The notes below the pieces were generated by a model. It saw only the letters and a program-made list of their open reading frames with translations, made no database searches and had not been told where the DNA came from. Shown here in pieces: positions 1 to 64,000 of a stretch of 64,000 nucleotides of DNA. Position 1 is the first letter of the stretch. Every line of letters begins with the position of its first letter. The position numbers were made by a program, and so were the translations under genes. The DNA lies in NCBI RefSeq assembly GCF_019352895.1, contig NZ_JAAAFX010000014.1, forward strand, positions 510,790 to 574,789, written 5' to 3'. The DNA comes from Variovorax boronicumulans. Its GTDB lineage: Bacteria > Pseudomonadota > Gammaproteobacteria > Burkholderiales > Burkholderiaceae_C.

Positions 1-1998
<1,998 letters not shown>

Positions 1999-2129
1999 AC
2001 GCCGGCCCGCATGGCGTCGCGCGGCGCCATGCGGGTAGACGTTTTCGGCATGCGCATATCGGATTTGCGTCGTTTGGTTTTGGTCTTCGTCTTCGTACAG
2101 TCGGTTTCAGTTTCAACACAGGAGACCGA

Positions 2130-3080
2130 ATGTCGATCCTTCGCAAATGGTGGCATGCCGCCACGCTCGCCACCCTGACCTTCACCGCGGCGGCCCCGGC
2201 CGCCTTCGCGCAGGCCTCGGCCGATGGCAGCGGTCCGCTCGTGTCCACCGAATGGCTCGACAGGAACCTCAAGAACCCCAAGCTGCGCGTGATCGAGGTC
2301 AGCGTGAACCCGGGCCTCTACGAGCGCGGCCATGTGCCGGGCGCGGTCAACTTCTCGTGGCACGCCGACCTCAACGACCGCGTGCGCCGCGACATCGTGA
2401 GCCAGGCCGATTTCGAGAAGCTGCTGTCGGCCGCGGGCGTCGACAACGACAGCACCGTGGTGCTCTACGGCGACAACAACAACTGGTTCGCGGCCTGGGG
2501 CGCCTGGGTGTTCGAGCAGTACGGCGTGCGCAACGTCAAGCTGCTCGACGGCGGCCGCAAGAAGTGGGAAGCCGAAGGCCGCGTGCTCGAGAACCGCGCA
2601 CCGGAAGTCGTGGCCACGCGCTACAAGGTCACGCGCCCGCATCCCGAACTGCGCGCGCGCCTGACCGACGTGCTGGGCGTGGCCGAAGGCAAGACCGACG
2701 CCAGGCTGGTCGACATCCGCTCGGCCGACGAGTACACCGGCAAGATCTTCGCGCCGCCGGGCGCCGCCGAGCTTGCGGTGCGCGCCGGCCACATCCCGGG
2801 CGCGGCCAACGTGCCCTGGGGCCGTGCGGTCAACGAAGACGGCACCTTCAAGTCGGCCGCCGAACTCAAGGCGCTCTATGCCTCGGTCGGCATCGACGGC
2901 AGCAAGCCGGTCATCACCTACTGCCGCATCGGCGAGCGGTCGAGCCACACCTGGTTCGCGCTGACCAAGATCCTGGGCTACCAGAACGTGCGCAACTACG
3001 ACGGCTCGTGGACCGAGTACGGCAATGCCGTGGGCGTGCCGGTGAGCAACCCCAGCGGCACGGTCTGGGCGTCGAAGTAG
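2130..3080 (+). CDS. Exported two-domain rhodanese (thiosulfate sulfurtransferase)
   Basis: Predicted sulfurtransferase of 316 residues moving sulfane sulfur from thiosulfate or a persulfide to an acceptor. The ATG at 2130 follows AGGAGA at 2120-2125. Residues 1-31 form a signal peptide ending AFAQA, so the protein acts in the periplasm. There are two rhodanese domains. The N-terminal one (LLDGGRKKWEAEG) has no active-site cysteine. The C-terminal one has the loop CRIGERSSHTW with catalytic C265. It lies 131 bp after the desulfurase and before a YeeE-type permease, so periplasmic thiosulfate processing coupled to import is likely. A strong terminator follows the stop codon. Substrate is inferred from the family. 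Confidence 0.9.
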   Translation: MSILRKWWHAATLATLTFTAAAPAAFAQASADGSGPLVSTEWLDRNLKNPKLRVIEVSVNPGLYERGHVPGAVNFSWHADLNDRVRRDIVSQADFEKLLSAAGVDNDSTVVLYGDNNNWFAAWGAWVFEQYGVRNVKLLDGGRKKWEAEGRVLENRAPEVVATRYKVTRPHPELRARLTDVLGVAEGKTDARLVDIRSADEYTGKIFAPPGAAELAVRAGHIPGAANVPWGRAVNEDGTFKSAAELKALYASVGIDGSKPVITYCRIGERSSHTWFALTKILGYQNVRNYDGSWTEYGNAVGVPVSNPSGTVWASK

Positions 3081-3114
3081 GCCGCTTTTCTTCTTTCTTT
3101 TTTCTTTGGGTGGG

Positions 3115-3150
3115 GACAACTCGTTGTCTCCTCGTCGTGTGGTAACGACG
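3115..3150 (+). other. Two hairpins upstream of the terminator
   Basis: GACAA-CTCG-TTGTC (3115-3128, extendable to GACAAC/GTTGTC) and CGTCGT-gtggta-ACGACG (3133-3150) are consecutive small stem-loops. They lie directly before the rhodanese terminator and after a pyrimidine-rich tract (about 3084-3107). They could be part of an RNA leader or attenuator controlling the downstream permease. No antiterminator pairing with the terminator was identified by eye. Confidence 0.45.
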
Positions 3151-3153
3151 TTC

Positions 3154-3181
3154 GGGCGGACCTTGGGGTCCGCCCTTTTTT
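3154..3181 (+). terminator. Rho-independent terminator after the rhodanese
   Basis: GGGCGGACC (3154-3162), loop TTGG (3163-3166), GGTCCGCCC (3167-3175), then six T (3176-3181). This is a perfect 9-bp GC-rich stem with a T tail. It sits only 20 bases before the permease start codon, so permease transcription needs read-through or a promoter embedded in 3081-3153. Confidence 0.9.
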
Positions 3182-3201
3182 CGTGAGGAGTGGGTTTGAA
3201 G

Positions 3202-4416
3202 ATGACGACGACGACAGCGCAGATTCCGGTGGCCGATGCGCCCGCGGGGCCCGGCCGCGTGGGCTGGATCGCCGCCGCATTGGTCGTGCTGCTGACCGTG
3301 GCCGGCGTGCAGGCATTGGGCGAACGCAGCGGCGGGCGCGCGCTGGCCTTCGCGGCCGGCCTGGGCGCGTTGCTGGGCGTGGTGCTGCAGCGCTCGCGCT
3401 TCTGCTTCTACTGCCATGCGCGCGACTACTTCGAGCGCGGCGATGCGCGCGGCCTGCTGGCCATCGTCGCGGCGCTGGCGGTCGGCACGCTGGGCATGCA
3501 CGTGGTCATGACCGGCTGGCTGCCCGTGCCCATGCCGGGGCGGCTGCCACCCGACGCCCACATCGGCCCGGTGAGCTGGGCGCTGGTCCTGGCCGGCCTG
3601 GCCTTCGGCCTGGGCATGGTGGTGTCGGGCTCGTGCATCAGCGCGCACTGGTACCGGCTGGGCGAGGGCTCGCCCACCGCTCCCTTCGCGCTGGTCGGTT
3701 CCGCGGCCGGCTTCGTGCTCGGCTTCAACACCTGGAACGCGCTCTACAGCGCGACCATCGCGACCGCGCCCGTGGTCTGGCTGCCGCATCACCTGGGCTA
3801 TGCGGGGTCGGCGGCCGTGCAACTGGGCCTGCTGGCCGGGATCGCCGCGCTGCTGTGGCGCCGGCTGCCGGCCGAAGGCGCGCCCTTGCCGCGTGCCGCC
3901 AGCTTCGGCGCCGCCTTGCGCCGGGCCTTCATCGGTCGCTGGCCGGCGGTGTGGGGCGGTGTCGCGGTCGGCGCCATCGCCGTGATCGTGGTGCTGCGCC
4001 TGCGACCCCTGGGCGTGACCGCGGCGCTGGGCAGTGCCGCGCGCACGGTCGGCGAGCATCAAGGCCTGGTGCCGCAGCGGCTCGAAGGCCTCGACACCTT
4101 CGGCGGCTGCGTGACGGCCGTGCTCGAGCACTTCTGGCAGACACCCAACGCCCTGCTCGTTGCGGGCATCGTGGCCGGCGCGCTGGCGGCGGCGCTGGCG
4201 AGCGGCCAGTTCACGCCACGCGTTCCCAGCCTGCGCCAGGCCGTGCGCGGCCTGGGCGGCGGCCTGCTGCTGGGCTGGGGCGCGATGACGGGGCTGGGCT
4301 GCACCGTGGGCAACCTGCTCTCGGGCACCATGGCCGGCGCGCTCTCGGGCTGGGTCTTCGGCGCCGCGGTGCTGTTCGCGGTGTGGGCCGGACTGCGCCT
4401 GCGCTGGAGCCTCTGA
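3202..4416 (+). CDS. YeeE/YedE family sulfur (thiosulfate-type) permease
   Basis: Integral membrane protein of 404 residues with about ten hydrophobic segments. It carries cysteine motifs typical of YeeE/YedE (DUF395) transporters: SRFCFYCHARD near residue 70, SGSCISAHWYRLGEG near 150, and GLGCTVGNLLSG near 365. In characterised YeeE, conserved cysteines relay thiosulfate through the pore. The ATG at 3202 is chosen because GAGGAG lies at 3185-3190; GTG 3190 and TTG 3196 are in-frame alternatives. It follows an exported rhodanese and a cysteine desulfurase, consistent with sulfur import. A diverged copy of its last 24 codons lies at 9394-9468 on the far side of the AT-rich island. YedE proteins may also serve selenium, so substrate is not certain. 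Confidence 0.88.
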   Translation: MTTTTAQIPVADAPAGPGRVGWIAAALVVLLTVAGVQALGERSGGRALAFAAGLGALLGVVLQRSRFCFYCHARDYFERGDARGLLAIVAALAVGTLGMHVVMTGWLPVPMPGRLPPDAHIGPVSWALVLAGLAFGLGMVVSGSCISAHWYRLGEGSPTAPFALVGSAAGFVLGFNTWNALYSATIATAPVVWLPHHLGYAGSAAVQLGLLAGIAALLWRRLPAEGAPLPRAASFGAALRRAFIGRWPAVWGGVAVGAIAVIVVLRLRPLGVTAALGSAARTVGEHQGLVPQRLEGLDTFGGCVTAVLEHFWQTPNALLVAGIVAGALAAALASGQFTPRVPSLRQAVRGLGGGLLLGWGAMTGLGCTVGNLLSGTMAGALSGWVFGAAVLFAVWAGLRLRWSL

Positions 4417-4467
4417 AAGGGTAGGGAGAGGGTCTGCGCGCAGCGAGATACCTCATGCGCAATCGGT

Positions 4468-4497
4468 CTTTGGTTTGCTCGCCGCGCCTCGCAGAAT
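4468..4497 (+). promoter_or_regulatory. Candidate promoter of the small basic protein, left copy
   Basis: CTTTGG (4468-4473), an 18-base spacer and CAGAAT (4492-4497) resemble a weak sigma70 promoter. The same elements are kept in the right copy ending at 9548. The surrounding 67-base block is much better conserved than the adjacent coding sequence, suggesting function. The assignment is by eye only. Confidence 0.35.
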
Positions 4498-4532
4498 TGC
4501 GTCTGGCGCAGGCCATTTACAAGAGAAATGTG

Positions 4533-4690
4533 ATGACACAGCCCCCCCGTTTCCCCGGTCGACCAGGCGCGTCACGCCGCTGCCCGACCATGCCGAGGCC
4601 CCGGCGTGCGCCGCACGGCTATGCCCCCTGCGTGCCTTGCGGCGTATGCAGGTCGCGGCGCGCAGGATACCCGGTGAGGAACACGCTTTA
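4533..4690 (+). pseudogene. Degenerate copy of the small basic protein gene
   Basis: The ATG at 4533 aligns with the intact gene at 9584. A deletion of roughly 40 bases after the segment GACCAGGCGCGTCAC, plus smaller changes, destroys the frame. Downstream the matching peptide (PLRALRRMQVAARR) is readable only in another frame. This is the left relic of a gene duplicated across the island. Confidence 0.6.
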
Positions 4691-4983
4691 CAAATCGGGC
4701 GGATAGGCGCCTAACAAGTGTCTTCTTCGGCATTCGCCTTAACTGCAGATTACGTCTCTCAAGTCCAGCCAGCCCGTGCGATTCATCATCTGCGAGTTTG
4801 TGTGGCAGCACTTAACGATTTGTATGCAGTTCTGAGCGCATGTGGCGTGGCGTCTTCGCGTCACATTGGCTTTAACAGGAAAATGTTTATTTGCTAGCTC
4901 AAGGCTTGCAAACGAGACGTGACGCGCTGGAATGCGCTACGCCATGCGCCATCTCGCGTCGAGTTTTCTTTCTTCGGCCTCGC
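4691..4983. other. Left edge of the AT-rich island, no supported gene
   Basis: Base composition drops sharply here. An unconserved-looking open frame of 59 codons runs 4718-4897 with no ribosome site. No integrase, tRNA or insertion-sequence end could be recognised. Confidence 0.5.
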
Positions 4984-6597
4984 TCACGGGAAGCTGAAGT
5001 CGTCTAGAAAGTCGAAATCTATCACCGATAAATTTCTGTGGGAAACTGCAAAAACTGTCGCGCCCGGGATTGTTGTTTTTATCAATAGCCAGACTTTTTC
5101 TTCGGTGCGTACGTCCATGGAGTTAGTGGCTTCGTCAAAGAAGACTAGAAATGGATTTCTCAAGATGCATCTGGAAATGGCGAGAAATTGAAGCTCGCCT
5201 GCGGAGAGTTGCTCTACGTCTTCATCTATATTGATGGCACTGTTGCCGATCTCTCTGGCCCAGATGTTCCAGTGAAATTTTACTTTCTCACGATCGACAC
5301 TCTTGTCTCCAAGAGCGATATTTTCGAAAATGGATCCTCGAATCGTTGGTGGTGTTGGGTTTAGATAGTGGATCCTTGTCACGGAAGCGCCGGCTAGTTC
5401 TTGCAATTCGCCATATATCCTTTGCAAGTATGTTGATTTTCCAGTGCCAGAGGGGCCTCGCACATTGATCCATACGCCGGCGCCAATAGTCAAATGCTCG
5501 TTACTTACGTGGTAAACACGAGACTTGGAAAGCGATAACGAGCTCCAATTTTTCGAGCGTTCCGGAGAGAAGGTGACGTTTAATTTCTCTTTTTTTAACT
5601 TCTCTATGAGTTCATAACCTGCTTCGATTGCAATCAGGCCGTTTTGAATATTGTTGATTGCGGTGGAGGCGTTGGATAATGGATTTAAAACCCTGTCAAG
5701 ATATATTAAAAGTAGAAAGAAGCTGCCAGCGGTTGCAGCCGTTCCGCTAGGGTTGTAAATTCCCCATGATAATACTATCGTGTAAATAAAAAGTGTGATG
5801 GCGGATAGGTAAAGTCCTCGCTCTGTTTTTACGGAGAAGAATTTCTGATGGCTTTCTACAGAGTTTGCGACGGCGGCCGACAGGCGATCTTCAAGAAAGG
5901 GTGCTGCATTGAAGACGCGGGCAAGGGTAGGATTGGATATGTATTCGGAAAGAAAAGAGGACGCAGTGTTGTCCGCTTGATTCGCGATTCGAGCCAAAGA
6001 TAATTCTTTGTTTCGTTTGAACGAGATTCCAATCATAAATATGATGCCGCCTACGATCATGTAGGCTGCGACCAATGGGCCAATGACAATGCCGATGGCG
6101 ATGCAGGCAATGAGAAGCTCAATTGACGTTGGAATGATGACGGATAGGAATCCGTGCAAAATTCCAATGGAGCCTACCTCCAATTTTGACATCGCAGCTG
6201 CCTGCTCTGCGATCCATCCAGCGGAGTCGCCATTTCGGCCCTCATGCCGTGGAATTCGAGAAATCCTGCTTGCAAAAATGGAGCAAAAAGTGTAGGAAAT
6301 TTGGTAAAGAATGGGATTGACCAATTTCCATCTTAGATCTACCAGCATTTGCCCGGAAAATCTTAGGCCTATATACAGCGACGCACAGGTAAGCGTTGTC
6401 GAAAGCGGGCTGTTTTCAGATAGAGAGTTTATTGCCCGAGCCATGAGGAGCGGCGCGGCACTGAGAAGTGCCGAGGAGCAGAAAATTATCAAGAATGCCT
6501 TTATCAGCCGGCGAGATAATTGAGAATCGACCCCCTCCAGTAGATCGGACAGCGATCGTCGAGCAACCCCAGAGTCGAAGAACTCAAAGACTGACAT
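4984..6597 (-). CDS. ABC exporter half-transporter (membrane domain plus ATPase) of the RiPP-like cluster
   Basis: Protein of 537 residues with about six transmembrane segments in the first 320 residues, then a nucleotide-binding domain. Walker A GPSGTGKST is at 381-389. The signature is a degenerate LSAGE instead of LSGGQ. Walker B FLVFFDEATNSMD has D488, and the H-loop lies in AVSHR. No N-terminal C39 peptidase domain is present, so unlike many LanT exporters it would not cleave a leader itself. The start overlaps the end of the dehydratase gene by 14 bases, implying a translationally coupled operon. Composition is AT-rich like its neighbours and unlike the rest of the window. Export of the modified peptide is inferred from context. 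Confidence 0.85.
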   Translation of the reverse strand: MSVFEFFDSGVARRSLSDLLEGVDSQLSRRLIKAFLIIFCSSALLSAAPLLMARAINSLSENSPLSTTLTCASLYIGLRFSGQMLVDLRWKLVNPILYQISYTFCSIFASRISRIPRHEGRNGDSAGWIAEQAAAMSKLEVGSIGILHGFLSVIIPTSIELLIACIAIGIVIGPLVAAYMIVGGIIFMIGISFKRNKELSLARIANQADNTASSFLSEYISNPTLARVFNAAPFLEDRLSAAVANSVESHQKFFSVKTERGLYLSAITLFIYTIVLSWGIYNPSGTAATAGSFFLLLIYLDRVLNPLSNASTAINNIQNGLIAIEAGYELIEKLKKEKLNVTFSPERSKNWSSLSLSKSRVYHVSNEHLTIGAGVWINVRGPSGTGKSTYLQRIYGELQELAGASVTRIHYLNPTPPTIRGSIFENIALGDKSVDREKVKFHWNIWAREIGNSAINIDEDVEQLSAGELQFLAISRCILRNPFLVFFDEATNSMDVRTEEKVWLLIKTTIPGATVFAVSHRNLSVIDFDFLDDFSFP

Positions 6598-8056
6598 GAG
6601 TTATTTTTTCTTCTATGAGAGAGGGCTTGAGCAAGAAACTCCTCAGTTCTTTGCGCAACCTTGGAAGGTCATTTATTGAGCAAGAATAAATGCATCTGCC
6701 GATTCTCTTGGATAAGGAATCTCTACTGGGAAAGTATTTCACTCGACCTGTCCAATGCATGAGTGCAGGCCCCGATTCCTGCTCTTCCGTCCAGAAGAAT
6801 GGGATGTCTGAATCAAGTAGGTCTCTGAGTTCGCACTTCAGAGTCTCTTTATCCGCTGTGTTGGATAGGCCAATGGCATGGGAGAAGTGGTGGATGGCTC
6901 GGCCGAGATTGGTCGCAGTGTCTCCCGAAAATGGACATCTCAGCACCTCCAGTGTTGCGGCATATTGAACCGTTAGTTTGAGTAAAAAGCGAGTGCGCAT
7001 TCCGATCGTAATTTCTTTCAATTCTCGAATGAGGTGCTGACGATTTGAACAGATTTGCCTGTATGCATCTTCAAATCCATCGATTATTTCGTCGCAAAAA
7101 TCAGCGGGATTGACTGGCAATCCACTTTTGCTAATTAATCGATTGTTGCTGGGGCCGGACTCGCTTGTCACATATGCGAGATCTCCATTATTGATTTTCG
7201 CTCCGAATGCTTTGTTGCTTCTGTATGCGCCTAAGATGGAGGACAGATTTGCCCATCGTGAAACCAAGCCGGTATTCAAGAGCCGATCTTCTATTGGGGG
7301 CTTTCCGTGCTCGGTGAAGCTGTAAAAAATACACTCCGCATCAATAATGACCGGCCTCCCGTTCCAGGCGATGAGATTGTCAATGTGAACGTCGGTCATC
7401 TGCAGGGCGTGTGCGACGGCTGTAACAACGCCCAGAGATCTCATAAATTCCCGTGCTTGTGCAGGTGACGCATAGGGCCGACTTTCTAAAAATGGCATTA
7501 CGTACCAATCGTTTTTGGGAGAGCTCCAGAACTTCGGAGGAACTGCATCAATGGCCGTCTTTTCCTTGATTTTTGTCAGAACGAGATGTAGGGCGAGATG
7601 CGGGCGGGGGTCTCTTGACTTGAACACATATTTCGATCCGCAAATTTCGAATATGACTGCACGCTCGCACTCGCCGTGCGAATCTCCGTTGGTAAATTGA
7701 ATGAATATTTTCTCCGCATCGATGCCCAGCATCTTTTTGAATTCAATCAGCCCATTGTGAAGATTTTGGATGAATCGAAACATTCGAGCTGAGCGGCGTA
7801 TCAGCATTCCTTCGAGAAAGCTACTGAATTCTTTCTGAATTTCTGCGTGGCGTCTAGAGTTGAGACTTTCAAAGTGTTTGAATTGGAGGGTGACCTGCTG
7901 AAAATCGATTTCGATTTCTCTTTCAAGGGCCTTCATGTCAAATAGGGCTGTCAGCGATCTTTCGGAACTTATTCTGTTAATAAGTTGGCAAAGGGTGGAG
8001 GATAAGATGGTGGTTGCGTCCCGTTGAGCGCGACAATGAATACTTCCTTTCTTCAT
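6584..8056 (-). CDS. Stand-alone LanM-type dehydratase domain protein (DUF4135-like), no cyclase domain
   Basis: Predicted peptide dehydratase of 490 residues. It matches the N-terminal DUF4135 half of class II lanthipeptide synthetases, which phosphorylate Ser/Thr and eliminate phosphate to give dehydroamino acids. Motifs, numbered from the ATG at 8056, are GDSHGE (124-129), YVFK with K146, DVHIDN (222-227) and IIDAE (to 241), in the order seen in the kinase-like active site. The usual LanC-like cyclase half (with Zn-binding Cys/His) is absent; LanM enzymes are about 1000 residues. The start at 8056 is chosen because it lies one base after the acetyltransferase stop; an open frame extends to 8233 but overlaps that gene. 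Remote family assignment is by motif recognition. Confidence 0.72.
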   Translation of the reverse strand: MKKGSIHCRAQRDATTILSSTLCQLINRISSERSLTALFDMKALEREIEIDFQQVTLQFKHFESLNSRRHAEIQKEFSSFLEGMLIRRSARMFRFIQNLHNGLIEFKKMLGIDAEKIFIQFTNGDSHGECERAVIFEICGSKYVFKSRDPRPHLALHLVLTKIKEKTAIDAVPPKFWSSPKNDWYVMPFLESRPYASPAQAREFMRSLGVVTAVAHALQMTDVHIDNLIAWNGRPVIIDAECIFYSFTEHGKPPIEDRLLNTGLVSRWANLSSILGAYRSNKAFGAKINNGDLAYVTSESGPSNNRLISKSGLPVNPADFCDEIIDGFEDAYRQICSNRQHLIRELKEITIGMRTRFLLKLTVQYAATLEVLRCPFSGDTATNLGRAIHHFSHAIGLSNTADKETLKCELRDLLDSDIPFFWTEEQESGPALMHWTGRVKYFPSRDSLSKRIGRCIYSCSINDLPRLRKELRSFLLKPSLIEEKITHVSL

Positions 8057-8057
8057 T

Positions 8058-8504
8058 TTAATTCGTGAGATGGGCGGGTCGAAAGTGCTTTGGTCCTCGA
8101 CTGCATGCGATGATTTTTGCTTTCTCGGTGATCGAGTTTTCATTGAGAAAGTAAAGCTCGTCGCTGAATGCGATTGAGAAGATCGCTGTATGTTGGCATC
8201 GGATGGTAATTGCGCGGACCAGCTGAGATTCAATGCCTTTGTGGCGATGCGGTGGAATTACGCAAATCTCCGCAAGGTACGTTGTTGTTATGTTGTCGGT
8301 GAATGCCCTTGAAATTCCGATTAGGCGTTGATCTTGGTCGTGAATGGCGACGGCGGTAATGGTCCCGGGGCAAAAGAACTTCTTACTAAAATCCTGAATT
8401 TGCAGGTATTCCGCTGCCAATCCGTAGCCGCATTTCTCCAGTAGTTGGGCTATTTCTTTGTCTGTAAATCTCGAGTGTTCAAAAGATATGATGGCCGAAT
8501 TCAT
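8058..8504 (-). CDS. GNAT family N-acetyltransferase
   Basis: Small acyl-CoA-dependent acetyltransferase of 148 residues. The core GNAT pattern is visible: strand AEICVIPPHRHKGIESQLV with the pyrophosphate-binding R/HxxGI segment, preceded by strands around ITAVAIHDQDQRLIGIS. It lies between the candidate precursor peptide and the dehydratase domain, separated from the precursor by a terminator and ending one base before the dehydratase start. Acetylation of the mature peptide, or of a toxic product as self-protection, are both possible. Substrate is unknown. Confidence 0.72.
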   Translation of the reverse strand: MNSAIISFEHSRFTDKEIAQLLEKCGYGLAAEYLQIQDFSKKFFCPGTITAVAIHDQDQRLIGISRAFTDNITTTYLAEICVIPPHRHKGIESQLVRAITIRCQHTAIFSIAFSDELYFLNENSITEKAKIIACSRGPKHFRPAHLTN

Positions 8505-8523
8505 TCGTATTCTCTGTTGTGTA

Positions 8524-8554
8524 TTAAAAGAAAAGGGAGGCTATTCCTCCCTTT
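8524..8554 (-). terminator. Terminator/attenuator between precursor and downstream genes
   Basis: AAAGGGAGG (8532-8540), loop CTATT (8541-8545) and CCTCCCTTT (8546-8554) form a perfect 9-bp stem. On the minus strand it is followed by TCTTTTAA, giving a T-rich tail. It sits just after the candidate precursor gene. Partial termination there would give more precursor mRNA than enzyme mRNA, a common arrangement in RiPP clusters. Confidence 0.8.
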
Positions 8555-8585
8555 CTATTTTATTGATTTGTGAATCGATATATGG

Positions 8586-8813
8586 TCAGCACATATGCGG
8601 TGCGATCTCGCATGTGCCGCTGGCGCAGCATTTGGTGGTTGCATTCGCAAGAATCGATCGAAGGGGCCCGGTCGGGTCGATGTAGGAATGAAAGATCTCA
8701 AAGAGTTCGTTCTTTTTTCCGTCCGGATCGACCACCGTATGAGTGCTTCTGTTCTCGAATCCACTTGCCAGGACCAGGCATCTTTCGACATCTATAAGTG
8801 CAAGATTTTGCAT
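8586..8813 (-). CDS. Candidate RiPP (lanthipeptide-like) precursor peptide
   Basis: Small protein of 75 residues with a charged, Cys-poor leader-like N-terminus (about 1-55) and a Cys/Thr-rich tail. The last residues ATTKCCASGTCEIAPHMC hold T59, T60, S65, T67 and C62, C63, C68, C75, that is four dehydratable residues and four thiols. The ATG at 8813 is preceded at about 5 bases by AAGGGA. It is the first gene of the minus-strand operon and is followed by a terminator, then acetyltransferase, dehydratase and exporter. No double-glycine cleavage site is evident. No homologue is recalled, so the assignment rests on composition and position. A longer overlapping frame (8555-8791) lacks a ribosome site. 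Confidence 0.65.
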   Translation of the reverse strand: MQNLALIDVERCLVLASGFENRSTHTVVDPDGKKNELFEIFHSYIDPTGPLRSILANATTKCCASGTCEIAPHMC

Positions 8814-8842
8814 TTTTTCCCTTTTGTGCTTTGATTGTTAAT

Positions 8843-8860
8843 TCGGCCCAATCGGACCGA
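8843..8860. promoter_or_regulatory. Inverted repeat at the predicted start of the precursor transcript
   Basis: TCGGCCC (8843-8849), AATC, GGACCGA (8854-8860): 7-base arms with one mismatch. It lies directly downstream of the predicted -10 box on the minus strand, a typical repressor-operator position. No regulator gene is present in the island. Confidence 0.4.
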
Positions 8861-8864
8861 TGCT

Positions 8865-8893
8865 AGGGTACTTCATAGATTTGCGTTGGTCAA
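8865..8893 (-). promoter_or_regulatory. Candidate sigma70 promoter of the RiPP-like operon
   Basis: On the minus strand TTGACC (8893-8888), a 17-base spacer and TACCCT (8870-8865) give a good -35 with a weak -10. Transcription would start near 8858, leaving a leader of about 45 bases before the precursor ATG at 8813. Confidence 0.45.
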
Positions 8894-9393
8894 ATTGCGG
8901 GATTCTTTGCTTTCAATGTTGCTGTGTAATGAATTCGTATTGTTTTTCTGTGCGCATTTTGTGCGAAATTTGTTAATTCTTTATGCGGCAAGTTGTGTGT
9001 TTTGTGTCCAAGTAGACAGCCGTCGCTATATTGAGATTTTTTGTAGCGAATTCTGTTGCGGACGGGGGTCTTCGATTCGTCGACGACGGCAGAAGTGGGC
9101 TCAACACCTCGATCGATCTGTGGAGGACGCGGGGGCGACGCTTCGTCGCGTGGATGGGTTGCGACCGCTTGCACAGTGAAGAGCGAATTTCTCTGTCACG
9201 CCATGCCGACTGACGCATCCATGCGCGCGTGGAGGGCGGCGCCTGACGAGGCCCGCGGCCTTGGCGCCTTAATGCTTCGGCTGATGTCGCATGTCGACTG
9301 CGCCGCGATGGGCCTAGGCGCGGTGGTCATCTGAAGCTCGCAAACGCCAGAGCAGAAAGGCCGAGGTCTACTCTGCGGCGCAGTTTGGTCACG
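8894..9393. other. Right edge of the island, no supported gene
   Basis: AT-rich up to about 9055, then rising to the GC level of the surrounding chromosome. Short open frames exist on both strands, but none has a ribosome site or recognisable motif. Nothing resembling an integrase or transposase was seen. Confidence 0.5.
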
Positions 9394-9468
9394 ATGTCGG
9401 GCTGGGTCTTCGGCGCCGCGGTGCTGCTGGCCGTATGGCTCGGGCTGCGGTTCTGTTGGAGTCTCTGA
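9394..9468 (+). pseudogene. Remnant of a yeeE 3' end
   Basis: Reads SGWVFGAAVLLAVWLGLRF and ends WSL-stop, matching the C-terminus of the permease that ends at 4416 (SGWVFGAAVLFAVWAGLRL). The first 30 bases are identical to 4345-4374, then the copies diverge. Nothing upstream of it resembles the rest of the permease. Confidence 0.85.
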
Positions 9469-9780
9469 GCGCGCGTTGTCGGGTCTGCGCGCAGCGAGAT
9501 TCCTCATGCGCAATCGGTCTTTGGGTTGCTCGCCGCGCCTCGCAGAATCGAGCACGGCGCAAGCCATTGAAGAGAGAAATCCGATGACCACACAGCACCC
9601 CCCCGTTTCCCCGGTCGAGCAGGCTCGACACGTGATCGGCGTGACGCGCCAGGCCTGGCGCGTGGCGCCGTTGTCGGAGCGTGCCGAAGCGCGACGTGCG
9701 CCTCATGGTTATGTGCCCTTGCGTGCCTTGAGGCGCGTGCAGATCGCGGCGCAACGCCGGCTGCCCGTGGGTGGGGCGCT
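9397..9780 (+). repeat. Right copy of the island-flanking direct repeat
   Basis: Partner of 4345-4690. It contains the diverged yeeE tail, the strongly conserved 67-base non-coding block (9482-9548) and the intact small basic gene. The two copies bracket about 4.7 kb of AT-rich DNA. Confidence 0.85.
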
Positions 9781-9796
9781 GGCGCATTCCTGGTAA
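9584..9796 (+). CDS. Small basic protein of unknown function
   Basis: 70 residues, Arg/Ala/His-rich, with the segment RRAPHGYVPLRALRRVQIAAQRR. No signal peptide, membrane segment or known motif is seen. The ATG at 9584 follows AGAGAGAAA (9570-9578), and a promoter-like CTTTGG/CAGAAT pair precedes it in the conserved 67-base block. A decayed copy lies at 4533-4690, behind the intact yeeE. Ancestrally this gene probably stood directly after yeeE, so a link to sulfur metabolism is possible but unproven. Function not recognised. Confidence 0.5.
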   Translation: MTTQHPPVSPVEQARHVIGVTRQAWRVAPLSERAEARRAPHGYVPLRALRRVQIAAQRRLPVGGALAHSW

Positions 9797-9819
9797 GCCG
9801 GCCGGACGAAAGACCGCGC

Positions 9820-11021
9820 CTAGCCTCCGGCGGGCGTCGCTGCGCGCTGGACGCGGGAGTCCTTCCCGAGCCGCCAGGCCATCGCGGTCCCGACGACCGC
9901 CGCGACGAAGCCCCCCAGGAACACGCTGGAATGGCCGAGGTGGTCGGCCATCAGGCCGGCCAGCGGACCGGTCGCGCCGTACGCCAGGTCCTGGAACGCC
10001 GCGAAGCCCCCGATGGCCGTGCCGCGCAGGTGCGCCGGCACGCGCTTGACCGCCTCGAGCCCCATGGCGGGAAACACCATCGAGCACCCCATGCCCGTCA
10101 GCAGGGCTCCCGCCATGGCCACCGCGGGATGGGGCGCCAGCCACAGCAGCGCCTGGCCCAGCGCCTCGACCGTCAAGGAAACCAGTGCGACCCGGTTGCC
10201 GCCGATGCGGTCGGGCAGGCGGCCCGCCACCAGTCGCAGCACGACGAAGCCGAGGCCGAAACAGGTCAGCCCATAGCCGGCGCCCTGCCAGCCATGGGCC
10301 AGGAAGTACAGCGGAAAGAACGCGCCCAGGGCCGCGAAACCCACGCCTTGCAAGCCCACGACCGCACCCTGCTTCCAGATCAGTCGCAGTACGTCGGAGA
10401 AGGGGGCGCGGCGTCCCGGCGCGGACCGGGCCGGCGCGATGGACCACAGCATCGCGCCACTGACCAGCGGCAGGACGATGCTGCCCGCCATCAGGTCGGC
10501 GAAGCCGAGCTTCCCAACAGCCAGAGGCCGAGGGGTCCGCCCACCGCGAACGCGCCATACAGCCCGGTGCCGACGAGCGCCATGACCTGGCCCGAGCGCG
10601 TCGCGCCCATGGCCGCCATGGCCCAGCCCAGCATGCCGACCAGCGCGAAGCTCTCGCCCAGGCCCAGCACGAGTCGCCCCGCCAGCAGCACCAGGTACGC
10701 ACCGGCGCCATGGCCGAGGGCGGGCAGCGCGGAGGCCCAGCACAGCAGCGACGCGGCCGCGTAAAGGAACAGGCCCCTGAACATCGCGACCTTGCCGCCA
10801 CGTTCGTCGGCCAGCCGGCCCGCCCAGCCACGGCTCAGGAGGGTGGACAGAAAGGCGATGCCCACGGCCAGGCCGGACGCGACATTGCCCATGCCCAACC
10901 TTTGCGACACATGGACCGCCACCGCCGGCATCGACATCGCGACCGACAGGTAGCCGAGGAAAAGCGCGAAGGTCATCCAGACCAGTTCGCGCAGGGAAGA
11001 ATTTGCCTGGACGTTCGTCAT
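9820..11021 (-). pseudogene. MFS transporter (YhhS/YfcJ-like) split by a frameshift
   Basis: Two overlapping frames together form one major facilitator protein of about 400 residues. The first part begins MTNVQANSSLRELVW at 11021 and runs to GGPLGLWLL. The second continues in another frame from GKLGFADLMAG and ends at 9820. The switch lies around 10505-10530. The span is 1202 bases, not a multiple of three, consistent with one missing or extra base. Twelve hydrophobic segments and the motif WAGRLADERGGK after the second helix fit a 12-TM exporter of the YhhS/YfcJ type. It is either a recent pseudogene or a sequencing error. Substrate unknown. Confidence 0.75.
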
Positions 11022-11148
11022 CGAGCGCCGCTCCTTGCGTTTTCAAAGAGGCACCTGCGGGGCGAAGCGGCGGGGAGAGATGGGTACCGAAGCGACCAAC
11101 GCACACCGCCAGTCGGCCGCGGGTGCCACTGGTGATGCGTTGGTTGAC

Positions 11149-11160
11149 GTAAACGCTTAC
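11149..11160. promoter_or_regulatory. LacI-type operator-like palindrome
   Basis: GTAAACGCTTAC is a near-perfect palindrome with a central CG, the pattern bound by LacI/GalR regulators. It lies in the 257-bp gap upstream of the MFS gene. No LacI gene is in the window, so this is a suggestion only. Confidence 0.3.
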
Positions 11161-11278
11161 GGCGTGTCGAGCGCTGAAGACCTCAGCGTCGATTCTGCAG
11201 CGGCGATTCTAGCGGCGACGGCTTCGAAGCAGGGCGTGCCTGCCCGAGGATCGACGTCGGAGCGCGTCGAGGACTGGC

Positions 11279-11608
11279 TCAGCAAGGCTCGGGGTCGACA
11301 AGCAAGAAGCTGCCGTGACCGCCCGGCAGGATCTCGTGCCAGCTGCCCGCCGGAATGATCTGCAGGTCGCCGGCGCGAAGGGGCACCTGCACGCCATCGA
11401 TGACCAGGTCGATGGCGCCTTCGAGCATCAGCAAGGCCTCGTCGTAGCCCGGATGCATCTCCCTTGCCAGCCCCGCTGCATCGACCTTGAACAGCTTCAG
11501 GCCCACGCCGCCGGGTCGCCCCACCAGCTTGCCGGACCACGCCGGACCCAGCAGCCGTGCGTGGCCGATCAGGTCCCGGTGCGTCGGCGCGGCGTGTGAA
11601 GCGGTCAA
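11279..11608 (-). CDS. Cupin domain protein
   Basis: Single-domain cupin of 109 residues. Cupin motif 1 is seen as HPGYDEALLMLEGAIDLVIDG and motif 2 as AGDLQIIPAGSWHEILPG, so a metal site is possible (His/Glu/His). The start is TTG at 11608 and has no clear ribosome site; an internal ATG would remove much of the domain. It is the last gene of a minus-strand run behind the ketopantoate-reductase-like gene (24-base gap). Cupins of this size are often isomerases, dioxygenases or ligand-binding proteins; substrate cannot be inferred. Confidence 0.75.
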   Translation of the reverse strand: MTASHAAPTHRDLIGHARLLGPAWSGKLVGRPGGVGLKLFKVDAAGLAREMHPGYDEALLMLEGAIDLVIDGVQVPLRAGDLQIIPAGSWHEILPGGHGSFLLVDPEPC

Positions 11609-11632
11609 GGGTGGCGCTGGCCGTGCCTCGGG

Positions 11633-12556
11633 TCAGGCGGCGCGGCGCGCCTCGTAGGCCTTGAGGTTGACGTAGGCGATCTGCAGCACCGACGGCGTGG
11701 CCGGCTGCCCCGGTGCCTTGCGCCGCAGCAGGTCGCCGATGATGTGGTCGGCTTCCACCGCCGCGCCGCGCGCCATGTCCTTGTACATCGAGGCCGTGAT
11801 CGGCGAGCCGGGCATGGTGAGGAAGGCGCGGCCGCGCTGCACGGCGGCCGCACGGGGTGCGAAGCCGTTGTGGGCGGCGATGGCGCTGCACTCGTCGAAG
11901 ATCGACAGCGACACGGCTTCGCCGCCCGCGGCCACGATCTCTCCGAAGGACGCGCGCAGCAGCGTCGTGACGCCCGCGGCCGACGCGATGAAGACCCACT
12001 TCTCCCACATCTCCTGCAGGATGTTCTCGCTGGCGTTGCTGCCGAAGTTCACGCCCGCGAACTGGGCCGCGATGGCGTCGACGCGGGCCGAGCGGCGGCC
12101 CGCGCGTTCGCCGTAGTTGAGGTCGTGCGTGTCGTTGAGGTGCAGCACGCGGCCTTCGTCGTCGAGCGTGGCCGAGATCAGGCACAGGCCGCCGAGCACG
12201 CGTTCCTCGCCGAAGCGCGCGGCCAGGGCGTCGATGTGCTGCATGCCGTTGAGCAGCGGCAGGATCACGGTGTCGGGCCCGACGGCCGGTGCGAAGGAGT
12301 CCATGGTCGATGCGAGGTCGTAGGCCTTGCTGCCGACCAGGATCACGTCGTAGGGCCCGTCGATGCCGTCGGCCAGCACATGCCTGGGCGCCGGCAGCTG
12401 CAGGTTGCCCTGCGGGCTCTGGATCACGAGCCCGGTCTTGGCGAGCTGTGCCACGCGCCGAGGCCGCAGCAGGAAGGTGACGTCGCGCCCCGCTTCGAGC
12501 AGACGACCGCCGAAATAACCACCGAGTGCACCCGCACCCACCACGAGGAATCTCAT
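11633..12556 (-). CDS. Ketopantoate reductase family protein (PanE/ApbA-like)
   Basis: NADPH-dependent reductase of 307 residues. The N-terminal Rossmann motif is VVGAGALGGYFGG (4-16). The C-terminal helical domain carries NILQEMWEKWVFIAS, matching the family's conserved lysine region. The ATG at 12556 is preferred over the in-frame GTG at 12565 because GGGAG lies 8 bases upstream. Family members reduce 2-dehydropantoate to pantoate, but many genomes hold paralogues of unknown substrate. Being between a cupin and an amine oxidase rather than pan genes argues for a paralogue with another keto-acid substrate. Confidence 0.85.
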   Translation of the reverse strand: MRFLVVGAGALGGYFGGRLLEAGRDVTFLLRPRRVAQLAKTGLVIQSPQGNLQLPAPRHVLADGIDGPYDVILVGSKAYDLASTMDSFAPAVGPDTVILPLLNGMQHIDALAARFGEERVLGGLCLISATLDDEGRVLHLNDTHDLNYGERAGRRSARVDAIAAQFAGVNFGSNASENILQEMWEKWVFIASAAGVTTLLRASFGEIVAAGGEAVSLSIFDECSAIAAHNGFAPRAAAVQRGRAFLTMPGSPITASMYKDMARGAAVEADHIIGDLLRRKAPGQPATPSVLQIAYVNLKAYEARRAA

Positions 12557-12625
12557 CTTTATCACTCCCGAGTCAGACAGAGAAAGATCGACGGCGATGC
12601 TGCCGCGATCACCCGGGGGCGTACT

Positions 12626-13855
12626 CTACGCCGACCCTCGCTCGCCTGCAGGATGGCGCGAAAAAGGCGTGAGATCGATCCCGCCCGCACGTCCCAGCAC
12701 CTGGTCGGCGATGGCGTCGCCCACACCCGCCGAGTGCTTGAAGCCGTGGCCCGAGCAGGCCGAGGCGATCAGCACGCCGGGCGCGCCGTCGAGCGCATCG
12801 ATCACGAAGTGGCGGTCGGGCGTCACGGTGTACATGCAGGCGCGCGCCTTGAGCAGGCGGCCGTCGATCTGCGGGAAGCGGCCGGCCACGCGGCTTGCGT
12901 ACATCGCGGCGCCTTCCTCGGCGCTGACCTCGCGCTGCAGTGCGTCGGGCGAGGTGGTGGCCGCGTACTGCTCGGTCGCGACCTTGAGCGCAGCCTGCGA
13001 AGGGTCGGACGACGGAAAGCCGTACATGTAGTCCTCCTGTGCGTCGCCGAACATCCAGATGAAGATGGGCAGCCTGCCCGGCGCGAAGTCGGGCGCGGCC
13101 GTGCCGGTGTCGAACCAGTACATCACCTGCCGGTAGACGGCGAAATCGGCATGCCAGTCGGCGCGCGCCTGCCGGCCCAGGAACTCCGGCAGCCACGGGC
13201 CGGCGGCGATCACCACGCGGTCGGCGGTGAAGCGCGTGCCTGCGATCTGCACCGCGGTGGTGTCGCCGTTGCCCAGCGGCTCGACGGCCTGCACGCGCTC
13301 GCCGGTGCGCAGCGTGGCGCCCAGCCCGCGCGCGGCCTCGAGCTGCGCCGCGATGGCCTGCTCGGGCCGCACGAAGCCGGCCTCGGGTTCGAAATAGCCG
13401 AGCTCGTCGCCCTGCAGCGCGAACTGCGGGTAGCGCGCGCGGATGCCCGCGGCATCGAGCACCTCGTGGCGGATGTCGAAGCGCTCGGCACACGCGATGG
13501 TCCGGCGCACGAAGTCGGGCTTGCCGTGGTGCGCGGCGATGCGGTCGCGCGGGGCGAGGATCAGGCCGCCGGTCTGCTCGAAGATCGCGCGGCCGGTGCT
13601 GGCCTCGAGTTCGCGCCAGATGGCATGCGAGCGCTGAACCAGCGGCACGTAGGCGTCGCCTTCGCCGATGGCCAGCCGCGTGATGCGCGACTCGCCATGC
13701 GAGGAGCCCTGGTCGTGCGGCGGTGCGTGCTGGTCGATGCCCAGCACGCGCGCGCCGCGCAGCGCCAACTGGTAGAGCGTGGCCGCGCCGATGGCGCCGA
13801 GGCCGACGACGATGACGTCGTAGTGGCTGCCGTTCGGGTTCTTCGCGCTGCTCAC
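12626..13855 (-). CDS. FAD-dependent N-methyl amino acid oxidase (SolA/monomeric sarcosine oxidase type)
   Basis: Flavoenzyme of 409 residues of the DAO family. VVGLGAIGAATLYQLA near residue 14 is the FAD dinucleotide motif. GSSHGESRITRLA follows, as in N-methyltryptophan and sarcosine oxidases. ACMYTVTPDRHFVID near 325 holds the cysteine that binds FAD covalently in that group. It would oxidise an N-methyl or secondary amino acid, releasing an aldehyde and peroxide. The GTG start at 13855 overlaps the stop of the upstream binding-protein gene as GTGA, so the two are co-translated and the oxidase probably acts on what that system imports. Confidence 0.85.
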   Translation of the reverse strand: MSSAKNPNGSHYDVIVVGLGAIGAATLYQLALRGARVLGIDQHAPPHDQGSSHGESRITRLAIGEGDAYVPLVQRSHAIWRELEASTGRAIFEQTGGLILAPRDRIAAHHGKPDFVRRTIACAERFDIRHEVLDAAGIRARYPQFALQGDELGYFEPEAGFVRPEQAIAAQLEAARGLGATLRTGERVQAVEPLGNGDTTAVQIAGTRFTADRVVIAAGPWLPEFLGRQARADWHADFAVYRQVMYWFDTGTAAPDFAPGRLPIFIWMFGDAQEDYMYGFPSSDPSQAALKVATEQYAATTSPDALQREVSAEEGAAMYASRVAGRFPQIDGRLLKARACMYTVTPDRHFVIDALDGAPGVLIASACSGHGFKHSAGVGDAIADQVLGRAGGIDLTPFSRHPAGERGSA

Positions 13856-14823
13856 AGGATCGGCAGGTTCAGGAAGGCGTCCTTCACCTCGATCGGTTTC
13901 GGGATCAGCTTGAGCTGCGCGAACACGTCGGCCAGGCCCTGCTGCTCGCGCGCGATCTCGGGCGTGAGCGCGACCACGCCGTACTGCCGGCGCTCGGTCG
14001 CCAGGGCCAGCACCTTGGGCTCGACCTTGAGCTGCGGCGCGAGCGTGTCCACCACCTGCTTCGGGTTGGCCTGCGCCCAGGTGTTGGCCTTGCGCAGTTC
14101 GGCGAACACGGTCTTGAGCGTCTCCTGGTTGGCGCGCGCGTAGCCAGGCTGCGCGAAGTGGTAGGTGCGGTTGCCGCTCAGGCCGGTGCCGTCGAACAGC
14201 AGGCGCGAATCGGTCGCGATCTGCGCGCCGGCCAGAAACGGGTCCCACAGGCCGATGGCCGCCACGCTGCCCGACTGGTAGGCGGCCACGGTGTCGGAGG
14301 CGGTGAGGATGTAGACCGGTTCGATGTCCTCGTAGCTCAGGCCCGCGGCCTGCAGCGCCTTGATCAGCACGTACTGCGTGTTGTAGCCGCGGCCAGTAAC
14401 CACCTTCTTGCCCTTGAGGTCGCGCACCGTGCGGATCGGCGAATCCTTGGGCACCAGGAAGCCCACGCCGCCGGGGTAAGGGCTCTCGGCCGCGAGGTAG
14501 ACCAGGCCCTTGCCGCTGGCCTGCTGGAACACGCCGATGCCGTCGGAGGCATGGCCGAAGTCGATGGCATTGGCCGACAGCGCTTCCGCCAGCTGGCTGC
14601 CGCCGAGGAACTCGCGCCACTCGACCTGGATGCCCGCGGGCGCCAGCGCCGTCTCGAGCTGGCCCGTGCCCTTGAGGATGTTGAGCGTGTTGAACTTCTG
14701 GTAGCCGATGCGGATCACCTTGGCGGGTGCCTGGGCGAACAGCGGGCCGGCCGCGAGGGCGGCGGCGGCACCGGCGCCGGCTTGCAGGAGGGCACGGCGG
14801 CGCAGCGGGGGAATCGAATGCAT
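13852..14823 (-). CDS. ABC substrate-binding protein, sulfonate/taurine type (SsuA-like)
   Basis: Periplasmic binding protein of 323 residues of the NMT1/SsuA superfamily. The N-terminus LRRRALLQAG plus a hydrophobic stretch ending LFAQA looks like a Tat signal. The mature part begins KVIRIGYQKFNTLNILKG and contains DFGHASDGIGVFQQASG and GRGYNTQYVLIKAL, typical of aliphatic-sulfonate binders. The ATG at 14823 is chosen because it starts the signal peptide. No matching permease or ATPase lies next to it, so it is an orphan or borrows another system. It is divergent from the next operon across 200 bp containing an AT-rich patch at 14939-14960. Confidence 0.82.
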   Translation of the reverse strand: MHSIPPLRRRALLQAGAGAAAALAAGPLFAQAPAKVIRIGYQKFNTLNILKGTGQLETALAPAGIQVEWREFLGGSQLAEALSANAIDFGHASDGIGVFQQASGKGLVYLAAESPYPGGVGFLVPKDSPIRTVRDLKGKKVVTGRGYNTQYVLIKALQAAGLSYEDIEPVYILTASDTVAAYQSGSVAAIGLWDPFLAGAQIATDSRLLFDGTGLSGNRTYHFAQPGYARANQETLKTVFAELRKANTWAQANPKQVVDTLAPQLKVEPKVLALATERRQYGVVALTPEIAREQQGLADVFAQLKLIPKPIEVKDAFLNLPIL

Positions 14824-15023
14824 GAGAGGGTCCTGGTGCACCGCGAGGGCGCTCGTTGGCGAAAAGGGGGACAAGCGTAGGCGGCCCCTCGCCGCCACGC
14901 CACGACGCATTTCTCATTTGCTCATGCCTGAAGTGTGGGCACATAAGCAAGCAAAAAACGCTTCGTTGCCGCGCTGCAGGGGCCTGCCTAGAGTCGCCTC
15001 TTTCCAACAAGGACGGAGGACGC

Positions 15024-15854
15024 ATGAAGCGCCAACAATTCATCCTCGGCGGCCTCGCGCTGCTGGGCACGCTGGCCTTCCCGGCCGGCGCCTGGGCCGA
15101 CAAGCTCGACGACATCCGCAAGGCCGGCGTGCTGCGCGTGGCGGCCTTCGACGGCAATCCGCCCTTCGGCTACATCGACGCCACGAGCAAGAAGCAGGTC
15201 GGCCACGACATCGACCTGGCCAACGAATTCGCCAGGAGCCTGGGCGTGAAGATCGAGTTCGTGCCGACCAATCCGGCCAACCGCATTCCGTTGCTGACCT
15301 CCGGCAAGGTCGACGTGGTGTTCGCCAGCTTCACCATCACCGACGAGCGCGCCAAGGTGGTGGACTTCACCACGCCGTACTTCCTGGTCGGCCAGCAGTT
15401 CCTCGCGAAGAAGGGCGTGCTCACCGACGCGGCCCAGCTCAAGGACCTGCGCATCGGCACCGAGAAGGGCACGACGATGGAGACCAACCTGCGCACCAAC
15501 TACCCCGATGCCAAGGTCGTGCTGTACGACGATTCACCCTTCGCGCTGGCCGCGCTGCGCAACGGCAACGTGCAGGCCATCACCAACGACGGCGTGAAGC
15601 TCACGGCGCAGTGGGGCCAGTTGCCCGACAAGGAAAAGTACGAGATCCCGGCGATCACCGTGTCGAAGGAATACCTGGGCGCGGCCGTGCCCAAGGGCGA
15701 GACGCGTTTGCTCGAATCGCTCAACAGCTGGCTCACCGAGATCGAGAAGAACGGCCGTGCCGTGGCCATCTACAACGCCTGGTTCGGCCCCGACAGCAAG
15801 GCGCCGCTGCCGCGTCTGTTGAAGATCGGCGACCAACGCGTCGCGTCGCGCTGA
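15024..15854 (+). CDS. Polar amino acid ABC transporter, substrate-binding protein
   Basis: Periplasmic binding protein of 276 residues (SBP_bac_3 family). The signal peptide ends GAWADKLDD. DGNPPFGYIDATSKKQVGHD and GYDIDLA-like DIDLANEFARSLG are followed by DVVFASFTITDERAKVVDF, the classical family signature. AGGA at 15017-15020 supports the ATG at 15024. It heads a plus-strand operon with a cysteine-dioxygenase-like cupin and two permeases but no ATPase. Ligand is likely an amino acid or derivative. Confidence 0.9.
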   Translation: MKRQQFILGGLALLGTLAFPAGAWADKLDDIRKAGVLRVAAFDGNPPFGYIDATSKKQVGHDIDLANEFARSLGVKIEFVPTNPANRIPLLTSGKVDVVFASFTITDERAKVVDFTTPYFLVGQQFLAKKGVLTDAAQLKDLRIGTEKGTTMETNLRTNYPDAKVVLYDDSPFALAALRNGNVQAITNDGVKLTAQWGQLPDKEKYEIPAITVSKEYLGAAVPKGETRLLESLNSWLTEIEKNGRAVAIYNAWFGPDSKAPLPRLLKIGDQRVASR

Positions 15855-15859
15855 ACCGG

Positions 15860-16498
15860 ATGAGGGCATCGGTCATCGAGGGCGACATCGCCGAAGTCAG
15901 GACGCGCGCGGTCGCACGCACGATGACCGTGGTGCAGGCCTGGGTCGGCACCGACGTCGACCCGCCGGCTCCGGTGCTCGCGCGCGTCGGCGCCTTGCTG
16001 TCCCAGCTGGCCGCGGAGCCCGCGCTGTTTCCCGATGCGCATTTCCCAGCGCCGACCGAGGCCGCCGGCGAGACGCTCTACCTGCTGGCCGAATCGGCCG
16101 ACCGCGGGCATGCGCTCTACCTGTGGCGGCCTGCGCCGGGCTTTCGCACGGTGCCGCACGACCATTCGACCTGGGCGGTGGTGGCGGGCATCGAAGGCGA
16201 GGAGCCGAATGTCCTGTGGCGCCGCACCGGTGGCGGCGAAGGCCCGGGCCCGGCCACGCTCGAACCCACCGGGGCGCGGCGCATCGGGCCGGGCGCGCAC
16301 ATCGCCTTCGGCCCGCACGACATCCACAGCGTGGCGATCGAGGGCGAGCGTGCGATCAAGCACCTGCATCTCTATGGCCGCAGCCTGACGAAGCTGCCCG
16401 AGCGGCTGGACTTCGACACGGCGGCGGGCCGTTGCGTCACGCAGCCGGCGCAGCCGAAGGTGCTGGCGCCCGTCTCGTCCGACGCCGCCTTCGCGTGA
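15860..16498 (+). CDS. Cysteine-dioxygenase-like cupin
   Basis: Predicted non-haem iron thiol dioxygenase of 212 residues. VPHDHSTWAVVAGIEGEE supplies H100 and H102, and GPHDIHSV supplies H153, the three-histidine pattern of cysteine dioxygenases, which oxidise a thiol to a sulfinate. It starts 5 bases after the binding-protein stop and overlaps the next permease start, so it is embedded in a transporter operon. This suggests that the imported compound is a thiol amino acid or gives one. Exact substrate (cysteine, 3-mercaptopropionate or other) cannot be told from sequence. Confidence 0.75.
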   Translation: MRASVIEGDIAEVRTRAVARTMTVVQAWVGTDVDPPAPVLARVGALLSQLAAEPALFPDAHFPAPTEAAGETLYLLAESADRGHALYLWRPAPGFRTVPHDHSTWAVVAGIEGEEPNVLWRRTGGGEGPGPATLEPTGARRIGPGAHIAFGPHDIHSVAIEGERAIKHLHLYGRSLTKLPERLDFDTAAGRCVTQPAQPKVLAPVSSDAAFA

Positions 16499-17310
16499 AC
16501 GCGTTCGAGAGCGCGCGCGAGCAGCTGCTCGCGCCGAAATACCTCGGCTGGCTGCTCGATGGCTGGCTCATGACCATCGGCGCATCGCTGCTGGTGATCG
16601 TCGCCTCGACCGCGCTGGGCCTGGTCTTCGCCGCCGCGCGCAGCAGCCCACGGGCCGGCCTGCGCCGGGCCACCGCGGTCTATGTCTCGCTGTTTCGCAA
16701 CACGCCGCTGCTGGTCCAACTCTTCTTCTGGTATTTCGGTGCGCCCTCGCTCTTGCCCGACGCGGCGCGCGAATGGCTCAACGCCGGGCACCACGTGAGC
16801 GTGGCTGGCCTGCGCCTGCACTGGCCGTCCTTCGAGTTCCTCACCGCCATCGTCGGGCTGGTGCTCTATGCCACGGCCTACGTGGGCGAGGAGATCCGCG
16901 CCGGCATCCGCGGCGTGCCGGCCGCGCAGCTGCATGCGGGCATGGCCATGGGCTTCAGCGCGGCGCAGGTGCAGCGCCACGTCGTGTTGCCGCAGGCGGT
17001 GCGCATCGCGCTCGCGCCGCTGTTCGGCCAGTACATGAACATCGTGAAGAACACCTCGCTGGCGATGGCGGTCGGGCTGGTCGAGCTCTCGTACACCTCG
17101 CGCCAGGTCGAGGCCGACACCTTCAAGACCTTCCAGGCCTTCGGTTTCGCGACGCTGTTCTACATCGCGACCATCGCGCTGCTCGAGTGGCTGAGCGCGC
17201 GGGCGGTGAAGTGGTCGGTGCCGGGCGCGCGCGCCGTGGCCCCGCGGGGCGCGCCGGATCGCGCCAAGCCGGCGCTCACCGCAGCGCGCGGCACGGAGGC
17301 CGTGAAATGA
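16495..17310 (+). CDS. Amino acid ABC transporter permease (HisM/GltJ-like)
   Basis: Inner-membrane permease of 271 residues with the EAA-type loop GIRGVPAAQLHAGMAMG, where it contacts the ATPase. SLFRNTPLLVQLFFWYFG is characteristic of GltJ/HisQ permeases. The GTG start at 16495 overlaps the preceding stop codon (GTGA). About 35 extra Ala/Arg-rich residues at the C-terminus are unusual. It pairs with the next permease, overlapping it by four bases. Confidence 0.88.
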   Translation: MNAFESAREQLLAPKYLGWLLDGWLMTIGASLLVIVASTALGLVFAAARSSPRAGLRRATAVYVSLFRNTPLLVQLFFWYFGAPSLLPDAAREWLNAGHHVSVAGLRLHWPSFEFLTAIVGLVLYATAYVGEEIRAGIRGVPAAQLHAGMAMGFSAAQVQRHVVLPQAVRIALAPLFGQYMNIVKNTSLAMAVGLVELSYTSRQVEADTFKTFQAFGFATLFYIATIALLEWLSARAVKWSVPGARAVAPRGAPDRAKPALTAARGTEAVK

Positions 17311-18008
17311 GCGGCGCCGTCGCGACCCTGCTCGACAACCTGCCGTACCTGCTCTGGGGCGCCTGGCCCGACGGGCCGCTTGGCGGCGCGGCGCTGACCG
17401 TGCTGCTGAGCGCGGGCTCCGCGGTGGCGTCGGCGGTGCTGGGATTGCTCTTCGGCGTGGCCCTGGCCATGAGCCGCGGCGCCGCGCATCGCCTGCTGGT
17501 CGCGGTGCTGGGCTTCTTCCGCGCGATCCCGGTGCTGATGCTGATCTTCTGGACCTACTTCCTGCTGCCCATCGCGCTGGGCATCGACGTGCCGGGCGTG
17601 CTGTCGGTGATGTGCGCGCTCTCGCTGGTCGGCGGCGCCTACCTGTCGCACGCGGTGCATGCGGGCATCCGCGGCGTGCCCGCGGGGCAGTGGAACGCGG
17701 CGCTGTCGCTGGGCATGGGGCGCTGGCGCGCGCTGCGCCACATCGTGCTGCCGCAGGCGCTGCGCATGATGCTGCCCTCGTTCATCAACCAGTGGGTCAC
17801 GCTGGTCAAGGACAGTTCGCTGGCCTACATCGTGGGCGTGGCCGAACTCTCTTTCGTGGCGACGCAGGTCAACGCACGCACCATGGTCTACCCGGCCGAG
17901 CTGTTCATGCTGGTGGGCGCGATCTACTGGCTGCTGTGCACCGCGCTCGAGCGCGGCGTGTGGGCGCTGGTGCCGCGCGATCCGCAGCGCGGCGGACGCG
18001 CCGGCTGA
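17307..18008 (+). CDS. Amino acid ABC transporter permease, second subunit
   Basis: Permease of 233 residues. It has GFFRAIPVLMLIFWTYFLLP and the cytoplasmic EAA loop GIRGVPAGQWNAALSLG. Its ATG overlaps the previous stop (ATGA at 17307-17310). It ends the plus-strand operon. No ATPase follows; the only amino-acid-type ATPase nearby is at 19007-19741 on the other strand. Confidence 0.88.
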   Translation: MSGAVATLLDNLPYLLWGAWPDGPLGGAALTVLLSAGSAVASAVLGLLFGVALAMSRGAAHRLLVAVLGFFRAIPVLMLIFWTYFLLPIALGIDVPGVLSVMCALSLVGGAYLSHAVHAGIRGVPAGQWNAALSLGMGRWRALRHIVLPQALRMMLPSFINQWVTLVKDSSLAYIVGVAELSFVATQVNARTMVYPAELFMLVGAIYWLLCTALERGVWALVPRDPQRGGRAG

Positions 18009-18014
18009 CCCTGT

Positions 18015-19010
18015 TCAGAGCACCTGCTGCACCAGCTGCGGGAACACCTTCGAGACCTTCTGCAGCAGGTAGTCGCCGTAGCGGCCGTTGAAGGCGTGCA
18101 CGTTGGCCTGGTCCCAGCGCGTGGCGCTGTCGTCGACGACAGCGGGCACGGGCAGGCCCTCGATCTTCTGCACGCGAGCCTCGAAGTTCGGGTCGAAGAA
18201 CAGCGGGAAGGACAAGCGGTCGCGCCCCGAGGTGTTGCGCACCACGCGGTGCGGCGTCGAGCGGTAGAGGCCGCCGGTCATGTGGTCGAGCATGTCGCCG
18301 ATGTTGATCACGAAGGCGTCGGGCACGGGCGTCGCATCGATCCAGCCCTGGGCGGTGCGCACCTGCAGGCCGCCGATGTCGTCCTGGCGCAGCACGGTGA
18401 GCAGGCCGTAGTCGGTGTGCTCGCCCACGCCCCATTCGACGTTGGAGCCCTCGGGGATCGGCTGCGTCGGGTAGTTGAACAGCCGGAACAGGATCAGCGG
18501 GTCGGCCGTGTAGCGCGCCTGGAAGTAGTCGGCCTCCAGCCCCAGGCTCAGCGCGATGCCTTCCATGAGCCGATGGCCCAGCTGCGTCACGGCCGCCATG
18601 TAGTCGAGCAGCGTCTGCTTGAAACCCTCGACCTCCGGGAACAGGTTGGGCCCGTGCACCGGCAGGCGGGCCTGCACGCGCGGATCGTCCTCGCCCAGTT
18701 CGCTGCCCAGGTACAGCCCTTCCTTCCAGTCGGGCCGGCCCGAGGTCAGCTCGCCGCCCAGCGGGAAGTAGCCGCGCCATGCCGCCCCGCCGAGTTCCAT
18801 GCGCCAGCGCAGCTTGGTCGGCTCGTCGAGCGCGAAGAAGGCGCGGCTCAGGGTTTCGAGGCGCTGCGTGAGGGCCGGGGCGATGCCGTGGCCGACCACG
18901 TAGAAGAAGCCGTGCGCGCGGCAGGCCTCGCCGATCTGCGCGGCGGCGGTGTGGCGGTCCGGCGTGCCGGCGACGAGGGCGGAAACGTCGATGAGGGGGA
19001 GGGTGGTCAT
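18015..19010 (-). CDS. 2-oxoglutarate/Fe(II) oxygenase, isopenicillin N synthase-like
   Basis: Non-haem iron oxygenase of 331 residues. The metal triad is H198 and D200 in [12 protein letters not shown] and H254 in STPHRVVRN; the RLSFP arginine that binds the co-substrate follows shortly after. The N-terminal DIOX_N part has [11 protein letters not shown]. Family members hydroxylate, desaturate or cyclise small amino-acid-like molecules. It overlaps the ATPase gene by four bases and is thus the last gene of a five-gene ABC operon. Processing of the imported ligand is a reasonable inference. Confidence 0.88.
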
Positions 19011-19741
19011 TTGAACGGCGAACGGATGTCGGACAGGAATTGCGCGGCGCGCGGATGCTGCGGGCGGTTGAAGAAATCGTCGGGCGTGGCGCGTTCGAGC
19101 ACGCGGCCTTCGTCCATGAACAGCACGCGGTCGGCGACCTCGCGCGCGAAGCCCATCTCGTGCGTGACGCAGACCATCGTCATGCCCTCGCGCGCCAGGT
19201 CGCGCATCACGATCAGCACCTCGCCGACCATCTCGGGGTCGAGCGCGCTGGTGGGCTCGTCGAACAGCATCAGCGGCGGCTCCATGGCCAGCGCCCGCGC
19301 GATCGCCACGCGCTGCTGCTGGCCGCCCGAGAGTTCGCTGGGCCAGGCCTGGGCCTTGTTCGCCAGCCCGACCTTCTCGAGCAGCGCGAGCGCGCGTTCC
19401 TGCGCCGCGGCCGCGCTCAGGCCCAGCAGGTGCGAGGGCGCGAGGGTGCAGTTCTGCAGCACCGTGAGGTGCGGGAACAGGTTGAACTGCTGGAACACGA
19501 AGCCGATGCGCGAGCGGAAGGCGTTGACGTCAGTGCCGCTCGCGTGGATGTCCTTGCCGTCGACCACGATGCGGCCCGACTGGATCGGCTCGAGCCGGTT
19601 GAGCGTGCGGATCAGCGTCGACTTGCCCGAGCCCGAGGGGCCGCAGACCACCACCACCTCGCCTTGCGGGATGGTCTCGGTGACGTCGACCAGCGCGTGG
19701 TAGTTGCCGTACCACTTGTTGACTTGCTGCAGTTCGATCAT
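19007..19741 (-). CDS. Polar amino acid ABC transporter ATPase (GlnQ-like)
   Basis: ATPase of 244 residues with Walker [11 protein letters not shown]-loop [14 protein letters not shown], signature LSGGQQQR, Walker [14 protein letters not shown] and H-loop VTHEMGFA. The ATG at 19741 overlaps the permease stop. It powers the two permeases upstream of it. Since the neighbouring plus-strand operon lacks an ATPase, it may serve both transporters. Confidence 0.95.
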
Positions 19742-20457
19742 GCGGAGATTTTCGTTGTCTTCTTCGAGGCGAGGGCGGGTGCGCGGCGGGTCTGGCGCCG
19801 TTCCAGCCAGTAGGCGAAGCGCGAGAGGCCGAAGCACAGGATGAAGTAGGTCAGGCCCAGGATGCCGTAGACCTCGGCCGGCCGGGTGAAGACCTGGGTG
19901 TTGATCTGCGTGGCGATGAAGGACACCTCGGCCAGCCCGATGATGTAGCCCAGCGAGGTCTCCTTGATGGTCGAGACGAACTGGTTCACCAGCGAGGGCA
20001 GCATGCTGCGCAGCGCCTGCGGCAGCACCACCAGCCGCATCGCGCGGCCGTAACCCAGGCCGAGCGCGCGCGCGCATTCCATCTGGCCCTTGGGCAGGCT
20101 CTGGATCCCGGCGCGCACGATCTCGGCCAGGTAGACCGCATCGAACACCACCAGCGCGATCAGCATGGTGGTGAACTGGTCGGTCTTGACGCCGGTGACG
20201 CTGGGCAGGAAGAAGTAGGCCCAGAAGATCACCATCAGCAGCGGGATGCCGCGCACCACGAAGACCAGCGCCGTGACCGGCCAGCGCAGCCAGCGGTAGG
20301 GGCTCACACGCGCCAGGCCCAGGACGATGCCCAGCGGCAGTGCCAGCACCAGGCCCAGCGCCGCGAGGATCACGGTGAGCGCCAGCCCGCCGAGTGGACC
20401 GTTGGGGTACTGGCCAACCAGGAAATAGAGCCAGTAGGTGTCGATGAGTTCGATCAT
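19738..20457 (-). CDS. Amino acid ABC transporter permease
   Basis: Permease of 239 residues with the motif [18 protein letters not shown] and EAA loop [18 protein letters not shown]. It overlaps both neighbours by four bases (start ATG 20457, stop at 19738). It forms a heteromeric channel with the next upstream permease, whose closest relatives are GltK/GlnP-type subunits. Confidence 0.92.
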
Positions 20458-21149
20458 GCGGTGCGCACCGGAAAGCGGTGGTGGTACCAGGCCGCAAGCC
20501 CCGTGATGCCCAGCGAAACCGAGAGGTAGGCGAGGGTGGCGAAGGCGAAGGACTCGGAACTGCGGAAGGTCTCGCTCTCGACCTGGCCAGCCTGGTACAT
20601 GAGCTCGGCCGCGCCGATCACGGTGGCGATCGAGGTGTTCTTCCAGAGGTTGAGCGTCTGCGAGATCAACGGCGGCACGGTCACGCGCAGCGCCTGCGGC
20701 AGGATCACCCGGCGCATGGTTGCGAGGAAGCCGAAGCCCAGCGCGCGGCCGGCTTCCATCTGCACCGTCGGGATCGCGCGGATGCCGCTGCGGATGTCCT
20801 CGGCCATGAAGGCCGCGGTGTAGAGCGACAGCGCGATCACCGCGCTGATGGCCTCGACCGGCCCGGCATAGAGCTTCTCGCGGAGGCCCTCGGGCAGCAG
20901 CTCGGGGGCGCCGAAATACCAGAACAGCATGTGGGCGATCAGCGGCACGTTGCGGATCGCCTCGACGTAGGCGAAGCCGATGGCGCGCAGCCACGCGAGC
21001 GGCGACAGCCGCAGCAGCGCGACCAAGAGCGCGATGGGCAGCGCGCACAGCAGCGCCGCCACCATCAGCTGCAGCGACAGCAGCAGGCCGGCCAGCAGCA
21101 TCTCGTGGTACTTGCCCGTCAGCAGCAGGGCGTAGTCGAAGGTGGGCAT
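20454..21149 (-). CDS. Amino acid ABC transporter permease
   Basis: Permease of 231 residues with [19 protein letters not shown] and the loop [17 protein letters not shown]. The ATG at 21149 gives [12 protein letters not shown]; a TTG at 21161 is in frame but less likely. No strong ribosome site is visible. An 88-bp gap separates it from the two binding-protein genes upstream. Confidence 0.9.
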
Positions 21150-21237
21150 GGAAGGAAGCAAAAAGGCGAGGGCGAACGCGAAAGCGCCCGCGGGTGAGCG
21201 CGGGCGCCATCGTACCCACCGCCCGCGGGCGGTGTGT

Positions 21238-22071
21238 TCAGCTTGCGTCTTGGGTGAACTTGAAGGGGCGCGTCTCGAACTGATGGCGCGTGCCCGGGCC
21301 GTACCACTTGAAGAAGATCTTCTCGGCCTGGCCGCTCTTCTCGAGTTCGCGCAGCGTGTCGTCGACCGCGGTCTTGAGCGCGGGCTCGCCCTTCTTGAGG
21401 CCGACCGCGACGGTGGTGGTGCTCACGTTCTGCGCCAACAGCTCGTAGTTCTTGCCCGCAGGGCCGAGCTTGGCGATGGCATCGATCAGCGCGGCCTCGT
21501 CGTCGACATAGCCGGCGCCCTTGCCTTGCTGCAGCGCCTGGAAGGCCTGCGGCGCGTTCTCGAAGGTCACGACCTCGACGGTCGGCACCGCCTTGCGGAT
21601 GTTGGCTTCCTGGGTGCCGCCCTTGACGGTGACCACGCGCTGGCCCGCGAGCTGCGGCAGCGTCTTGACCTCGCTGCCCTTCTTGACCAGCACCTTCTGG
21701 CCGGTGACGAAGGTCGGCAGCGAGAAGTCGATCTGCGTCTCGCGCTCGGGCGTGCGCGCCAGCGCGGCGGCCAGCACGTCGACATGGCCCTGCTGCAGTT
21801 CGGGGATGCGCGCGGCGACCGCGAGCTGCTTGAAGACCGGCTTGACGCCGAGCTTGCGCGCGAGTTCGCGGCCCAGGTCGACCTCGTAGCCGACCAGTTC
21901 GCGGGTCTTGGGGTCGATGAAGCTGTAGGGCTCGGCGGTGCCGAGCACGCCCACCACGAGCTCGCCCTTCTTCTGGATGTCGGCGAGCTGGTCGGCCTGC
22001 GCCGCCAGCGCGGCCAACGAGAAGGCGGCCGCCGCGGCGAGCGGCAGGAATCGGGAGCGCTTCATGTTCAT
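21238..22071 (-). CDS. Amino acid ABC transporter substrate-binding protein (tandem copy 2)
   Basis: Periplasmic binding protein of 277 residues with signal peptide ending AALAAQA. The mature start DQLADIQKKGELVVGVLGT is shared almost word for word with the upstream gene, as are KVVTF-like VEVVTFENAPQAFQALQQGK and ARIPELQQGHVDVLAA. The ATG at 22071 overlaps the upstream stop as ATGA; ATG 22065 is an alternative. A product of tandem duplication, probably with a shifted ligand range. Confidence 0.92.
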   Translation of the reverse strand: MNMKRSRFLPLAAAAAFSLAALAAQADQLADIQKKGELVVGVLGTAEPYSFIDPKTRELVGYEVDLGRELARKLGVKPVFKQLAVAARIPELQQGHVDVLAAALARTPERETQIDFSLPTFVTGQKVLVKKGSEVKTLPQLAGQRVVTVKGGTQEANIRKAVPTVEVVTFENAPQAFQALQQGKGAGYVDDEAALIDAIAKLGPAGKNYELLAQNVSTTTVAVGLKKGEPALKTAVDDTLRELEKSGQAEKIFFKWYGPGTRHQFETRPFKFTQDAS

Positions 22072-22895
22072 TCCGCGATCTTGTCGCTGTCGAGCTTGAA
22101 GTCGCGGGTCTGGAAGCCCGAGGCCGTGTTCGGCCCGTACCACTTGAAGAAGATCTTCTGGGCTTCGCCCGAGGTCTCGAGTTCGCGCAGCGCGCCGTCG
22201 ACCACGGCCTTGAGGCCGGTCTCGCCCTTCTTGATGCCGATGGCCAGCGCCTCGGTGCTGAGGTTCTGCTTGAGCACCACGTACTGCGCCTTTTGCGTGC
22301 CGAGCTTGGCGTAGCTGCGCAGCAGCGCGGCCTCGTCGTCGACATAGCCTACGCCCTTGCCCTGCTGCAGCGCCTGGAAGGCCTGCTGGCTGGTGTCGAA
22401 GGTCACGACCTCGACATTGGGCACGGCCTTGCGGATGTTGGGTTCCTGCGTGCCGCCGCGGATGGTCAGCACCTTCTTGCCCGCGAGTTGCGTCACCTCG
22501 GTGATGCCGCTGCTCTTCTTGACGATGGCCTTCTGGCCGGTCACGAAGGTGGTGAGCGAGAAGTCGATCTGCGCTTCGCGCTCCTTGTTGTGCGTGAGGC
22601 CGGCCGCGACCAGGTCGACGTGGCCCTGCTGCAGTTCGGGAATGCGCGCGGCCACGGCGATCTGCTTGAGCACCGTCTTCACGCCGATCTTCTTGGCGAT
22701 GGCGTTGGCCAGGTCGACCTCGTAGCCCACGATCTGCCGGGTCTTGGGGTCGATGAAGGTGGCCGGTTCGTCGGTGCCGAGCACGCCGACGACGAGCTCG
22801 CCCTTCTTCTGGATGTCGGCCAGCTGGTCGGCATGGGCCAGGCCGGCCAGCCCGAAGGTGGCGGCGAGGAGCGAGGCGATGAGGCGGATGCGCAT
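22068..22895 (-). CDS. Amino acid ABC transporter substrate-binding protein (tandem copy 1)
   Basis: Periplasmic binding protein of 275 residues with signal peptide ending GLAHA, then DQLADIQKKGELVVGVLGT. First gene of the operon SBP-SBP-permease-permease-ATPase-oxygenase on the minus strand. The upstream 270 bp separate it from a divergent GGDEF-EAL gene and hold an inverted repeat at 23001-23037. Confidence 0.92.
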   Translation of the reverse strand: MRIRLIASLLAATFGLAGLAHADQLADIQKKGELVVGVLGTDEPATFIDPKTRQIVGYEVDLANAIAKKIGVKTVLKQIAVAARIPELQQGHVDLVAAGLTHNKEREAQIDFSLTTFVTGQKAIVKKSSGITEVTQLAGKKVLTIRGGTQEPNIRKAVPNVEVVTFDTSQQAFQALQQGKGVGYVDDEAALLRSYAKLGTQKAQYVVLKQNLSTEALAIGIKKGETGLKAVVDGALRELETSGEAQKIFFKWYGPNTASGFQTRDFKLDSDKIAE

Positions 22896-23000
22896 GTTCT
22901 TGTTCTCCGGGAAGCGTTTGGCGTTCGGCGGTTGCCGTTTCTGGGTCCGACCGGCGATGTGCCGGCCTCTCTCCCGGCCGAGAGACTAAACAGGGTGGGT

Positions 23001-23037
23001 GGATTTGGGAACAACCGTTTCGGCATATCCAAATTCC
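23001..23037. promoter_or_regulatory. Inverted repeat in the divergent intergenic region
   Basis: GGATTTGG (23001-23008) and CCAAATTCC (23029-23037) form arms with one bulge, 20 bases apart. The AT content is higher than the surroundings. The position between the ABC operon and the GGDEF-EAL gene suits a dimeric regulator, but none is encoded here. Confidence 0.35.
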
Positions 23038-23166
23038 GCATGCCCCCGGGGGAGCGGGCGCGTTCGGCGCCGATTTGTACCATTATGTAAACTGCTCGCC
23101 TATTCCGACGCCACCGGACGCGCCTGCGGGGCGCCCTCCGCGGGGCGCGCCCCGTATTCCCTCGCC

Positions 23167-25191
23167 ATGAACCTCCGCGTGTCCCCTCCAGCGCCCGTCG
23201 CGCCCGTCGATGCCGAGGTCCTCTCACGCATGGTGCGCACCGACCAGCTGGTCATGGTGCGACGCAGCGTGCTGGCGGCCATTCCGATCAACATCGCGCT
23301 GAGCCTGGCGGTGATGCTGGTGGCCCTCAACTCCGGGCGCGCGATGGGCGGCATGCTGTGGCTGATGCTTTCGCTGGGGGTGAATGCGGCGCGCATCTTC
23401 ATCTGCCGGATGCCCTTCGCGCCATCGCCCGGCGTCACACCCGAACGCGGCGTCGCGGTCTCGGCGGACGCGCGGCCGGTCGAGTGGCACCTGCGGCTGG
23501 CGGCCCTCTGCGCCGCGGTGTCGGGCGGGGTCTGGGCGTTGATCCCGCTGCTGTGCGCGGGCTATACCTCGCCGCAGACCCTGTTCTATCTGACGGTGGT
23601 CTGCGGCATCTGCGCCGGCGCGGCCACCTACGGCATCGCCTATGCGGCGGTGCCGATCAGCTTCGTGATCCCGGCGCTGCTGTCGGTCATGGGCTGCCTG
23701 GTCTACGCGGGCGGCTTCGACCGGCTGAGCCTGGCGGCCATGGTGCTGCTGTACCTGGGCGCGCTGGCGCGCGGTTCGCTGCAGAGCCAGAAGGCGTTTC
23801 GGGCCGGCAGCCGCCTGAAGAACGAAGCCACGGCCATGGCGTCGCAGTTGCGCGAGGCGCATCGGGAGCTTCAGGCTTCGGCGCAGGAGCTGACCCGCCG
23901 TGCGTCGTACGACGCGCTCACGGGGCTGCTCAACCGCGAGGGCTTCATGCAGGCCACGGCCTCCTTCATCGCGGCCCGGCCCGGCCGTGCGCATTGCCTG
24001 CTGCTGCTCGATCTCGACGGCTTCAAGGCGGTCAACGATGCCTTCGGCCACAAGGCCGGCGACCGCGTGCTGCGGGACGTGACCGACTGGCTGCAGCGCG
24101 AGCTGTGGTCGCTGAACGCGATCCTCAGCCGTTGGGGCGGCGACGAATTCGCGGTGCTCTACTGCCCGCGCGGCGATGCCGAGACGCCCGCCGCCGTGGC
24201 CGAGGCGCTGATCGCCGCGATCCCCTTCGCCACCGCGCACTACGGCGGCCACCTGGGCGTGAGCATCGGCATCGCGGTCTCCGATGGTACGGGCGCCGTG
24301 GACATGGCCGAGACCCTCGACCTGGCGGACGAAGCGCTCTACGAGGCCAAGCGCGCCGGACGCAACCGCTACCAGATCGTCGACGAGGCGCTGAACCTGC
24401 GGCTGGCCACGCGCCGCGATGTCGAGCGCGACCTGCTGCACGCGATCGAGACGCGCGCCATCGGCGTCTGGTACCAGCCGATCGTGACCAGCGAAGGCGG
24501 CCAGATCCACAGCCTGGAGGCGCTGCTGCGCTGGAACCACCCGCGGCACGGCCGCGTCGCGCCCGAGCGCGTGGTCTTCGCGGCCGCCAGCACCGGTGTC
24601 GCCGAGCAGCTGCTGCGCCACATCCTCAACGAAGTCTGCCTGGCGATGCACCAGCTGGAGGCCGAGGGCTCGGCGCTGGCCCGGGTGCCGATCGCGATGA
24701 ACGTGTCGCCGCGCGAGATGGGGCAGTTGGCGGTCGACGAGATCGTGCTGGGCATGCTGGCGGCGCACGAGATCGCGCCGAGCCGCCTGCACATCGAGAT
24801 CACCGAGGAGGTCGCGCTCGACAGCCATGCGACCCGCGCCCGGCTGGCCGCGCTCTCGGCCGCCGGCGTGACGATCGTGGTCGACGATTTCGGTGTCGGC
24901 TATTCGTCGCTGGCCTCGCTGCGCAGCGAATACGTCGGGCAAGTGAAGATCGACCGCAGCTTCGTCTCGGGCCTGTCGGCCTCGCCCGGCAACACGGTGC
25001 TGGTCAATTCGATCGTGCAACTCGGCCATTCGCTGAACATCCAGGTCGTCGCCGAGGGCGTGGAAACGCATGACGAACTCGACGCACTGCGCGCGCTGGG
25101 CTGCACTCTGGCGCAGGGCTACCACTTCGCCCGGCCCGCGCCGCTGCCCGAGATCGCCGCGTGGGCGCTTCAGCGGCAGTCGATGGCCTGA
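23167..25191 (+). CDS. Membrane-anchored GGDEF-EAL cyclic-di-GMP protein
   Basis: Dual-domain protein of 674 residues. The N-terminal 250 residues hold about six transmembrane segments, then a short coiled coil (residues 215-245). The GGDEF domain has the intact motif GGDEF at 324-328; the inhibitory RxxD site is replaced by SLNA. The EAL domain has E451 in EAL, NVSPREM, EITE, DDFGVGYSS, KIDRSF and AEGVET, all the usual metal and catalytic residues. Both synthase and phosphodiesterase activity are possible. The ATG at 23167 is chosen over upstream codons because MNLRVSPP begins the cytosolic tail. Divergent from the amino acid ABC operon. Confidence 0.9.
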   Translation: MNLRVSPPAPVAPVDAEVLSRMVRTDQLVMVRRSVLAAIPINIALSLAVMLVALNSGRAMGGMLWLMLSLGVNAARIFICRMPFAPSPGVTPERGVAVSADARPVEWHLRLAALCAAVSGGVWALIPLLCAGYTSPQTLFYLTVVCGICAGAATYGIAYAAVPISFVIPALLSVMGCLVYAGGFDRLSLAAMVLLYLGALARGSLQSQKAFRAGSRLKNEATAMASQLREAHRELQASAQELTRRASYDALTGLLNREGFMQATASFIAARPGRAHCLLLLDLDGFKAVNDAFGHKAGDRVLRDVTDWLQRELWSLNAILSRWGGDEFAVLYCPRGDAETPAAVAEALIAAIPFATAHYGGHLGVSIGIAVSDGTGAVDMAETLDLADEALYEAKRAGRNRYQIVDEALNLRLATRRDVERDLLHAIETRAIGVWYQPIVTSEGGQIHSLEALLRWNHPRHGRVAPERVVFAAASTGVAEQLLRHILNEVCLAMHQLEAEGSALARVPIAMNVSPREMGQLAVDEIVLGMLAAHEIAPSRLHIEITEEVALDSHATRARLAALSAAGVTIVVDDFGVGYSSLASLRSEYVGQVKIDRSFVSGLSASPGNTVLVNSIVQLGHSLNIQVVAEGVETHDELDALRALGCTLAQGYHFARPAPLPEIAAWALQRQSMA

Positions 25192-25654
25192 GGCGCGTCG
25201 CCGCCGACGGCCGGGCACGGGAATCCGGGGCCCTGAGGTGGCTGTGACGGATGTCACGCTTACCGGCGTTTTCTGTTTTCGCTCCTTTGGCCGCAGCAGC
25301 AGGCGTTTGCGGCGCCGAGCCCATTCGCCAGAGGGGCGGTGAGCCGACGCAATGTCGCGGCCGTCATGAATGGTCATGAATGGTCATGAAGTCGCCATGA
25401 CGCCCATGGGGCCGGCCATAAGAATGACTTGCCCGATCGTCTTCGACGGCGGCAGTCCCGTGCGCTTCGAGAGCTTTCCAGCCCACCGCCATGAACTGCG
25501 CCGCGGTGGCGATGGACTGGTTCCTCCCGATGTTGACTGCACGCATGATCTCAATCCGCTTTTCACAGATGGCCGGCGACCCCGCTGGCGCACCCGCTGG
25601 CCGCCAGGCAATCCGGCGGGCGCCGGGGCTGAGCGGCACCGGGGCGTGACGACG
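25192..25654. other. Non-coding gap with a short tandem repeat
   Basis: The decamer GTCATGAATG is repeated nearly three times at 25363-25390, each copy containing the palindrome TCATGA. Open frames on both strands are unconvincing. No terminator for the GGDEF-EAL gene is evident. Confidence 0.4.
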
Positions 25655-26104
25655 ATGTCCGCCCGCCCCGAATTTCCGAAGCCTGCCTGCGCGGGCGTGC
25701 TCGCGCGCGACGAGCTCCTGCGTCGCCGCTACTGCGCGATGGCGGAGGATGCGGGCTACGAGGCACAGCCCTTCGCCAGTGTCGACGACCTCGTCTCGGC
25801 CTGCCTGGCCAGCGCCAAGCGCTTCGATCTGCTGGTGATGGCCTTCCCGGGCGATGTGTCCAGGGTCGTGCTCGGGCTGGAACGGGTCTGCCGGATGATC
25901 TCCAACTCGGTGGCGGGCCTGCTGATCCTCGAAGAGCGGCAGATCGACGCCGTGCACCAGGTCCGCTGGGTGCTGCCGCGGGACTTCATCCTGGCGCCCT
26001 TCGACGACGAGGAGTTCCGGCTGCGCCTGGCGCGCTGCAGGCCTGCGGCCGAACGACCCGAGATGCGACGCGTGGCGTTGTCGACGGATATCGCTCTGCG
26101 CTGA
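25655..26104 (+). CDS. Orphan receiver-like protein of unknown function
   Basis: 149 residues. The pattern LARDELLRRRYCAMAEDAGYEAQPFASVDDLV, then DLLVMAFPG, then VAGLLILEE resembles the first strands of a response-regulator receiver, with no output domain. The usual acidic pocket is incomplete. The layout recalls the N-terminal part of the PhoB-like regulator at 47901. The ATG at 25655 is the first giving a compact domain; the frame extends upstream to 25370. It lies beside a histidine kinase on the other strand, so it may be a partner, but this is inference. Confidence 0.5.
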   Translation: MSARPEFPKPACAGVLARDELLRRRYCAMAEDAGYEAQPFASVDDLVSACLASAKRFDLLVMAFPGDVSRVVLGLERVCRMISNSVAGLLILEERQIDAVHQVRWVLPRDFILAPFDDEEFRLRLARCRPAAERPEMRRVALSTDIALR

Positions 26105-26286
26105 CGTTTTCGCCGGCCCTGACGGTGCGCAGGCGCGTTTCTCCGATCGGGGGCCCGCGGTGCCGGCACCGGTGGAAAAGCGGGGCCGTTCGCCGCTGTT
26201 GGGCAAACGCTGAGGCACGCAAGACGCCGTCGTGGCGCGTAGGCTGATTCGCGTCGTTCGAAGAATGCCGGCACGAAGGCGTCGGC

Positions 26287-28305
26287 TCAGAGGCGTGCGG
26301 CGCTCGGCGCCAACGGCAGCGTCAGCCGGAACACCGAGCCCTGCGGCCCGCTGGCCGCCAACACCACCTCGCCGCCGTGCCGGCGGGCGATCTCGCGCAC
26401 CAGGTAGAGCCCCAGGCCCGAGCCGCTCGTGGCGAGCGCGGTCCGGCCGCGGTAGAACTTGTCGAAGATCCGGTCCTGCTCGGGCTGCGCAATGCCGGGG
26501 CCCTGGTCGCGCACCTCGGCCCAGGCCATGCCGTCGTGTGCGGACAGCGTCACCGTCACGTCCCGGTCCGCGGGCGAGTATTTCAACGCGTTCTGCGCCA
26601 GGTTCTGCAAGGCCACCGCGAGCAGCGAGCGGTCGGCGCGCACGTGCAGCGTCTGCGCCGGGGCCTCGAGGTGCAGCCGGTCCTCGGACTGCCGGCCCGG
26701 CATCTCGAGCGTTTCCTGCGCCAGGGCCCGCAGGTCGACCGTCTCGGGGTTCAGCCCCATGTCCGGCGCCTGCATCCGGTCCTCGGTGAGGAAGTTCTCG
26801 ATCAGGTCCGACAGCCGCGCCACCGCGCGGCGGATCTTGGTGGTGCGCAACTGGATCGGGGGCACGCTGGCCACCAGGTCGATCGAGCCCGCGGCGGCAT
26901 CGATCACCGCCAGCGGCGTGCGGAATTCGTGCGAGGCCATGGCCACGAACTGGCGCTGCTGCGCCACGGCCTTGCGCTCGGTTTCCAGCGCGCTCTGCAG
27001 GCCGAGCTCGGCTTGACGCCGGCGCGCCACCTCGTCCACCAGCTGGGCATTGCTCTGTGCGAGTTCCTGCGTGCGCAATCGGACCTTGTGCTCCAGCTCG
27101 CGCTCGGCGCGCAAGGCATCGTCCAGCGCACGCTGGCGGATCCCGTGCAGTTCCCGTTCGGTGCGTCGGGTGCGTTCGATCACCATGATCGTCAGCAGCA
27201 GCATGAAGAGGATGCGCAAGGCCAGCCAGGCCAGGCCCGGTCCTTCACCGTGGTTCGGCGTGAACCAGCCGAGCCACAGCACCCGTGCCAGGATCGTGAC
27301 CAGTGCGGGCACCAGCATCACGGCCGCCGGCAGCCACAGCTGGCGCTGGCCGCGCGCTGCGAGCAGCCAGGCGACGACGCCGATGCCGCCAGCGGCCCAG
27401 GCGCACGTCAGCAGGGCCATGGCGTACTCGACCCGCTCGAAGTGGCCCGACACGGCCGCGACCATCGCCAGCGCGTTGACCCACAGCACGGCATGGCACA
27501 CCAGGGCGAACCCCGGCGCGTGGCGCCGAAACTCGAACAGCCGCAGCACGAACAGCGCCGTCGTCGCCTGGAAGAAATACTGCGCCGTGCCCTGCAGGTC
27601 GGTGTCGAGCCCGGTCTCCACGCCGCTCAGCCATGGGGCCAGCTGGCAGACATGCAGCAGCGTGGCCGCGAACATCAACAAGGCGAACCGCAGGTGCAGT
27701 TCGTCCTTGAGCCAGCGCCAGAGGATCAGGTTGATCATCAGCAGCGTCAGCGCCACGCCCAGGCTCACGCTCAGGTAGAGCCCGAGCTTGCGCTGCTGGA
27801 AGTCGAAGCCCGAGGCCTGCAGCAGCGAGAGATGGCCGGCGGTGCTCAGGCCGTCGAGCCGCAGGTAGTAGGTCGTGGGCTCGGTCTGCAGTGCCAGCGC
27901 GAACATGAGTTCGGTGCTGGCGAAGCGCCAGTTCAGCGGGTACTCGCGGCCGCTGCGGCCGACCATCGGCTCGGCAGGTCCGGCGCGCGCGTACAGCGTG
28001 ACCTCGCCCGGCTGTGCGAGCCGCAGGTGCAGCATCCAGTCCGCGGGCGCATCGGGCGTGCGCGACAGGCTGAAGCGCAGCCAGCACACCGACCCGCCGC
28101 GGCAGTCCAGCGCCTGCTTGGCCGGCACACGCTCGAAGGCCGCGTCGCGGGCACCGGACAGCACCTGCGCTTCGCTCGCCGGGCCTGCAGGGGCGCGCAA
28201 CACCTGCAGCGTGGCATCGAGGGGAAAGGCGCCGGCCAGCCCCTGCGAGGCATCGACGACGAAGGCGCGCGCGGGCAGGCCGCAGCCCAGCCAGAGCAGC
28301 AGCAC
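26287..28305 (-). CDS. Sensor histidine kinase with 7TM-DISM sensor
   Basis: Membrane histidine kinase of about 672 residues. An N-terminal periplasmic all-beta domain (7TMR-DISMED2-like) is followed by seven transmembrane helices (about 170-385), a coiled coil, HisKA with ASHEFRTPL (phosphorylatable H459) and an HATPase with NLAQNALKYS, DQGPGI and GSGLGLYLV. The sensor type is thought to bind carbohydrate-like or lipid ligands. The start is uncertain: GTG 28305 truncates the hydrophobic signal, and the frame runs further upstream without ATG, GTG or TTG. No cognate full response regulator is adjacent; the receiver-like protein at 25655 is nearest. Confidence 0.85.
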   Translation of the reverse strand: MLLLWLGCGLPARAFVVDASQGLAGAFPLDATLQVLRAPAGPASEAQVLSGARDAAFERVPAKQALDCRGGSVCWLRFSLSRTPDAPADWMLHLRLAQPGEVTLYARAGPAEPMVGRSGREYPLNWRFASTELMFALALQTEPTTYYLRLDGLSTAGHLSLLQASGFDFQQRKLGLYLSVSLGVALTLLMINLILWRWLKDELHLRFALLMFAATLLHVCQLAPWLSGVETGLDTDLQGTAQYFFQATTALFVLRLFEFRRHAPGFALVCHAVLWVNALAMVAAVSGHFERVEYAMALLTCAWAAGGIGVVAWLLAARGQRQLWLPAAVMLVPALVTILARVLWLGWFTPNHGEGPGLAWLALRILFMLLLTIMVIERTRRTERELHGIRQRALDDALRAERELEHKVRLRTQELAQSNAQLVDEVARRRQAELGLQSALETERKAVAQQRQFVAMASHEFRTPLAVIDAAAGSIDLVASVPPIQLRTTKIRRAVARLSDLIENFLTEDRMQAPDMGLNPETVDLRALAQETLEMPGRQSEDRLHLEAPAQTLHVRADRSLLAVALQNLAQNALKYSPADRDVTVTLSAHDGMAWAEVRDQGPGIAQPEQDRIFDKFYRGRTALATSGSGLGLYLVREIARRHGGEVVLAASGPQGSVFRLTLPLAPSAARL

Positions 28306-28526
28306 GCAGAAGACAGCAGGAAGCCACCGGGGAGGCGTCGGGGGCAGGCGATAGGCGTCGATGGAAATTCCCCCGGGGGCGGGTGGTCGGGACTCACGCG
28401 ATTTTCACATCTGAGCGCGACGCGACCCCGTCATGCGGCGGACATCCGCGAACGCCAGACTTGCAGCCTGCATCGGGCGGCCCGCCGTGGGCCGCGTCCG
28501 ATGCGCAGTCCCGAAAGGACATGCCC

Positions 28527-29141
28527 ATGCACGAAGGCGAACGGCTCAACACCTGCACGCACGCGCTCGGCCTGCTGCTGGCGCTGGGCGCGGCGGTGGT
28601 GCTGGTCGGCGAGGCCGCGGCCTCGGACGATGCCTGGCGGGTGGCGAGCTTCAGCGTGTTCGCCGCCGCGATGGTGGCGCTCTACACCGCGTCGACGCTG
28701 TTCCACGGCACGCGCGGCCGCGCCAAGGCGGCCTGGGCCCGCGCCGACCATTGCGCGATCTACCTGATGATCGCCGGCACCTACACGCCGCTGGCGCTGG
28801 TCGCGCTGCGCGGCGTTTGGGGCTGGGGCCTGTTCGCCGCGGTCTGGGCCGCGGCGCTGTACGGCGTGGCGCGCGAACTGCTGCCGCCGCGCGAGCGGCC
28901 GCCGGCGGTCGCGCTCTATGTGCTGATGGGCTGGGTCGGCCTCGCGGCCGTGCTGCCCATCGTCGAGCGCTTTCCCGCCGCCGGCCTGCCGTGGCTGCTG
29001 GCCGGCGCCTTGCTCTACACCGGTGGCGTGCTCTTCTATGCGCGCGACGGCCGCTGGCGCCATGCGCATGGGGTCTGGCACCTGTTCGTGCTGGGCGGCA
29101 GCGCGAGCCACTGCATCGCGCTGCGCTCGCTGCTGGCCTGA
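28527..29141 (+). CDS. Hemolysin III family (TrhA/YqfA-like) membrane protein
   Basis: Seven-transmembrane protein of 204 residues of the PAQR/HlyIII superfamily. Motifs include STLFHGTRG near residue 60, RADHCAIYLMIAGTYTPL near 80, and HAHGVWHLFVLGGSASH at the C-terminus, whose His and Ser residues form the predicted metal site. Bacterial members influence membrane fluidity and energetics; haemolysis is not general. The ATG at 28527 is chosen because AAAGGA (28514-28519) is 7 bases upstream; ATG 28521 is too close. Confidence 0.9.
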   Translation: MHEGERLNTCTHALGLLLALGAAVVLVGEAAASDDAWRVASFSVFAAAMVALYTASTLFHGTRGRAKAAWARADHCAIYLMIAGTYTPLALVALRGVWGWGLFAAVWAAALYGVARELLPPRERPPAVALYVLMGWVGLAAVLPIVERFPAAGLPWLLAGALLYTGGVLFYARDGRWRHAHGVWHLFVLGGSASHCIALRSLLA

Positions 29142-29163
29142 GGTGTGGGCTGCGGTCCGGCGC

Positions 29164-30198
29164 TCAGAGGCCGGCCAGGCGGCGCGTCATCTCGGCGGCC
29201 GCAATCGCGCGGCAGCCGCTCGCGTTCTGGCCCGACCACAGCGTGGAGAAGTCGTCGCGGCCCCGCTTCTCGGCCGCGGCCTTGAGCGGCGCGAGCGCTG
29301 CCGTGGCCAGCGGGAAGGCGGGCGGCGCATCGCTGAGCGGCCCCAGCGCATCGAGCAGGCGGTTGCGCATGCCGCGCGCCGGCCGGCCGGTGATCAGGTT
29401 GGTCAGCACCGTGTGCTCGGCCCGCCGGCTCTGCAGGGCGGCGCGGTGCAGCGCGGTGGTCGTGGCTTCGGGGCACAGCATGTAGCTGGTGCCGACCTGC
29501 ACGCCGGCCGCGCCCAGCGCCATGGCCGCGGCCACGCCCTGCGCGTCGGCGATGCCGCCGGCCGCGATCACCGGCAGCTTCACCGCCTGCACGACCTGCG
29601 GCAGCAGCGCGAAGGTGCCGATCTGCGTGGAGAGGTCGTCGCCGAGGAAGATGCCGCGGTGGCCGCCGGCCTCCAGGCCCTGCGCGATCACCGCGTCGGC
29701 GCCGTGCGCCTCGAGCCAGCGCGCTTCTTCCACCGTGGTGGCCGACGACAGCACCTTGGCGCCCCAGCCCTTGACGCGCGCCATCAGCGCGGCCGAGGGC
29801 AGGCCGAAATGGAAGCTCACGACCGGCGGACGGAAGGGCGCGATCAGCTCGGCGATGGCCTCGCTGAAGGGCGCGCGCCCGCCGCCCTCGGGGATGGTGG
29901 CGGGGTCGATGCCGTACTCGGCGTAGAAGGGCGCGAGCGCCGCGCGCCACCGGGCTTCGCGCGCGGCATCGGGCACGGGCGGCGTGTGGCAGAAGAAGTT
30001 GAGGTTCCAGGGACGCGTGGTCTGCGCCGTGATCGCCTGCAGTTCGCTGCGCAACGTCTCTGGCGTGAGCATGGCGCAGGGCAGAGAACCCAGTCCACCG
30101 GCGTTCGACACCGCCACCGCCATGGCGCTGCCCTGCACGCCCGCCATCGGGGCCTGGACGATCGGCAGGTCGATGCCGAAGAGCTCGCGGATGTTCAT
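29164..30198 (-). CDS. Nitronate monooxygenase family flavoprotein
   Basis: FMN-dependent TIM-barrel enzyme of 344 residues, related to 2-nitropropane dioxygenase. It begins LFGIDLPIVQAPMAGVQG, with GLEAGGHRG and PVIAAGGIAD as FMN phosphate-binding loops. It would oxidise nitronates such as propionate-3-nitronate. The ATG at 30198 overlaps the folA stop as ATGA, so it is co-translated with folA, an arrangement without an obvious metabolic link. Confidence 0.9.
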   Translation of the reverse strand: MNIRELFGIDLPIVQAPMAGVQGSAMAVAVSNAGGLGSLPCAMLTPETLRSELQAITAQTTRPWNLNFFCHTPPVPDAAREARWRAALAPFYAEYGIDPATIPEGGGRAPFSEAIAELIAPFRPPVVSFHFGLPSAALMARVKGWGAKVLSSATTVEEARWLEAHGADAVIAQGLEAGGHRGIFLGDDLSTQIGTFALLPQVVQAVKLPVIAAGGIADAQGVAAAMALGAAGVQVGTSYMLCPEATTTALHRAALQSRRAEHTVLTNLITGRPARGMRNRLLDALGPLSDAPPAFPLATAALAPLKAAAEKRGRDDFSTLWSGQNASGCRAIAAAEMTRRLAGL

Positions 30199-30686
30199 GC
30201 GTCGCTCCTTTCGAGCGTCACGAAGCTGAAGGGCAGACCGGTGCTCGACACATGGCTTTCGCGTGCGCTCTCGCGCCAGCCGGCGCCCAGCGAGGGCGCG
30301 TGCGCATCGCCCTCGAAGTCGCGTGCGATCTCGGTCACCACGGCGCGCTGCGCCAACGCCGCGGCGTCGGCATAGATCTGCGCGCCGCCGATCACCCACA
30401 CCTCGGCCGCGTCCGCGGACAGCGCGATCGCCTGGCCCAGGTCGGCCGCTCGCTCGGCGCCCGCGGCCTGCCAGCCGGTCTGGCGCGTCAGCACGATGTT
30501 GCGCCGACCCGGCAGGGGACGGAACTTCGGCGGCAGCGAATCCCAGGTCTTGCGGCCCATCAGCACCGGGCAACCGGCCGTCATGCGCTTGAAGTGCGCC
30601 ATGTCCTCCGGCAGGTGCCAGGGCAGGGCGTTGTCCTTGCCGATCACGCCGTTGGCGGCGCGTGCATAGATCAGGTTGAGGCGCAT
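30195..30686 (-). CDS. folA: Dihydrofolate reductase
   Basis: NADPH-dependent reduction of dihydrofolate to tetrahydrofolate; 163 residues, usual length. Motifs are NGVIGKDNALPWHLPEDMAHFK, VLMGRKTWDSLP, GRRNIVLTR and VIGGAQIY. The ATG at 30686 begins MRLNLIYARAANG; an upstream extension of the frame lacks similarity to the family. It precedes the nitronate monooxygenase with a four-base overlap. The partner gene thyA lies 22 kb upstream on the same strand, beyond the adhesin region. Confidence 0.95.
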   Translation of the reverse strand: MRLNLIYARAANGVIGKDNALPWHLPEDMAHFKRMTAGCPVLMGRKTWDSLPPKFRPLPGRRNIVLTRQTGWQAAGAERAADLGQAIALSADAAEVWVIGGAQIYADAAALAQRAVVTEIARDFEGDAHAPSLGAGWRESARESHVSSTGLPFSFVTLERSDA

Positions 30687-31556
30687 GGGCGGAGGGCTGA
30701 AGGTGGGAGCGTTGGGGAGGCCCGCGGCGCTGCATCGGCAGGGCGGTCCGCGAACGTGGGAGGACGGGTGTGCGCCTGGATTATCCCCGTCGGCCGGCGT
30801 GCGGGGGCGCCAGCGCGCCGGAGCGCGGCCCCTGCCCGATGCCATGGCCTGGGCTCCGGGAGCGCGTGTTTTCAATGAATTAAACCCTTTCGTTTTAATT
30901 GAATTGAAATTAAGTCATTGGTGCTTGGATCGGTAAAGGCCTGGGGTGCCGTTCTTTTTTACGTTTATGCCTCTCGTGCCAATGACGGGGGAGTCCGCCC
31001 CGTTGCGTTGCGCTGTGCTGAAAAGTTCATCAGTTTTAAGAAAAATGGGTGCGAATCGCTGCACAAGGATATTCAAATATTGGGGGCCTAATGCCGTATG
31101 GCGCCAAGGTCATGAATCGGCGGTTGGCTTTATTTTCAGGTGGCGGCGGCCTGTCCCTCAGCCGGTGCGCGCACCGGTTCGGCAGGCCGGGGCCGCGCGC
31201 GCGGTACTGGGTAGAGGGGCCGCCTTCAAAGCGATATTTCCCTCTGAAAGAGGCGAAAAAAACACACGATCCGGCGCGCATCGGACCCGGCGTGCCGAGG
31301 CTCGGAAGAGTGGGCCGAGCCTCCATTCCAAGGTGTCCCCAATGCGTGCTCCGCGGCGTGCATTTGCGCATGCGTGTGCGCACCTTTCATATTCACTGTT
31401 CCCTAAATTCATGTTCTGGAAAGTTCCCCTCCACTAAAGTTCGCAGTCAAACCTTTTTGAAAATTCGTTGACGAATGTGGGGCTCAAGCTTCTTTGTCAA
31501 TCTATTGGTTTAAAGATATTCACTGCTGGATTTGATTAATCTTCGAGGGACATGAA
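30687..31556. other. Long non-coding stretch upstream of the adhesin
   Basis: 870 bases of lower GC content with no convincing gene. An AT-rich imperfect stem, AATTAAAC (30878-30885) with GTTTTAATT (30892-30900), lies near folA. The last 150 bases are the probable promoter region of the adhesin. Such a long leader is unusual in this compact window and may hold regulatory sites or an unrecognised small RNA. Confidence 0.45.
31494..31522 (+). promoter_or_regulatory. Candidate adhesin promoter
   Basis: TTGTCA (31494-31499), 17 bases, TATTCA (31517-31522). It would start transcription near 31529, about 28 bases before the ATG. The ribosome site GAGGGA is at 31545-31550. Promoter call by eye; ribosome site clear. 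Confidence 0.35.
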
Positions 31557-34500
31557 ATGAACAAGTCATACAAGACCATCTGGAACGAGTCGCTGGGCGC
31601 TTGGGTCGCTGCCTCCGAGCTGGCGACCGGTCGAAGCAAATCCAGCCGGAGCCGAAAGGCCACCCGGGCGGTGCTGGCGGCGGGCATCCTGCTGCAGGCG
31701 GGGGTGATGGCGCCCTCGGTGGCGGTGGCGGGGGAGTTGGACGGTGGCACCGTCGCCAGCAAGAACCAGCAGCTGGCCTATGGTCCCGATTCGGAGGTCC
31801 TTGGCATCGGCCCGGGGGTCGCCATCGGCAGCAATGCCTCGGTTTTTGCGAACAATGCCATTGCCATTGGTTTCAATGTGCGCGCCAACTCGGCTGCATC
31901 CATCGTGATGGGGAACGACCTCACCCTGGACAGGGAGTCGGGTGGTTCAGCTGTCTTTCGGCCCGGCGGGGCGGCGCCCTCGACCCTCTCGCCGGTCACC
32001 AAGTCGCAGGACAGCTTCGTCTTCATCAACGGGCGCAACACGGTCACCAACAGTTCGCAGGGGGTGGCGATTGCCGGGACGCTCACCAATGCAGGGGGGG
32101 GGTCGCCATTGGGGAGGAAACCCTGGTGACGCAGGTTGGTGGGATTGCCATCGGTCAAACTGCGCAAGCGCAGGGATTGTGGTCCATCGGCTTGGGCCGT
32201 GACTCCCTGGCATCGAAAGCGCAAGCTGTAGCGCTTGGACCCCAGAGCACGGCTTCTGGCGCACAGAGCGTGGCCGTCGGGATGAATTCGAAGGCCTCGA
32301 ACACCAACGCACTGGCGGCAGGCAACACCGCCAATGCCGCCGGCAACAGTGCCTTGGCGGTCGGCGCGAACACCCTTGCCAGCCTTGCCAACACGGTGGC
32401 GGTCGGCAACAACGCCAGGGCAACCGGCGGCAATGCGCTCTCTGTTGGCAACGCCTCCGCGGCGTCCGGCACCGACTCCACGGCAGCAGGCCCCAGTGCC
32501 GCGGCTTCGGGCGGGCAGAGCGTGGCCGTGGGCGTGAACTCGACGGCGTCCAACACCAGCGCGGTCGCAGCAGGCAATGGCGCCACTGCATCCGGCAACA
32601 GCGCCGTGGCCGTGGGGGCCGCCGCGCAGGCGACCAATGACTACGCATCGGCCGTCGGCCCCACCGCCACCGCTTCAGGCGTGCAGAGCCTGGCGGTCGG
32701 CTACCTGAGCAAAGCGACCAACCTCAATACGGTCGCCTTGGGAACGGGCGCCAACGCGGGCGGCAGTTCGGCGGTCTCCATTGGCGACGGCTCGCAGGCC
32801 GCGGGCACGCAGGCCGTGGGCGTGGGCTATTTCAGCAAGGTCAGCGGCAACAACTCGGGCGCGATCGGCACCAACAACACCGTCGCGGCCAACAACGCCT
32901 TTGTGATGGGCAACAACATCTCGGTCGGCGCCGGCCTGGCCGGCACCGTGGTGCTCGGCAACGGCTCGGCCGCCGTGGCCGCGGCGCCCGTGACCAACGT
33001 CGTCCTCAACGGCACCACCTACAACTTCGCCGGCACCGCGCCTGCCAGCACGGTCAGCGTGGGGGCGGCGGGGACGGAGCGCCAGATCACCAACGTGGCG
33101 GCAGGCCGCGTGAACGGCAGCAGCACCGATGCGGTCAATGGCAGCCAGTTGAATGCGACCAACCTGGCGGTGACCAATCTCGCGACCAACGGTGTGCCCA
33201 CCAAGTACTTCAATGCCAACTCGAGCGGCGCGGACAGCGTGCCCACGGGCGCCAACAGCATCGCCATCGGGCCGGATGCCGTGTCGGGGGGGGCGAACTC
33301 CATGGCCGCAGGTCAGGGCGCGCGATCCGCCGGGCAGCTTGCGGTAGCTGTCGGCCCCAATGCCAACGCCAGTGCCTTCGGTGCCAGCGCCCTGGGCGTG
33401 AACAGCAAGGCCATTGGCGGCAGTGCCACGGCCCTGGGCAACAGCGCCGTTGCAGCCGGTAACAGCGCAGCGGCCTTGGGCGAAGGCTCCAACGCAACGG
33501 GCACCAACGCGGTGGCCGTGGGTGCCAGCGCCAAGGCGAGCAGTGACTACGCGCTGGCCGTCGGCCCCAGTGCCAATGCCAGTGCCTTCGGTGCCAGCGC
33601 CATGGGCGTCAACAGCAAGGCCACTGGCAACAGTGCTGTCGCTCTGGGCAATGGTGCGAGTGCGTCCAATACCAACGCCATGGCCCTGGGCACCAGCGCC
33701 GTCGCATCCGGCGCCAGCGCATTGACCGCGGGCGAAAGCAGCACGGCCACCGGCAGCCGGTCCGCAGCCTTCGGCAACACCGCCAGAGCGCTGGCTGACG
33801 ACACGCTGGCCGCCGGCTCGAGCGCCAATGCGTCAGGTCTTCAGAGCGTGGCGATCGGCTTTCTGACGACGGCCACCAAAACCAATGCGGTGGCGTTGGG
33901 AGCGAGTGCCGATGCGACCGGTGCCGCTGCGATCGCCGTAGGTGCGGGTGCGGGTGCTTCGGGTGGCACCAGCGCTGCCTTCGGGGTCAACAGCGTCGCC
34001 TCCGGCGACCAGAGTGTGGCGGTCGGCTCCAATGCCAATGCCAGTGCCTTCGGTGCCAGCGCCATGGGCGTCAACAGCAAGGCCACGGGGGGCAGTGCCA
34101 CCGCCCTGGGCAACAGCGCCGTTGCAGCGGGTAACAGCGCCGCGGCCTTGGGCGAAAGTGCCAACGCAACGGGCACCAACGCCGTGGCCGTGGGTGCCAG
34201 CGCCAAGGCGAGCAGCGACTACGCGCTGGCCGTCGGCTCCACCTCCAATGCGTCCGGCTTGCAGAGCCTGGCGGTCGGTTATCTGAGCAAGGCGTCCAAC
34301 GCCAATGCGGTGGCGGTGGGACCGAACGCCAAGGCTTCCGGTGCCACCAGCGCTGCGCTGGGGGGAAACAGCGCGGCTTCAGGCGACCAGAGCGTGGCGC
34401 TCGGCGCCAATGCCAATGCCAATGGCTTCGGTGCCAGCGCCCTGGGCGTCAACAGCAACGCCATTGGCGGCAGCGCCACCGCCCTGGGCAACAGCGCCAG

Positions 34501-37500
34501 TGCAGCCGGCAACAGCACGGTGGCCTTGGGCGAAAGCGCCAAGACGAGCAGCAACTTCGCGCTGGCCGCCGGCGCCTCCTCCAATGCGTCGGGCCTGCAG
34601 AGCCTGGCGGTCGGTTACCTGAGCAAGGCTTCCAACACCAATGCGGTGGCGGTGGGTGCGGGCGCCAATGCGGCCGGCAGCAGCGGGGTCAGCGTGGGCG
34701 CGAACTCCGCCGCCCGCCTCGACAACGCGGTGGCCGTGGGCAATAACGCCAACGCCGCGGGCAGCAACTCCTCAGCGCTCGGCAATGCCTCCGCGGCGTC
34801 CGGCGCCGACGCGCTCGCAGCCGGCGCCAGTTCCACGGCCTCCGGCGCGCAGAGCGTGGCAGTGGGCATCAACTCGAAGGCGTCCAACACCAGCGCGCTG
34901 GCCTTGGGCAACAATGCCTTGGCATCGGGCACGCAGTCGATCGCCATCGGCAACGGCGCGCAGGCCACGGGCACGCAGTCGTTGAGCGTGGGCACGGGCA
35001 ACAAGGTCAGTGGCAACAACTCGGGTGCCTTCGGCGACCCGAACACTGTGACCGGCGCGGGCTCGTATGCGTTCGGCAACAACAACACCATCGCGGCCGA
35101 CAGGGCCTTCGTGATGGGCAACAACGTCTCGGTCGGCTCCAGCCTGACCGGCGCCGTGGTGCTGGGCGATGGCTCGGCGGCCGTGGCTGCCCAGGCGACC
35201 ACGGGCACGACGATCAATGGCATCGGCTACGCCTTCGCGGGCACCGCACCCACCAGCACGGTGAGCGTGGGCGCTGCCAATGCGGAACGCCAGATCACCA
35301 ACGTGGCCGCGGGCCGGCTGAGCGGCACCAGCACCGATGCGGTCAACGGCAGCCAGCTGTTCGCGACCAACCAGGCGGTGAACAAGCTCGTGACCAACGG
35401 CGCGCCGACCAAGTACTTCAAGGTTAATTCGGTGGAGGCCGACAGCGTTGCGGCGGGTGCGGAGAGCGTGGCCATCGGGCCGAAGGCTGTGGCCGGTAGC
35501 CAAAATTCCATCGCGATGGGCAACAACGCCAATGCCAACGGCATCGGGGATGTGGCCATCGGGGCCAACAGCACTGCGGCCAATGGGGTGATCTCTGGAA
35601 CGGGGCAGTTGCTTCGAGGTGTGGCCATTGGTGAAAACAGCAGCGCAGCCGGCGGTGTGGCCGTGGGCGAGAAAGCCAATGCGGGGCTGGGTTCCACTGC
35701 GCTCGGCAATGGTTCTGTGGCAGCGAACGGCGGGATTGCGCTGGGGGTAAGGACGGATGCGCCAACCAGCGCTATGGGGACCTACTCGGTCGCTGTGGGC
35801 ATACTCGCCAATGCAAGCGGCGATCAAAGTATGGCGGTCGGCGCCGCGAGTGTGGCTTCGGGCGACTTTTCGCTCGCTGCCGGCTCCGGTTCCATAGCTT
35901 CTGGTAACCGATCAGCCGCTGTTGGCGTGAACGCCAATGCCTCTGGTCTCAGTGGCCTTGCGGCGGGTGATCGGGCCAGTGCATCCGGTGTCGGTGCCGT
36001 TGCGGTCGGTTTTCTTTCGAATGCCAGCGCCGAAGGATCCGTGGCTCTTGGGGCAGTCAACGCCGTCAGCGGAGAAAGCTCCAGCGCCGTCGGGAACCTG
36101 AACAACGTTTCGGGCAACAACGCTGCTGCGCTGGGCTACCAGAACAACGTGGCATCGAACAACGCCTTCGTGCTGGGCAACAACGTCACGGTCGGCACCG
36201 GCCTGGACGGCGCCGTGGTGCTGGGCAACAACTCGAAGGTGGCGGCGGCGCAGGCCACCACGGGCACGACGATCAACGGCAAGGCCTACACCTTTGCGGG
36301 TACGACGCCCGCCGCGGGCGATGTGGTCAGCGTGGGTGCAGTGGGTGCGGAGCGCCAGATCACCAACGTGGCCGCAGGCCGCGTGACCGCGGGCAGCACG
36401 GATGCGGTCAACGGCAGCCAGCTGTACGCAACCAACACCGAGCTGAGCAACGTCGGCGCGGTGGTGACCAACATCACCAATGGTGGCGGCATCAAGTACT
36501 TCCGTGCGCAATCGACCGCGGCGGACAGCCTGGCGTTGGGCACGGACAGCGTGGCGGTCGGGCCGCGGTCTGTGGCCAGCGGGACGGATTCGATCGCCAT
36601 GGGCACCAATGCCAATGCCAGTGCCTTCGGTACCACCGCTCTGGGCGTCAACAGCAACGCCACCGGCGGCAGTGCCACCGCGCTGGGCAACAGCGCCACG
36701 GCCAGTGCCAGCAGCACAGTGGCCGTGGGTGAAAACGCCAAGGCGAGCAGCAACTTCGCGCTGGCGGCCGGCGCCTCGGCCAATGCATCGGGCCAGCAGA
36801 GCGTGGCGGTCGGTTACCTGAGCAAGGCTTCCAATACCAATGCGGTGGCGGTGGGTAGGGGGGCCAACGCCTCCGGCGCCACCAGCGCTGCGTTCGGGGG
36901 CAACAGCGCGGCTGAGGGCGACCAGAGCGTGGCGCTCGGCGCCAATGCCAATGCCAGTGCTTTCGGTGCCAGCGCCGTGGGTGTCAATGCCAAGGCTTCT
37001 GGTGGGTCTTCGATCGCCATGGGAAACGGCGCGAATGCGTCCAACAACAGCGCCATGGCCATGGGCACCAACGCCAATGCATCCGGTAACAGCTCAACGG
37101 CTTTGGGCGAAAGCAGCAATTCAACCGGTCTCAGGGCAGCGGCCTTGGGCAATAGCGCCAGGGCGCTGGCTGACGATGCACTGGCAGCCGGCTCCAGCTC
37201 CGTGGCCTCGGGCGAAAAGAGCGTCGCCGTGGGCTTCAACTCGAAGGCGTCCAACGCCAGCGCGCTGGCCTTCGGCAACAATGCCATGGCATCGGGCACG
37301 CAGTCGATCGCCATCGGCAATGGATCGCAGGCCACGGGCACGCAGTCGTTGAGCGTGGGCACGGGGAACGTTGTCAGCGGCAACAACTCGGGTGCCTTCG
37401 GCGACCCGAACACCGTGACTGGCGCGGGCTCGTACGCCTTCGGCAACAACAACACCGTCGCGGCCGACAGGGCCTTCGTGATGGGCAACAACGTCTCGGT

Positions 37501-40500
37501 CGGCTCCAGCCTGACCGGCGCCGTGGTGCTGGGCGACGGCTCGGCGGCCGTGGCCGCGACGCCCGTGACCGGCGTCACGATCAATGGCAGCGGCTACGCC
37601 TTCGCCGGCACCACGCCCACCAGCACGGTGAGCGTGGGAGCTGCCGGTGCGGAGCGCCAGATCACCAACGTGGCTGCGGGCCGCCTGAGCAACACCAGCA
37701 CCGATGCGGTCAACGGGAGCCAGTTGTTCGCGACCAACCAGGCGGTGAGCAAGCTTGTGATCAACGGTGCGCCCACCAAGTATTTCCATGCCAACTCGGC
37801 GGAGGCCGACAGCGTTGCCTATGGCGCGGAAAGTATCGCGATCGGGCCGAAGACTGTGGCGGTGGGAGCGAATTCGGTGGCCATGGGCAACAACGCCAAT
37901 GCCAACGGCGTCGGAGCGATTGCCATTGGGGGCAACAGCGTAGCCAGCAACTCGCTCAGTACGATCACGGGTCAAGAGCTCCGTGGTCTTGCCATCGGTG
38001 AAAACAGCAGTGCAAGTGGCGGTGTGGCTGTGGGCGAGAAAGCCACATCGACCTTGGGCGGCACCGCGCTCGGCAATGGGACCGTGGCGGCGAATGGCGG
38101 GATCGCGCTGGGGTCGGTCGCGGAAAGTCCGACCCGAGCAACGGGCCTTCACTCGTTCGCTGCAGGCGCGGGTGCCAACGCTTCAGGCGGTCAAAGCGTG
38201 GCCATGGGGGATTCGAGTACGACGTCTGGTGCTCTCGCCATCGCCCTCGGTGTCAACGCGAAGGCAAGTGCCTCTGGGTCCGCGGTCATCGGGGCAAATA
38301 GCGCTGTCAGTGGGGTCGCCGCCACCGCGGTCGGTGTCTTGAACAACGTCTCGGGCGACTTCTCCTCTGCGGTGGGTTACAAGAACGCGGTGGTCTCCAA
38401 CAATGCCCTCGTGCTAGGCAACAACGTCACGGTCGGCACCGGTCTGGATGGTGCCGTGGTGCTGGGCAATAACTCGACGGTGGCGGCCGCCCAGGCCGCC
38501 ACGGGCACGACGATCAACGGCAAGGCCTACACCTTCGCGGGCACGATGCCGGCTGCGGGCGATGTGGTGAGCGTGGGCGCGGTGGGCGCGGAGCGCCAGA
38601 TCACCAACGTGGCCGCAGGTCGCGTGATCGCGGGCAGCACGGATGCGGTCAACGGCAGCCAGCTGTATGCGACCAATACGGAACTGAGCAACGTCGGCAC
38701 TGTGGTGACGAACATCACCAATGGCGGCGGCATCAAGTACTTCCATGTAGGCAAATCGAGCGGTGCGGACAGCCTCCCCACGGGCGCCAACAGCATCGCC
38801 ATCGGACCGGATGCCGTGTCGGGTGGATCGAGCTCCATGGCGGCAGGTCCTGGCGCGCGGTCCGGAGGGAACGTTGCGGTGGCGATTGGCTTCAATGCGA
38901 ATGCCAGCGGCTTCGGTTCCAGCGCCATGGGCGTCAGGGCCAATGCCAGCGGTGCCGGTGCCATGGCCATTGGCTTCGAAAGCCAGGCCGCTGGTGAGTC
39001 TTCGATCGGCATGGGTGAAAGCGCCAATGCATCCGGTAGCAAGTCGGCAGCCTTTGGCCTCAGCGCCAATGCAACGGGCGACAACGCGCTGGCAGCCGGC
39101 ACCAGTTCCACGGCCTCGGGTCAACAGAGCGTCGCCGTGGGCTTCAACTCGAAGGCGTCCAACACCAGCGCGCTGGCCCTTGGCAGCAATGCCGTGGCAT
39201 CGGGCACGCAGTCGATCGCCATCGGCGACGGCTCGCAGGCCGCAGGCACGCAGGCGGTGAGCGTAGGCCTCGGCAACAACGTCAGCGGCAACAACGCGGG
39301 GGCGATCGGCGGCAACAACACCATTGCGGCTGCCAACGCCTTCGTGCTGGGCAACAACGTCACAGTCGGCTCTGGCCTGGACGGCGCGGTGGTGCTGGGC
39401 AACAACTCGAAGGTGGCGGCCGCACAGGCCACCACCGGCACGACGATCAACGGCAAGGCCTACACCTTCGCGGGCACGACGCCGGCGGCGGGCGATGTGG
39501 TGAGCGTGGGCGCGGTGGGCGCGGAGCGCCAGATCACCAACGTGGCCGCAGGTCGCGTGATCGCGGGCAGCACGGATGCCGTCAACGGCAGCCAGCTGTA
39601 CGCGACCAACACCGAGCTGAGCAACGTGGGCGCGGTGGTGACCAACATCACCAACGGTGGCGGCATCAAGTACTTCAAGGCGAACTCGACCCGCCCTGAC
39701 AGCATTGCCTCGGGCGCCAACAGCGTGGCCATCGGGCCGGATGCCGTGTCGGGTGGCTCGAGCTCCATTGCGGCAGGACCAGGCGCGCGATCCGGGGGGC
39801 AGGTCGCGGTGGCGCTGGGCTTCAATGCCAATGCCAACGGCGTCTCTGCCACCGCCATTGGCTACGAAAGCAAGGCCACTGGGGAGTCCTCGATCGCCAT
39901 GGGCGAAAGCACCGGTGCAGCTGGTATCAGGTCAACAGCCTTAGGCTTCAGCGCCAATGCGACGGTTGACGACGCGCTGGCAGTCGGTACGAACGCGAAT
40001 GCCTCCGGCGTACAAAGCGTCGCCCTGGGGAACAACTCGAAGGCGTCCAACACCAGCGCGCTGGCCTTCGGCAGCAATGCGGTGGCATCGGGCACTTCGT
40101 CGATCGCCATCGGCAACGGCTCGCAAGCCGCAGGCACGCAGGCGGTGAGCGTGGGTCTCGGCAACAACGTCAGCGGCAACAACTCGGGGGCGATCGGCAG
40201 CAACAACACTGTCGCGGTCACCAACGCCTTCGTGATGGGCAACAACGTCACGGTCGGCACCGGCCTGGACGGCGCTGTGGTGCTGGGCAACAACTCCACG
40301 GTGACGGCCTCGAACCCGACGGCCAATGCAACGGTCAACGGAAAGAGCTACACCTTTGCTGGCTCTGCACCCGCGGCGGGCGCTGTGGTCAGCGTGGGTG
40401 CGGCGGGTGCAGAGCGCCAGATCACGAACGTGGCTGCAGGCCGCCTGAGCGCCACCAGCACGGATGCCGTCAACGGCAGCCAGCTGTACGCGACCAACAC

Positions 40501-43500
40501 CGAGCTAAGCAACGTGGGCTCGGTGGTGACCAACATCAGCAATGGTGGTGGCATCAAGTACTTCAAGGCGAACTCGACCTTGGCGGACAGCCAGGCCCAG
40601 GGCCTGGACAGCGTGGCGATCGGACCGAACGCGGTGGCGAAGAACGCGAGCGACGTGGCGCTGGGCAATGGCTCGGTCACGGACACCGCAGTGGCGACCA
40701 CGGGCGCGACGATCAACGGCAAGGCCGTGACCTTCGCAGGCAGCGCTCCAACCAGTACGGTGAGCGTGGGAAGTGTCGGTTCGGAACGCACCATCACCAA
40801 CGTCGCTGCCGGCCAGCTGACCGCCAGCAGCACGGACGCCGTCAACGGCAGCCAGCTGTACGCGACCAACACGGAGCTGAGCAACGTGGGCTCGGTGGTG
40901 ACGAACATCACCAACGGCGGCGGCATCAAGTACTTCAAGGCCAACTCGACCTTGGCGGACAGCCAGGCTCAGGGCCTGGACAGCGTGGCGATCGGGCCGA
41001 ACGCGGTGGCGGCCAACGCCAACGACGTGGCCCTGGGCAGTGGCTCGGTCACTGACACCGCGGTGGCGACCGCGGGTGCGACCATCAACAACAAGGCGGT
41101 GACTTTCGCGGGCAGCGCGCCAACCAGCACGGTGAGCGTCGGTGCAGCAGGTGCAGAGCGGACCATCACCAACGTGGCCGCAGGCCGCCTTACCGCCAGC
41201 AGCACGGACGCCGTCAACGGCAGCCAGCTGTACGCGACCAACACGGAGCTGGGCAACGTGGGCTCGGTGGTGACCAACATCACCAACGGTGGTGGCATCA
41301 AGTACTTCAAGGCCAACTCGACCTTGGCAGACAGCCAGGCCCAGGGCCTGGACAGCGTGGCGATCGGCCCGAACGCGGTCGCGACCAACGCGAGCGACGT
41401 GGCGCTGGGCAATGGCTCCACCACGACCGCCGCGGTCCAGACGGCGGGTGCGACCGTCAACGGCAACACCTACACCTTCGCCGGTGCTGCGCCGACCAGC
41501 ACGGTCAGCGTCGGCAGCGTCGGTGCAGAGCGCACGATCACCAACGTGGCCGCAGGCCGCCTGAGTGGAACCAGCACGGACGCCGTCAACGGCAGCCAGT
41601 TGTATGCGACCAACACGGAGCTGAGCAACGTGGGCTCGGTGGTGAACAACATCAGCAACGGTGGTGGCATCAAGTACTTCAAGGCGAACTCGACGCTGGC
41701 GGACAGCCAGGCGCAAGGCCTGGACAGTGTGGCGATCGGGCCAAACGCGGTGGCGACCAAGGCGGGTGACGTGGCGCTGGGCAGTGGCTCCACCACAACC
41801 GCCGCGATCCAGACGGCGGGTGCGACCGTCAACGGCAACGCCTACACCTTCGCAGGTGCGGCGCCGACCAGCACGGTCAGCGTCGGCAGCGTCGGCGCAG
41901 AGCGGACCATCACCAACGTGGCCGCAGGCCGCCTTACCGCCAGCAGCACGGACGCCGTCAACGGCAGCCAGCTGTACGCGACCAACACGGAGCTGAGCAA
42001 CGTGGGCTCGGTGGTGACCAACATCACCAACGGTGGTGGCATCAAGTACTTCAAGGCCAACTCGACCTTGGCAGACAGCCAGGCCCAGGGCCTGGACAGC
42101 GTGGCGATCGGCCCGAACGCCGTGGCCAAGAACGCGAGCGATGTGGCGCTGGGCAATGGCTCGGTCACGGACACCGCGGTGGCGACGACGAATGCTGTCG
42201 TCAATGGAACGACCTACAACTTCGCCGGCAACGCACCGACCAGCACGGTCAGCGTCGGCAGCGTCGGCGCAGAGCGGACCATCACCAACGTCGCCGCCGG
42301 CCAGCTGACCGCCAGCAGCACGGATGCGGTCAATGGCAGCCAGCTCTACGCGACCAACAACGAGCTGAGCAACGTGGGCTCGACGGTGACGACCATCACC
42401 AATGGTGGTGGAATCAAGTACTTCCGAGCGAACTCGACGCTGCCAGACAGCCAGGCTCAGGGTCTGGACAGTGTGGCGATCGGGCCGAACGCTGTGGCCA
42501 AGAACGCGAGTGACGTGGCTTTGGGCAATGGCTCGGTCACGGACATCGCAGTGGCCACGACCGGCGCGACGATTAACGGCAAAGCTGTGACCTTCGCGGG
42601 GAGCGCTCCGACCAGCACAGTCAGTGTGGGAAGTGCGGGCGCGGAACGCACCATCACCAACGTGGCAGCAGGCCGCCTGAGTGGTACCAGCACGGACGCC
42701 GTCAACGGCAGCCAGCTGTATGCGACCAACAACGAGTTGTCGAACGTCGGTAGCACCGTGACGACCATCACCAACGGTGGCGGCATCAAGTACTTCCGCG
42801 CGAACTCGACGCTGGCTGACAGCCAGGCCCAGGGTCTCGACAGCGTGGCCATCGGCCCGAACGCCGTGGCCAAGAACGCAAGCGATGTGGCGCTGGGCAA
42901 TGGCTCCGTCACAGACACCGCGGTGGCGACCGCGGGTGCGACGATCAACGGCAAGGCCGTGACCTTCGCGGGCAGTGCTCCGACCAGCACGGTGAGCGTG
43001 GGAAGTGTCGGTTCGGAACGCACCATCACCAACGTGGCAGCAGGCCAGCTGACCGCCAGCAGCACGGATGCGGTCAATGGCAGCCAGCTGTATGCGACCA
43101 ACAACGAGCTCAGCAACGTCGGTAGCACGGTTACTACGATCACCAATGGCGGCGGCATCAAGTACTTCCGTGCCAACTCGACGCTGGCAGACAGCCAGGC
43201 CCAGGGCCTGGACAGCGTGGCGATTGGTCCGAACGCGGTGGCTAAGAATGCGAGCGATGTGGCGCTGGGCAACGGCTCGGTCACGGACGCCGCGGTGGCG
43301 ACGACTGGCGCGACGATCAACGGCAAGGCGGTGACCTTCGCGGGCAATGCGCCGACCAGCACGATCAGTGTGGGCAGCGTGGGTGCAGAACGCACCATCA
43401 CCAACGTCGCCGCTGGCCAGCTGACCGCCAGCAGCACGGATGCGGTCAATGGCAGTCAGCTGTATGCGACCAACAACGAGCTGTCGAATGTGGGCTCGAC

Positions 43501-46500
43501 GGTGACGACCATCACCAACGGCGGTGGCATCAAGTACTTCCGTGCCAACTCGACGCTGGCCGACAGCCAGGCCCAGGGCCTGGACAGCGTGGCGATCGGT
43601 CCGAACGCGGTGGCCAAGAATGCGAGCGACGTGGCGCTGGGCAATGGCTCGGTCACGGACACCGCAGTGGCGACCACGGGCGCGACGATCAACGGCAAGG
43701 CCGTGACCTTCGCAGGCAACGTTCCGACCAGCACGGTGAGCGTGGGCTCGGTGGGTGCAGAGCGGACCATCACCAACGTGGCCGCAGGCCGCCTTACCGC
43801 CAGCAGCACGGATGCCGTCAACGGCAGCCAGCTGTACGCGACCAACACGGAGCTGAGCAACGTGGGCTCGGTGGTGACCAACATCACCAACGGTGGTGGC
43901 ATCAAGTACTTCAAGGCGAACTCGACGCTGCCTGACAGCCAGGCGCAAGGCCTGGACAGTGTGGCGATCGGGCCGAATGCGGTGGCCAAGAACGCGAACG
44001 ATGTGGCCCTGGGCAATGGCTCTGTCACGGACACCGCGGTGGCTACCACGGGTGCGACCATCAACGGCAAGGCGGTGACCTTCGCAGGAAATGCGCCGAC
44101 CAGCACAGTCAGTGTGGGAAGCGCCGGTGCGGAACGCACGATCACCAATGTGGCCGCAGGTCAGTTGACCGCCACGAGCACGGATGCCGTCAACGGCAGC
44201 CAGCTCTACGCGACCAACAACGAGCTGAGCAACGTGGGCTCGACGGTGACCAACATCACCAACGGTGGCGGGATCAAGTACTTCCGAGCCAACTCAAGTG
44301 ACAACGACAGCCAGGCGCTGGCTCTGGAGAGCGTGGCGATCGGGCCGAAGGCAGTGGCCAACCACGTGGGTGATGTGGCACTGGGTGCTGGATCGACTAC
44401 GGACACCGCAGTCCAGACGGCGGGCGCGACGATCAACGACAAGGCCGTGACCTTCGCAGGCACTGCGCCGACCAGCACGGTCAGCGTGGGAAGTGTTGGT
44501 GCCGAACGCACGATCACCAACGTGGCCGCAGGACAACTCACCGCGAGCAGCACGGACGCCGTCAATGGCAGCCAGCTGTACCAGACCAACACCGAGCTGA
44601 GCAACGTGGGTACGACGGTGACCAATATCACCAACGGTGGCGGGATCAAGTACTTCCGAGCCAATTCGAGCGGCAACGACAGCCAGGCGCTGGCTCTGGA
44701 GAGCGTGGCGATCGGGCCGAACGCGGTGGCCAACAACGTGGGTGATGTGGCGCTGGGAAGTGCTTCCACCACAACCACAGCGGTCCAGACAACCGGTGCG
44801 ACCATCAACGGCAACGCCTACACCTTCGCAGGTGCGGCGCCGACCAGCACGGTCAGCGTGGGCAGCGTCGGTGCGGAACGCACCATCACCAACGTCGCCG
44901 CGGGCCGCCTGAACGCCAACAGCACCGATGCCGTCAACGGCAGCCAGCTGTATGCGACCAACGAGGAGCTGACCAAGGTCGGGACGACGGTGACCAACAT
45001 CAGCAACGGTGGTGGCATCAAGTACTTCCATGCCAAATCGAGCGGCGCCGACAGCCTGGCCCAAGGCCAGGAGAGCGTGGCGATCGGCCCGAATGCGGTA
45101 GCCGTCGGTGCCGGCGATGTGGCGCTGGGCAACGGCTCGAAGGCGAACGGGGCCACGGGCACGACCGGCGCGACCATCAACGGCAACGCCTATACCTTCG
45201 CAGGCAACGCGCCCACCAGTACGGTGAGCGTGGGTGATGTTGGAGAGGAGCGCACGATCACCAACGTGGCGGCGGGCCGCCTGAGCGGCAGCAGCACGGA
45301 TGCAGTCAACGGCAGCCAGCTGTTCGCGACCAACATCGAAGTCGGCCTGATCGGCACGACGGTGAAGAACATCAACAACGGCGCAGGCATCAAGTACTTC
45401 CACGCCAACTCGAGCGCTGCCGACAGCAAGGCCTCAGGCAGCGACAGCGTGGCCATCGGCCCGAACGCGGTGGCTAACAGCAACGGCGGCGTGGCCTTGG
45501 GTGCAGGTTCCGTCGCCAACACGAACGCGGGTGTCGCTGGCTACATTCCCCCATCGGCAAGCGCCAGTGCGGTGAACGCGATCAACGCGACGACCGGCAC
45601 GCAGGGGGCGGTCTCGGTAGGGGATGCGGCCAACGGCATCTTCCGCCAGATCAATGGCGTCGCCGCCGGCACGGCCGACAGCGATGCGGTCAACGTGGCG
45701 CAGCTCAAGGCGATCAGCCAATCGGTCGCGACGGCCGGCGACAAGTGGATCGTCGGTTCGCCGACGAGCTACAAGGCACCGACCTCGGTCGGAACCGACA
45801 GCACGGCGGTGGGTTCGGGTGCATCGGTGACGGCGGACAACGGCGTCGCCATGGGCACCGGTGCGTCGGTGACGGCGGACAAGAGCGTGGCGCTGGGCAA
45901 CGGCGCAACGGCTTCGACGGCCAACAGCGTGGCGCTGGGCAACGACTCGAAGACCTCTGCCGCAGTTGCCAGCACCAGCGTGACCCTGCAGGGCACCACC
46001 TACACCTTTGCCGGCAGCGCGCCGGTGGGCGTGGTCAGTGTCGGCAGTGCGGGCGCAGAGCGTCAGATCACCAACGTGGCAGCGGGGCAACTCAACGCCA
46101 ACAGCACGGATGCGGTGAACGGCAGCCAGCTCTACGCGACCAACACGGCGCTCAACAACATCCAGGGCGGCGCCGGCATCAAGTACTTCCATGCCAACTC
46201 GGCAGCGGCCGACTCGAAGGCCGATGGCGCGGAAAGCGTGGCTGTCGGACCCCAGGCCGTGTCGACGGGCGCCGGTTCCGTCGCCATGGGCAACGGTGCC
46301 AAGTCGAACGCCGCCAACAGCGTCGCATTGGGCGCAGGCTCCACGGCCGACCGGACCGGCATGGCCGGCCAGAAGGAACTGTTCTCCAACACGGTGGTGA
46401 ACTCGACGCAGGGCGCGGTGTCGGTCGGCAGCGCGGGCAACGAGCGCCAGATCACCAACGTGGCCGGCGGCACCGAGGCCACCGATGCGGTGAACGTGCG

Positions 46501-46978
46501 ACAGCTGCAGTCCGTGAAAGCGGGCAGCGTGCAATACGACACCAACGCCGACGGCTCGGTCAACCAGAACAGCATCACGCTGGGCGGCTCGAACAGCAGC
46601 GCGACCGCGATCCACAACGTGGCGGCGGGTGTGGCCGGCACCGATGCGGCCAACGTCGACCAGGTCAAGCAGATGGGCCAGGAGGCGAATGCCTACACCG
46701 ACCTGCGGTCGAACCAACTGCGCGCCGACATCCAGACCACAGCCAAGGATGCAAGCGCCGGTACCGCAGGTGCGATGGCCATGGCGGGCATGCCTCAGGC
46801 GTCGATTCCCGGCAAGAGCATGTGGACGGCAGGCGCTGCCGCCTACGACGGCCAGGCTGCGATCGCGATCGGTGTGTCCAAGCTGGCGGACAACGGGCGC
46901 TGGGTCATCAAGTTCAGCGGCTCGGCCAACTCGCGCGGCAAGACCGGCGTGTCGGTCGGCGCGGGCTTCCACTGGTAA
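31557..46978 (+). CDS. Giant trimeric autotransporter adhesin (YadA-like), out of frame at a G9 tract
   Basis: Surface adhesin of the type Vc secretion family. MNKSYKTIWNESLGAWV is an extended signal peptide region, with cleavage expected after SVAVAG near residue 59. The first frame runs 190 codons and stops at 32129. After the run of nine G at 32094-32102 the remaining sequence is open in the +1-shifted frame to 46978. With seven or ten G the gene would be a single frame of about 5140 codons (ten G). The passenger is made of YadA-head repeats (AxGxxSxAxG patterns), repeated necks ERQITNVAAGR and STDAVNGSQLYATN, and a long block of thirteen 124-residue repeats. The C-terminal membrane anchor starts near NAYTDLRSNQLRAD and ends in GAGFHW with a terminal aromatic. 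A BamE/OmpA-like lipoprotein follows. The frameshift could also be a read error in a homopolymer. Confidence 0.93.
32094..32102 (+). repeat. Homopolymeric G9 tract, candidate phase-variation switch
   Basis: Nine consecutive G within the 5' part of the adhesin gene, at codons 180-182. With nine G translation ends at TGA 32127-32129. With ten G it continues as AGGGVAIGEETL, with seven as AGGVAIGEETL, both matching the head-repeat pattern. Slipped-strand changes in such tracts switch surface proteins on and off in many pathogens. Confidence 0.8.
34840..37770 (+). repeat. Large duplicated passenger module, 2367-bp spacing
   Basis: The module around 34840-35410 (GTNKVSGNNSG-type head end, DGSAAVAA, neck, then TKYF) recurs almost unchanged around 37200-37775. 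Anchor positions 35399 and 37766 are 2367 bases (789 codons) apart. This points to internal duplication of a head-neck-stalk unit. Confidence 0.6.
40551..45386 (+). repeat. Thirteen 372-bp tandem repeats in the adhesin stalk
   Basis: The marker GGxATCAAGTACTTC occurs at 40551, 40923, 41295, 41667, 42039, 42411, 42783, 43155, 43527, 43899, 44271, 44643, 45015 and 45387, exactly 372 bases apart each time. Each unit encodes 124 residues: IKYFKANSTLADSQAQG, DSVAIGPNAVA, a short loop ending VTFAG, TSTVSVGSVGAERTITN, then STDAVNGSQLYATN. The central units are nearly identical, the last three more diverged. Confidence 0.92.
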
Positions 46979-47010
46979 GCCGACTCCATCCACGCAAGGA
47001 CGACATCATC

Positions 47011-47904
47011 ATGAAAAACAAACTGCATCGTCTCTCCCTCGTCGCGCTGGGCATGGCGGCTGTGCTGGCCCTGCCGGCCTGTGGCACCTCGTCGGTCAGC
47101 CGCGGCATCACCGACGGCGGTACGGCCGCCGAGGTGGTCTTCCCGAGCCCAGAGAAGGACGCCTGGCTCAAAGAGGGAACATTCCCCAACCTCGACAACC
47201 TGCGCGCGGTAGGGCCCGGCGCGACCAAGGACCAGCTGTACGACCTGCTGGGCAGGCCCCATTTCCGTGAAGGCCTGGCGGGGCCGCGCGAGTGGGACTA
47301 CATCTTCCACTTCCGCCGGCCCGACGGCAGCGTCGCGACCTGCCAGTACAAGGTGATCTTCGACAAGAACTTCGAGGCGCGGAGCTTCCTCTGGTCGCCT
47401 GCCGGCTGTGCCGATGTGCTGAAGCCCGCGGCCGCGCCCGCGCAGGCGCCGGTGGCCGCGGTGGTGCCGGCCGCGCTGCCGGTGGCGCCGCCGGCCCCCG
47501 TGCCCGCGGCCCCGATGCCGCGCAGGGTGACGCTCGACGGCGACAGCCTGTTCCGTTTCGACAAGAGCGCGGCCGAAGACATGCTGCCCGAGGGGCGGCG
47601 CCAGGTCGCGGCGCTGGCGGCCAGCATTCAGAGGAACTTCAGGTCGCTGCGCGAGATTCGCATCACCGGCCACACCGACCGCCTGGGCGGCGACGCCTAC
47701 AACGACACGCTGTCGCGGGCGCGTGCGAACACGGTGCGCGAGATGTTCGTGCGCGAAGGCATCCCGGCGCAGCTGATCCGCACGCAGGGCATGGGCAAGC
47801 GGCAGCCCGTGGTGAATTGCGCCGGCACCCGGAAGAACGACGCTTTGATCAGTTGCCTGCAGCCCAACCGGCGGGTGGAGATCCAGGTCGACGGTGCGCA
47901 GTGA
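47011..47904 (+). CDS. Lipoprotein with BamE-like and OmpA C-terminal domains
   Basis: Predicted lipoprotein of 297 residues. The signal peptide ends in lipobox LPAC with C24-type cysteine followed by GTSS. A BamE/SmpA-like domain (about 50-135, LRAVGPGATKDQLYDLLGRP and WDYIFHF) is followed by a Pro/Ala linker and an OmpA peptidoglycan-binding domain (RITGHTDRLGGDAYNDTLS, GMGKRQPVV). It begins 32 bases after the adhesin stop, so both are probably one operon. Trimeric autotransporters elsewhere use accessory lipoproteins; a BamE-like part suggests help with outer-membrane insertion and the OmpA part anchoring to the cell wall. This role is inferred. Confidence 0.85.
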   Translation: MKNKLHRLSLVALGMAAVLALPACGTSSVSRGITDGGTAAEVVFPSPEKDAWLKEGTFPNLDNLRAVGPGATKDQLYDLLGRPHFREGLAGPREWDYIFHFRRPDGSVATCQYKVIFDKNFEARSFLWSPAGCADVLKPAAAPAQAPVAAVVPAALPVAPPAPVPAAPMPRRVTLDGDSLFRFDKSAAEDMLPEGRRQVAALAASIQRNFRSLREIRITGHTDRLGGDAYNDTLSRARANTVREMFVREGIPAQLIRTQGMGKRQPVVNCAGTRKNDALISCLQPNRRVEIQVDGAQ

Positions 47905-48677
47905 CCGTGTACGGCGTTCAAGCACACGCAGAAGGCGGCGCGCCGCTGGGGCGCATCGCCATCGTGGACGCGCGGGAGCGCTCGCGGGCCAATGCCCGGC
48001 GAGCGGTGCGGCGACTAGGCTACGAAGCGGAGGTCTACGAGAGCGTCGGGGAGATGGCGCGTCGCATGCAGGGACCAGCGCGGCTCGCCATGGCCTTGCT
48101 GGCCGGCGCGAAAGACAGCGCGGCCTCCGCTGCACAGATGGCGGAGCTGCGTGCGCTCCTCGGCCCCTCGGTGCCCACGCTGCATCTGGTGCCGAAGAAC
48201 CAGCTGCACGAACTGGCATCGCTGTGCCACCAGACCCCGGACGAGATCTTCGGTCGCCTCACCGCCTTCAGCGAGCTGTCCAGTCTCCTGCGGGTGTACA
48301 TGCGCAACGTGCACCTGCGCGTGCCCGACGTCGATTGGGAATGGGAGCGCTACCGGTTCCTGCCCATGATGAATGCGGTGGCGTTCGGCGACTGCACGGT
48401 CGAGTTGCGGACCGACGAGTTCGATCTGGCGACCGAACTGTTCCGCCACACGGGCCACACGCTCACGCGCCAGCAGCTCTGCATGGCGATCTGGGGGCAC
48501 GACGGCCACGACAAGTCGCGCTCGCTGGATGCCTGTGCATCGCGCCTGCGCCGGGCCTTGCAGCTTGAAGAGAATGGGTGGAAACTGCGGGCCGTTTGGG
48601 GTGCGGGCTATCGATTGGACGGGCCTTCACAAGGATCCACGAGATCCTTGGAGGTGCCGGATTTCGAAGTGTCCTAG
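47901..48677 (+). CDS. PhoB/OmpR-like winged-helix regulator with atypical receiver
   Basis: 258 residues. The N-terminal half (IAIVDARERSRANARRAVRRLG) looks like a receiver, but no phospho-acceptor Asp stands at the expected third strand (LAMALLAG). The C-terminal half is a Trans_reg_C winged helix: FGDCTVELRTDEFDLATELF, LTRQQLCMAIWG, and the recognition part SRSLDACASRLRRAL, GWKLRAVWGAGYRL. The GTG start at 47901 overlaps the lipoprotein stop (GTGA), tying it to the adhesin-lipoprotein operon. It probably regulates that operon in a phosphorylation-independent way. No kinase is adjacent. Confidence 0.82.
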   Translation: MTVYGVQAHAEGGAPLGRIAIVDARERSRANARRAVRRLGYEAEVYESVGEMARRMQGPARLAMALLAGAKDSAASAAQMAELRALLGPSVPTLHLVPKNQLHELASLCHQTPDEIFGRLTAFSELSSLLRVYMRNVHLRVPDVDWEWERYRFLPMMNAVAFGDCTVELRTDEFDLATELFRHTGHTLTRQQLCMAIWGHDGHDKSRSLDACASRLRRALQLEENGWKLRAVWGAGYRLDGPSQGSTRSLEVPDFEVS

Positions 48678-48844
48678 TCGACAACGACAGAGGAAGGGGA
48701 CGCGCAGAAAATGAACCAGAAAAAGAACCGCGGACAAAGCGGAGCCAGGAAAGCTTGCACGCCCGGCTTGCCCTCGTGCGACACGGATTGCCGAACCCGC
48801 CCGCGATGCCGCCCGGAAGCTGTCCCCCAGCGGGTGGAGCGGCG

Positions 48845-49090
48845 ATGGGGCGCTATCTCCTGACTTTCATCGTGCTCGCGGCGTTTGCCCCGGGCGCCAT
48901 CTGCCTCTTCCTGATGGCGCGGGGCACGCCTTCGGACCCTCTGCGCGGGCCCGCACTGTCCCGGGCAGCGCGGCCGATGGCAGATGCCGCGCGAACCGAG
49001 CCGCCGCCCGTCAGCGCGCTGGGCGACGACGTGCCGGCCTGGGTCCGGCGCGCGGAGAAGGCCGCGAAGCCGCGAGGCGACGGCGGTTGA
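48845..49090 (+). CDS. Small single-pass membrane protein, unknown
   Basis: 81 residues: one N-terminal transmembrane helix (YLLTFIVLAAFAPGAICLFLM) and a Pro/Arg-rich tail. The ATG at 48845 follows GGAG (48836-48839). The frame is open further upstream (ATG 48806), but that part looks non-coding. No recognisable family. It may belong with the adhesin locus. Confidence 0.45.
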   Translation: MGRYLLTFIVLAAFAPGAICLFLMARGTPSDPLRGPALSRAARPMADAARTEPPPVSALGDDVPAWVRRAEKAAKPRGDGG

Positions 49091-49215
49091 CGCGCTGGCG
49101 CGTTCGTGGACAGGGTTGGCAGTGACCACCGCGGACCGTGGCCACGGCCGACAGGGACGTGGAGGCTATTGCGTGTCGCGTCGGTGCGCTGGTTCCTGAG
49201 GGGAGCGAGCGCGAA

Positions 49216-49755
49216 TCACCGTGCGTCCGGGCCGCCAGCCGGATCATCGGCTGCGGCCGCCATCGCCATCGCGAGCAGGCCCATGAGGTGTTCGCCCACA
49301 AGCTCCTTCTCGAAGGCGCTGCTCAGTGTCTCGAGTTCTTCCCATGCCCAGGTGCGAAGGTAGGCGGACAGCGGTGCCATCCATTGGTCGTCGGCTTCGA
49401 ATCGGCGCGCGATCGCTGCGGGCGTGTGACCGAACCAGCGCGCGGCCCATCGCGCCGACAGGCCGAGGGTCCAGGCGGTCGGAAGGGGATGCATGCGCGG
49501 ACTCGTCTCGCGTTCTGGATCGATGAGCAGCAGCCGGATTCCCTCGGCCGTCCCGACGCAGCGACCCTGCCGCTCCGACGAGGTTGCGTACCGACGCCAC
49601 AGGCGCACGCCACCCAGCGCAATGCCAGGGCCGCGCGCCTCGTCGACGGGGCCTTGACGCTCGCCAGGTCGCGAGACCACGGGCGTCGACAGGCCGGATC
49701 GGCGGGCCGACGAGGTGGTCGCAGCATCGGCTTCATGGGCAGAGAGGGCGCTCAC
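49216..49755 (-). CDS. AraC-type regulator fragment without DNA-binding domain
   Basis: 179 residues ending in ADDPAGGPDAR. LSAYLRTWAWEELETLSSAFEKELVGEHLMGLLAMAM closely follows LSTYLRNWAFETLSALSSSFEKELVGEHVMSLLSLAL of the AraC regulator at 51662. The ligand-binding half is present but the two helix-turn-helix motifs are missing, and no HTH frame remains downstream. The start is GTG at 49755. It is either a decayed paralogue or an HTH-less partner that could form heterodimers with the neighbouring regulators. Confidence 0.55.
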   Translation of the reverse strand: MSALSAHEADAATTSSARRSGLSTPVVSRPGERQGPVDEARGPGIALGGVRLWRRYATSSERQGRCVGTAEGIRLLLIDPERETSPRMHPLPTAWTLGLSARWAARWFGHTPAAIARRFEADDQWMAPLSAYLRTWAWEELETLSSAFEKELVGEHLMGLLAMAMAAAADDPAGGPDAR

Positions 49756-50367
49756 CTTGGGCCTTCTTCGTGTGACAGATATCTTCCTGAGGCAAGGTGC
49801 GTGCCCGGATGTCGCCGGTTGCCGGAGCTGACGCCCAGGCTTCGAGGCGGCTGCGAAAGCTGCTTGATTTCATTGAGGAATCTGCTGCCGGATTGCACTG
49901 TCTCGGCGGCACTCGCATCGCGCGCGGATGTGGCGGGGCATGTTCCGTTCCCGCTCTACGTAACGCCCCTTTCAGGTAACACGCGCCACATCGACGGCGG
50001 CATTGCGCGGTGATTTGATGGGCTCCCGGAGCGGGTCCCTGCGTTGCATGCCGTGCGCCGTGGCGGCAAAAGTCCAGCGAGGACATCTGCCGTCGATCGC
50101 GGCGGCTCGGCTTTCGTGCATTGCTAGACAGCTGTGCGTGAACTTCATAGAGCCGGTTCCTTTTTTTCAACTCAGGAATTTGTCTCAAACGCTAACGTTC
50201 CTCAAACTCCCGCTACAGAGTGGCATCGGATGACCACAACGCCGGGAGACGTCATCCAGACGGCCCGGCCATTGGCCTGTGAAATCTTCCCAGGGGATGC
50301 CCTTTGCGGACACCCCGAGGGAAGTCGCCGTAGGGGTTCTTCAGACCGAATTTCCAGGCTTGCTTTC
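49756..50367. other. Divergent intergenic region, lower GC
   Basis: 612 bases between the HTH-less AraC-like gene and the first complete AraC gene. GC content is lower around 50130-50230. No convincing gene or terminator. The translation of the AraC gene may start as early as ATG 50230. Confidence 0.4.
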
Positions 50368-51399
50368 ATGTCCGACACGCCTTTGCATGTGCATCAGTTC
50401 GATACGGATTTCCTGGAACGAAAGCACAGGTTCTCCTACTGGGCCGATACCTTCTCCGGCAGCGTCGGCTACGCGGGTCTCGAGAGCCCCAGCCGAGACG
50501 ACTTTCATCAACGCCTCTCGATCCTGGAGGTGCCTGGCGTGGCCCGCTTCCAGCGGCACCAGGGCAGCGTGATCTCGGTGCGCTCGGAGCCCGGGCAGGT
50601 GGAGCGCGTGGAGGCCTATCCCCTCTACCTGATGCTCAAGCTGGGCAACGGCGCCACGTCGATCGCACAGGGGCGCGAGGCGCTCATCGAGACCGGGGAC
50701 ATGGTGCTGCTCGACGCCAGCAGGGGCATGCAGATGCGCGCGCACCAGGCGGTGAACTCGCTGGTGATCGGCCTGTCGGCGCCGCTCACGCAGCGCTGGA
50801 TTCCCGGCGGCCGCGACTCGGTGGGGCTGCGCCTCGATGGCGCCAGGGGATGGGCGGGCGTGCTGTCGGCCTACCTGCGATCGCTGGACCTCCATCAGGT
50901 CGAGGGCATCGAGCGGCCTCTCGAGCGCGCGCTGATCGGCGAGCACATCCTGTCGATGCTCTCGTTCACGCTGGAGCAGCGCGGGCTGATGAGCGGCGGA
51001 GAAACGGTGTCGTCGCGGGATCACCTGCTGCACGGCCGCATGCGCAACTGGATCCGCGACAACTACAGCAATCCCGCGGTCAGCGCGTCGATGCTGGCGG
51101 ACCATTTCAACGTCTCCGTGCGCTATGTGCACAAGGTGTTCTCCATCGCGGGTCGCGGCGTGACCTTCCGGGATGCGCTGCAGTGCGAGCGCCTCGACGC
51201 CGCGTTGCGCATGCTGCGCACGGCCGCCAATTCCAACACCTACATGGCCCAGATCGCCTACCGCTGCGGCTTCTCCGACGCAGCCTACTTCGGCCTGGTG
51301 TTCCGAAAGGTCTTCGGCTGCACGCCCCGCGCCTACGGGCGGAAGTTCCTGGGCGAGGGGCCGGCGGACGACGAGGTGTCCGCCGCAGAGCTTTCCTGA
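50368..51399 (+). CDS. AraC family transcriptional regulator
   Basis: 343 residues. The N-terminal AraC-binding-like domain (FLERKHRFSYWADTFSG, ALIETGDMVLLDASRGM) is followed by a C-terminal AraC HTH: SASMLADHFNVSVRYVHKVFS and MAQIAYRCGFSDAAYFGLVFRK, then GCTPRAYGRKF. The ATG at 50368 is preferred by domain limits, although its ribosome site is weak. The gene pair 50368/51662 with the HTH-less relative suggests a local family expansion. Target unknown; the adhesin operon is a candidate. Confidence 0.85.
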   Translation: MSDTPLHVHQFDTDFLERKHRFSYWADTFSGSVGYAGLESPSRDDFHQRLSILEVPGVARFQRHQGSVISVRSEPGQVERVEAYPLYLMLKLGNGATSIAQGREALIETGDMVLLDASRGMQMRAHQAVNSLVIGLSAPLTQRWIPGGRDSVGLRLDGARGWAGVLSAYLRSLDLHQVEGIERPLERALIGEHILSMLSFTLEQRGLMSGGETVSSRDHLLHGRMRNWIRDNYSNPAVSASMLADHFNVSVRYVHKVFSIAGRGVTFRDALQCERLDAALRMLRTAANSNTYMAQIAYRCGFSDAAYFGLVFRKVFGCTPRAYGRKFLGEGPADDEVSAAELS

Positions 51400-51661
51400 G
51401 CGAGGGCCTGCTTCGGCAGGCCGAGGACGCGCTGCGCCGCACCGTGCCGGCCTTCCTCGCATGGGGCCGCCACCGCGATGCGCCCCCCTGTGCCCTGTGG
51501 CGCATGTGCGACATGCGCCCTGGGTCGACTCCCGTTCCCAGTCGGGGTGTTTTCGTTCATGATCTCGCGCTCGGCGCTGTCCGATCAAGACAGCGCACGC
51601 CAGAAAAGCCGATGCCACAGAAGTGTCGGTAGACGAGATCCGTCACTCAGGGAGAGAAGCG

Positions 51662-52654
51662 ATGACCATCGCAGGAGAAGCAGACGCCGATATCTTTTCG
51701 GCACCGTACGGCGTTGTTCCGCGAGGGCGCGCCGATCCACCAGACACCGGCTTTGTGGCGCAGGAGGCGCTGCAGGCCTGCGCGGCCCGATCCGGGTGCC
51801 CCACCGTCGATCTGGGGGGCATGTCCTTCATGCGCATTCGGGGCGGCAGCGTCGAGGCTTGCCAGCACGCCTTGATCGAGCTGCGCGAGAAGAAGCGAAG
51901 GTTCTCGCTCCAGCTGCTGGCCGTCGTGCACGGCGAACTCACGGCCGTCGGGCCCTCGGGGCGCAGCCTCACGCTGGCGGCCGGCGACATGGCGCTGCTG
52001 GAGGCCGGCGAGGGCATGAGCCTGCTGTCGCTGCAGCCCATGGATGCCTGGGTCGTCGACCTGTCGGAAGCCGTGATCGCGCGCTGGCTGCATCCGGTGC
52101 CGACCGGCATGTCTCGGCTCGCGGGCGACAGCGGATGGGGCCGCTTGCTCTCCACCTACCTGCGCAACTGGGCGTTCGAGACCCTGAGCGCGCTCAGCAG
52201 TTCCTTCGAAAAGGAGCTCGTCGGCGAGCATGTGATGTCCCTGCTTTCGCTGGCACTGGCGCAAGGACGGGACGGCGCGCCCATCGTTTCCGCGCGCGAT
52301 CGACACATGTACCTGCGGATGCGCCAGTGCGTGCGCGACAACCATGCCGACACCGAGTTCGGCGTGGCCGCGCTGGCGGCCCGGTTCGGTGCGTCCACAC
52401 GCCACGTGCACCGCGTGTTCTCCAGGGCCGGCGGCGGGGAGTCCTTTCTCGACGCCGTCCGGCATGACCGCCTCGACGCCGCGGCACGGCTGTTGCGTGC
52501 CCCCATGGACGGCGGCGCGCAACAGGTCTCGGTGGCCGAGATCGCCGCGCGCTGCGGCTTCTCCGATCCCGGCTATTTCGGCCGTGTGTTCCGCAAGAAG
52601 TACGGCCACTCGCCGAGCGAGTTCGCCAAGAAAAACTTCAAGGCGCCGCGCTGA
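51662..52654 (+). CDS. AraC family transcriptional regulator
   Basis: 330 residues with an AraC-binding-like N-terminal half and a C-terminal double HTH: VAALAARFGASTRHVHRVFSR and VAEIAARCGFSDPGYFGRVFRK, then GHSPSEF. GGAGAG at 51651-51656 supports the ATG at 51662. It is the closest relative of the HTH-less protein at 49216-49755. The 260-bp gap before it contains no gene. Confidence 0.87.
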   Translation: MTIAGEADADIFSAPYGVVPRGRADPPDTGFVAQEALQACAARSGCPTVDLGGMSFMRIRGGSVEACQHALIELREKKRRFSLQLLAVVHGELTAVGPSGRSLTLAAGDMALLEAGEGMSLLSLQPMDAWVVDLSEAVIARWLHPVPTGMSRLAGDSGWGRLLSTYLRNWAFETLSALSSSFEKELVGEHVMSLLSLALAQGRDGAPIVSARDRHMYLRMRQCVRDNHADTEFGVAALAARFGASTRHVHRVFSRAGGGESFLDAVRHDRLDAAARLLRAPMDGGAQQVSVAEIAARCGFSDPGYFGRVFRKKYGHSPSEFAKKNFKAPR

Positions 52655-52690
52655 GCCTGCGGCGGCACCGTCGCGCTGAAGCGGCGGTGC

Positions 52691-53665
52691 TCAGACCGCC
52701 ATCGCCGCCGTCAGCGGCGCATGGTGCTCATAGCCCTCGAGCGTGAAGTCGCTGGGCAGCACCTTCTCCAGCCACTCGGGTTCGTAGACGCCGGTGTCCT
52801 TGTACGAGGGCACGCGTGACGAGAGCTTCAATTGGGGCGCGGCAAAGGGTTCGCGCTTGAGCTGCTCCTGCAGCATGTCGACGTGGTTCTCGTAGATGTG
52901 CACGTCGCCGATGAAGTAGGTGAACCACTTGGGCGTGTAGCCCGTGAGCCGGCCCACCAGGTGCAGCAGCGCCGCGCCCTCGGTCAGGTTGAAGGGCGTG
53001 CCCAGGCCCACGTCGTTGCTGCGGATGTAGAGGCACAGCGAGATCTCGCCCTTGGCCTTGTTCGGCAGGAACTGGTAGAGCAGGTGGCAGGGGGGCAGCG
53101 CCATCTCCTCGATCTGTGCCCAGTTCCAGCCGTGGAACAGGATCCGGCGGTCGGAGGGGTTCTCGATGATCGTGTCGAGGCACAGTCGCAGCTGGTCGAC
53201 GGCCTTGTACAGCAGCACCTTGGTGCCCTCGTCGCCATCGTCGAAGGTGGCGAGCTGGCGGTAGCCGCGGGAATTGGCATCGTCGATCTGGCGGGTCTGG
53301 TGCGCGGGCAGCGCCTTGTAGGCCGGCCAGTCGCGCCACTGCACGCCGTACACCGGGCCCAGGTCGTCGGTGCCCAGGCGGTAGGGGTTCTCCAGCCAGC
53401 GGGCGTTCTCGTTGGCGTTCTGGTCCCAGACCTTGCAGCCCAGTTCGCGGAACTCAGCCGCGTTGCGGGACGCGCGCAGAAAGCCCACGAGTTCGCCGAT
53501 GGCCGTCTTGAAGGCCAGCTTCTTGGTCGTGACGGCCGGGAAGCCTTGCGTGAGATCGAAGCGCATCATCGCGCCCGGCAGGCTCAGGGTGCGGATGCCG
53601 GTGCGGTTCTCCTGCCAGCTGCCGTTGTCGAAGATGTCTTGGACGAGGTCGAGGTACTGTTTCAT
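52691..53665 (-). CDS. thyA: Thymidylate synthase
   Basis: Methylates dUMP to dTMP using methylene-tetrahydrofolate, giving dihydrofolate that FolA recycles. 324 residues, longer than the 264-residue E. coli enzyme because of an insert around residues 80-150 common in related bacteria. [18 protein letters not shown] at the N-terminus, [10 protein letters not shown] with catalytic C193, and [17 protein letters not shown] are diagnostic. Usually close to folA in this bacterial group; here folA lies 22 kb downstream on the same strand. Confidence 0.97.
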
Positions 53666-53701
53666 GGCTTGGCTATTCTGCAGCGAGGGCGGTTTTCGCG
53701 C

Positions 53702-55123
53702 TCAGGCGCGCAGCACGCGCCCCGGGTTCAGGATGTTTTTCGGATCGAGCCCCAGCTTGATGGCCCGCATCATGCCCAGCGCCACCGGCGACTTGTGCTT
53801 CTCGAGCTTGTGCACCTTGAGTTCGCCGATGCCATGCTCGGCCGAGAAGGAGCCGCCGAATTTTTCGACCGCGTCGTAGACCAGCGTGTTGACGCGTTCT
53901 TCCTCGTCGCGCAGGAAGGCGCGGGCATCGCCCTCGGCCGGCGCCTGCACGTTGTAGTGCAGGTTGCCGTCGCCCAGGTGGCCGAAGTTGACCAGCCGCA
54001 CGCCCGGGATTTCGCGCTGCAGCAGCGCGTCGGTCTCCTGCACGAAGGCCGGGATGCGCGACACCGCGATCGAGATGTCGTGCTTGATGTTCAGGCCTTC
54101 CTCGGCCTGCGCCAGCGGAATGCTCTCGCGGATGTGCCAGAGCTGGTGCGCCTGCGAGAGGTTCTCGGCCACCACCGCGTCGGTCACGCAGCCGTCTTCG
54201 AAAGCCGTCTCGAGCAGCGCCTCGAAGCGCGCGCGCGCATGGTCCTCCGATTCGCTGTCCGAATTTTCCAGTAGCACGCAGTAGGGCACGGCCTCGTCGT
54301 CGACGAAGGGCACGCGCAGCTGCGGCATGTGCTTGTCGACCAGGCTCAGCGCGAACTTGCCCATCACCTCGAAGCCGGTCAGGCCCGCACCGAGCTGCTT
54401 GTGCGCCAGGCCCAGCAGCGTGACCGCATGGTCGAGCGAGGGCACGGCGGCCCAGGCCGTGAGCTGGGCCGCAGGCAGCGGGTAGAGCTTCATGCTCGCG
54501 GCGGTGATGATGCCCAGCGTGCCTTCGCTGCCGATCAGCAGGTCGCGCAGGTCGTAGCCGGTGTTGTCCTTGCGCAGGCCGCTGGTGCCGTCCCAGATCT
54601 CGCCTTGTGCCGTGACGATTTCCAGGCCCAGGCACAGGTCGCGTGTGTTGCCGTAGCGCACCACCTGTGTGCCGCCAGCGTTGGTCGCGAGGTTGCCGCC
54701 GATGGTGCAGCTGCCCTCGGCCGCCAGGCTCAGCGGAAACAGGAAGCCGGCCTTCTCGGCAGTTTCCTGCAGGGTCTGCAGGATGCAGCCGGCCTCGACC
54801 GTCATCGTGAGGTTGGCTTCGTCGATGCCGCGGATGGCGTTCATGCGCTGCAGGCTCAGCACGACCTGCGTGCCGCTGGCATCGGGAATGCCGCCCACGG
54901 CCAGGCCGGTGTTGCCGCCTTGCGGCACCAGCGAGCTGCCGGCCGCCGCGCAGGCCTTGACCACCTCGGCCACCTGCTGCACGTTGGCAGGCCGCACCAC
55001 GGCCAGCGCCTTGCCGCGCGCGCGTTTGCGCCAGTCCTGTTCGTAGGCGGCGAGGTCGCCGTCGGTGAGCACATGGGGGGCGCCGAGGATGGCGCGCAGT
55101 TGGTCGATCAGGGCAGTGGTCAT
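53702..55123 (-). CDS. FAD-binding oxidoreductase, GlcD/D-2-hydroxyacid dehydrogenase type
   Basis: 473 residues. The PCMH-type FAD domain has PQGGNTGLAVGG and EGSCTIGGNLATNAGG. The C-terminal cap (FAD-oxidase_C) has FGHLGDGNLHYN and SAEHGIGELK, whose histidines bind the metal and substrate carboxylate. The family oxidises D-lactate, glycolate or D-2-hydroxyglutarate with a quinone or ETF acceptor. The ATG at 55123 overlaps the DUF2069 stop (ATGA). Specific substrate not resolved. Confidence 0.9.
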   Translation of the reverse strand: MTTALIDQLRAILGAPHVLTDGDLAAYEQDWRKRARGKALAVVRPANVQQVAEVVKACAAAGSSLVPQGGNTGLAVGGIPDASGTQVVLSLQRMNAIRGIDEANLTMTVEAGCILQTLQETAEKAGFLFPLSLAAEGSCTIGGNLATNAGGTQVVRYGNTRDLCLGLEIVTAQGEIWDGTSGLRKDNTGYDLRDLLIGSEGTLGIITAASMKLYPLPAAQLTAWAAVPSLDHAVTLLGLAHKQLGAGLTGFEVMGKFALSLVDKHMPQLRVPFVDDEAVPYCVLLENSDSESEDHARARFEALLETAFEDGCVTDAVVAENLSQAHQLWHIRESIPLAQAEEGLNIKHDISIAVSRIPAFVQETDALLQREIPGVRLVNFGHLGDGNLHYNVQAPAEGDARAFLRDEEERVNTLVYDAVEKFGGSFSAEHGIGELKVHKLEKHKSPVALGMMRAIKLGLDPKNILNPGRVLRA

Positions 55124-55551
55124 GGGATGGAAGTCTCCGGCAGGGCGGCTGCTTGCGCTGCCTGGGTCGCATGGGCGTTGCGCAGCCGCAGCCGCACGTG
55201 CAAGGCGCATGCGACGAACAGCGCCAGGCACAACAGGATCTCGATGCCGGCCAGTACGCGGCCGGTGGGCAGGGCGTCGCTCCAGGCGCGCACCACGCCC
55301 TCGGTGAAGTACAGCCAGATCATCAGGCTGACCCAGCGGTAGGTGTACATGCGGTTCTTCATCAGCCCCGCGAGCGGCACCACCAGCGGCAGCACCTTGA
55401 GCGCGAGCCACGAGCCGCCCGGGCGCAGCGGCGCGAGCCACATCTCCCAGGCCAGTCCGAGCACGATCAGGCCGACGAGGCTGCCCACGGCCAGCCAGCG
55501 GGTGGCAGCGACGGAGGAAGAAGAGACGGGGGGCGGCGGAGTGGATTTCAT
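55120..55551 (-). CDS. DUF2069 membrane protein
   Basis: 143 residues with four transmembrane helices; RMYTYRWVSLMIWLYFTEG is the family's best-conserved part. Function unknown. Commonly found next to GlcD-type or WrbA-like genes in beta-proteobacteria. Overlaps the downstream oxidoreductase by four bases and is divergent from YihY. Confidence 0.88.
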   Translation of the reverse strand: MKSTPPPPVSSSSVAATRWLAVGSLVGLIVLGLAWEMWLAPLRPGGSWLALKVLPLVVPLAGLMKNRMYTYRWVSLMIWLYFTEGVVRAWSDALPTGRVLAGIEILLCLALFVACALHVRLRLRNAHATQAAQAAALPETSIP

Positions 55552-55655
55552 TGGGTAGGCGCCGCGGAACCGGCTGGGCCGGGCCGCTGGCGTCGCGCCC
55601 TCGAAGGGGCGGGCGCACGCGACACGAAATGCGCGAAGACATGGGGGAGTTCCAT

Positions 55656-56873
55656 ATGATACCGGCCATGAATCGTCGGCAATGGTGGAGGGACCTTTCG
55701 CATTTCCCGTGGCGCAACACCGCGGCCGTGCTGGGCGAGCGTTTCCGTGAAGACCGGCTCGGCCTCACGGCCAGCAGCTTGACCTTCACCACCACCATCG
55801 CGATGGTGCCCTTCTTCACGGTGGCGCTGGCGCTGTTCACGGTGTTTCCGATGTTCGCCAAGATGCAGGGTCGGCTGCAGCGCTGGCTGATCGAGAGCCT
55901 GATCCCCGACAACATCGCGCGCCAGGTGCTGGGCTACCTCAACCAGTTCGCCAGCAAGGCCAGCGGGCTGGGCATCGCCGGCCTGATCGTGCTGCTGATC
56001 ACCGCCATCGCGCTGATCCTGACCATCGACAAGACGCTCAACAACATCTGGCGCGTGCGAACACCCCGGCCCTTCGCGCAGCGGGTGCTGATCTACTGGG
56101 CCGCGATCACGCTCGGGCCGCTGATCCTGGCGGTCAGCCTGTCGACCACTTCCTATGTGTTCTCGGCCTCGCGCGACGTGGTGGGCGGCGCGATGGTCAA
56201 GCTGGTGTTCGACGGCTTCGAGTTCCTGCTGCTCGCGGCCGGCATGGCCTCGCTCTACCACTACGTGCCCAACACCCACGTGCGCTGGGCGCATGCCTGG
56301 GCCGGCGGCCTGTTCGTGGCCGCGGCCATCGAGATCGCCAAGCGCGTGCTGGGCTACTACCTGAGCCTGGTGCCGACCTATTCGGTGCTCTATGGCGCCT
56401 TCGCCACCTTCCCGATCCTGCTGGTCTGGATCTACGTCGCCTGGGTCATCGTGTTGCTGGGCGCGGTCATCGCGGCCTACCTGCCCAGCCTGCTGACCGG
56501 CGTGGCGCGCCGCGGCGGCACGGCCGGCTGGCCGATGCAGCTCGCAATGGAGGTGCTGCAGCATCTGGCGCGCGCCCAGGCCGAGCCTGCCAAGGGCAGG
56601 GGGGCGACCGAGCTGGTGACGCGCATGCGCGTCGACGCGCTGCAACTGGCGCCGGTGCTCGAGACGCTGGTGGCGCTCGACTGGATCGCGCCGCTGGCCG
56701 AGGAGCCGGCGGACGACGATCCGCGCTACGTGCTGCTGGCCGATCCGGCCACGCCCATGGCACCGCTGCTCGAGGCCTTGCTGATCCCCCGGGCCGAGCC
56801 GCTGGCAGGACTTTGGCAGCAGGGCCCGTTGCACAGCCTGCGGTTGGGCGACGTGCTGGTGGTCAGAGGCTGA
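55656..56873 (+). CDS. YihY/BrkB family inner membrane protein
   Basis: 405 residues with six transmembrane helices in the first 280 residues. LTASSLTFTTTIAMVPFFTVALA and YGAFATFPILLVWIYVAW are family hallmarks. A cytosolic C-terminal domain of about 110 residues resembling a winged helix follows. Older annotation as ribonuclease BN was wrong; the role is unknown. The ATG at 55656 is chosen because GGGGGAG (55643-55649) lies 6 bases upstream. Confidence 0.9.
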   Translation: MIPAMNRRQWWRDLSHFPWRNTAAVLGERFREDRLGLTASSLTFTTTIAMVPFFTVALALFTVFPMFAKMQGRLQRWLIESLIPDNIARQVLGYLNQFASKASGLGIAGLIVLLITAIALILTIDKTLNNIWRVRTPRPFAQRVLIYWAAITLGPLILAVSLSTTSYVFSASRDVVGGAMVKLVFDGFEFLLLAAGMASLYHYVPNTHVRWAHAWAGGLFVAAAIEIAKRVLGYYLSLVPTYSVLYGAFATFPILLVWIYVAWVIVLLGAVIAAYLPSLLTGVARRGGTAGWPMQLAMEVLQHLARAQAEPAKGRGATELVTRMRVDALQLAPVLETLVALDWIAPLAEEPADDDPRYVLLADPATPMAPLLEALLIPRAEPLAGLWQQGPLHSLRLGDVLVVRG

Positions 56874-57201
56874 CCTTGCCGCGCCAGATGTCGCGGTACA
56901 TCGCCCAGTCGCCCATGAAGGAATAGAGTGGCCGCTTGAAGGAGGCCGGCTTGTTCTTCTCGAAGCCGAAATGGCCCACCCAGGCGAACGCGTAGCCGGC
57001 GAGCAGGCCGGCCAGCAGCCACCAGGGGTTCAGCGTGGCCACGGCGGCGGCCACGCAGAGCAGGGAGATCGTCGAGCCCGCGAAATGCAGCCGCCGGCAG
57101 CTGCGGTCGGCATGCTCGCTCAGGTAGAAGGGATAGAACTCGGCGAAGCTCTTGAAACGGCGGGGATCGGCGGCAGATGCCTTGCCAGTCGTGGTGTTCA
57201 T
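56863..57201 (-). CDS. DUF962/Mpo1-like membrane protein
   Basis: 112 residues. FAEFYPFYLSEHADRSCRRLHFAGS near residue 20 and GHFGFEKNKPASFKRPLYSFMGDW near 80 are the two DUF962 motifs, with two transmembrane helices between. Yeast Mpo1 is a dioxygenase of 2-hydroxy fatty acids, and the conserved histidines are kept here. Its 3' end overlaps the converging YihY gene by 11 bases. Confidence 0.88.
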   Translation of the reverse strand: MNTTTGKASAADPRRFKSFAEFYPFYLSEHADRSCRRLHFAGSTISLLCVAAAVATLNPWWLLAGLLAGYAFAWVGHFGFEKNKPASFKRPLYSFMGDWAMYRDIWRGKVSL

Positions 57202-57310
57202 GTGCGTCTCCTGGAGGCCGCCGCGCAGGGCGCGAAGGCCTTGTCCATAATAGCCACGACCTCCCGGCCGCACCATCCGGCCTTCCGATCACCTCATCGA
57301 TGCATCCGTC

Positions 57311-57700
57311 TTGAGCGCCCTGCCAGCCACCGCCACCACCGCTTCCGCCGCGCCCGCCAGCGACGCGCCCTGGGTCGTGTGCCTGTGCGCCGAATGGTGC
57401 GGCACCTGCCGCGACTACCGGCCGCTGCTCGCGCAGGTGGCGCGCGCCCATCCGCAGTTCCGCTTCGCCTGGGTCGACATCGAGGACCATTCGGAGATCG
57501 CCGATGTCTTCGACGTCGAGACCTTCCCGACCCTGCTGGTGGCCGGGGCCGACGGCACGCGCTTCCTCGGCCCCTTGCTGCCGCACGCCGAGACGCTCTC
57601 GCGCATGCTCGACGCGCTGCAGTCGCCCAAGCCCTCGAGCGCCGACGTCAGGTCGCTGCTCGCGGTGCTGAACCAGCAGCCAGACACCTTCGCGGTCTGA
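57311..57700 (+). CDS. Thioredoxin family protein
   Basis: 129 residues with a thioredoxin fold: active site WCGTC (C30 and C33), then DIEDHSEIADVFDVETFPTLLV with the cis-proline. No signal peptide, so cytosolic. The only start giving the full domain is TTG at 57311; the ATG at 57300 is followed by an in-frame stop. WCGTC differs from the usual WCGPC and may shift the redox potential. The next gene starts 13 bases after its stop. Confidence 0.85.
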   Translation: MSALPATATTASAAPASDAPWVVCLCAEWCGTCRDYRPLLAQVARAHPQFRFAWVDIEDHSEIADVFDVETFPTLLVAGADGTRFLGPLLPHAETLSRMLDALQSPKPSSADVRSLLAVLNQQPDTFAV

Positions 57701-57713
57701 CCGGAGCCCTCCC

Positions 57714-58376
57714 ATGAACATCCTGATCTTCGGCGCCACCGGCATGGTGGGGCAGGGCGTGCTGCGCGAATGCCTGCTCGCGCCCGATGTCGACAGCGTG
57801 GTCACGATCGGCCGCAGCGCCACCGGCCAGCAGCATCCCAAGCTGCGCGAACTGGTGCACAAGGACCTGTACGACTACGGCGCCATCGAATCGCAACTGC
57901 AGGGCTTCGACGCCTGCTTCTTCTGCCTGGGCGTGTCGTCGGCCGGCATGAAAGAAGACGCCTACCGCCGCATCACCTACGACCTCACGCTGGCCGCGGC
58001 CACGGTGCTGGCCCGGCTCAACCCGGGCATGACCTTCACCTACGTCTCGGGCACCGGCACCGACAGCAGCGAGCACGGCGCCAGCATGTGGGCGCGGGTC
58101 AAGGGCGCGACCGAGAACGCGCTGTTGCGCCTGCCCTTCAAGGCGGCCTACATGTTCCGCCCCGGCATCATCCAGCCGCTGCACGGCGCGCGTTCCAAGA
58201 CGCCGCTGTACCACGCGCTCTACGTCGTGCTCTCGCCCCTGCTGAGCCTGGCCGGCCGGATCTGGCCCGACCAGCTCACGACCACCGAGCGCGTGGGCCG
58301 CGCGATGCTGGCCGTGGCCCGGAACGGCGCGCCCAAGGTCTGGCTCGAGCCCAAGGACATCAACGCGCTGGCCTGA
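57714..58376 (+). CDS. NAD(P)-binding Rossmann protein (atypical SDR/epimerase)
   Basis: 220 residues, with nucleotide-binding motif FGATGMVGQGV at 6-16 and FTYVSGTGTDSSEHG in place of the usual catalytic Ser-Tyr-Lys arrangement. Similar small proteins are annotated as oxidoreductases of the HTATIP2-like group. Substrate unknown. Follows the thioredoxin gene at 13 bases and converges with LysR. Confidence 0.82.
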   Translation: MNILIFGATGMVGQGVLRECLLAPDVDSVVTIGRSATGQQHPKLRELVHKDLYDYGAIESQLQGFDACFFCLGVSSAGMKEDAYRRITYDLTLAAATVLARLNPGMTFTYVSGTGTDSSEHGASMWARVKGATENALLRLPFKAAYMFRPGIIQPLHGARSKTPLYHALYVVLSPLLSLAGRIWPDQLTTTERVGRAMLAVARNGAPKVWLEPKDINALA

Positions 58377-58379
58377 GCC

Positions 58380-59312
58380 TCAGCGCCGCGCGCGGCCGCG
58401 CTTGCGCCGCCCGGCGCTGGCGATGGCCTGCACCAGGTGCTGCACGAAGGCCTCGACCAGCGGCGGCAGCGTGCGGCCCTCGAGCGCCAGCACCTGCAGC
58501 TGGCGCTGCTGCAGCGGCGCCTCGGCGAAGGGCCGCGCCACCACCTCGCCGGCCTCGATCAGGTGCACCACCGTCAGGTGCCCCGACAGCATCACGTCGG
58601 GCGTGCGCAGCAGCGGCAGCAGCACCGACGAGAAATTGCTCACGAACAGCGCGCGGTACTGCAGGCCCTGCAGGCTGCAGGCCTGGTCGAAGAGCTGGCG
58701 TGCCGTGACGCCCTTGTCGCCCACGGCCGGCGGGTAGCGCACCGCATCGGCCACCGACACCACGCGCTGGCGCGCCAGCGGATGGTCGGGCCGCAGCACC
58801 GCGAACACCGGCGCGTTGGCCGCATGCGCGATGCGCAGGCCGGGCTCGGGCGCGACCACGTACTTGAGCGCGATGTCGGTCTCGCCGCGGGCCAGCAGCG
58901 CGCTCACGCCGTCGGGCGAGCCCACGTGCAGCTCGAGCTGGCAGCCCGGGTGCGCGGCCTCGAAGCCGCGCATCACCAGCGGCATGAAATGGCCTGCGAA
59001 GCCCTCGGTGCAGGCCATGCGGATGCGGCGCGCGCCCTGGCCGCCGAGGTCGCGCACTTCCTCCACCACCTGCTCGATGTCGCGCTGCGCATTGCGCAGG
59101 TGCGCGGCCAGCCGCTCGCCGGCCGCGGTCAGTGCCATGCCGCGCGCATGCCGCTCGAACAGCGGCGTGCCCAGGCTGTCCTCCAGCTTCGCGATCTGGC
59201 GGCTCACAGCCGACGAGGCCACGAACAGCCGCGCCGCGGCCTGGTTGACCGAGCCGCTGCGGGCCACTTCGAGGAAATGGCGCATCGGGATGCTGAGCAG
59301 GGGGAGGGACAT
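58380..59312 (-). CDS. LysR family transcriptional regulator
   Basis: 310 residues. N-terminal HTH: MRHFLEVARSGSVNQAAARL, then SAVSRQIAKLEDSLG. The C-terminal effector-binding domain starts IRMACTEGFAGHFMP. It ends in a basic tail. The ATG at 59312 is preceded at a distance by the divergent M20 peptidase gene (110 bp away), the classical arrangement for LysR control of that operon. Confidence 0.92.
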   Translation of the reverse strand: MSLPLLSIPMRHFLEVARSGSVNQAAARLFVASSAVSRQIAKLEDSLGTPLFERHARGMALTAAGERLAAHLRNAQRDIEQVVEEVRDLGGQGARRIRMACTEGFAGHFMPLVMRGFEAAHPGCQLELHVGSPDGVSALLARGETDIALKYVVAPEPGLRIAHAANAPVFAVLRPDHPLARQRVVSVADAVRYPPAVGDKGVTARQLFDQACSLQGLQYRALFVSNFSSVLLPLLRTPDVMLSGHLTVVHLIEAGEVVARPFAEAPLQQRQLQVLALEGRTLPPLVEAFVQHLVQAIASAGRRKRGRARR

Positions 59313-59422
59313 GGCGGTACGTGTTGCCTTCAAGGCAATGGTAGCTTGCGAAAACGGTGCTGGAAGCATCGGCGTCCAGGCCTTGTACTTGCTGTATCCC
59401 ACGCATCCACAGGAAATCGCCC

Positions 59423-60841
59423 ATGCAACGCACCGACAGCCTCGCCGCCGCCGCCGCCTACTTCGACGACGGCCGCTTCTTCGCCGACCTGCAACGCCGC
59501 ATCGCCTTCCGTACCGAGAGCGACACCGGCGCAGCCACGCCCGCGCTCGAGGCCTACCTGCGCGAGGCGCTGATGCCGCCGCTGGCCGCGCTGGGCTTCG
59601 AGGCCGAGGTCGTCGCCAACCCGGTGCCCGGCGGCGGCCCCTTCCTGATCGCGCGGCGCATCGAGGACCCGGCCCTGCCCACCGTGCTGAGCTACGGCCA
59701 CGGCGACGTGGTGAGCGGCCAGGACGCGCAGTGGGACGCGGGCCTGGGACCCTGGGCGCTCACCGCGCGCGGCGAGCGCTGGTACGGCCGCGGCACGGCC
59801 GACAACAAGGGCCAGCACAGCATCGCGCTCGGCGCGCTGGCGGCCGTGCTGCAGGCGCGCGGCGGCCGCCTGGGCTACAACCTGACCTGGCTCATCGAGA
59901 TGGGCGAGGAGGCTGCCTCGCCCGGCCTGCACGCGGTGTGCGTGCAGCAGCGCGACCAGCTGCGCGCCGACCTGTTCCTGGCCAGCGACGGCCCGCGCGT
60001 CAGCGCCGAGCGGCCCACGCTGTTCCTGGGCTCGCGCGGGGCGGTCAACTTCAGCCTGCGGCTGCGCGCGCGGCCCCGCGGCTACCACTCGGGCAACTGG
60101 GGCGGCGTGCTGGTGAATCCGGGCACGGTGCTGAGCCATGCGGTGGCCTCGCTGGTCGACGCGCACGGCCGCATCCGGGTCGAGGCACTGCGCCCGCCGC
60201 CGCTCACGCCGGCGCTGCGCGAGGCGCTGGCCGGGATCGCGATAGGGGGCGGCGCCGACGATCCGGCGGTCGACGACAGCTGGGGCGAGCCGGGCCTCAC
60301 GCCCGCCGAGCGGCTGGTGGGCTGGAACACCATCGAAGTGCTGGCGTTGGGTGCGGGCTCGGCCCAGCGGCCGGTCAACGCGATCCCGGCGGAGGCGGTG
60401 GCGCACTGCCAATTGCGCTTCGTGGTCGGCACGCCCTGGCAGGAGCTGGAACAGATCGTGCGCGCACACCTCGATGCCCACGGTTTCGCGCAGGTCGAGG
60501 TGCAGGTCACGCTGAGCGGCGCGGCCACGCGGCTGGACCTGGCCAACCCCTGGGTCGACTGGGCCCGCGAGTCGATCGCGCGCAGCAGCGGCCGGCCGGT
60601 CGACCTGCTGCCCAATCTTGCGGGCTCGCTGCCCAACGACGTGTTCGCCAGCCTGCTGGGCCTGCCCACGCTGTGGGTGCCGCATTCCTACCCGGCCTGC
60701 GCGCAGCACGCGCCCAACGAGCACCTGCTGGCGCCCTTGGCGCGCGAGGGGCTGCAGATCATGGCCGGCCTCTACTGGGACTTGGGCGAGCCCGGCCTCG
60801 CGCCCTGGGCCGCGGGCCGGCTCTCCTCCCACACCGCCTGA
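59423..60841 (+). CDS. M20 family metallopeptidase
   Basis: 472 residues. Zinc ligands are visible in YGHGD, GRGTADNKG, EMGEEA, SDGPR and in the last NEHLLAP region. The M20 dimerisation domain lies between about 200 and 330. Family members hydrolyse peptides, acyl-amino acids or carbamoyl compounds. AGGAAA at 59411-59416 supports the ATG. It is followed by a Bug-type binding protein, so the peptidase substrate may be what that protein imports. Confidence 0.9.
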   Translation: MQRTDSLAAAAAYFDDGRFFADLQRRIAFRTESDTGAATPALEAYLREALMPPLAALGFEAEVVANPVPGGGPFLIARRIEDPALPTVLSYGHGDVVSGQDAQWDAGLGPWALTARGERWYGRGTADNKGQHSIALGALAAVLQARGGRLGYNLTWLIEMGEEAASPGLHAVCVQQRDQLRADLFLASDGPRVSAERPTLFLGSRGAVNFSLRLRARPRGYHSGNWGGVLVNPGTVLSHAVASLVDAHGRIRVEALRPPPLTPALREALAGIAIGGGADDPAVDDSWGEPGLTPAERLVGWNTIEVLALGAGSAQRPVNAIPAEAVAHCQLRFVVGTPWQELEQIVRAHLDAHGFAQVEVQVTLSGAATRLDLANPWVDWARESIARSSGRPVDLLPNLAGSLPNDVFASLLGLPTLWVPHSYPACAQHAPNEHLLAPLAREGLQIMAGLYWDLGEPGLAPWAAGRLSSHTA

Positions 60842-60865
60842 TCGATTCTTTTCTTCGTACGCACC

Positions 60866-61852
60866 ATGACCCACCTCCGCACCCGTCGCCGCCTGCTGCT
60901 TGGCGCCTCTTCCCTGTGGCTTGCCGCCATGCCCGCACTGGCGCAGCCGAGCGCCTGGCCCGAACGCCCGATCAAGCTGGTCGTCCCCTTCCCGCCGGGC
61001 GGCGGCACCGACATCGTGGCGCGCGGCATGGGGCAGGCGCTGGCGGAGCGGCTGGGCCAGCCGGTCGTGATCGACAACCGGCCTGGCGCCTCGACCATCA
61101 TCGGCACCGATGCGGTCGCCAAGGCCGCGCCTGACGGCTACACGCTGCTGCTTTCCGGTTCGACCAGCTACAGCGTGAATCCGGCCCTGCGGGCGAGGTT
61201 GCCCTACGACCCGGTGCGCGACCTGGCACCGATCGCGATCGTCGCGCGCACACCGCTGGTGCTGGTGGTGGGCCAGGGCACGCCGTACCGCTCGCTCAAC
61301 GAGCTGATCGCCGCGGCCAAGGCCAAGCCGAAGGGCCTGCGCTACGCCACCTTCGGCGCCGGCTCGGGCCCGCACCTGGCGGGCGAATTGCTGGCGCTGG
61401 CGGCCGGCATCCAGCTGCAGGACATCCCGTACAAGGGCAGCGCGCAGGGCGCGATGGCGGTGATCGGCGGCGAGATCGAGATCGGCATCGACACCGTGGC
61501 TTCGGTGGCGCCGCATGTGCGCTCGGGCAAGCTGCGCGCGCTGGGCATCGTGGGCGCGACGCGTGCGAGCCTGCTGCCGGAGGTGCGCACGCTGGCCGAG
61601 CAGGGCCTGCCCGAAGCCACTTTCGACGCCTGGTACGGCTTCGCGGCGCCGGCCCGCACGCCGGTCCCGGTGATCGACAGGCTGGCGCAGGCCGTCGGCG
61701 CGACCATGGCCAGCCCGGCCCTGCAGGCGCAGCTGCGCGCGCAGGGCATGGAGCCGGTGTTCATCGGCGCGGCCGCCTTCCGCCAGCAGATGGAAGGCGA
61801 GATCGCGCGCTACCGCGCGCTGGCCCACCGCGCGGGCATCGCGGCGGAGTAG
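60866..61852 (+). CDS. Tripartite tricarboxylate transporter (Bug) substrate-binding protein
   Basis: 328 residues with signal peptide ending ALAQP. WPERPIKLVVPFPPGGGTDIVAR, VVIDNRPGASTIIGTD and LPYDPVRDLAPIA are the standard TctC/Bug motifs. Bug proteins bind carboxylates or amides. The membrane subunits (TctA/TctB) are not in the window, as is common for this expanded family. Starts 24 bases after the M20 gene. Confidence 0.93.
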   Translation: MTHLRTRRRLLLGASSLWLAAMPALAQPSAWPERPIKLVVPFPPGGGTDIVARGMGQALAERLGQPVVIDNRPGASTIIGTDAVAKAAPDGYTLLLSGSTSYSVNPALRARLPYDPVRDLAPIAIVARTPLVLVVGQGTPYRSLNELIAAAKAKPKGLRYATFGAGSGPHLAGELLALAAGIQLQDIPYKGSAQGAMAVIGGEIEIGIDTVASVAPHVRSGKLRALGIVGATRASLLPEVRTLAEQGLPEATFDAWYGFAAPARTPVPVIDRLAQAVGATMASPALQAQLRAQGMEPVFIGAAAFRQQMEGEIARYRALAHRAGIAAE

Positions 61853-61867
61853 CGGCGGTGGGCTGGA

Positions 61868-62674
61868 TCAGCCGGCCACGAAGTCGCGCAGCGCGAACAG
61901 CACCGCGTCGGGCGCCTCGCTCATCAGCGCGTGGCCGGCCTGCACCGTCACCACCCGGGCCTGGGGCGCCTTGCCGATCAGCGCCTTGGCGGCGCGCGGC
62001 GGCGTCATCTGGTCGGCTTCGCCGAGCAGGAACAGCACCGGGCACTGCAGCTTCGCGATCGCGGCTTCGCCGTTGGCGTAGTCGTTGCAGGCCTTGAAGC
62101 CGATGTGGAACACGTTGGCGTCGCGGTTGCTCGCCAGCACGCGGCGCATCAGCGCGCGCGAGCTGCCGTGCAGCCAGGTGCCCGGGCCCAGCGAGGAGGG
62201 CGGCGGCGCCATCATCGAGTGCGAGAAGGTGTTGACCATGGCGATCGCGCGCTGCGGGTCGTTGAGCGCGCCGTCGAGCAGCGCCGGCGACACCACCATC
62301 GGATAGGCCGTGCCGACCATCGCCAGGTGCGTCACGCGCTCGGGCGCGCGGGCCGCGGTCTCGAGCGCGATCAGCGAGCCGAAGCTGTGGCCGATCAGCG
62401 CTGCCTTGTCGACGCCGGCGGCATCGAGCAGCGCGATCACGAACTGCGCTGCGTCCTCCACGCTGGCCGGCGGCGGGCCTTCGCTCTTGCAGTGGCCGGG
62501 CAGGTCGATCGCCAGCACGTTCCAGCCGTGGTTGGCGAACCAGCGGCTCTGCAGGATCCACACGCTGTGGTCGTTGAGCACGCCGTGGATGAACACCACC
62601 GTGGGCTTGGCGGCGTCGAGGGACTTGCCGCCGGTGTAGGCGTAGGTGCGGTGGCCGTTGACGAGGAGTTCCAT
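61868..62674 (-). CDS. Alpha/beta hydrolase
   Basis: 268 residues. The nucleophile elbow GHSFGS has S97, and the oxyanion part is FIHGVLNDHSVW. The acid lies in LFLLGEADQMTP and the histidine in VQAGHALMSEAP. An esterase or C-C hydrolase. It is one base downstream of the sulfhydrylase gene stop and probably co-transcribed with it. Substrate unknown. Confidence 0.88.
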   Translation of the reverse strand: MELLVNGHRTYAYTGGKSLDAAKPTVVFIHGVLNDHSVWILQSRWFANHGWNVLAIDLPGHCKSEGPPPASVEDAAQFVIALLDAAGVDKAALIGHSFGSLIALETAARAPERVTHLAMVGTAYPMVVSPALLDGALNDPQRAIAMVNTFSHSMMAPPPSSLGPGTWLHGSSRALMRRVLASNRDANVFHIGFKACNDYANGEAAIAKLQCPVLFLLGEADQMTPPRAAKALIGKAPQARVVTVQAGHALMSEAPDAVLFALRDFVAG

Positions 62675-62675
62675 C

Positions 62676-63986
62676 TCAGGCCCCCGCCTTTTCCGCGGCC
62701 TTGAGCGCGCGCTTGAGGTCGTCGATCAGGTCGGCCGGGTCTTCCAGGCCGATCGACAGCCGGATCGTGCCCTGGCCGATGCCGGCGCCGGCCAGCGCTT
62801 CGTCGCTCATGCGGAAGTGCGTGGTGCTGGCCGGGTGGATCACCAGGCTGCGGCAGTCGCCCACGTTGGCCAGGTGGCTGAACAGTTTCAACGCTTCGAT
62901 GAAGGCCTTGCCCTGCGCGCGGCTGCCCTTGATGTCGAAGCTGAACACCGCGCCCGCGCCGCGCGCGCCGTGGCGCAGCAGCTTCTTGGCCAGTTCGTGG
63001 CTGGGATGGGAAGGGATCAGCGGATGGCCCACGCGCGAGACGAAGGCGTGCTCGGCCAGGAACTCGACCACCTTCTGCGTGTTGTCGATGTGGCGCTCCA
63101 TGCGCAGCGGCAGCGTTTCGATGCCCTGCAGGATCAGCCAGGCGGTGTGCGGGCTCATCGAGGCGCCGAAGTCGCGCAGGCCCTCGCGGCGCGCGCGCAG
63201 CAGGAAGGCGCCGACCGTGCTTTCCTCGCTGAACACCATGTTGTGGAAGCCGTCGTAGGCCTGGCTCAGCTCGGCGAACTTGCCCGACTTCTCCCAGTCG
63301 AAGCTGCCGCCGTCGACCACCACGCCGCCGATCACGGTGCCGTGGCCCGACAGGAACTTGGTCGCCGAGTGGTAGACCAGGTCGGCGCCGTGGTCGAAGG
63401 GCTTGATCAGGTAGGGCGAGGTCAGCGTCGAGTCGACCAGCAGCGGCACGCCGGCCGCATGGGCGATGTCGCTCACGGCCGGGATGTCGAGCACGTCCAG
63501 GCCCGGGTTGCCCACGGTCTCGCCGAACAGCAGCTTGGTCTCAGGGCGGATGGCGGCGCGCCAGCCGTCGAGGTCGTTGGGCTTGACGAAGGTGGTCTCG
63601 ATGCCGAAGCGGCGCATCGTGTAGTGCAGCAGGTTCTGCGAGCCGCCGTACAGCGCCGTGCTGGCCACGATGTGCGAGCCGGCGCCCATCAGCGTGGCCA
63701 CGCTCAGGTGCAGCGCGGCCTGGCCGCTGGCGGTGGCGATGGCGCCGATGCCGCCTTCGAGCGCCGACACGCGCTGCTCGAGCACCGCGTTGGTGGGGTT
63801 GCTGATCCGGCTGTAGACGTGGCCGGCGCGCTCGAGGTTGAACAGCGCGGCCGCGTGGTCGCTCGACTCGAAGACGAAGGAGGTCGTGAGGTGGATCGGC
63901 ACGGCGCGCGCGCCGGTGGTCGGGTCGGGCGAGGCGCCGGCGTGCAGCGCGAGCGTGTCGAATCCGGGGTCGGAATAGCCTGGCAT
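62676..63986 (-). CDS. O-acetylhomoserine sulfhydrylase (MetY-like)
   Basis: PLP enzyme of 436 residues of the Cys/Met metabolism family. It joins O-acetylhomoserine with sulfide or methanethiol to give homocysteine or methionine. Motifs: HLTTSFVFESSDHAAALF, YSRISNPTN, SATKFLSGHG with PLP lysine K210, and SIGLEDPADLIDDL near the end. The length and the GxxSDHAAxLF segment favour MetY over cystathionine enzymes. AGGAG immediately upstream supports the ATG at 63986. Confidence 0.92.
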   Translation of the reverse strand: MPGYSDPGFDTLALHAGASPDPTTGARAVPIHLTTSFVFESSDHAAALFNLERAGHVYSRISNPTNAVLEQRVSALEGGIGAIATASGQAALHLSVATLMGAGSHIVASTALYGGSQNLLHYTMRRFGIETTFVKPNDLDGWRAAIRPETKLLFGETVGNPGLDVLDIPAVSDIAHAAGVPLLVDSTLTSPYLIKPFDHGADLVYHSATKFLSGHGTVIGGVVVDGGSFDWEKSGKFAELSQAYDGFHNMVFSEESTVGAFLLRARREGLRDFGASMSPHTAWLILQGIETLPLRMERHIDNTQKVVEFLAEHAFVSRVGHPLIPSHPSHELAKKLLRHGARGAGAVFSFDIKGSRAQGKAFIEALKLFSHLANVGDCRSLVIHPASTTHFRMSDEALAGAGIGQGTIRLSIGLEDPADLIDDLKRALKAAEKAGA

Positions 63987-64000
63987 GGGTCTCCTGGGAA

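Follow-up and report, generated by a model that had tools for sequence, protein, structure and literature searches.

The locus described here raises the question of whether a LanM-type dehydratase that lacks a cyclase can be part of a working RiPP pathway, or whether it is the remnant of an ordinary lanthipeptide cluster. It lies in a 64,000-nucleotide stretch of the Variovorax boronicumulans contig NZ_JAAAFX010000014.1, referred to here as the window, where positions 4984–8813 hold four minus-strand genes, all with open frames. These encode a precursor peptide of 75 aa (8586–8813), a single-domain GNAT acyltransferase of 148 aa (8058–8504), a LanM-type dehydratase without cyclase of 490 aa (6584–8056) and an ABC exporter of 537 aa without C39 peptidase (4984–6597). 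The precursor and GNAT genes are separated by 81 nt and the GNAT and DUF4135 genes by 1 nt, and the DUF4135 and ABC genes overlap by 14 nt. This bears out the compact minus-strand operon of precursor, terminator, GNAT, DUF4135 and ABC genes that the first-pass annotation of this DNA had described; most of the exporter gene falls outside the range it gave (6584–8813). The predicted intrinsic terminator lies in the gap between the precursor and GNAT genes (8555–8531, minus strand; 10 pairs, −16.3 kcal/mol, z −4.31). None of 200 shuffles reached equal quality for this hairpin, and the scan that found it yielded 13 terminator-like sites where 5.4 were expected. A terminator at this place would allow a surplus of precursor over the enzymes. 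We consider it probable, at roughly 0.6, that this gene set is a complete, cyclase-free RiPP operon that modifies the core of the precursor.

The claim that the operon contains a stand-alone DUF4135-type dehydratase hinged on a profile check of 6584–8056, and this gave a strong match (PF13575, E 3.4e-39). LANC_like did not match the 490-aa protein, and no Pfam model of any kind was recognised after DUF4135. The start of the protein was listed as a TTG at 8233, but the relative P0004 favours the ATG at 8056, which we use. Against the LanM model of NCBIfam the protein scored 124 bits, under the cut-off of 304 bits. It covers the dehydratase domain of CylM and LicM2, and its C-terminus corresponds to the start of their cyclase part. 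All nine catalytic residues listed from the CylM paper are kept, and the elimination residues D125, H127, R356 and T362 are retained, which suggests that the enzyme could dehydrate its substrate. The structure model has a moderate pLDDT of 65.8, with several active-site loops below 50. E366 was included in the comparison of these residues.

The exporter was recognised by ABC_tran (E 1.4e-11), whereas ABC_membrane reached merely 0.0065, and it carries the Walker A, signature, Walker B and H-loop patterns. Peptidase_C39 was not found in it with Pfam, in line with what had been proposed from the sequence. PADLOC returned two matches to the exporter, both within its ATPase part, and left the dehydratase, the GNAT and the precursor unmatched. 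On the level of the genome, no LANC_like match was obtained in the 6.5-Mb assembly (rated 99.93% complete; the same search was positive in 1 of 14 control genomes), and C39 domains occur at two places outside the operon. These two domains would fit an ordinary lanthipeptide system in which a cyclase and a leader peptidase encoded at other genomic sites act in trans, and a cyclase of a different fold would evade a LANC_like search. We regard such a trans supply as improbable, as a genome of this completeness contains neither a LANC_like match nor a second DUF4135, and as no Gly-Gly precedes the core of the window precursor, although it is present in the relative P0010.

No Pfam or NCBIfam model matched the precursor at E 1, and hence no NHLP or Nif11 leader was detected. 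A protein search found two relatives besides the window's own record, P0009 (73% identity) and P0010 (42%), which both carry an unchanged TTKCCASGTCEI. The fixed core of these two relatives sets the precursor apart from a chance ORF. The putative core, TTKCCASGTCEIAPHMC (8589–8639, minus strand), is set apart by the contrast in identity with the region upstream: 17/17 residues in P0009 and 13/17 in P0010, against 38/58 and 19/56, respectively, upstream of it. It is 17 residues long in all three peptides and in the window contains 4 Ser/Thr and 4 Cys. The residues directly before it are Asn-Ala in the window precursor and Gly-Gly in P0010. Because of the Gly-Gly just before the P0010 core, we place the presumed cleavage before Thr1, and the Asn-Ala of the window precursor suggests that its leader protease may differ. 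The contigs that carry P0009 and the DUF4135 record P0004 are both 5007 bases long and are probably identical. In roseocin, the leader is described as conserved and the core as diverse (PMC10027976); the window family shows the reverse, a fixed core and a drifting N-terminal part. A fixed core behind a varying leader suggests that the product has a single fixed structure and is not an antibiotic that varies.

To what extent the missing cyclase is a shared trait can be read from the relatives of the dehydratase. The protein search returned six DUF4135 records, one of which is the window's own (P0003), and an alignment search at E 1e-20, which scored the 7998 candidates sharing most words, returned the identical six. 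P0004 (488 aa, 72% identity), P0006 (486 aa, 47%) and two 5'-truncated records, P0007 and P0008, have C-termini at most about 10 residues from that of P0001; the latter two begin downstream of the first three catalytic sites, and their entries there, gaps and in P0008 also stray E/H, are uncounted. P0005 is 96% identical over 52% of the query, then shifts to another frame and stops early. In total, five relatives with an intact C-terminus, at 28–72% identity, share the same end point to within about 10 residues and have no cyclase.

A more distant relative came from a scan of 84,980 species, with one genome each, which gave four loci. The one that was read, L003, is an alphaproteobacterial MAG contig (JADFXL010000222.1). 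On one strand it carries an ORF of 192 aa (1200–1778), a tandem GNAT (1793–2632) and a 466-aa DUF4135 protein without LanC match (2643–4043), so that the gene order of precursor-like ORF, GNAT and cyclase-free DUF4135 is common to the window and L003. The 192-aa ORF ends in KCRATGTCDITS. The core Lys is retained in 4/4 tails, and the chance of the shared tail motif is, at a rough estimate, 1e-12 per position. L003 is a single short contig with a coverage of 2.9 and a run of N at about 4059–4144, after the dehydratase gene, and no exporter was seen on it. By eye, its neighbouring genes are lolC- and lolD-like, which might signal an assembly junction. The 192-aa ORF matched no Pfam or NCBIfam model, its nine PDB matches were no better than E 0.76, its structure model has a pLDDT of 30, too low to be useful, and a search of 385 genomes of its class found only the ORF itself. 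A guess by eye that it is an NlpC/P60-like hydrolase was supported by no search and was abandoned.

The genomic setting of the operon shows how it may have been obtained. The GC content is 46.5% over 4900–9100 and 67.3% for the 64-kb window. The stretch at 4345–4661, which takes in the last part of a YeeE/YedE-like gene and the sequence beyond it, is repeated imperfectly at 9397–9752 (no strand assigned to either copy). In the best-matching genome of the same genus (G056), the one read for this purpose, window positions 3000–4673 (90%) and 9397–9795 (88%) map to one place, where the repeat is single-copy; synteny returns from window position 9817 (95%), on the far side of roughly 5 kb occupied by other genes, and the cluster is absent from this site. 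By eye, these 5 kb of genes are of acyl-CoA type. The low GC, the flanking repeat and the G056 site without the cluster make the cluster look acquired, perhaps by recombination with a donor that brought its own flank.

An acquired island with a repeated flank would also fit a decayed class II lanthipeptide cluster, in which LanM has lost its cyclase and the exporter its C39 peptidase, and the frameshifted record P0005 points the same way. Decay is nevertheless unlikely, and we consider it highly improbable for the cluster as a whole: the five relatives share their cyclase-free end, all four genes of the operon are open, the precursor core is fixed and the trio of genes recurs in L003. A LanC-like gene in the relatives, which the first-pass annotation had named as the sign of decay, was found neither within nor next to the dehydratase of any readable relative. 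As the first three genes occur together in a distant bacterium, the cyclase-free operon appears to be a rare genuine variant rather than a broken pathway, a view that rests on relatives that end alike and on the gene order of the MAG.

The rarity of this cyclase-free DUF4135 subfamily is evident from the genome searches. In the family, 9/399 genomes matched; the match was full-length in the window's own genome only and weak in the eight others, where it lay mostly in frames of LanM size. Sequences were fetched for two of the weak matches (G166 and G242, the latter locus L019), and the others were judged by open-frame length: 960–1120 aa at six places in G128, G221, G248, G253 and G334, and 133 aa in G443. 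Within the class of L003, 8/385 genomes matched, again with one full-length match (G495) and seven weak ones in frames of 791–1100 aa. DUF4135 occurs in 2/101 genomes of the window's genus, the second in a LanM-sized frame of 1156 aa. A contig scan of genomes with P0001 alone gave 17 stretches, and IMG/VR gave 43 with query A1, none of them a relative; the tail motif had 0 matches in IMG/VR. The L003 GNAT and 192-aa ORF had no plasmid matches, and the ORF had none in a phage search. The L003 dehydratase matched 17 plasmid records; among the 10 listed, 7 are annotated as LanM or CylM, 1 is hypothetical and 2 are unannotated. An Azospirillum plasmid match (H21) was rejected as a cyclase-free relative, as it lies within an ORF of 1015 aa, which is LanM length going by the frame.

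The GNAT of the window is a weak match to PF00583 (E 6.7e-5; score 23.6 bits, cut-off 20.7) and is 35% identical to either half of the L003 tandem GNAT. Its loop, RHKGIE, falls outside the Q/R-x-x-G-x-G/A consensus of the nostolysamide paper; in L003, the N-terminal half is also off consensus (RDRGIE) and the other half fits it (QRRGIG). In the nostolysamides, Lys1 of the core is described as acylated by a GNAT (PMC13060382). The GNAT could also be a self-protection enzyme or a bystander instead of a tailoring enzyme, which would be compatible with our explanation of the other genes. Its 43% relative in G1108 is solitary, with no such cluster adjoining, its loop is atypical, and in a survey in which 198 of 1412 class II clusters had a GNAT in their vicinity, the authors preferred other roles, including toxin modules (PMC12715929). 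No such cluster lies nearby, as judged by eye or motif scan, in any of the three other members of the order that have a GNAT relative at E 1e-6. This role outside tailoring is possible but somewhat unlikely, as the GNAT sits between precursor and dehydratase in both the window and L003, and as the core Lys, the candidate residue for acylation, is kept in every tail.

In our main reading, the operon would work as follows. The DUF4135 enzyme would use ATP to phosphorylate Ser/Thr of the core (candidates Thr1, Thr2, Ser7 and Thr9), and the phosphate would be eliminated in the same active site to give dehydrobutyrine and dehydroalanine. For CylM, HalM2 and NukM, the dehydratase domain cut out of the enzyme is described as sufficient for dehydration, and for CcaM as insufficient (PMC10676384); given the inactive CcaM half, a lone domain need not work. 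A related alternative is that the enzyme is a phosphopeptide kinase that phosphorylates the core and goes no further, like EmbM, which is described as LanM-like, without cyclase, and yielding a diphosphorylated peptide (PMC9505594). We think this very improbable here, as the window enzyme has the elimination residues that EmbM is described as lacking, and its core has four Cys while the EmbM precursor is described as having none. After dehydration and without a dedicated cyclase, Cys4, Cys5, Cys10 and Cys17 might add spontaneously where their reactivity permits, form disulfides or stay free. As uncatalysed lanthionine formation is described as faster than that of methyllanthionine (PMC13343206), a four-residue ring between the dehydroalanine from Ser7 and Cys10 would be the likeliest uncatalysed ring, and Thr-derived rings would be poor. 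The GNAT would acylate the peptide, most plausibly at Lys3, the leader would be cut by a protease from outside the operon, and the ABC transporter would export the product. Our best reading of the product is thus a peptide with dehydroalanine and dehydrobutyrine, perhaps with spontaneous thioether rings, that is acylated by the GNAT. The sequence is compatible with each of the three products suggested in the first-pass annotation, an uncyclised dehydro-peptide, one cyclised without an enzyme and an acetylated variant.

A wider and more doubtful reading is that the operon represents a new RiPP class, in which the C-terminal tail K-C-x-A-[S/T]-G-T-C-[D/E]-I is a transferable unit, modified by a cyclase-free dehydratase and a GNAT on peptides of 75–77 aa and on the 192-aa protein of L003. 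If true, the tail would carry one invariant chemical structure, which might serve as a signal, bind a metal or bind one particular target, and would not be a varying antibiotic. The operon is also a small natural test system for whether a lone LanM dehydratase domain can act on a Cys-containing core, and would show the fate of a dehydrated Cys-rich peptide without a cyclase. Acylation of Lys3 by the GNAT would make it a two-enzyme route to acylated dehydro-peptides. Lanthipeptide mining based on LanC, as described in PMC7268733, would miss such an operon.

Compared with known systems, the window enzyme shares with CylM and LicM2 the whole dehydratase domain, its fold and its catalytic residues. 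It has the class II traits of a DUF4135 with phosphorylation and elimination residues and a core with Ser/Thr and Cys, but it lacks the fused LanC-like zinc cyclase, and its operon has no C39 exporter with a double-glycine leader, a trait that is frequent, not universal. The system thus falls outside the class II definition at the cyclase. PoyF of the polytheonamide (proteusin) pathway is described as a LanM dehydratase domain without cyclization domain that dehydrates Thr (PMC9505594), and the window enzyme, which has the same make-up, probably works like it. By its description, PoyF acts on an NHLP precursor in a pathway that includes radical-SAM and other enzymes, whereas the window's precursor has no NHLP match and a Cys-rich core, and the partner enzyme is a GNAT. 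EmbM of the phospeptin pathway, described as likewise having a small precursor (PMC9505594), differs further in its Nif11-like leader. The dehydrazoles, made by DUF4135 dehydration and free of lanthionine, resemble the product predicted for the window operon, but CcaM is described as requiring both the class III cyclase domain fused to it and a partner YcaO (PMC10676384), neither of which is seen in the window operon. We therefore rejected a dehydrazole identity, as YcaO had no match among the four genes and no domain was recognised beyond DUF4135. The selidamides and nostolysamides (NpuA, NpuM and NpuN) also cluster a precursor with a core Lys, a LanM-type dehydratase and a GNAT, as do the window and, for the GNAT beside synthetase and precursor, L003; in contrast, NpuM is a ring-making class II synthetase, and NpuN has the tandem GNAT form that is found in L003 but not in the window. 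The first-pass annotation named no described family with this exact gene set. This stands for the pairing of a cyclase-free LanM with a GNAT, which was not found in open-licence PMC papers (subscription papers being outside this scope), and not for the missing cyclase, which by itself is not new as PoyF and EmbM were already described. What is distinctive here is the combination of no detected NHLP or Nif11 leader with a GNAT partner and a fixed, Cys-rich core.

On one side, the island that carries the operon adjoins a sulfur locus in the window (58-1998, about 2130-3080 and 3190-4416), which encodes a cysteine desulfurase of the family 2A encapsulin cargo type (NF041166, E 1.6e-282), a protein judged by eye to be rhodanese-like, and a YeeE/YedE-like transporter. 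To the right of the island, a transporter gene (9820-11021) is split over two frames, with ORFs at 10491-11021 and 9820-11106; in G056, a genome of the same genus without the operon, this gene is a single ORF of 400 aa. At the island junction, G056 contains about 5 kb of other genes (positions 4921-9985 of the locus L063) that are absent from the window, and genes may therefore have been gained or lost repeatedly at this junction.

Relatives of the operon proteins were also found elsewhere. The record P0005 is a near-identical copy of the dehydratase that shifts into another frame beyond roughly residue 244 and stops early, with a length of 289 aa, which may reflect a strain difference or an assembly error. 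A cyclase-free DUF4135 protein of a second kind occurs in another genus of the same family (G166, contig C187, locus L018, 8739-11419). In profile searches, this 519-aa protein matched DUF4135 (E 4.9e-40) and did not match LANC_like. It overlaps a 375-aa JmjC_2 protein (E 5.3e-23), and no precursor was recognised in this region. The order member G1108 encodes a 142-aa GNAT (L071, 7885-8313), beside which neither a DUF4135 neighbour nor one with the conserved precursor C-terminal motif was found. Its loop, read by eye, is QKRGIG, and it shares 43% identity with the GNAT of the window.
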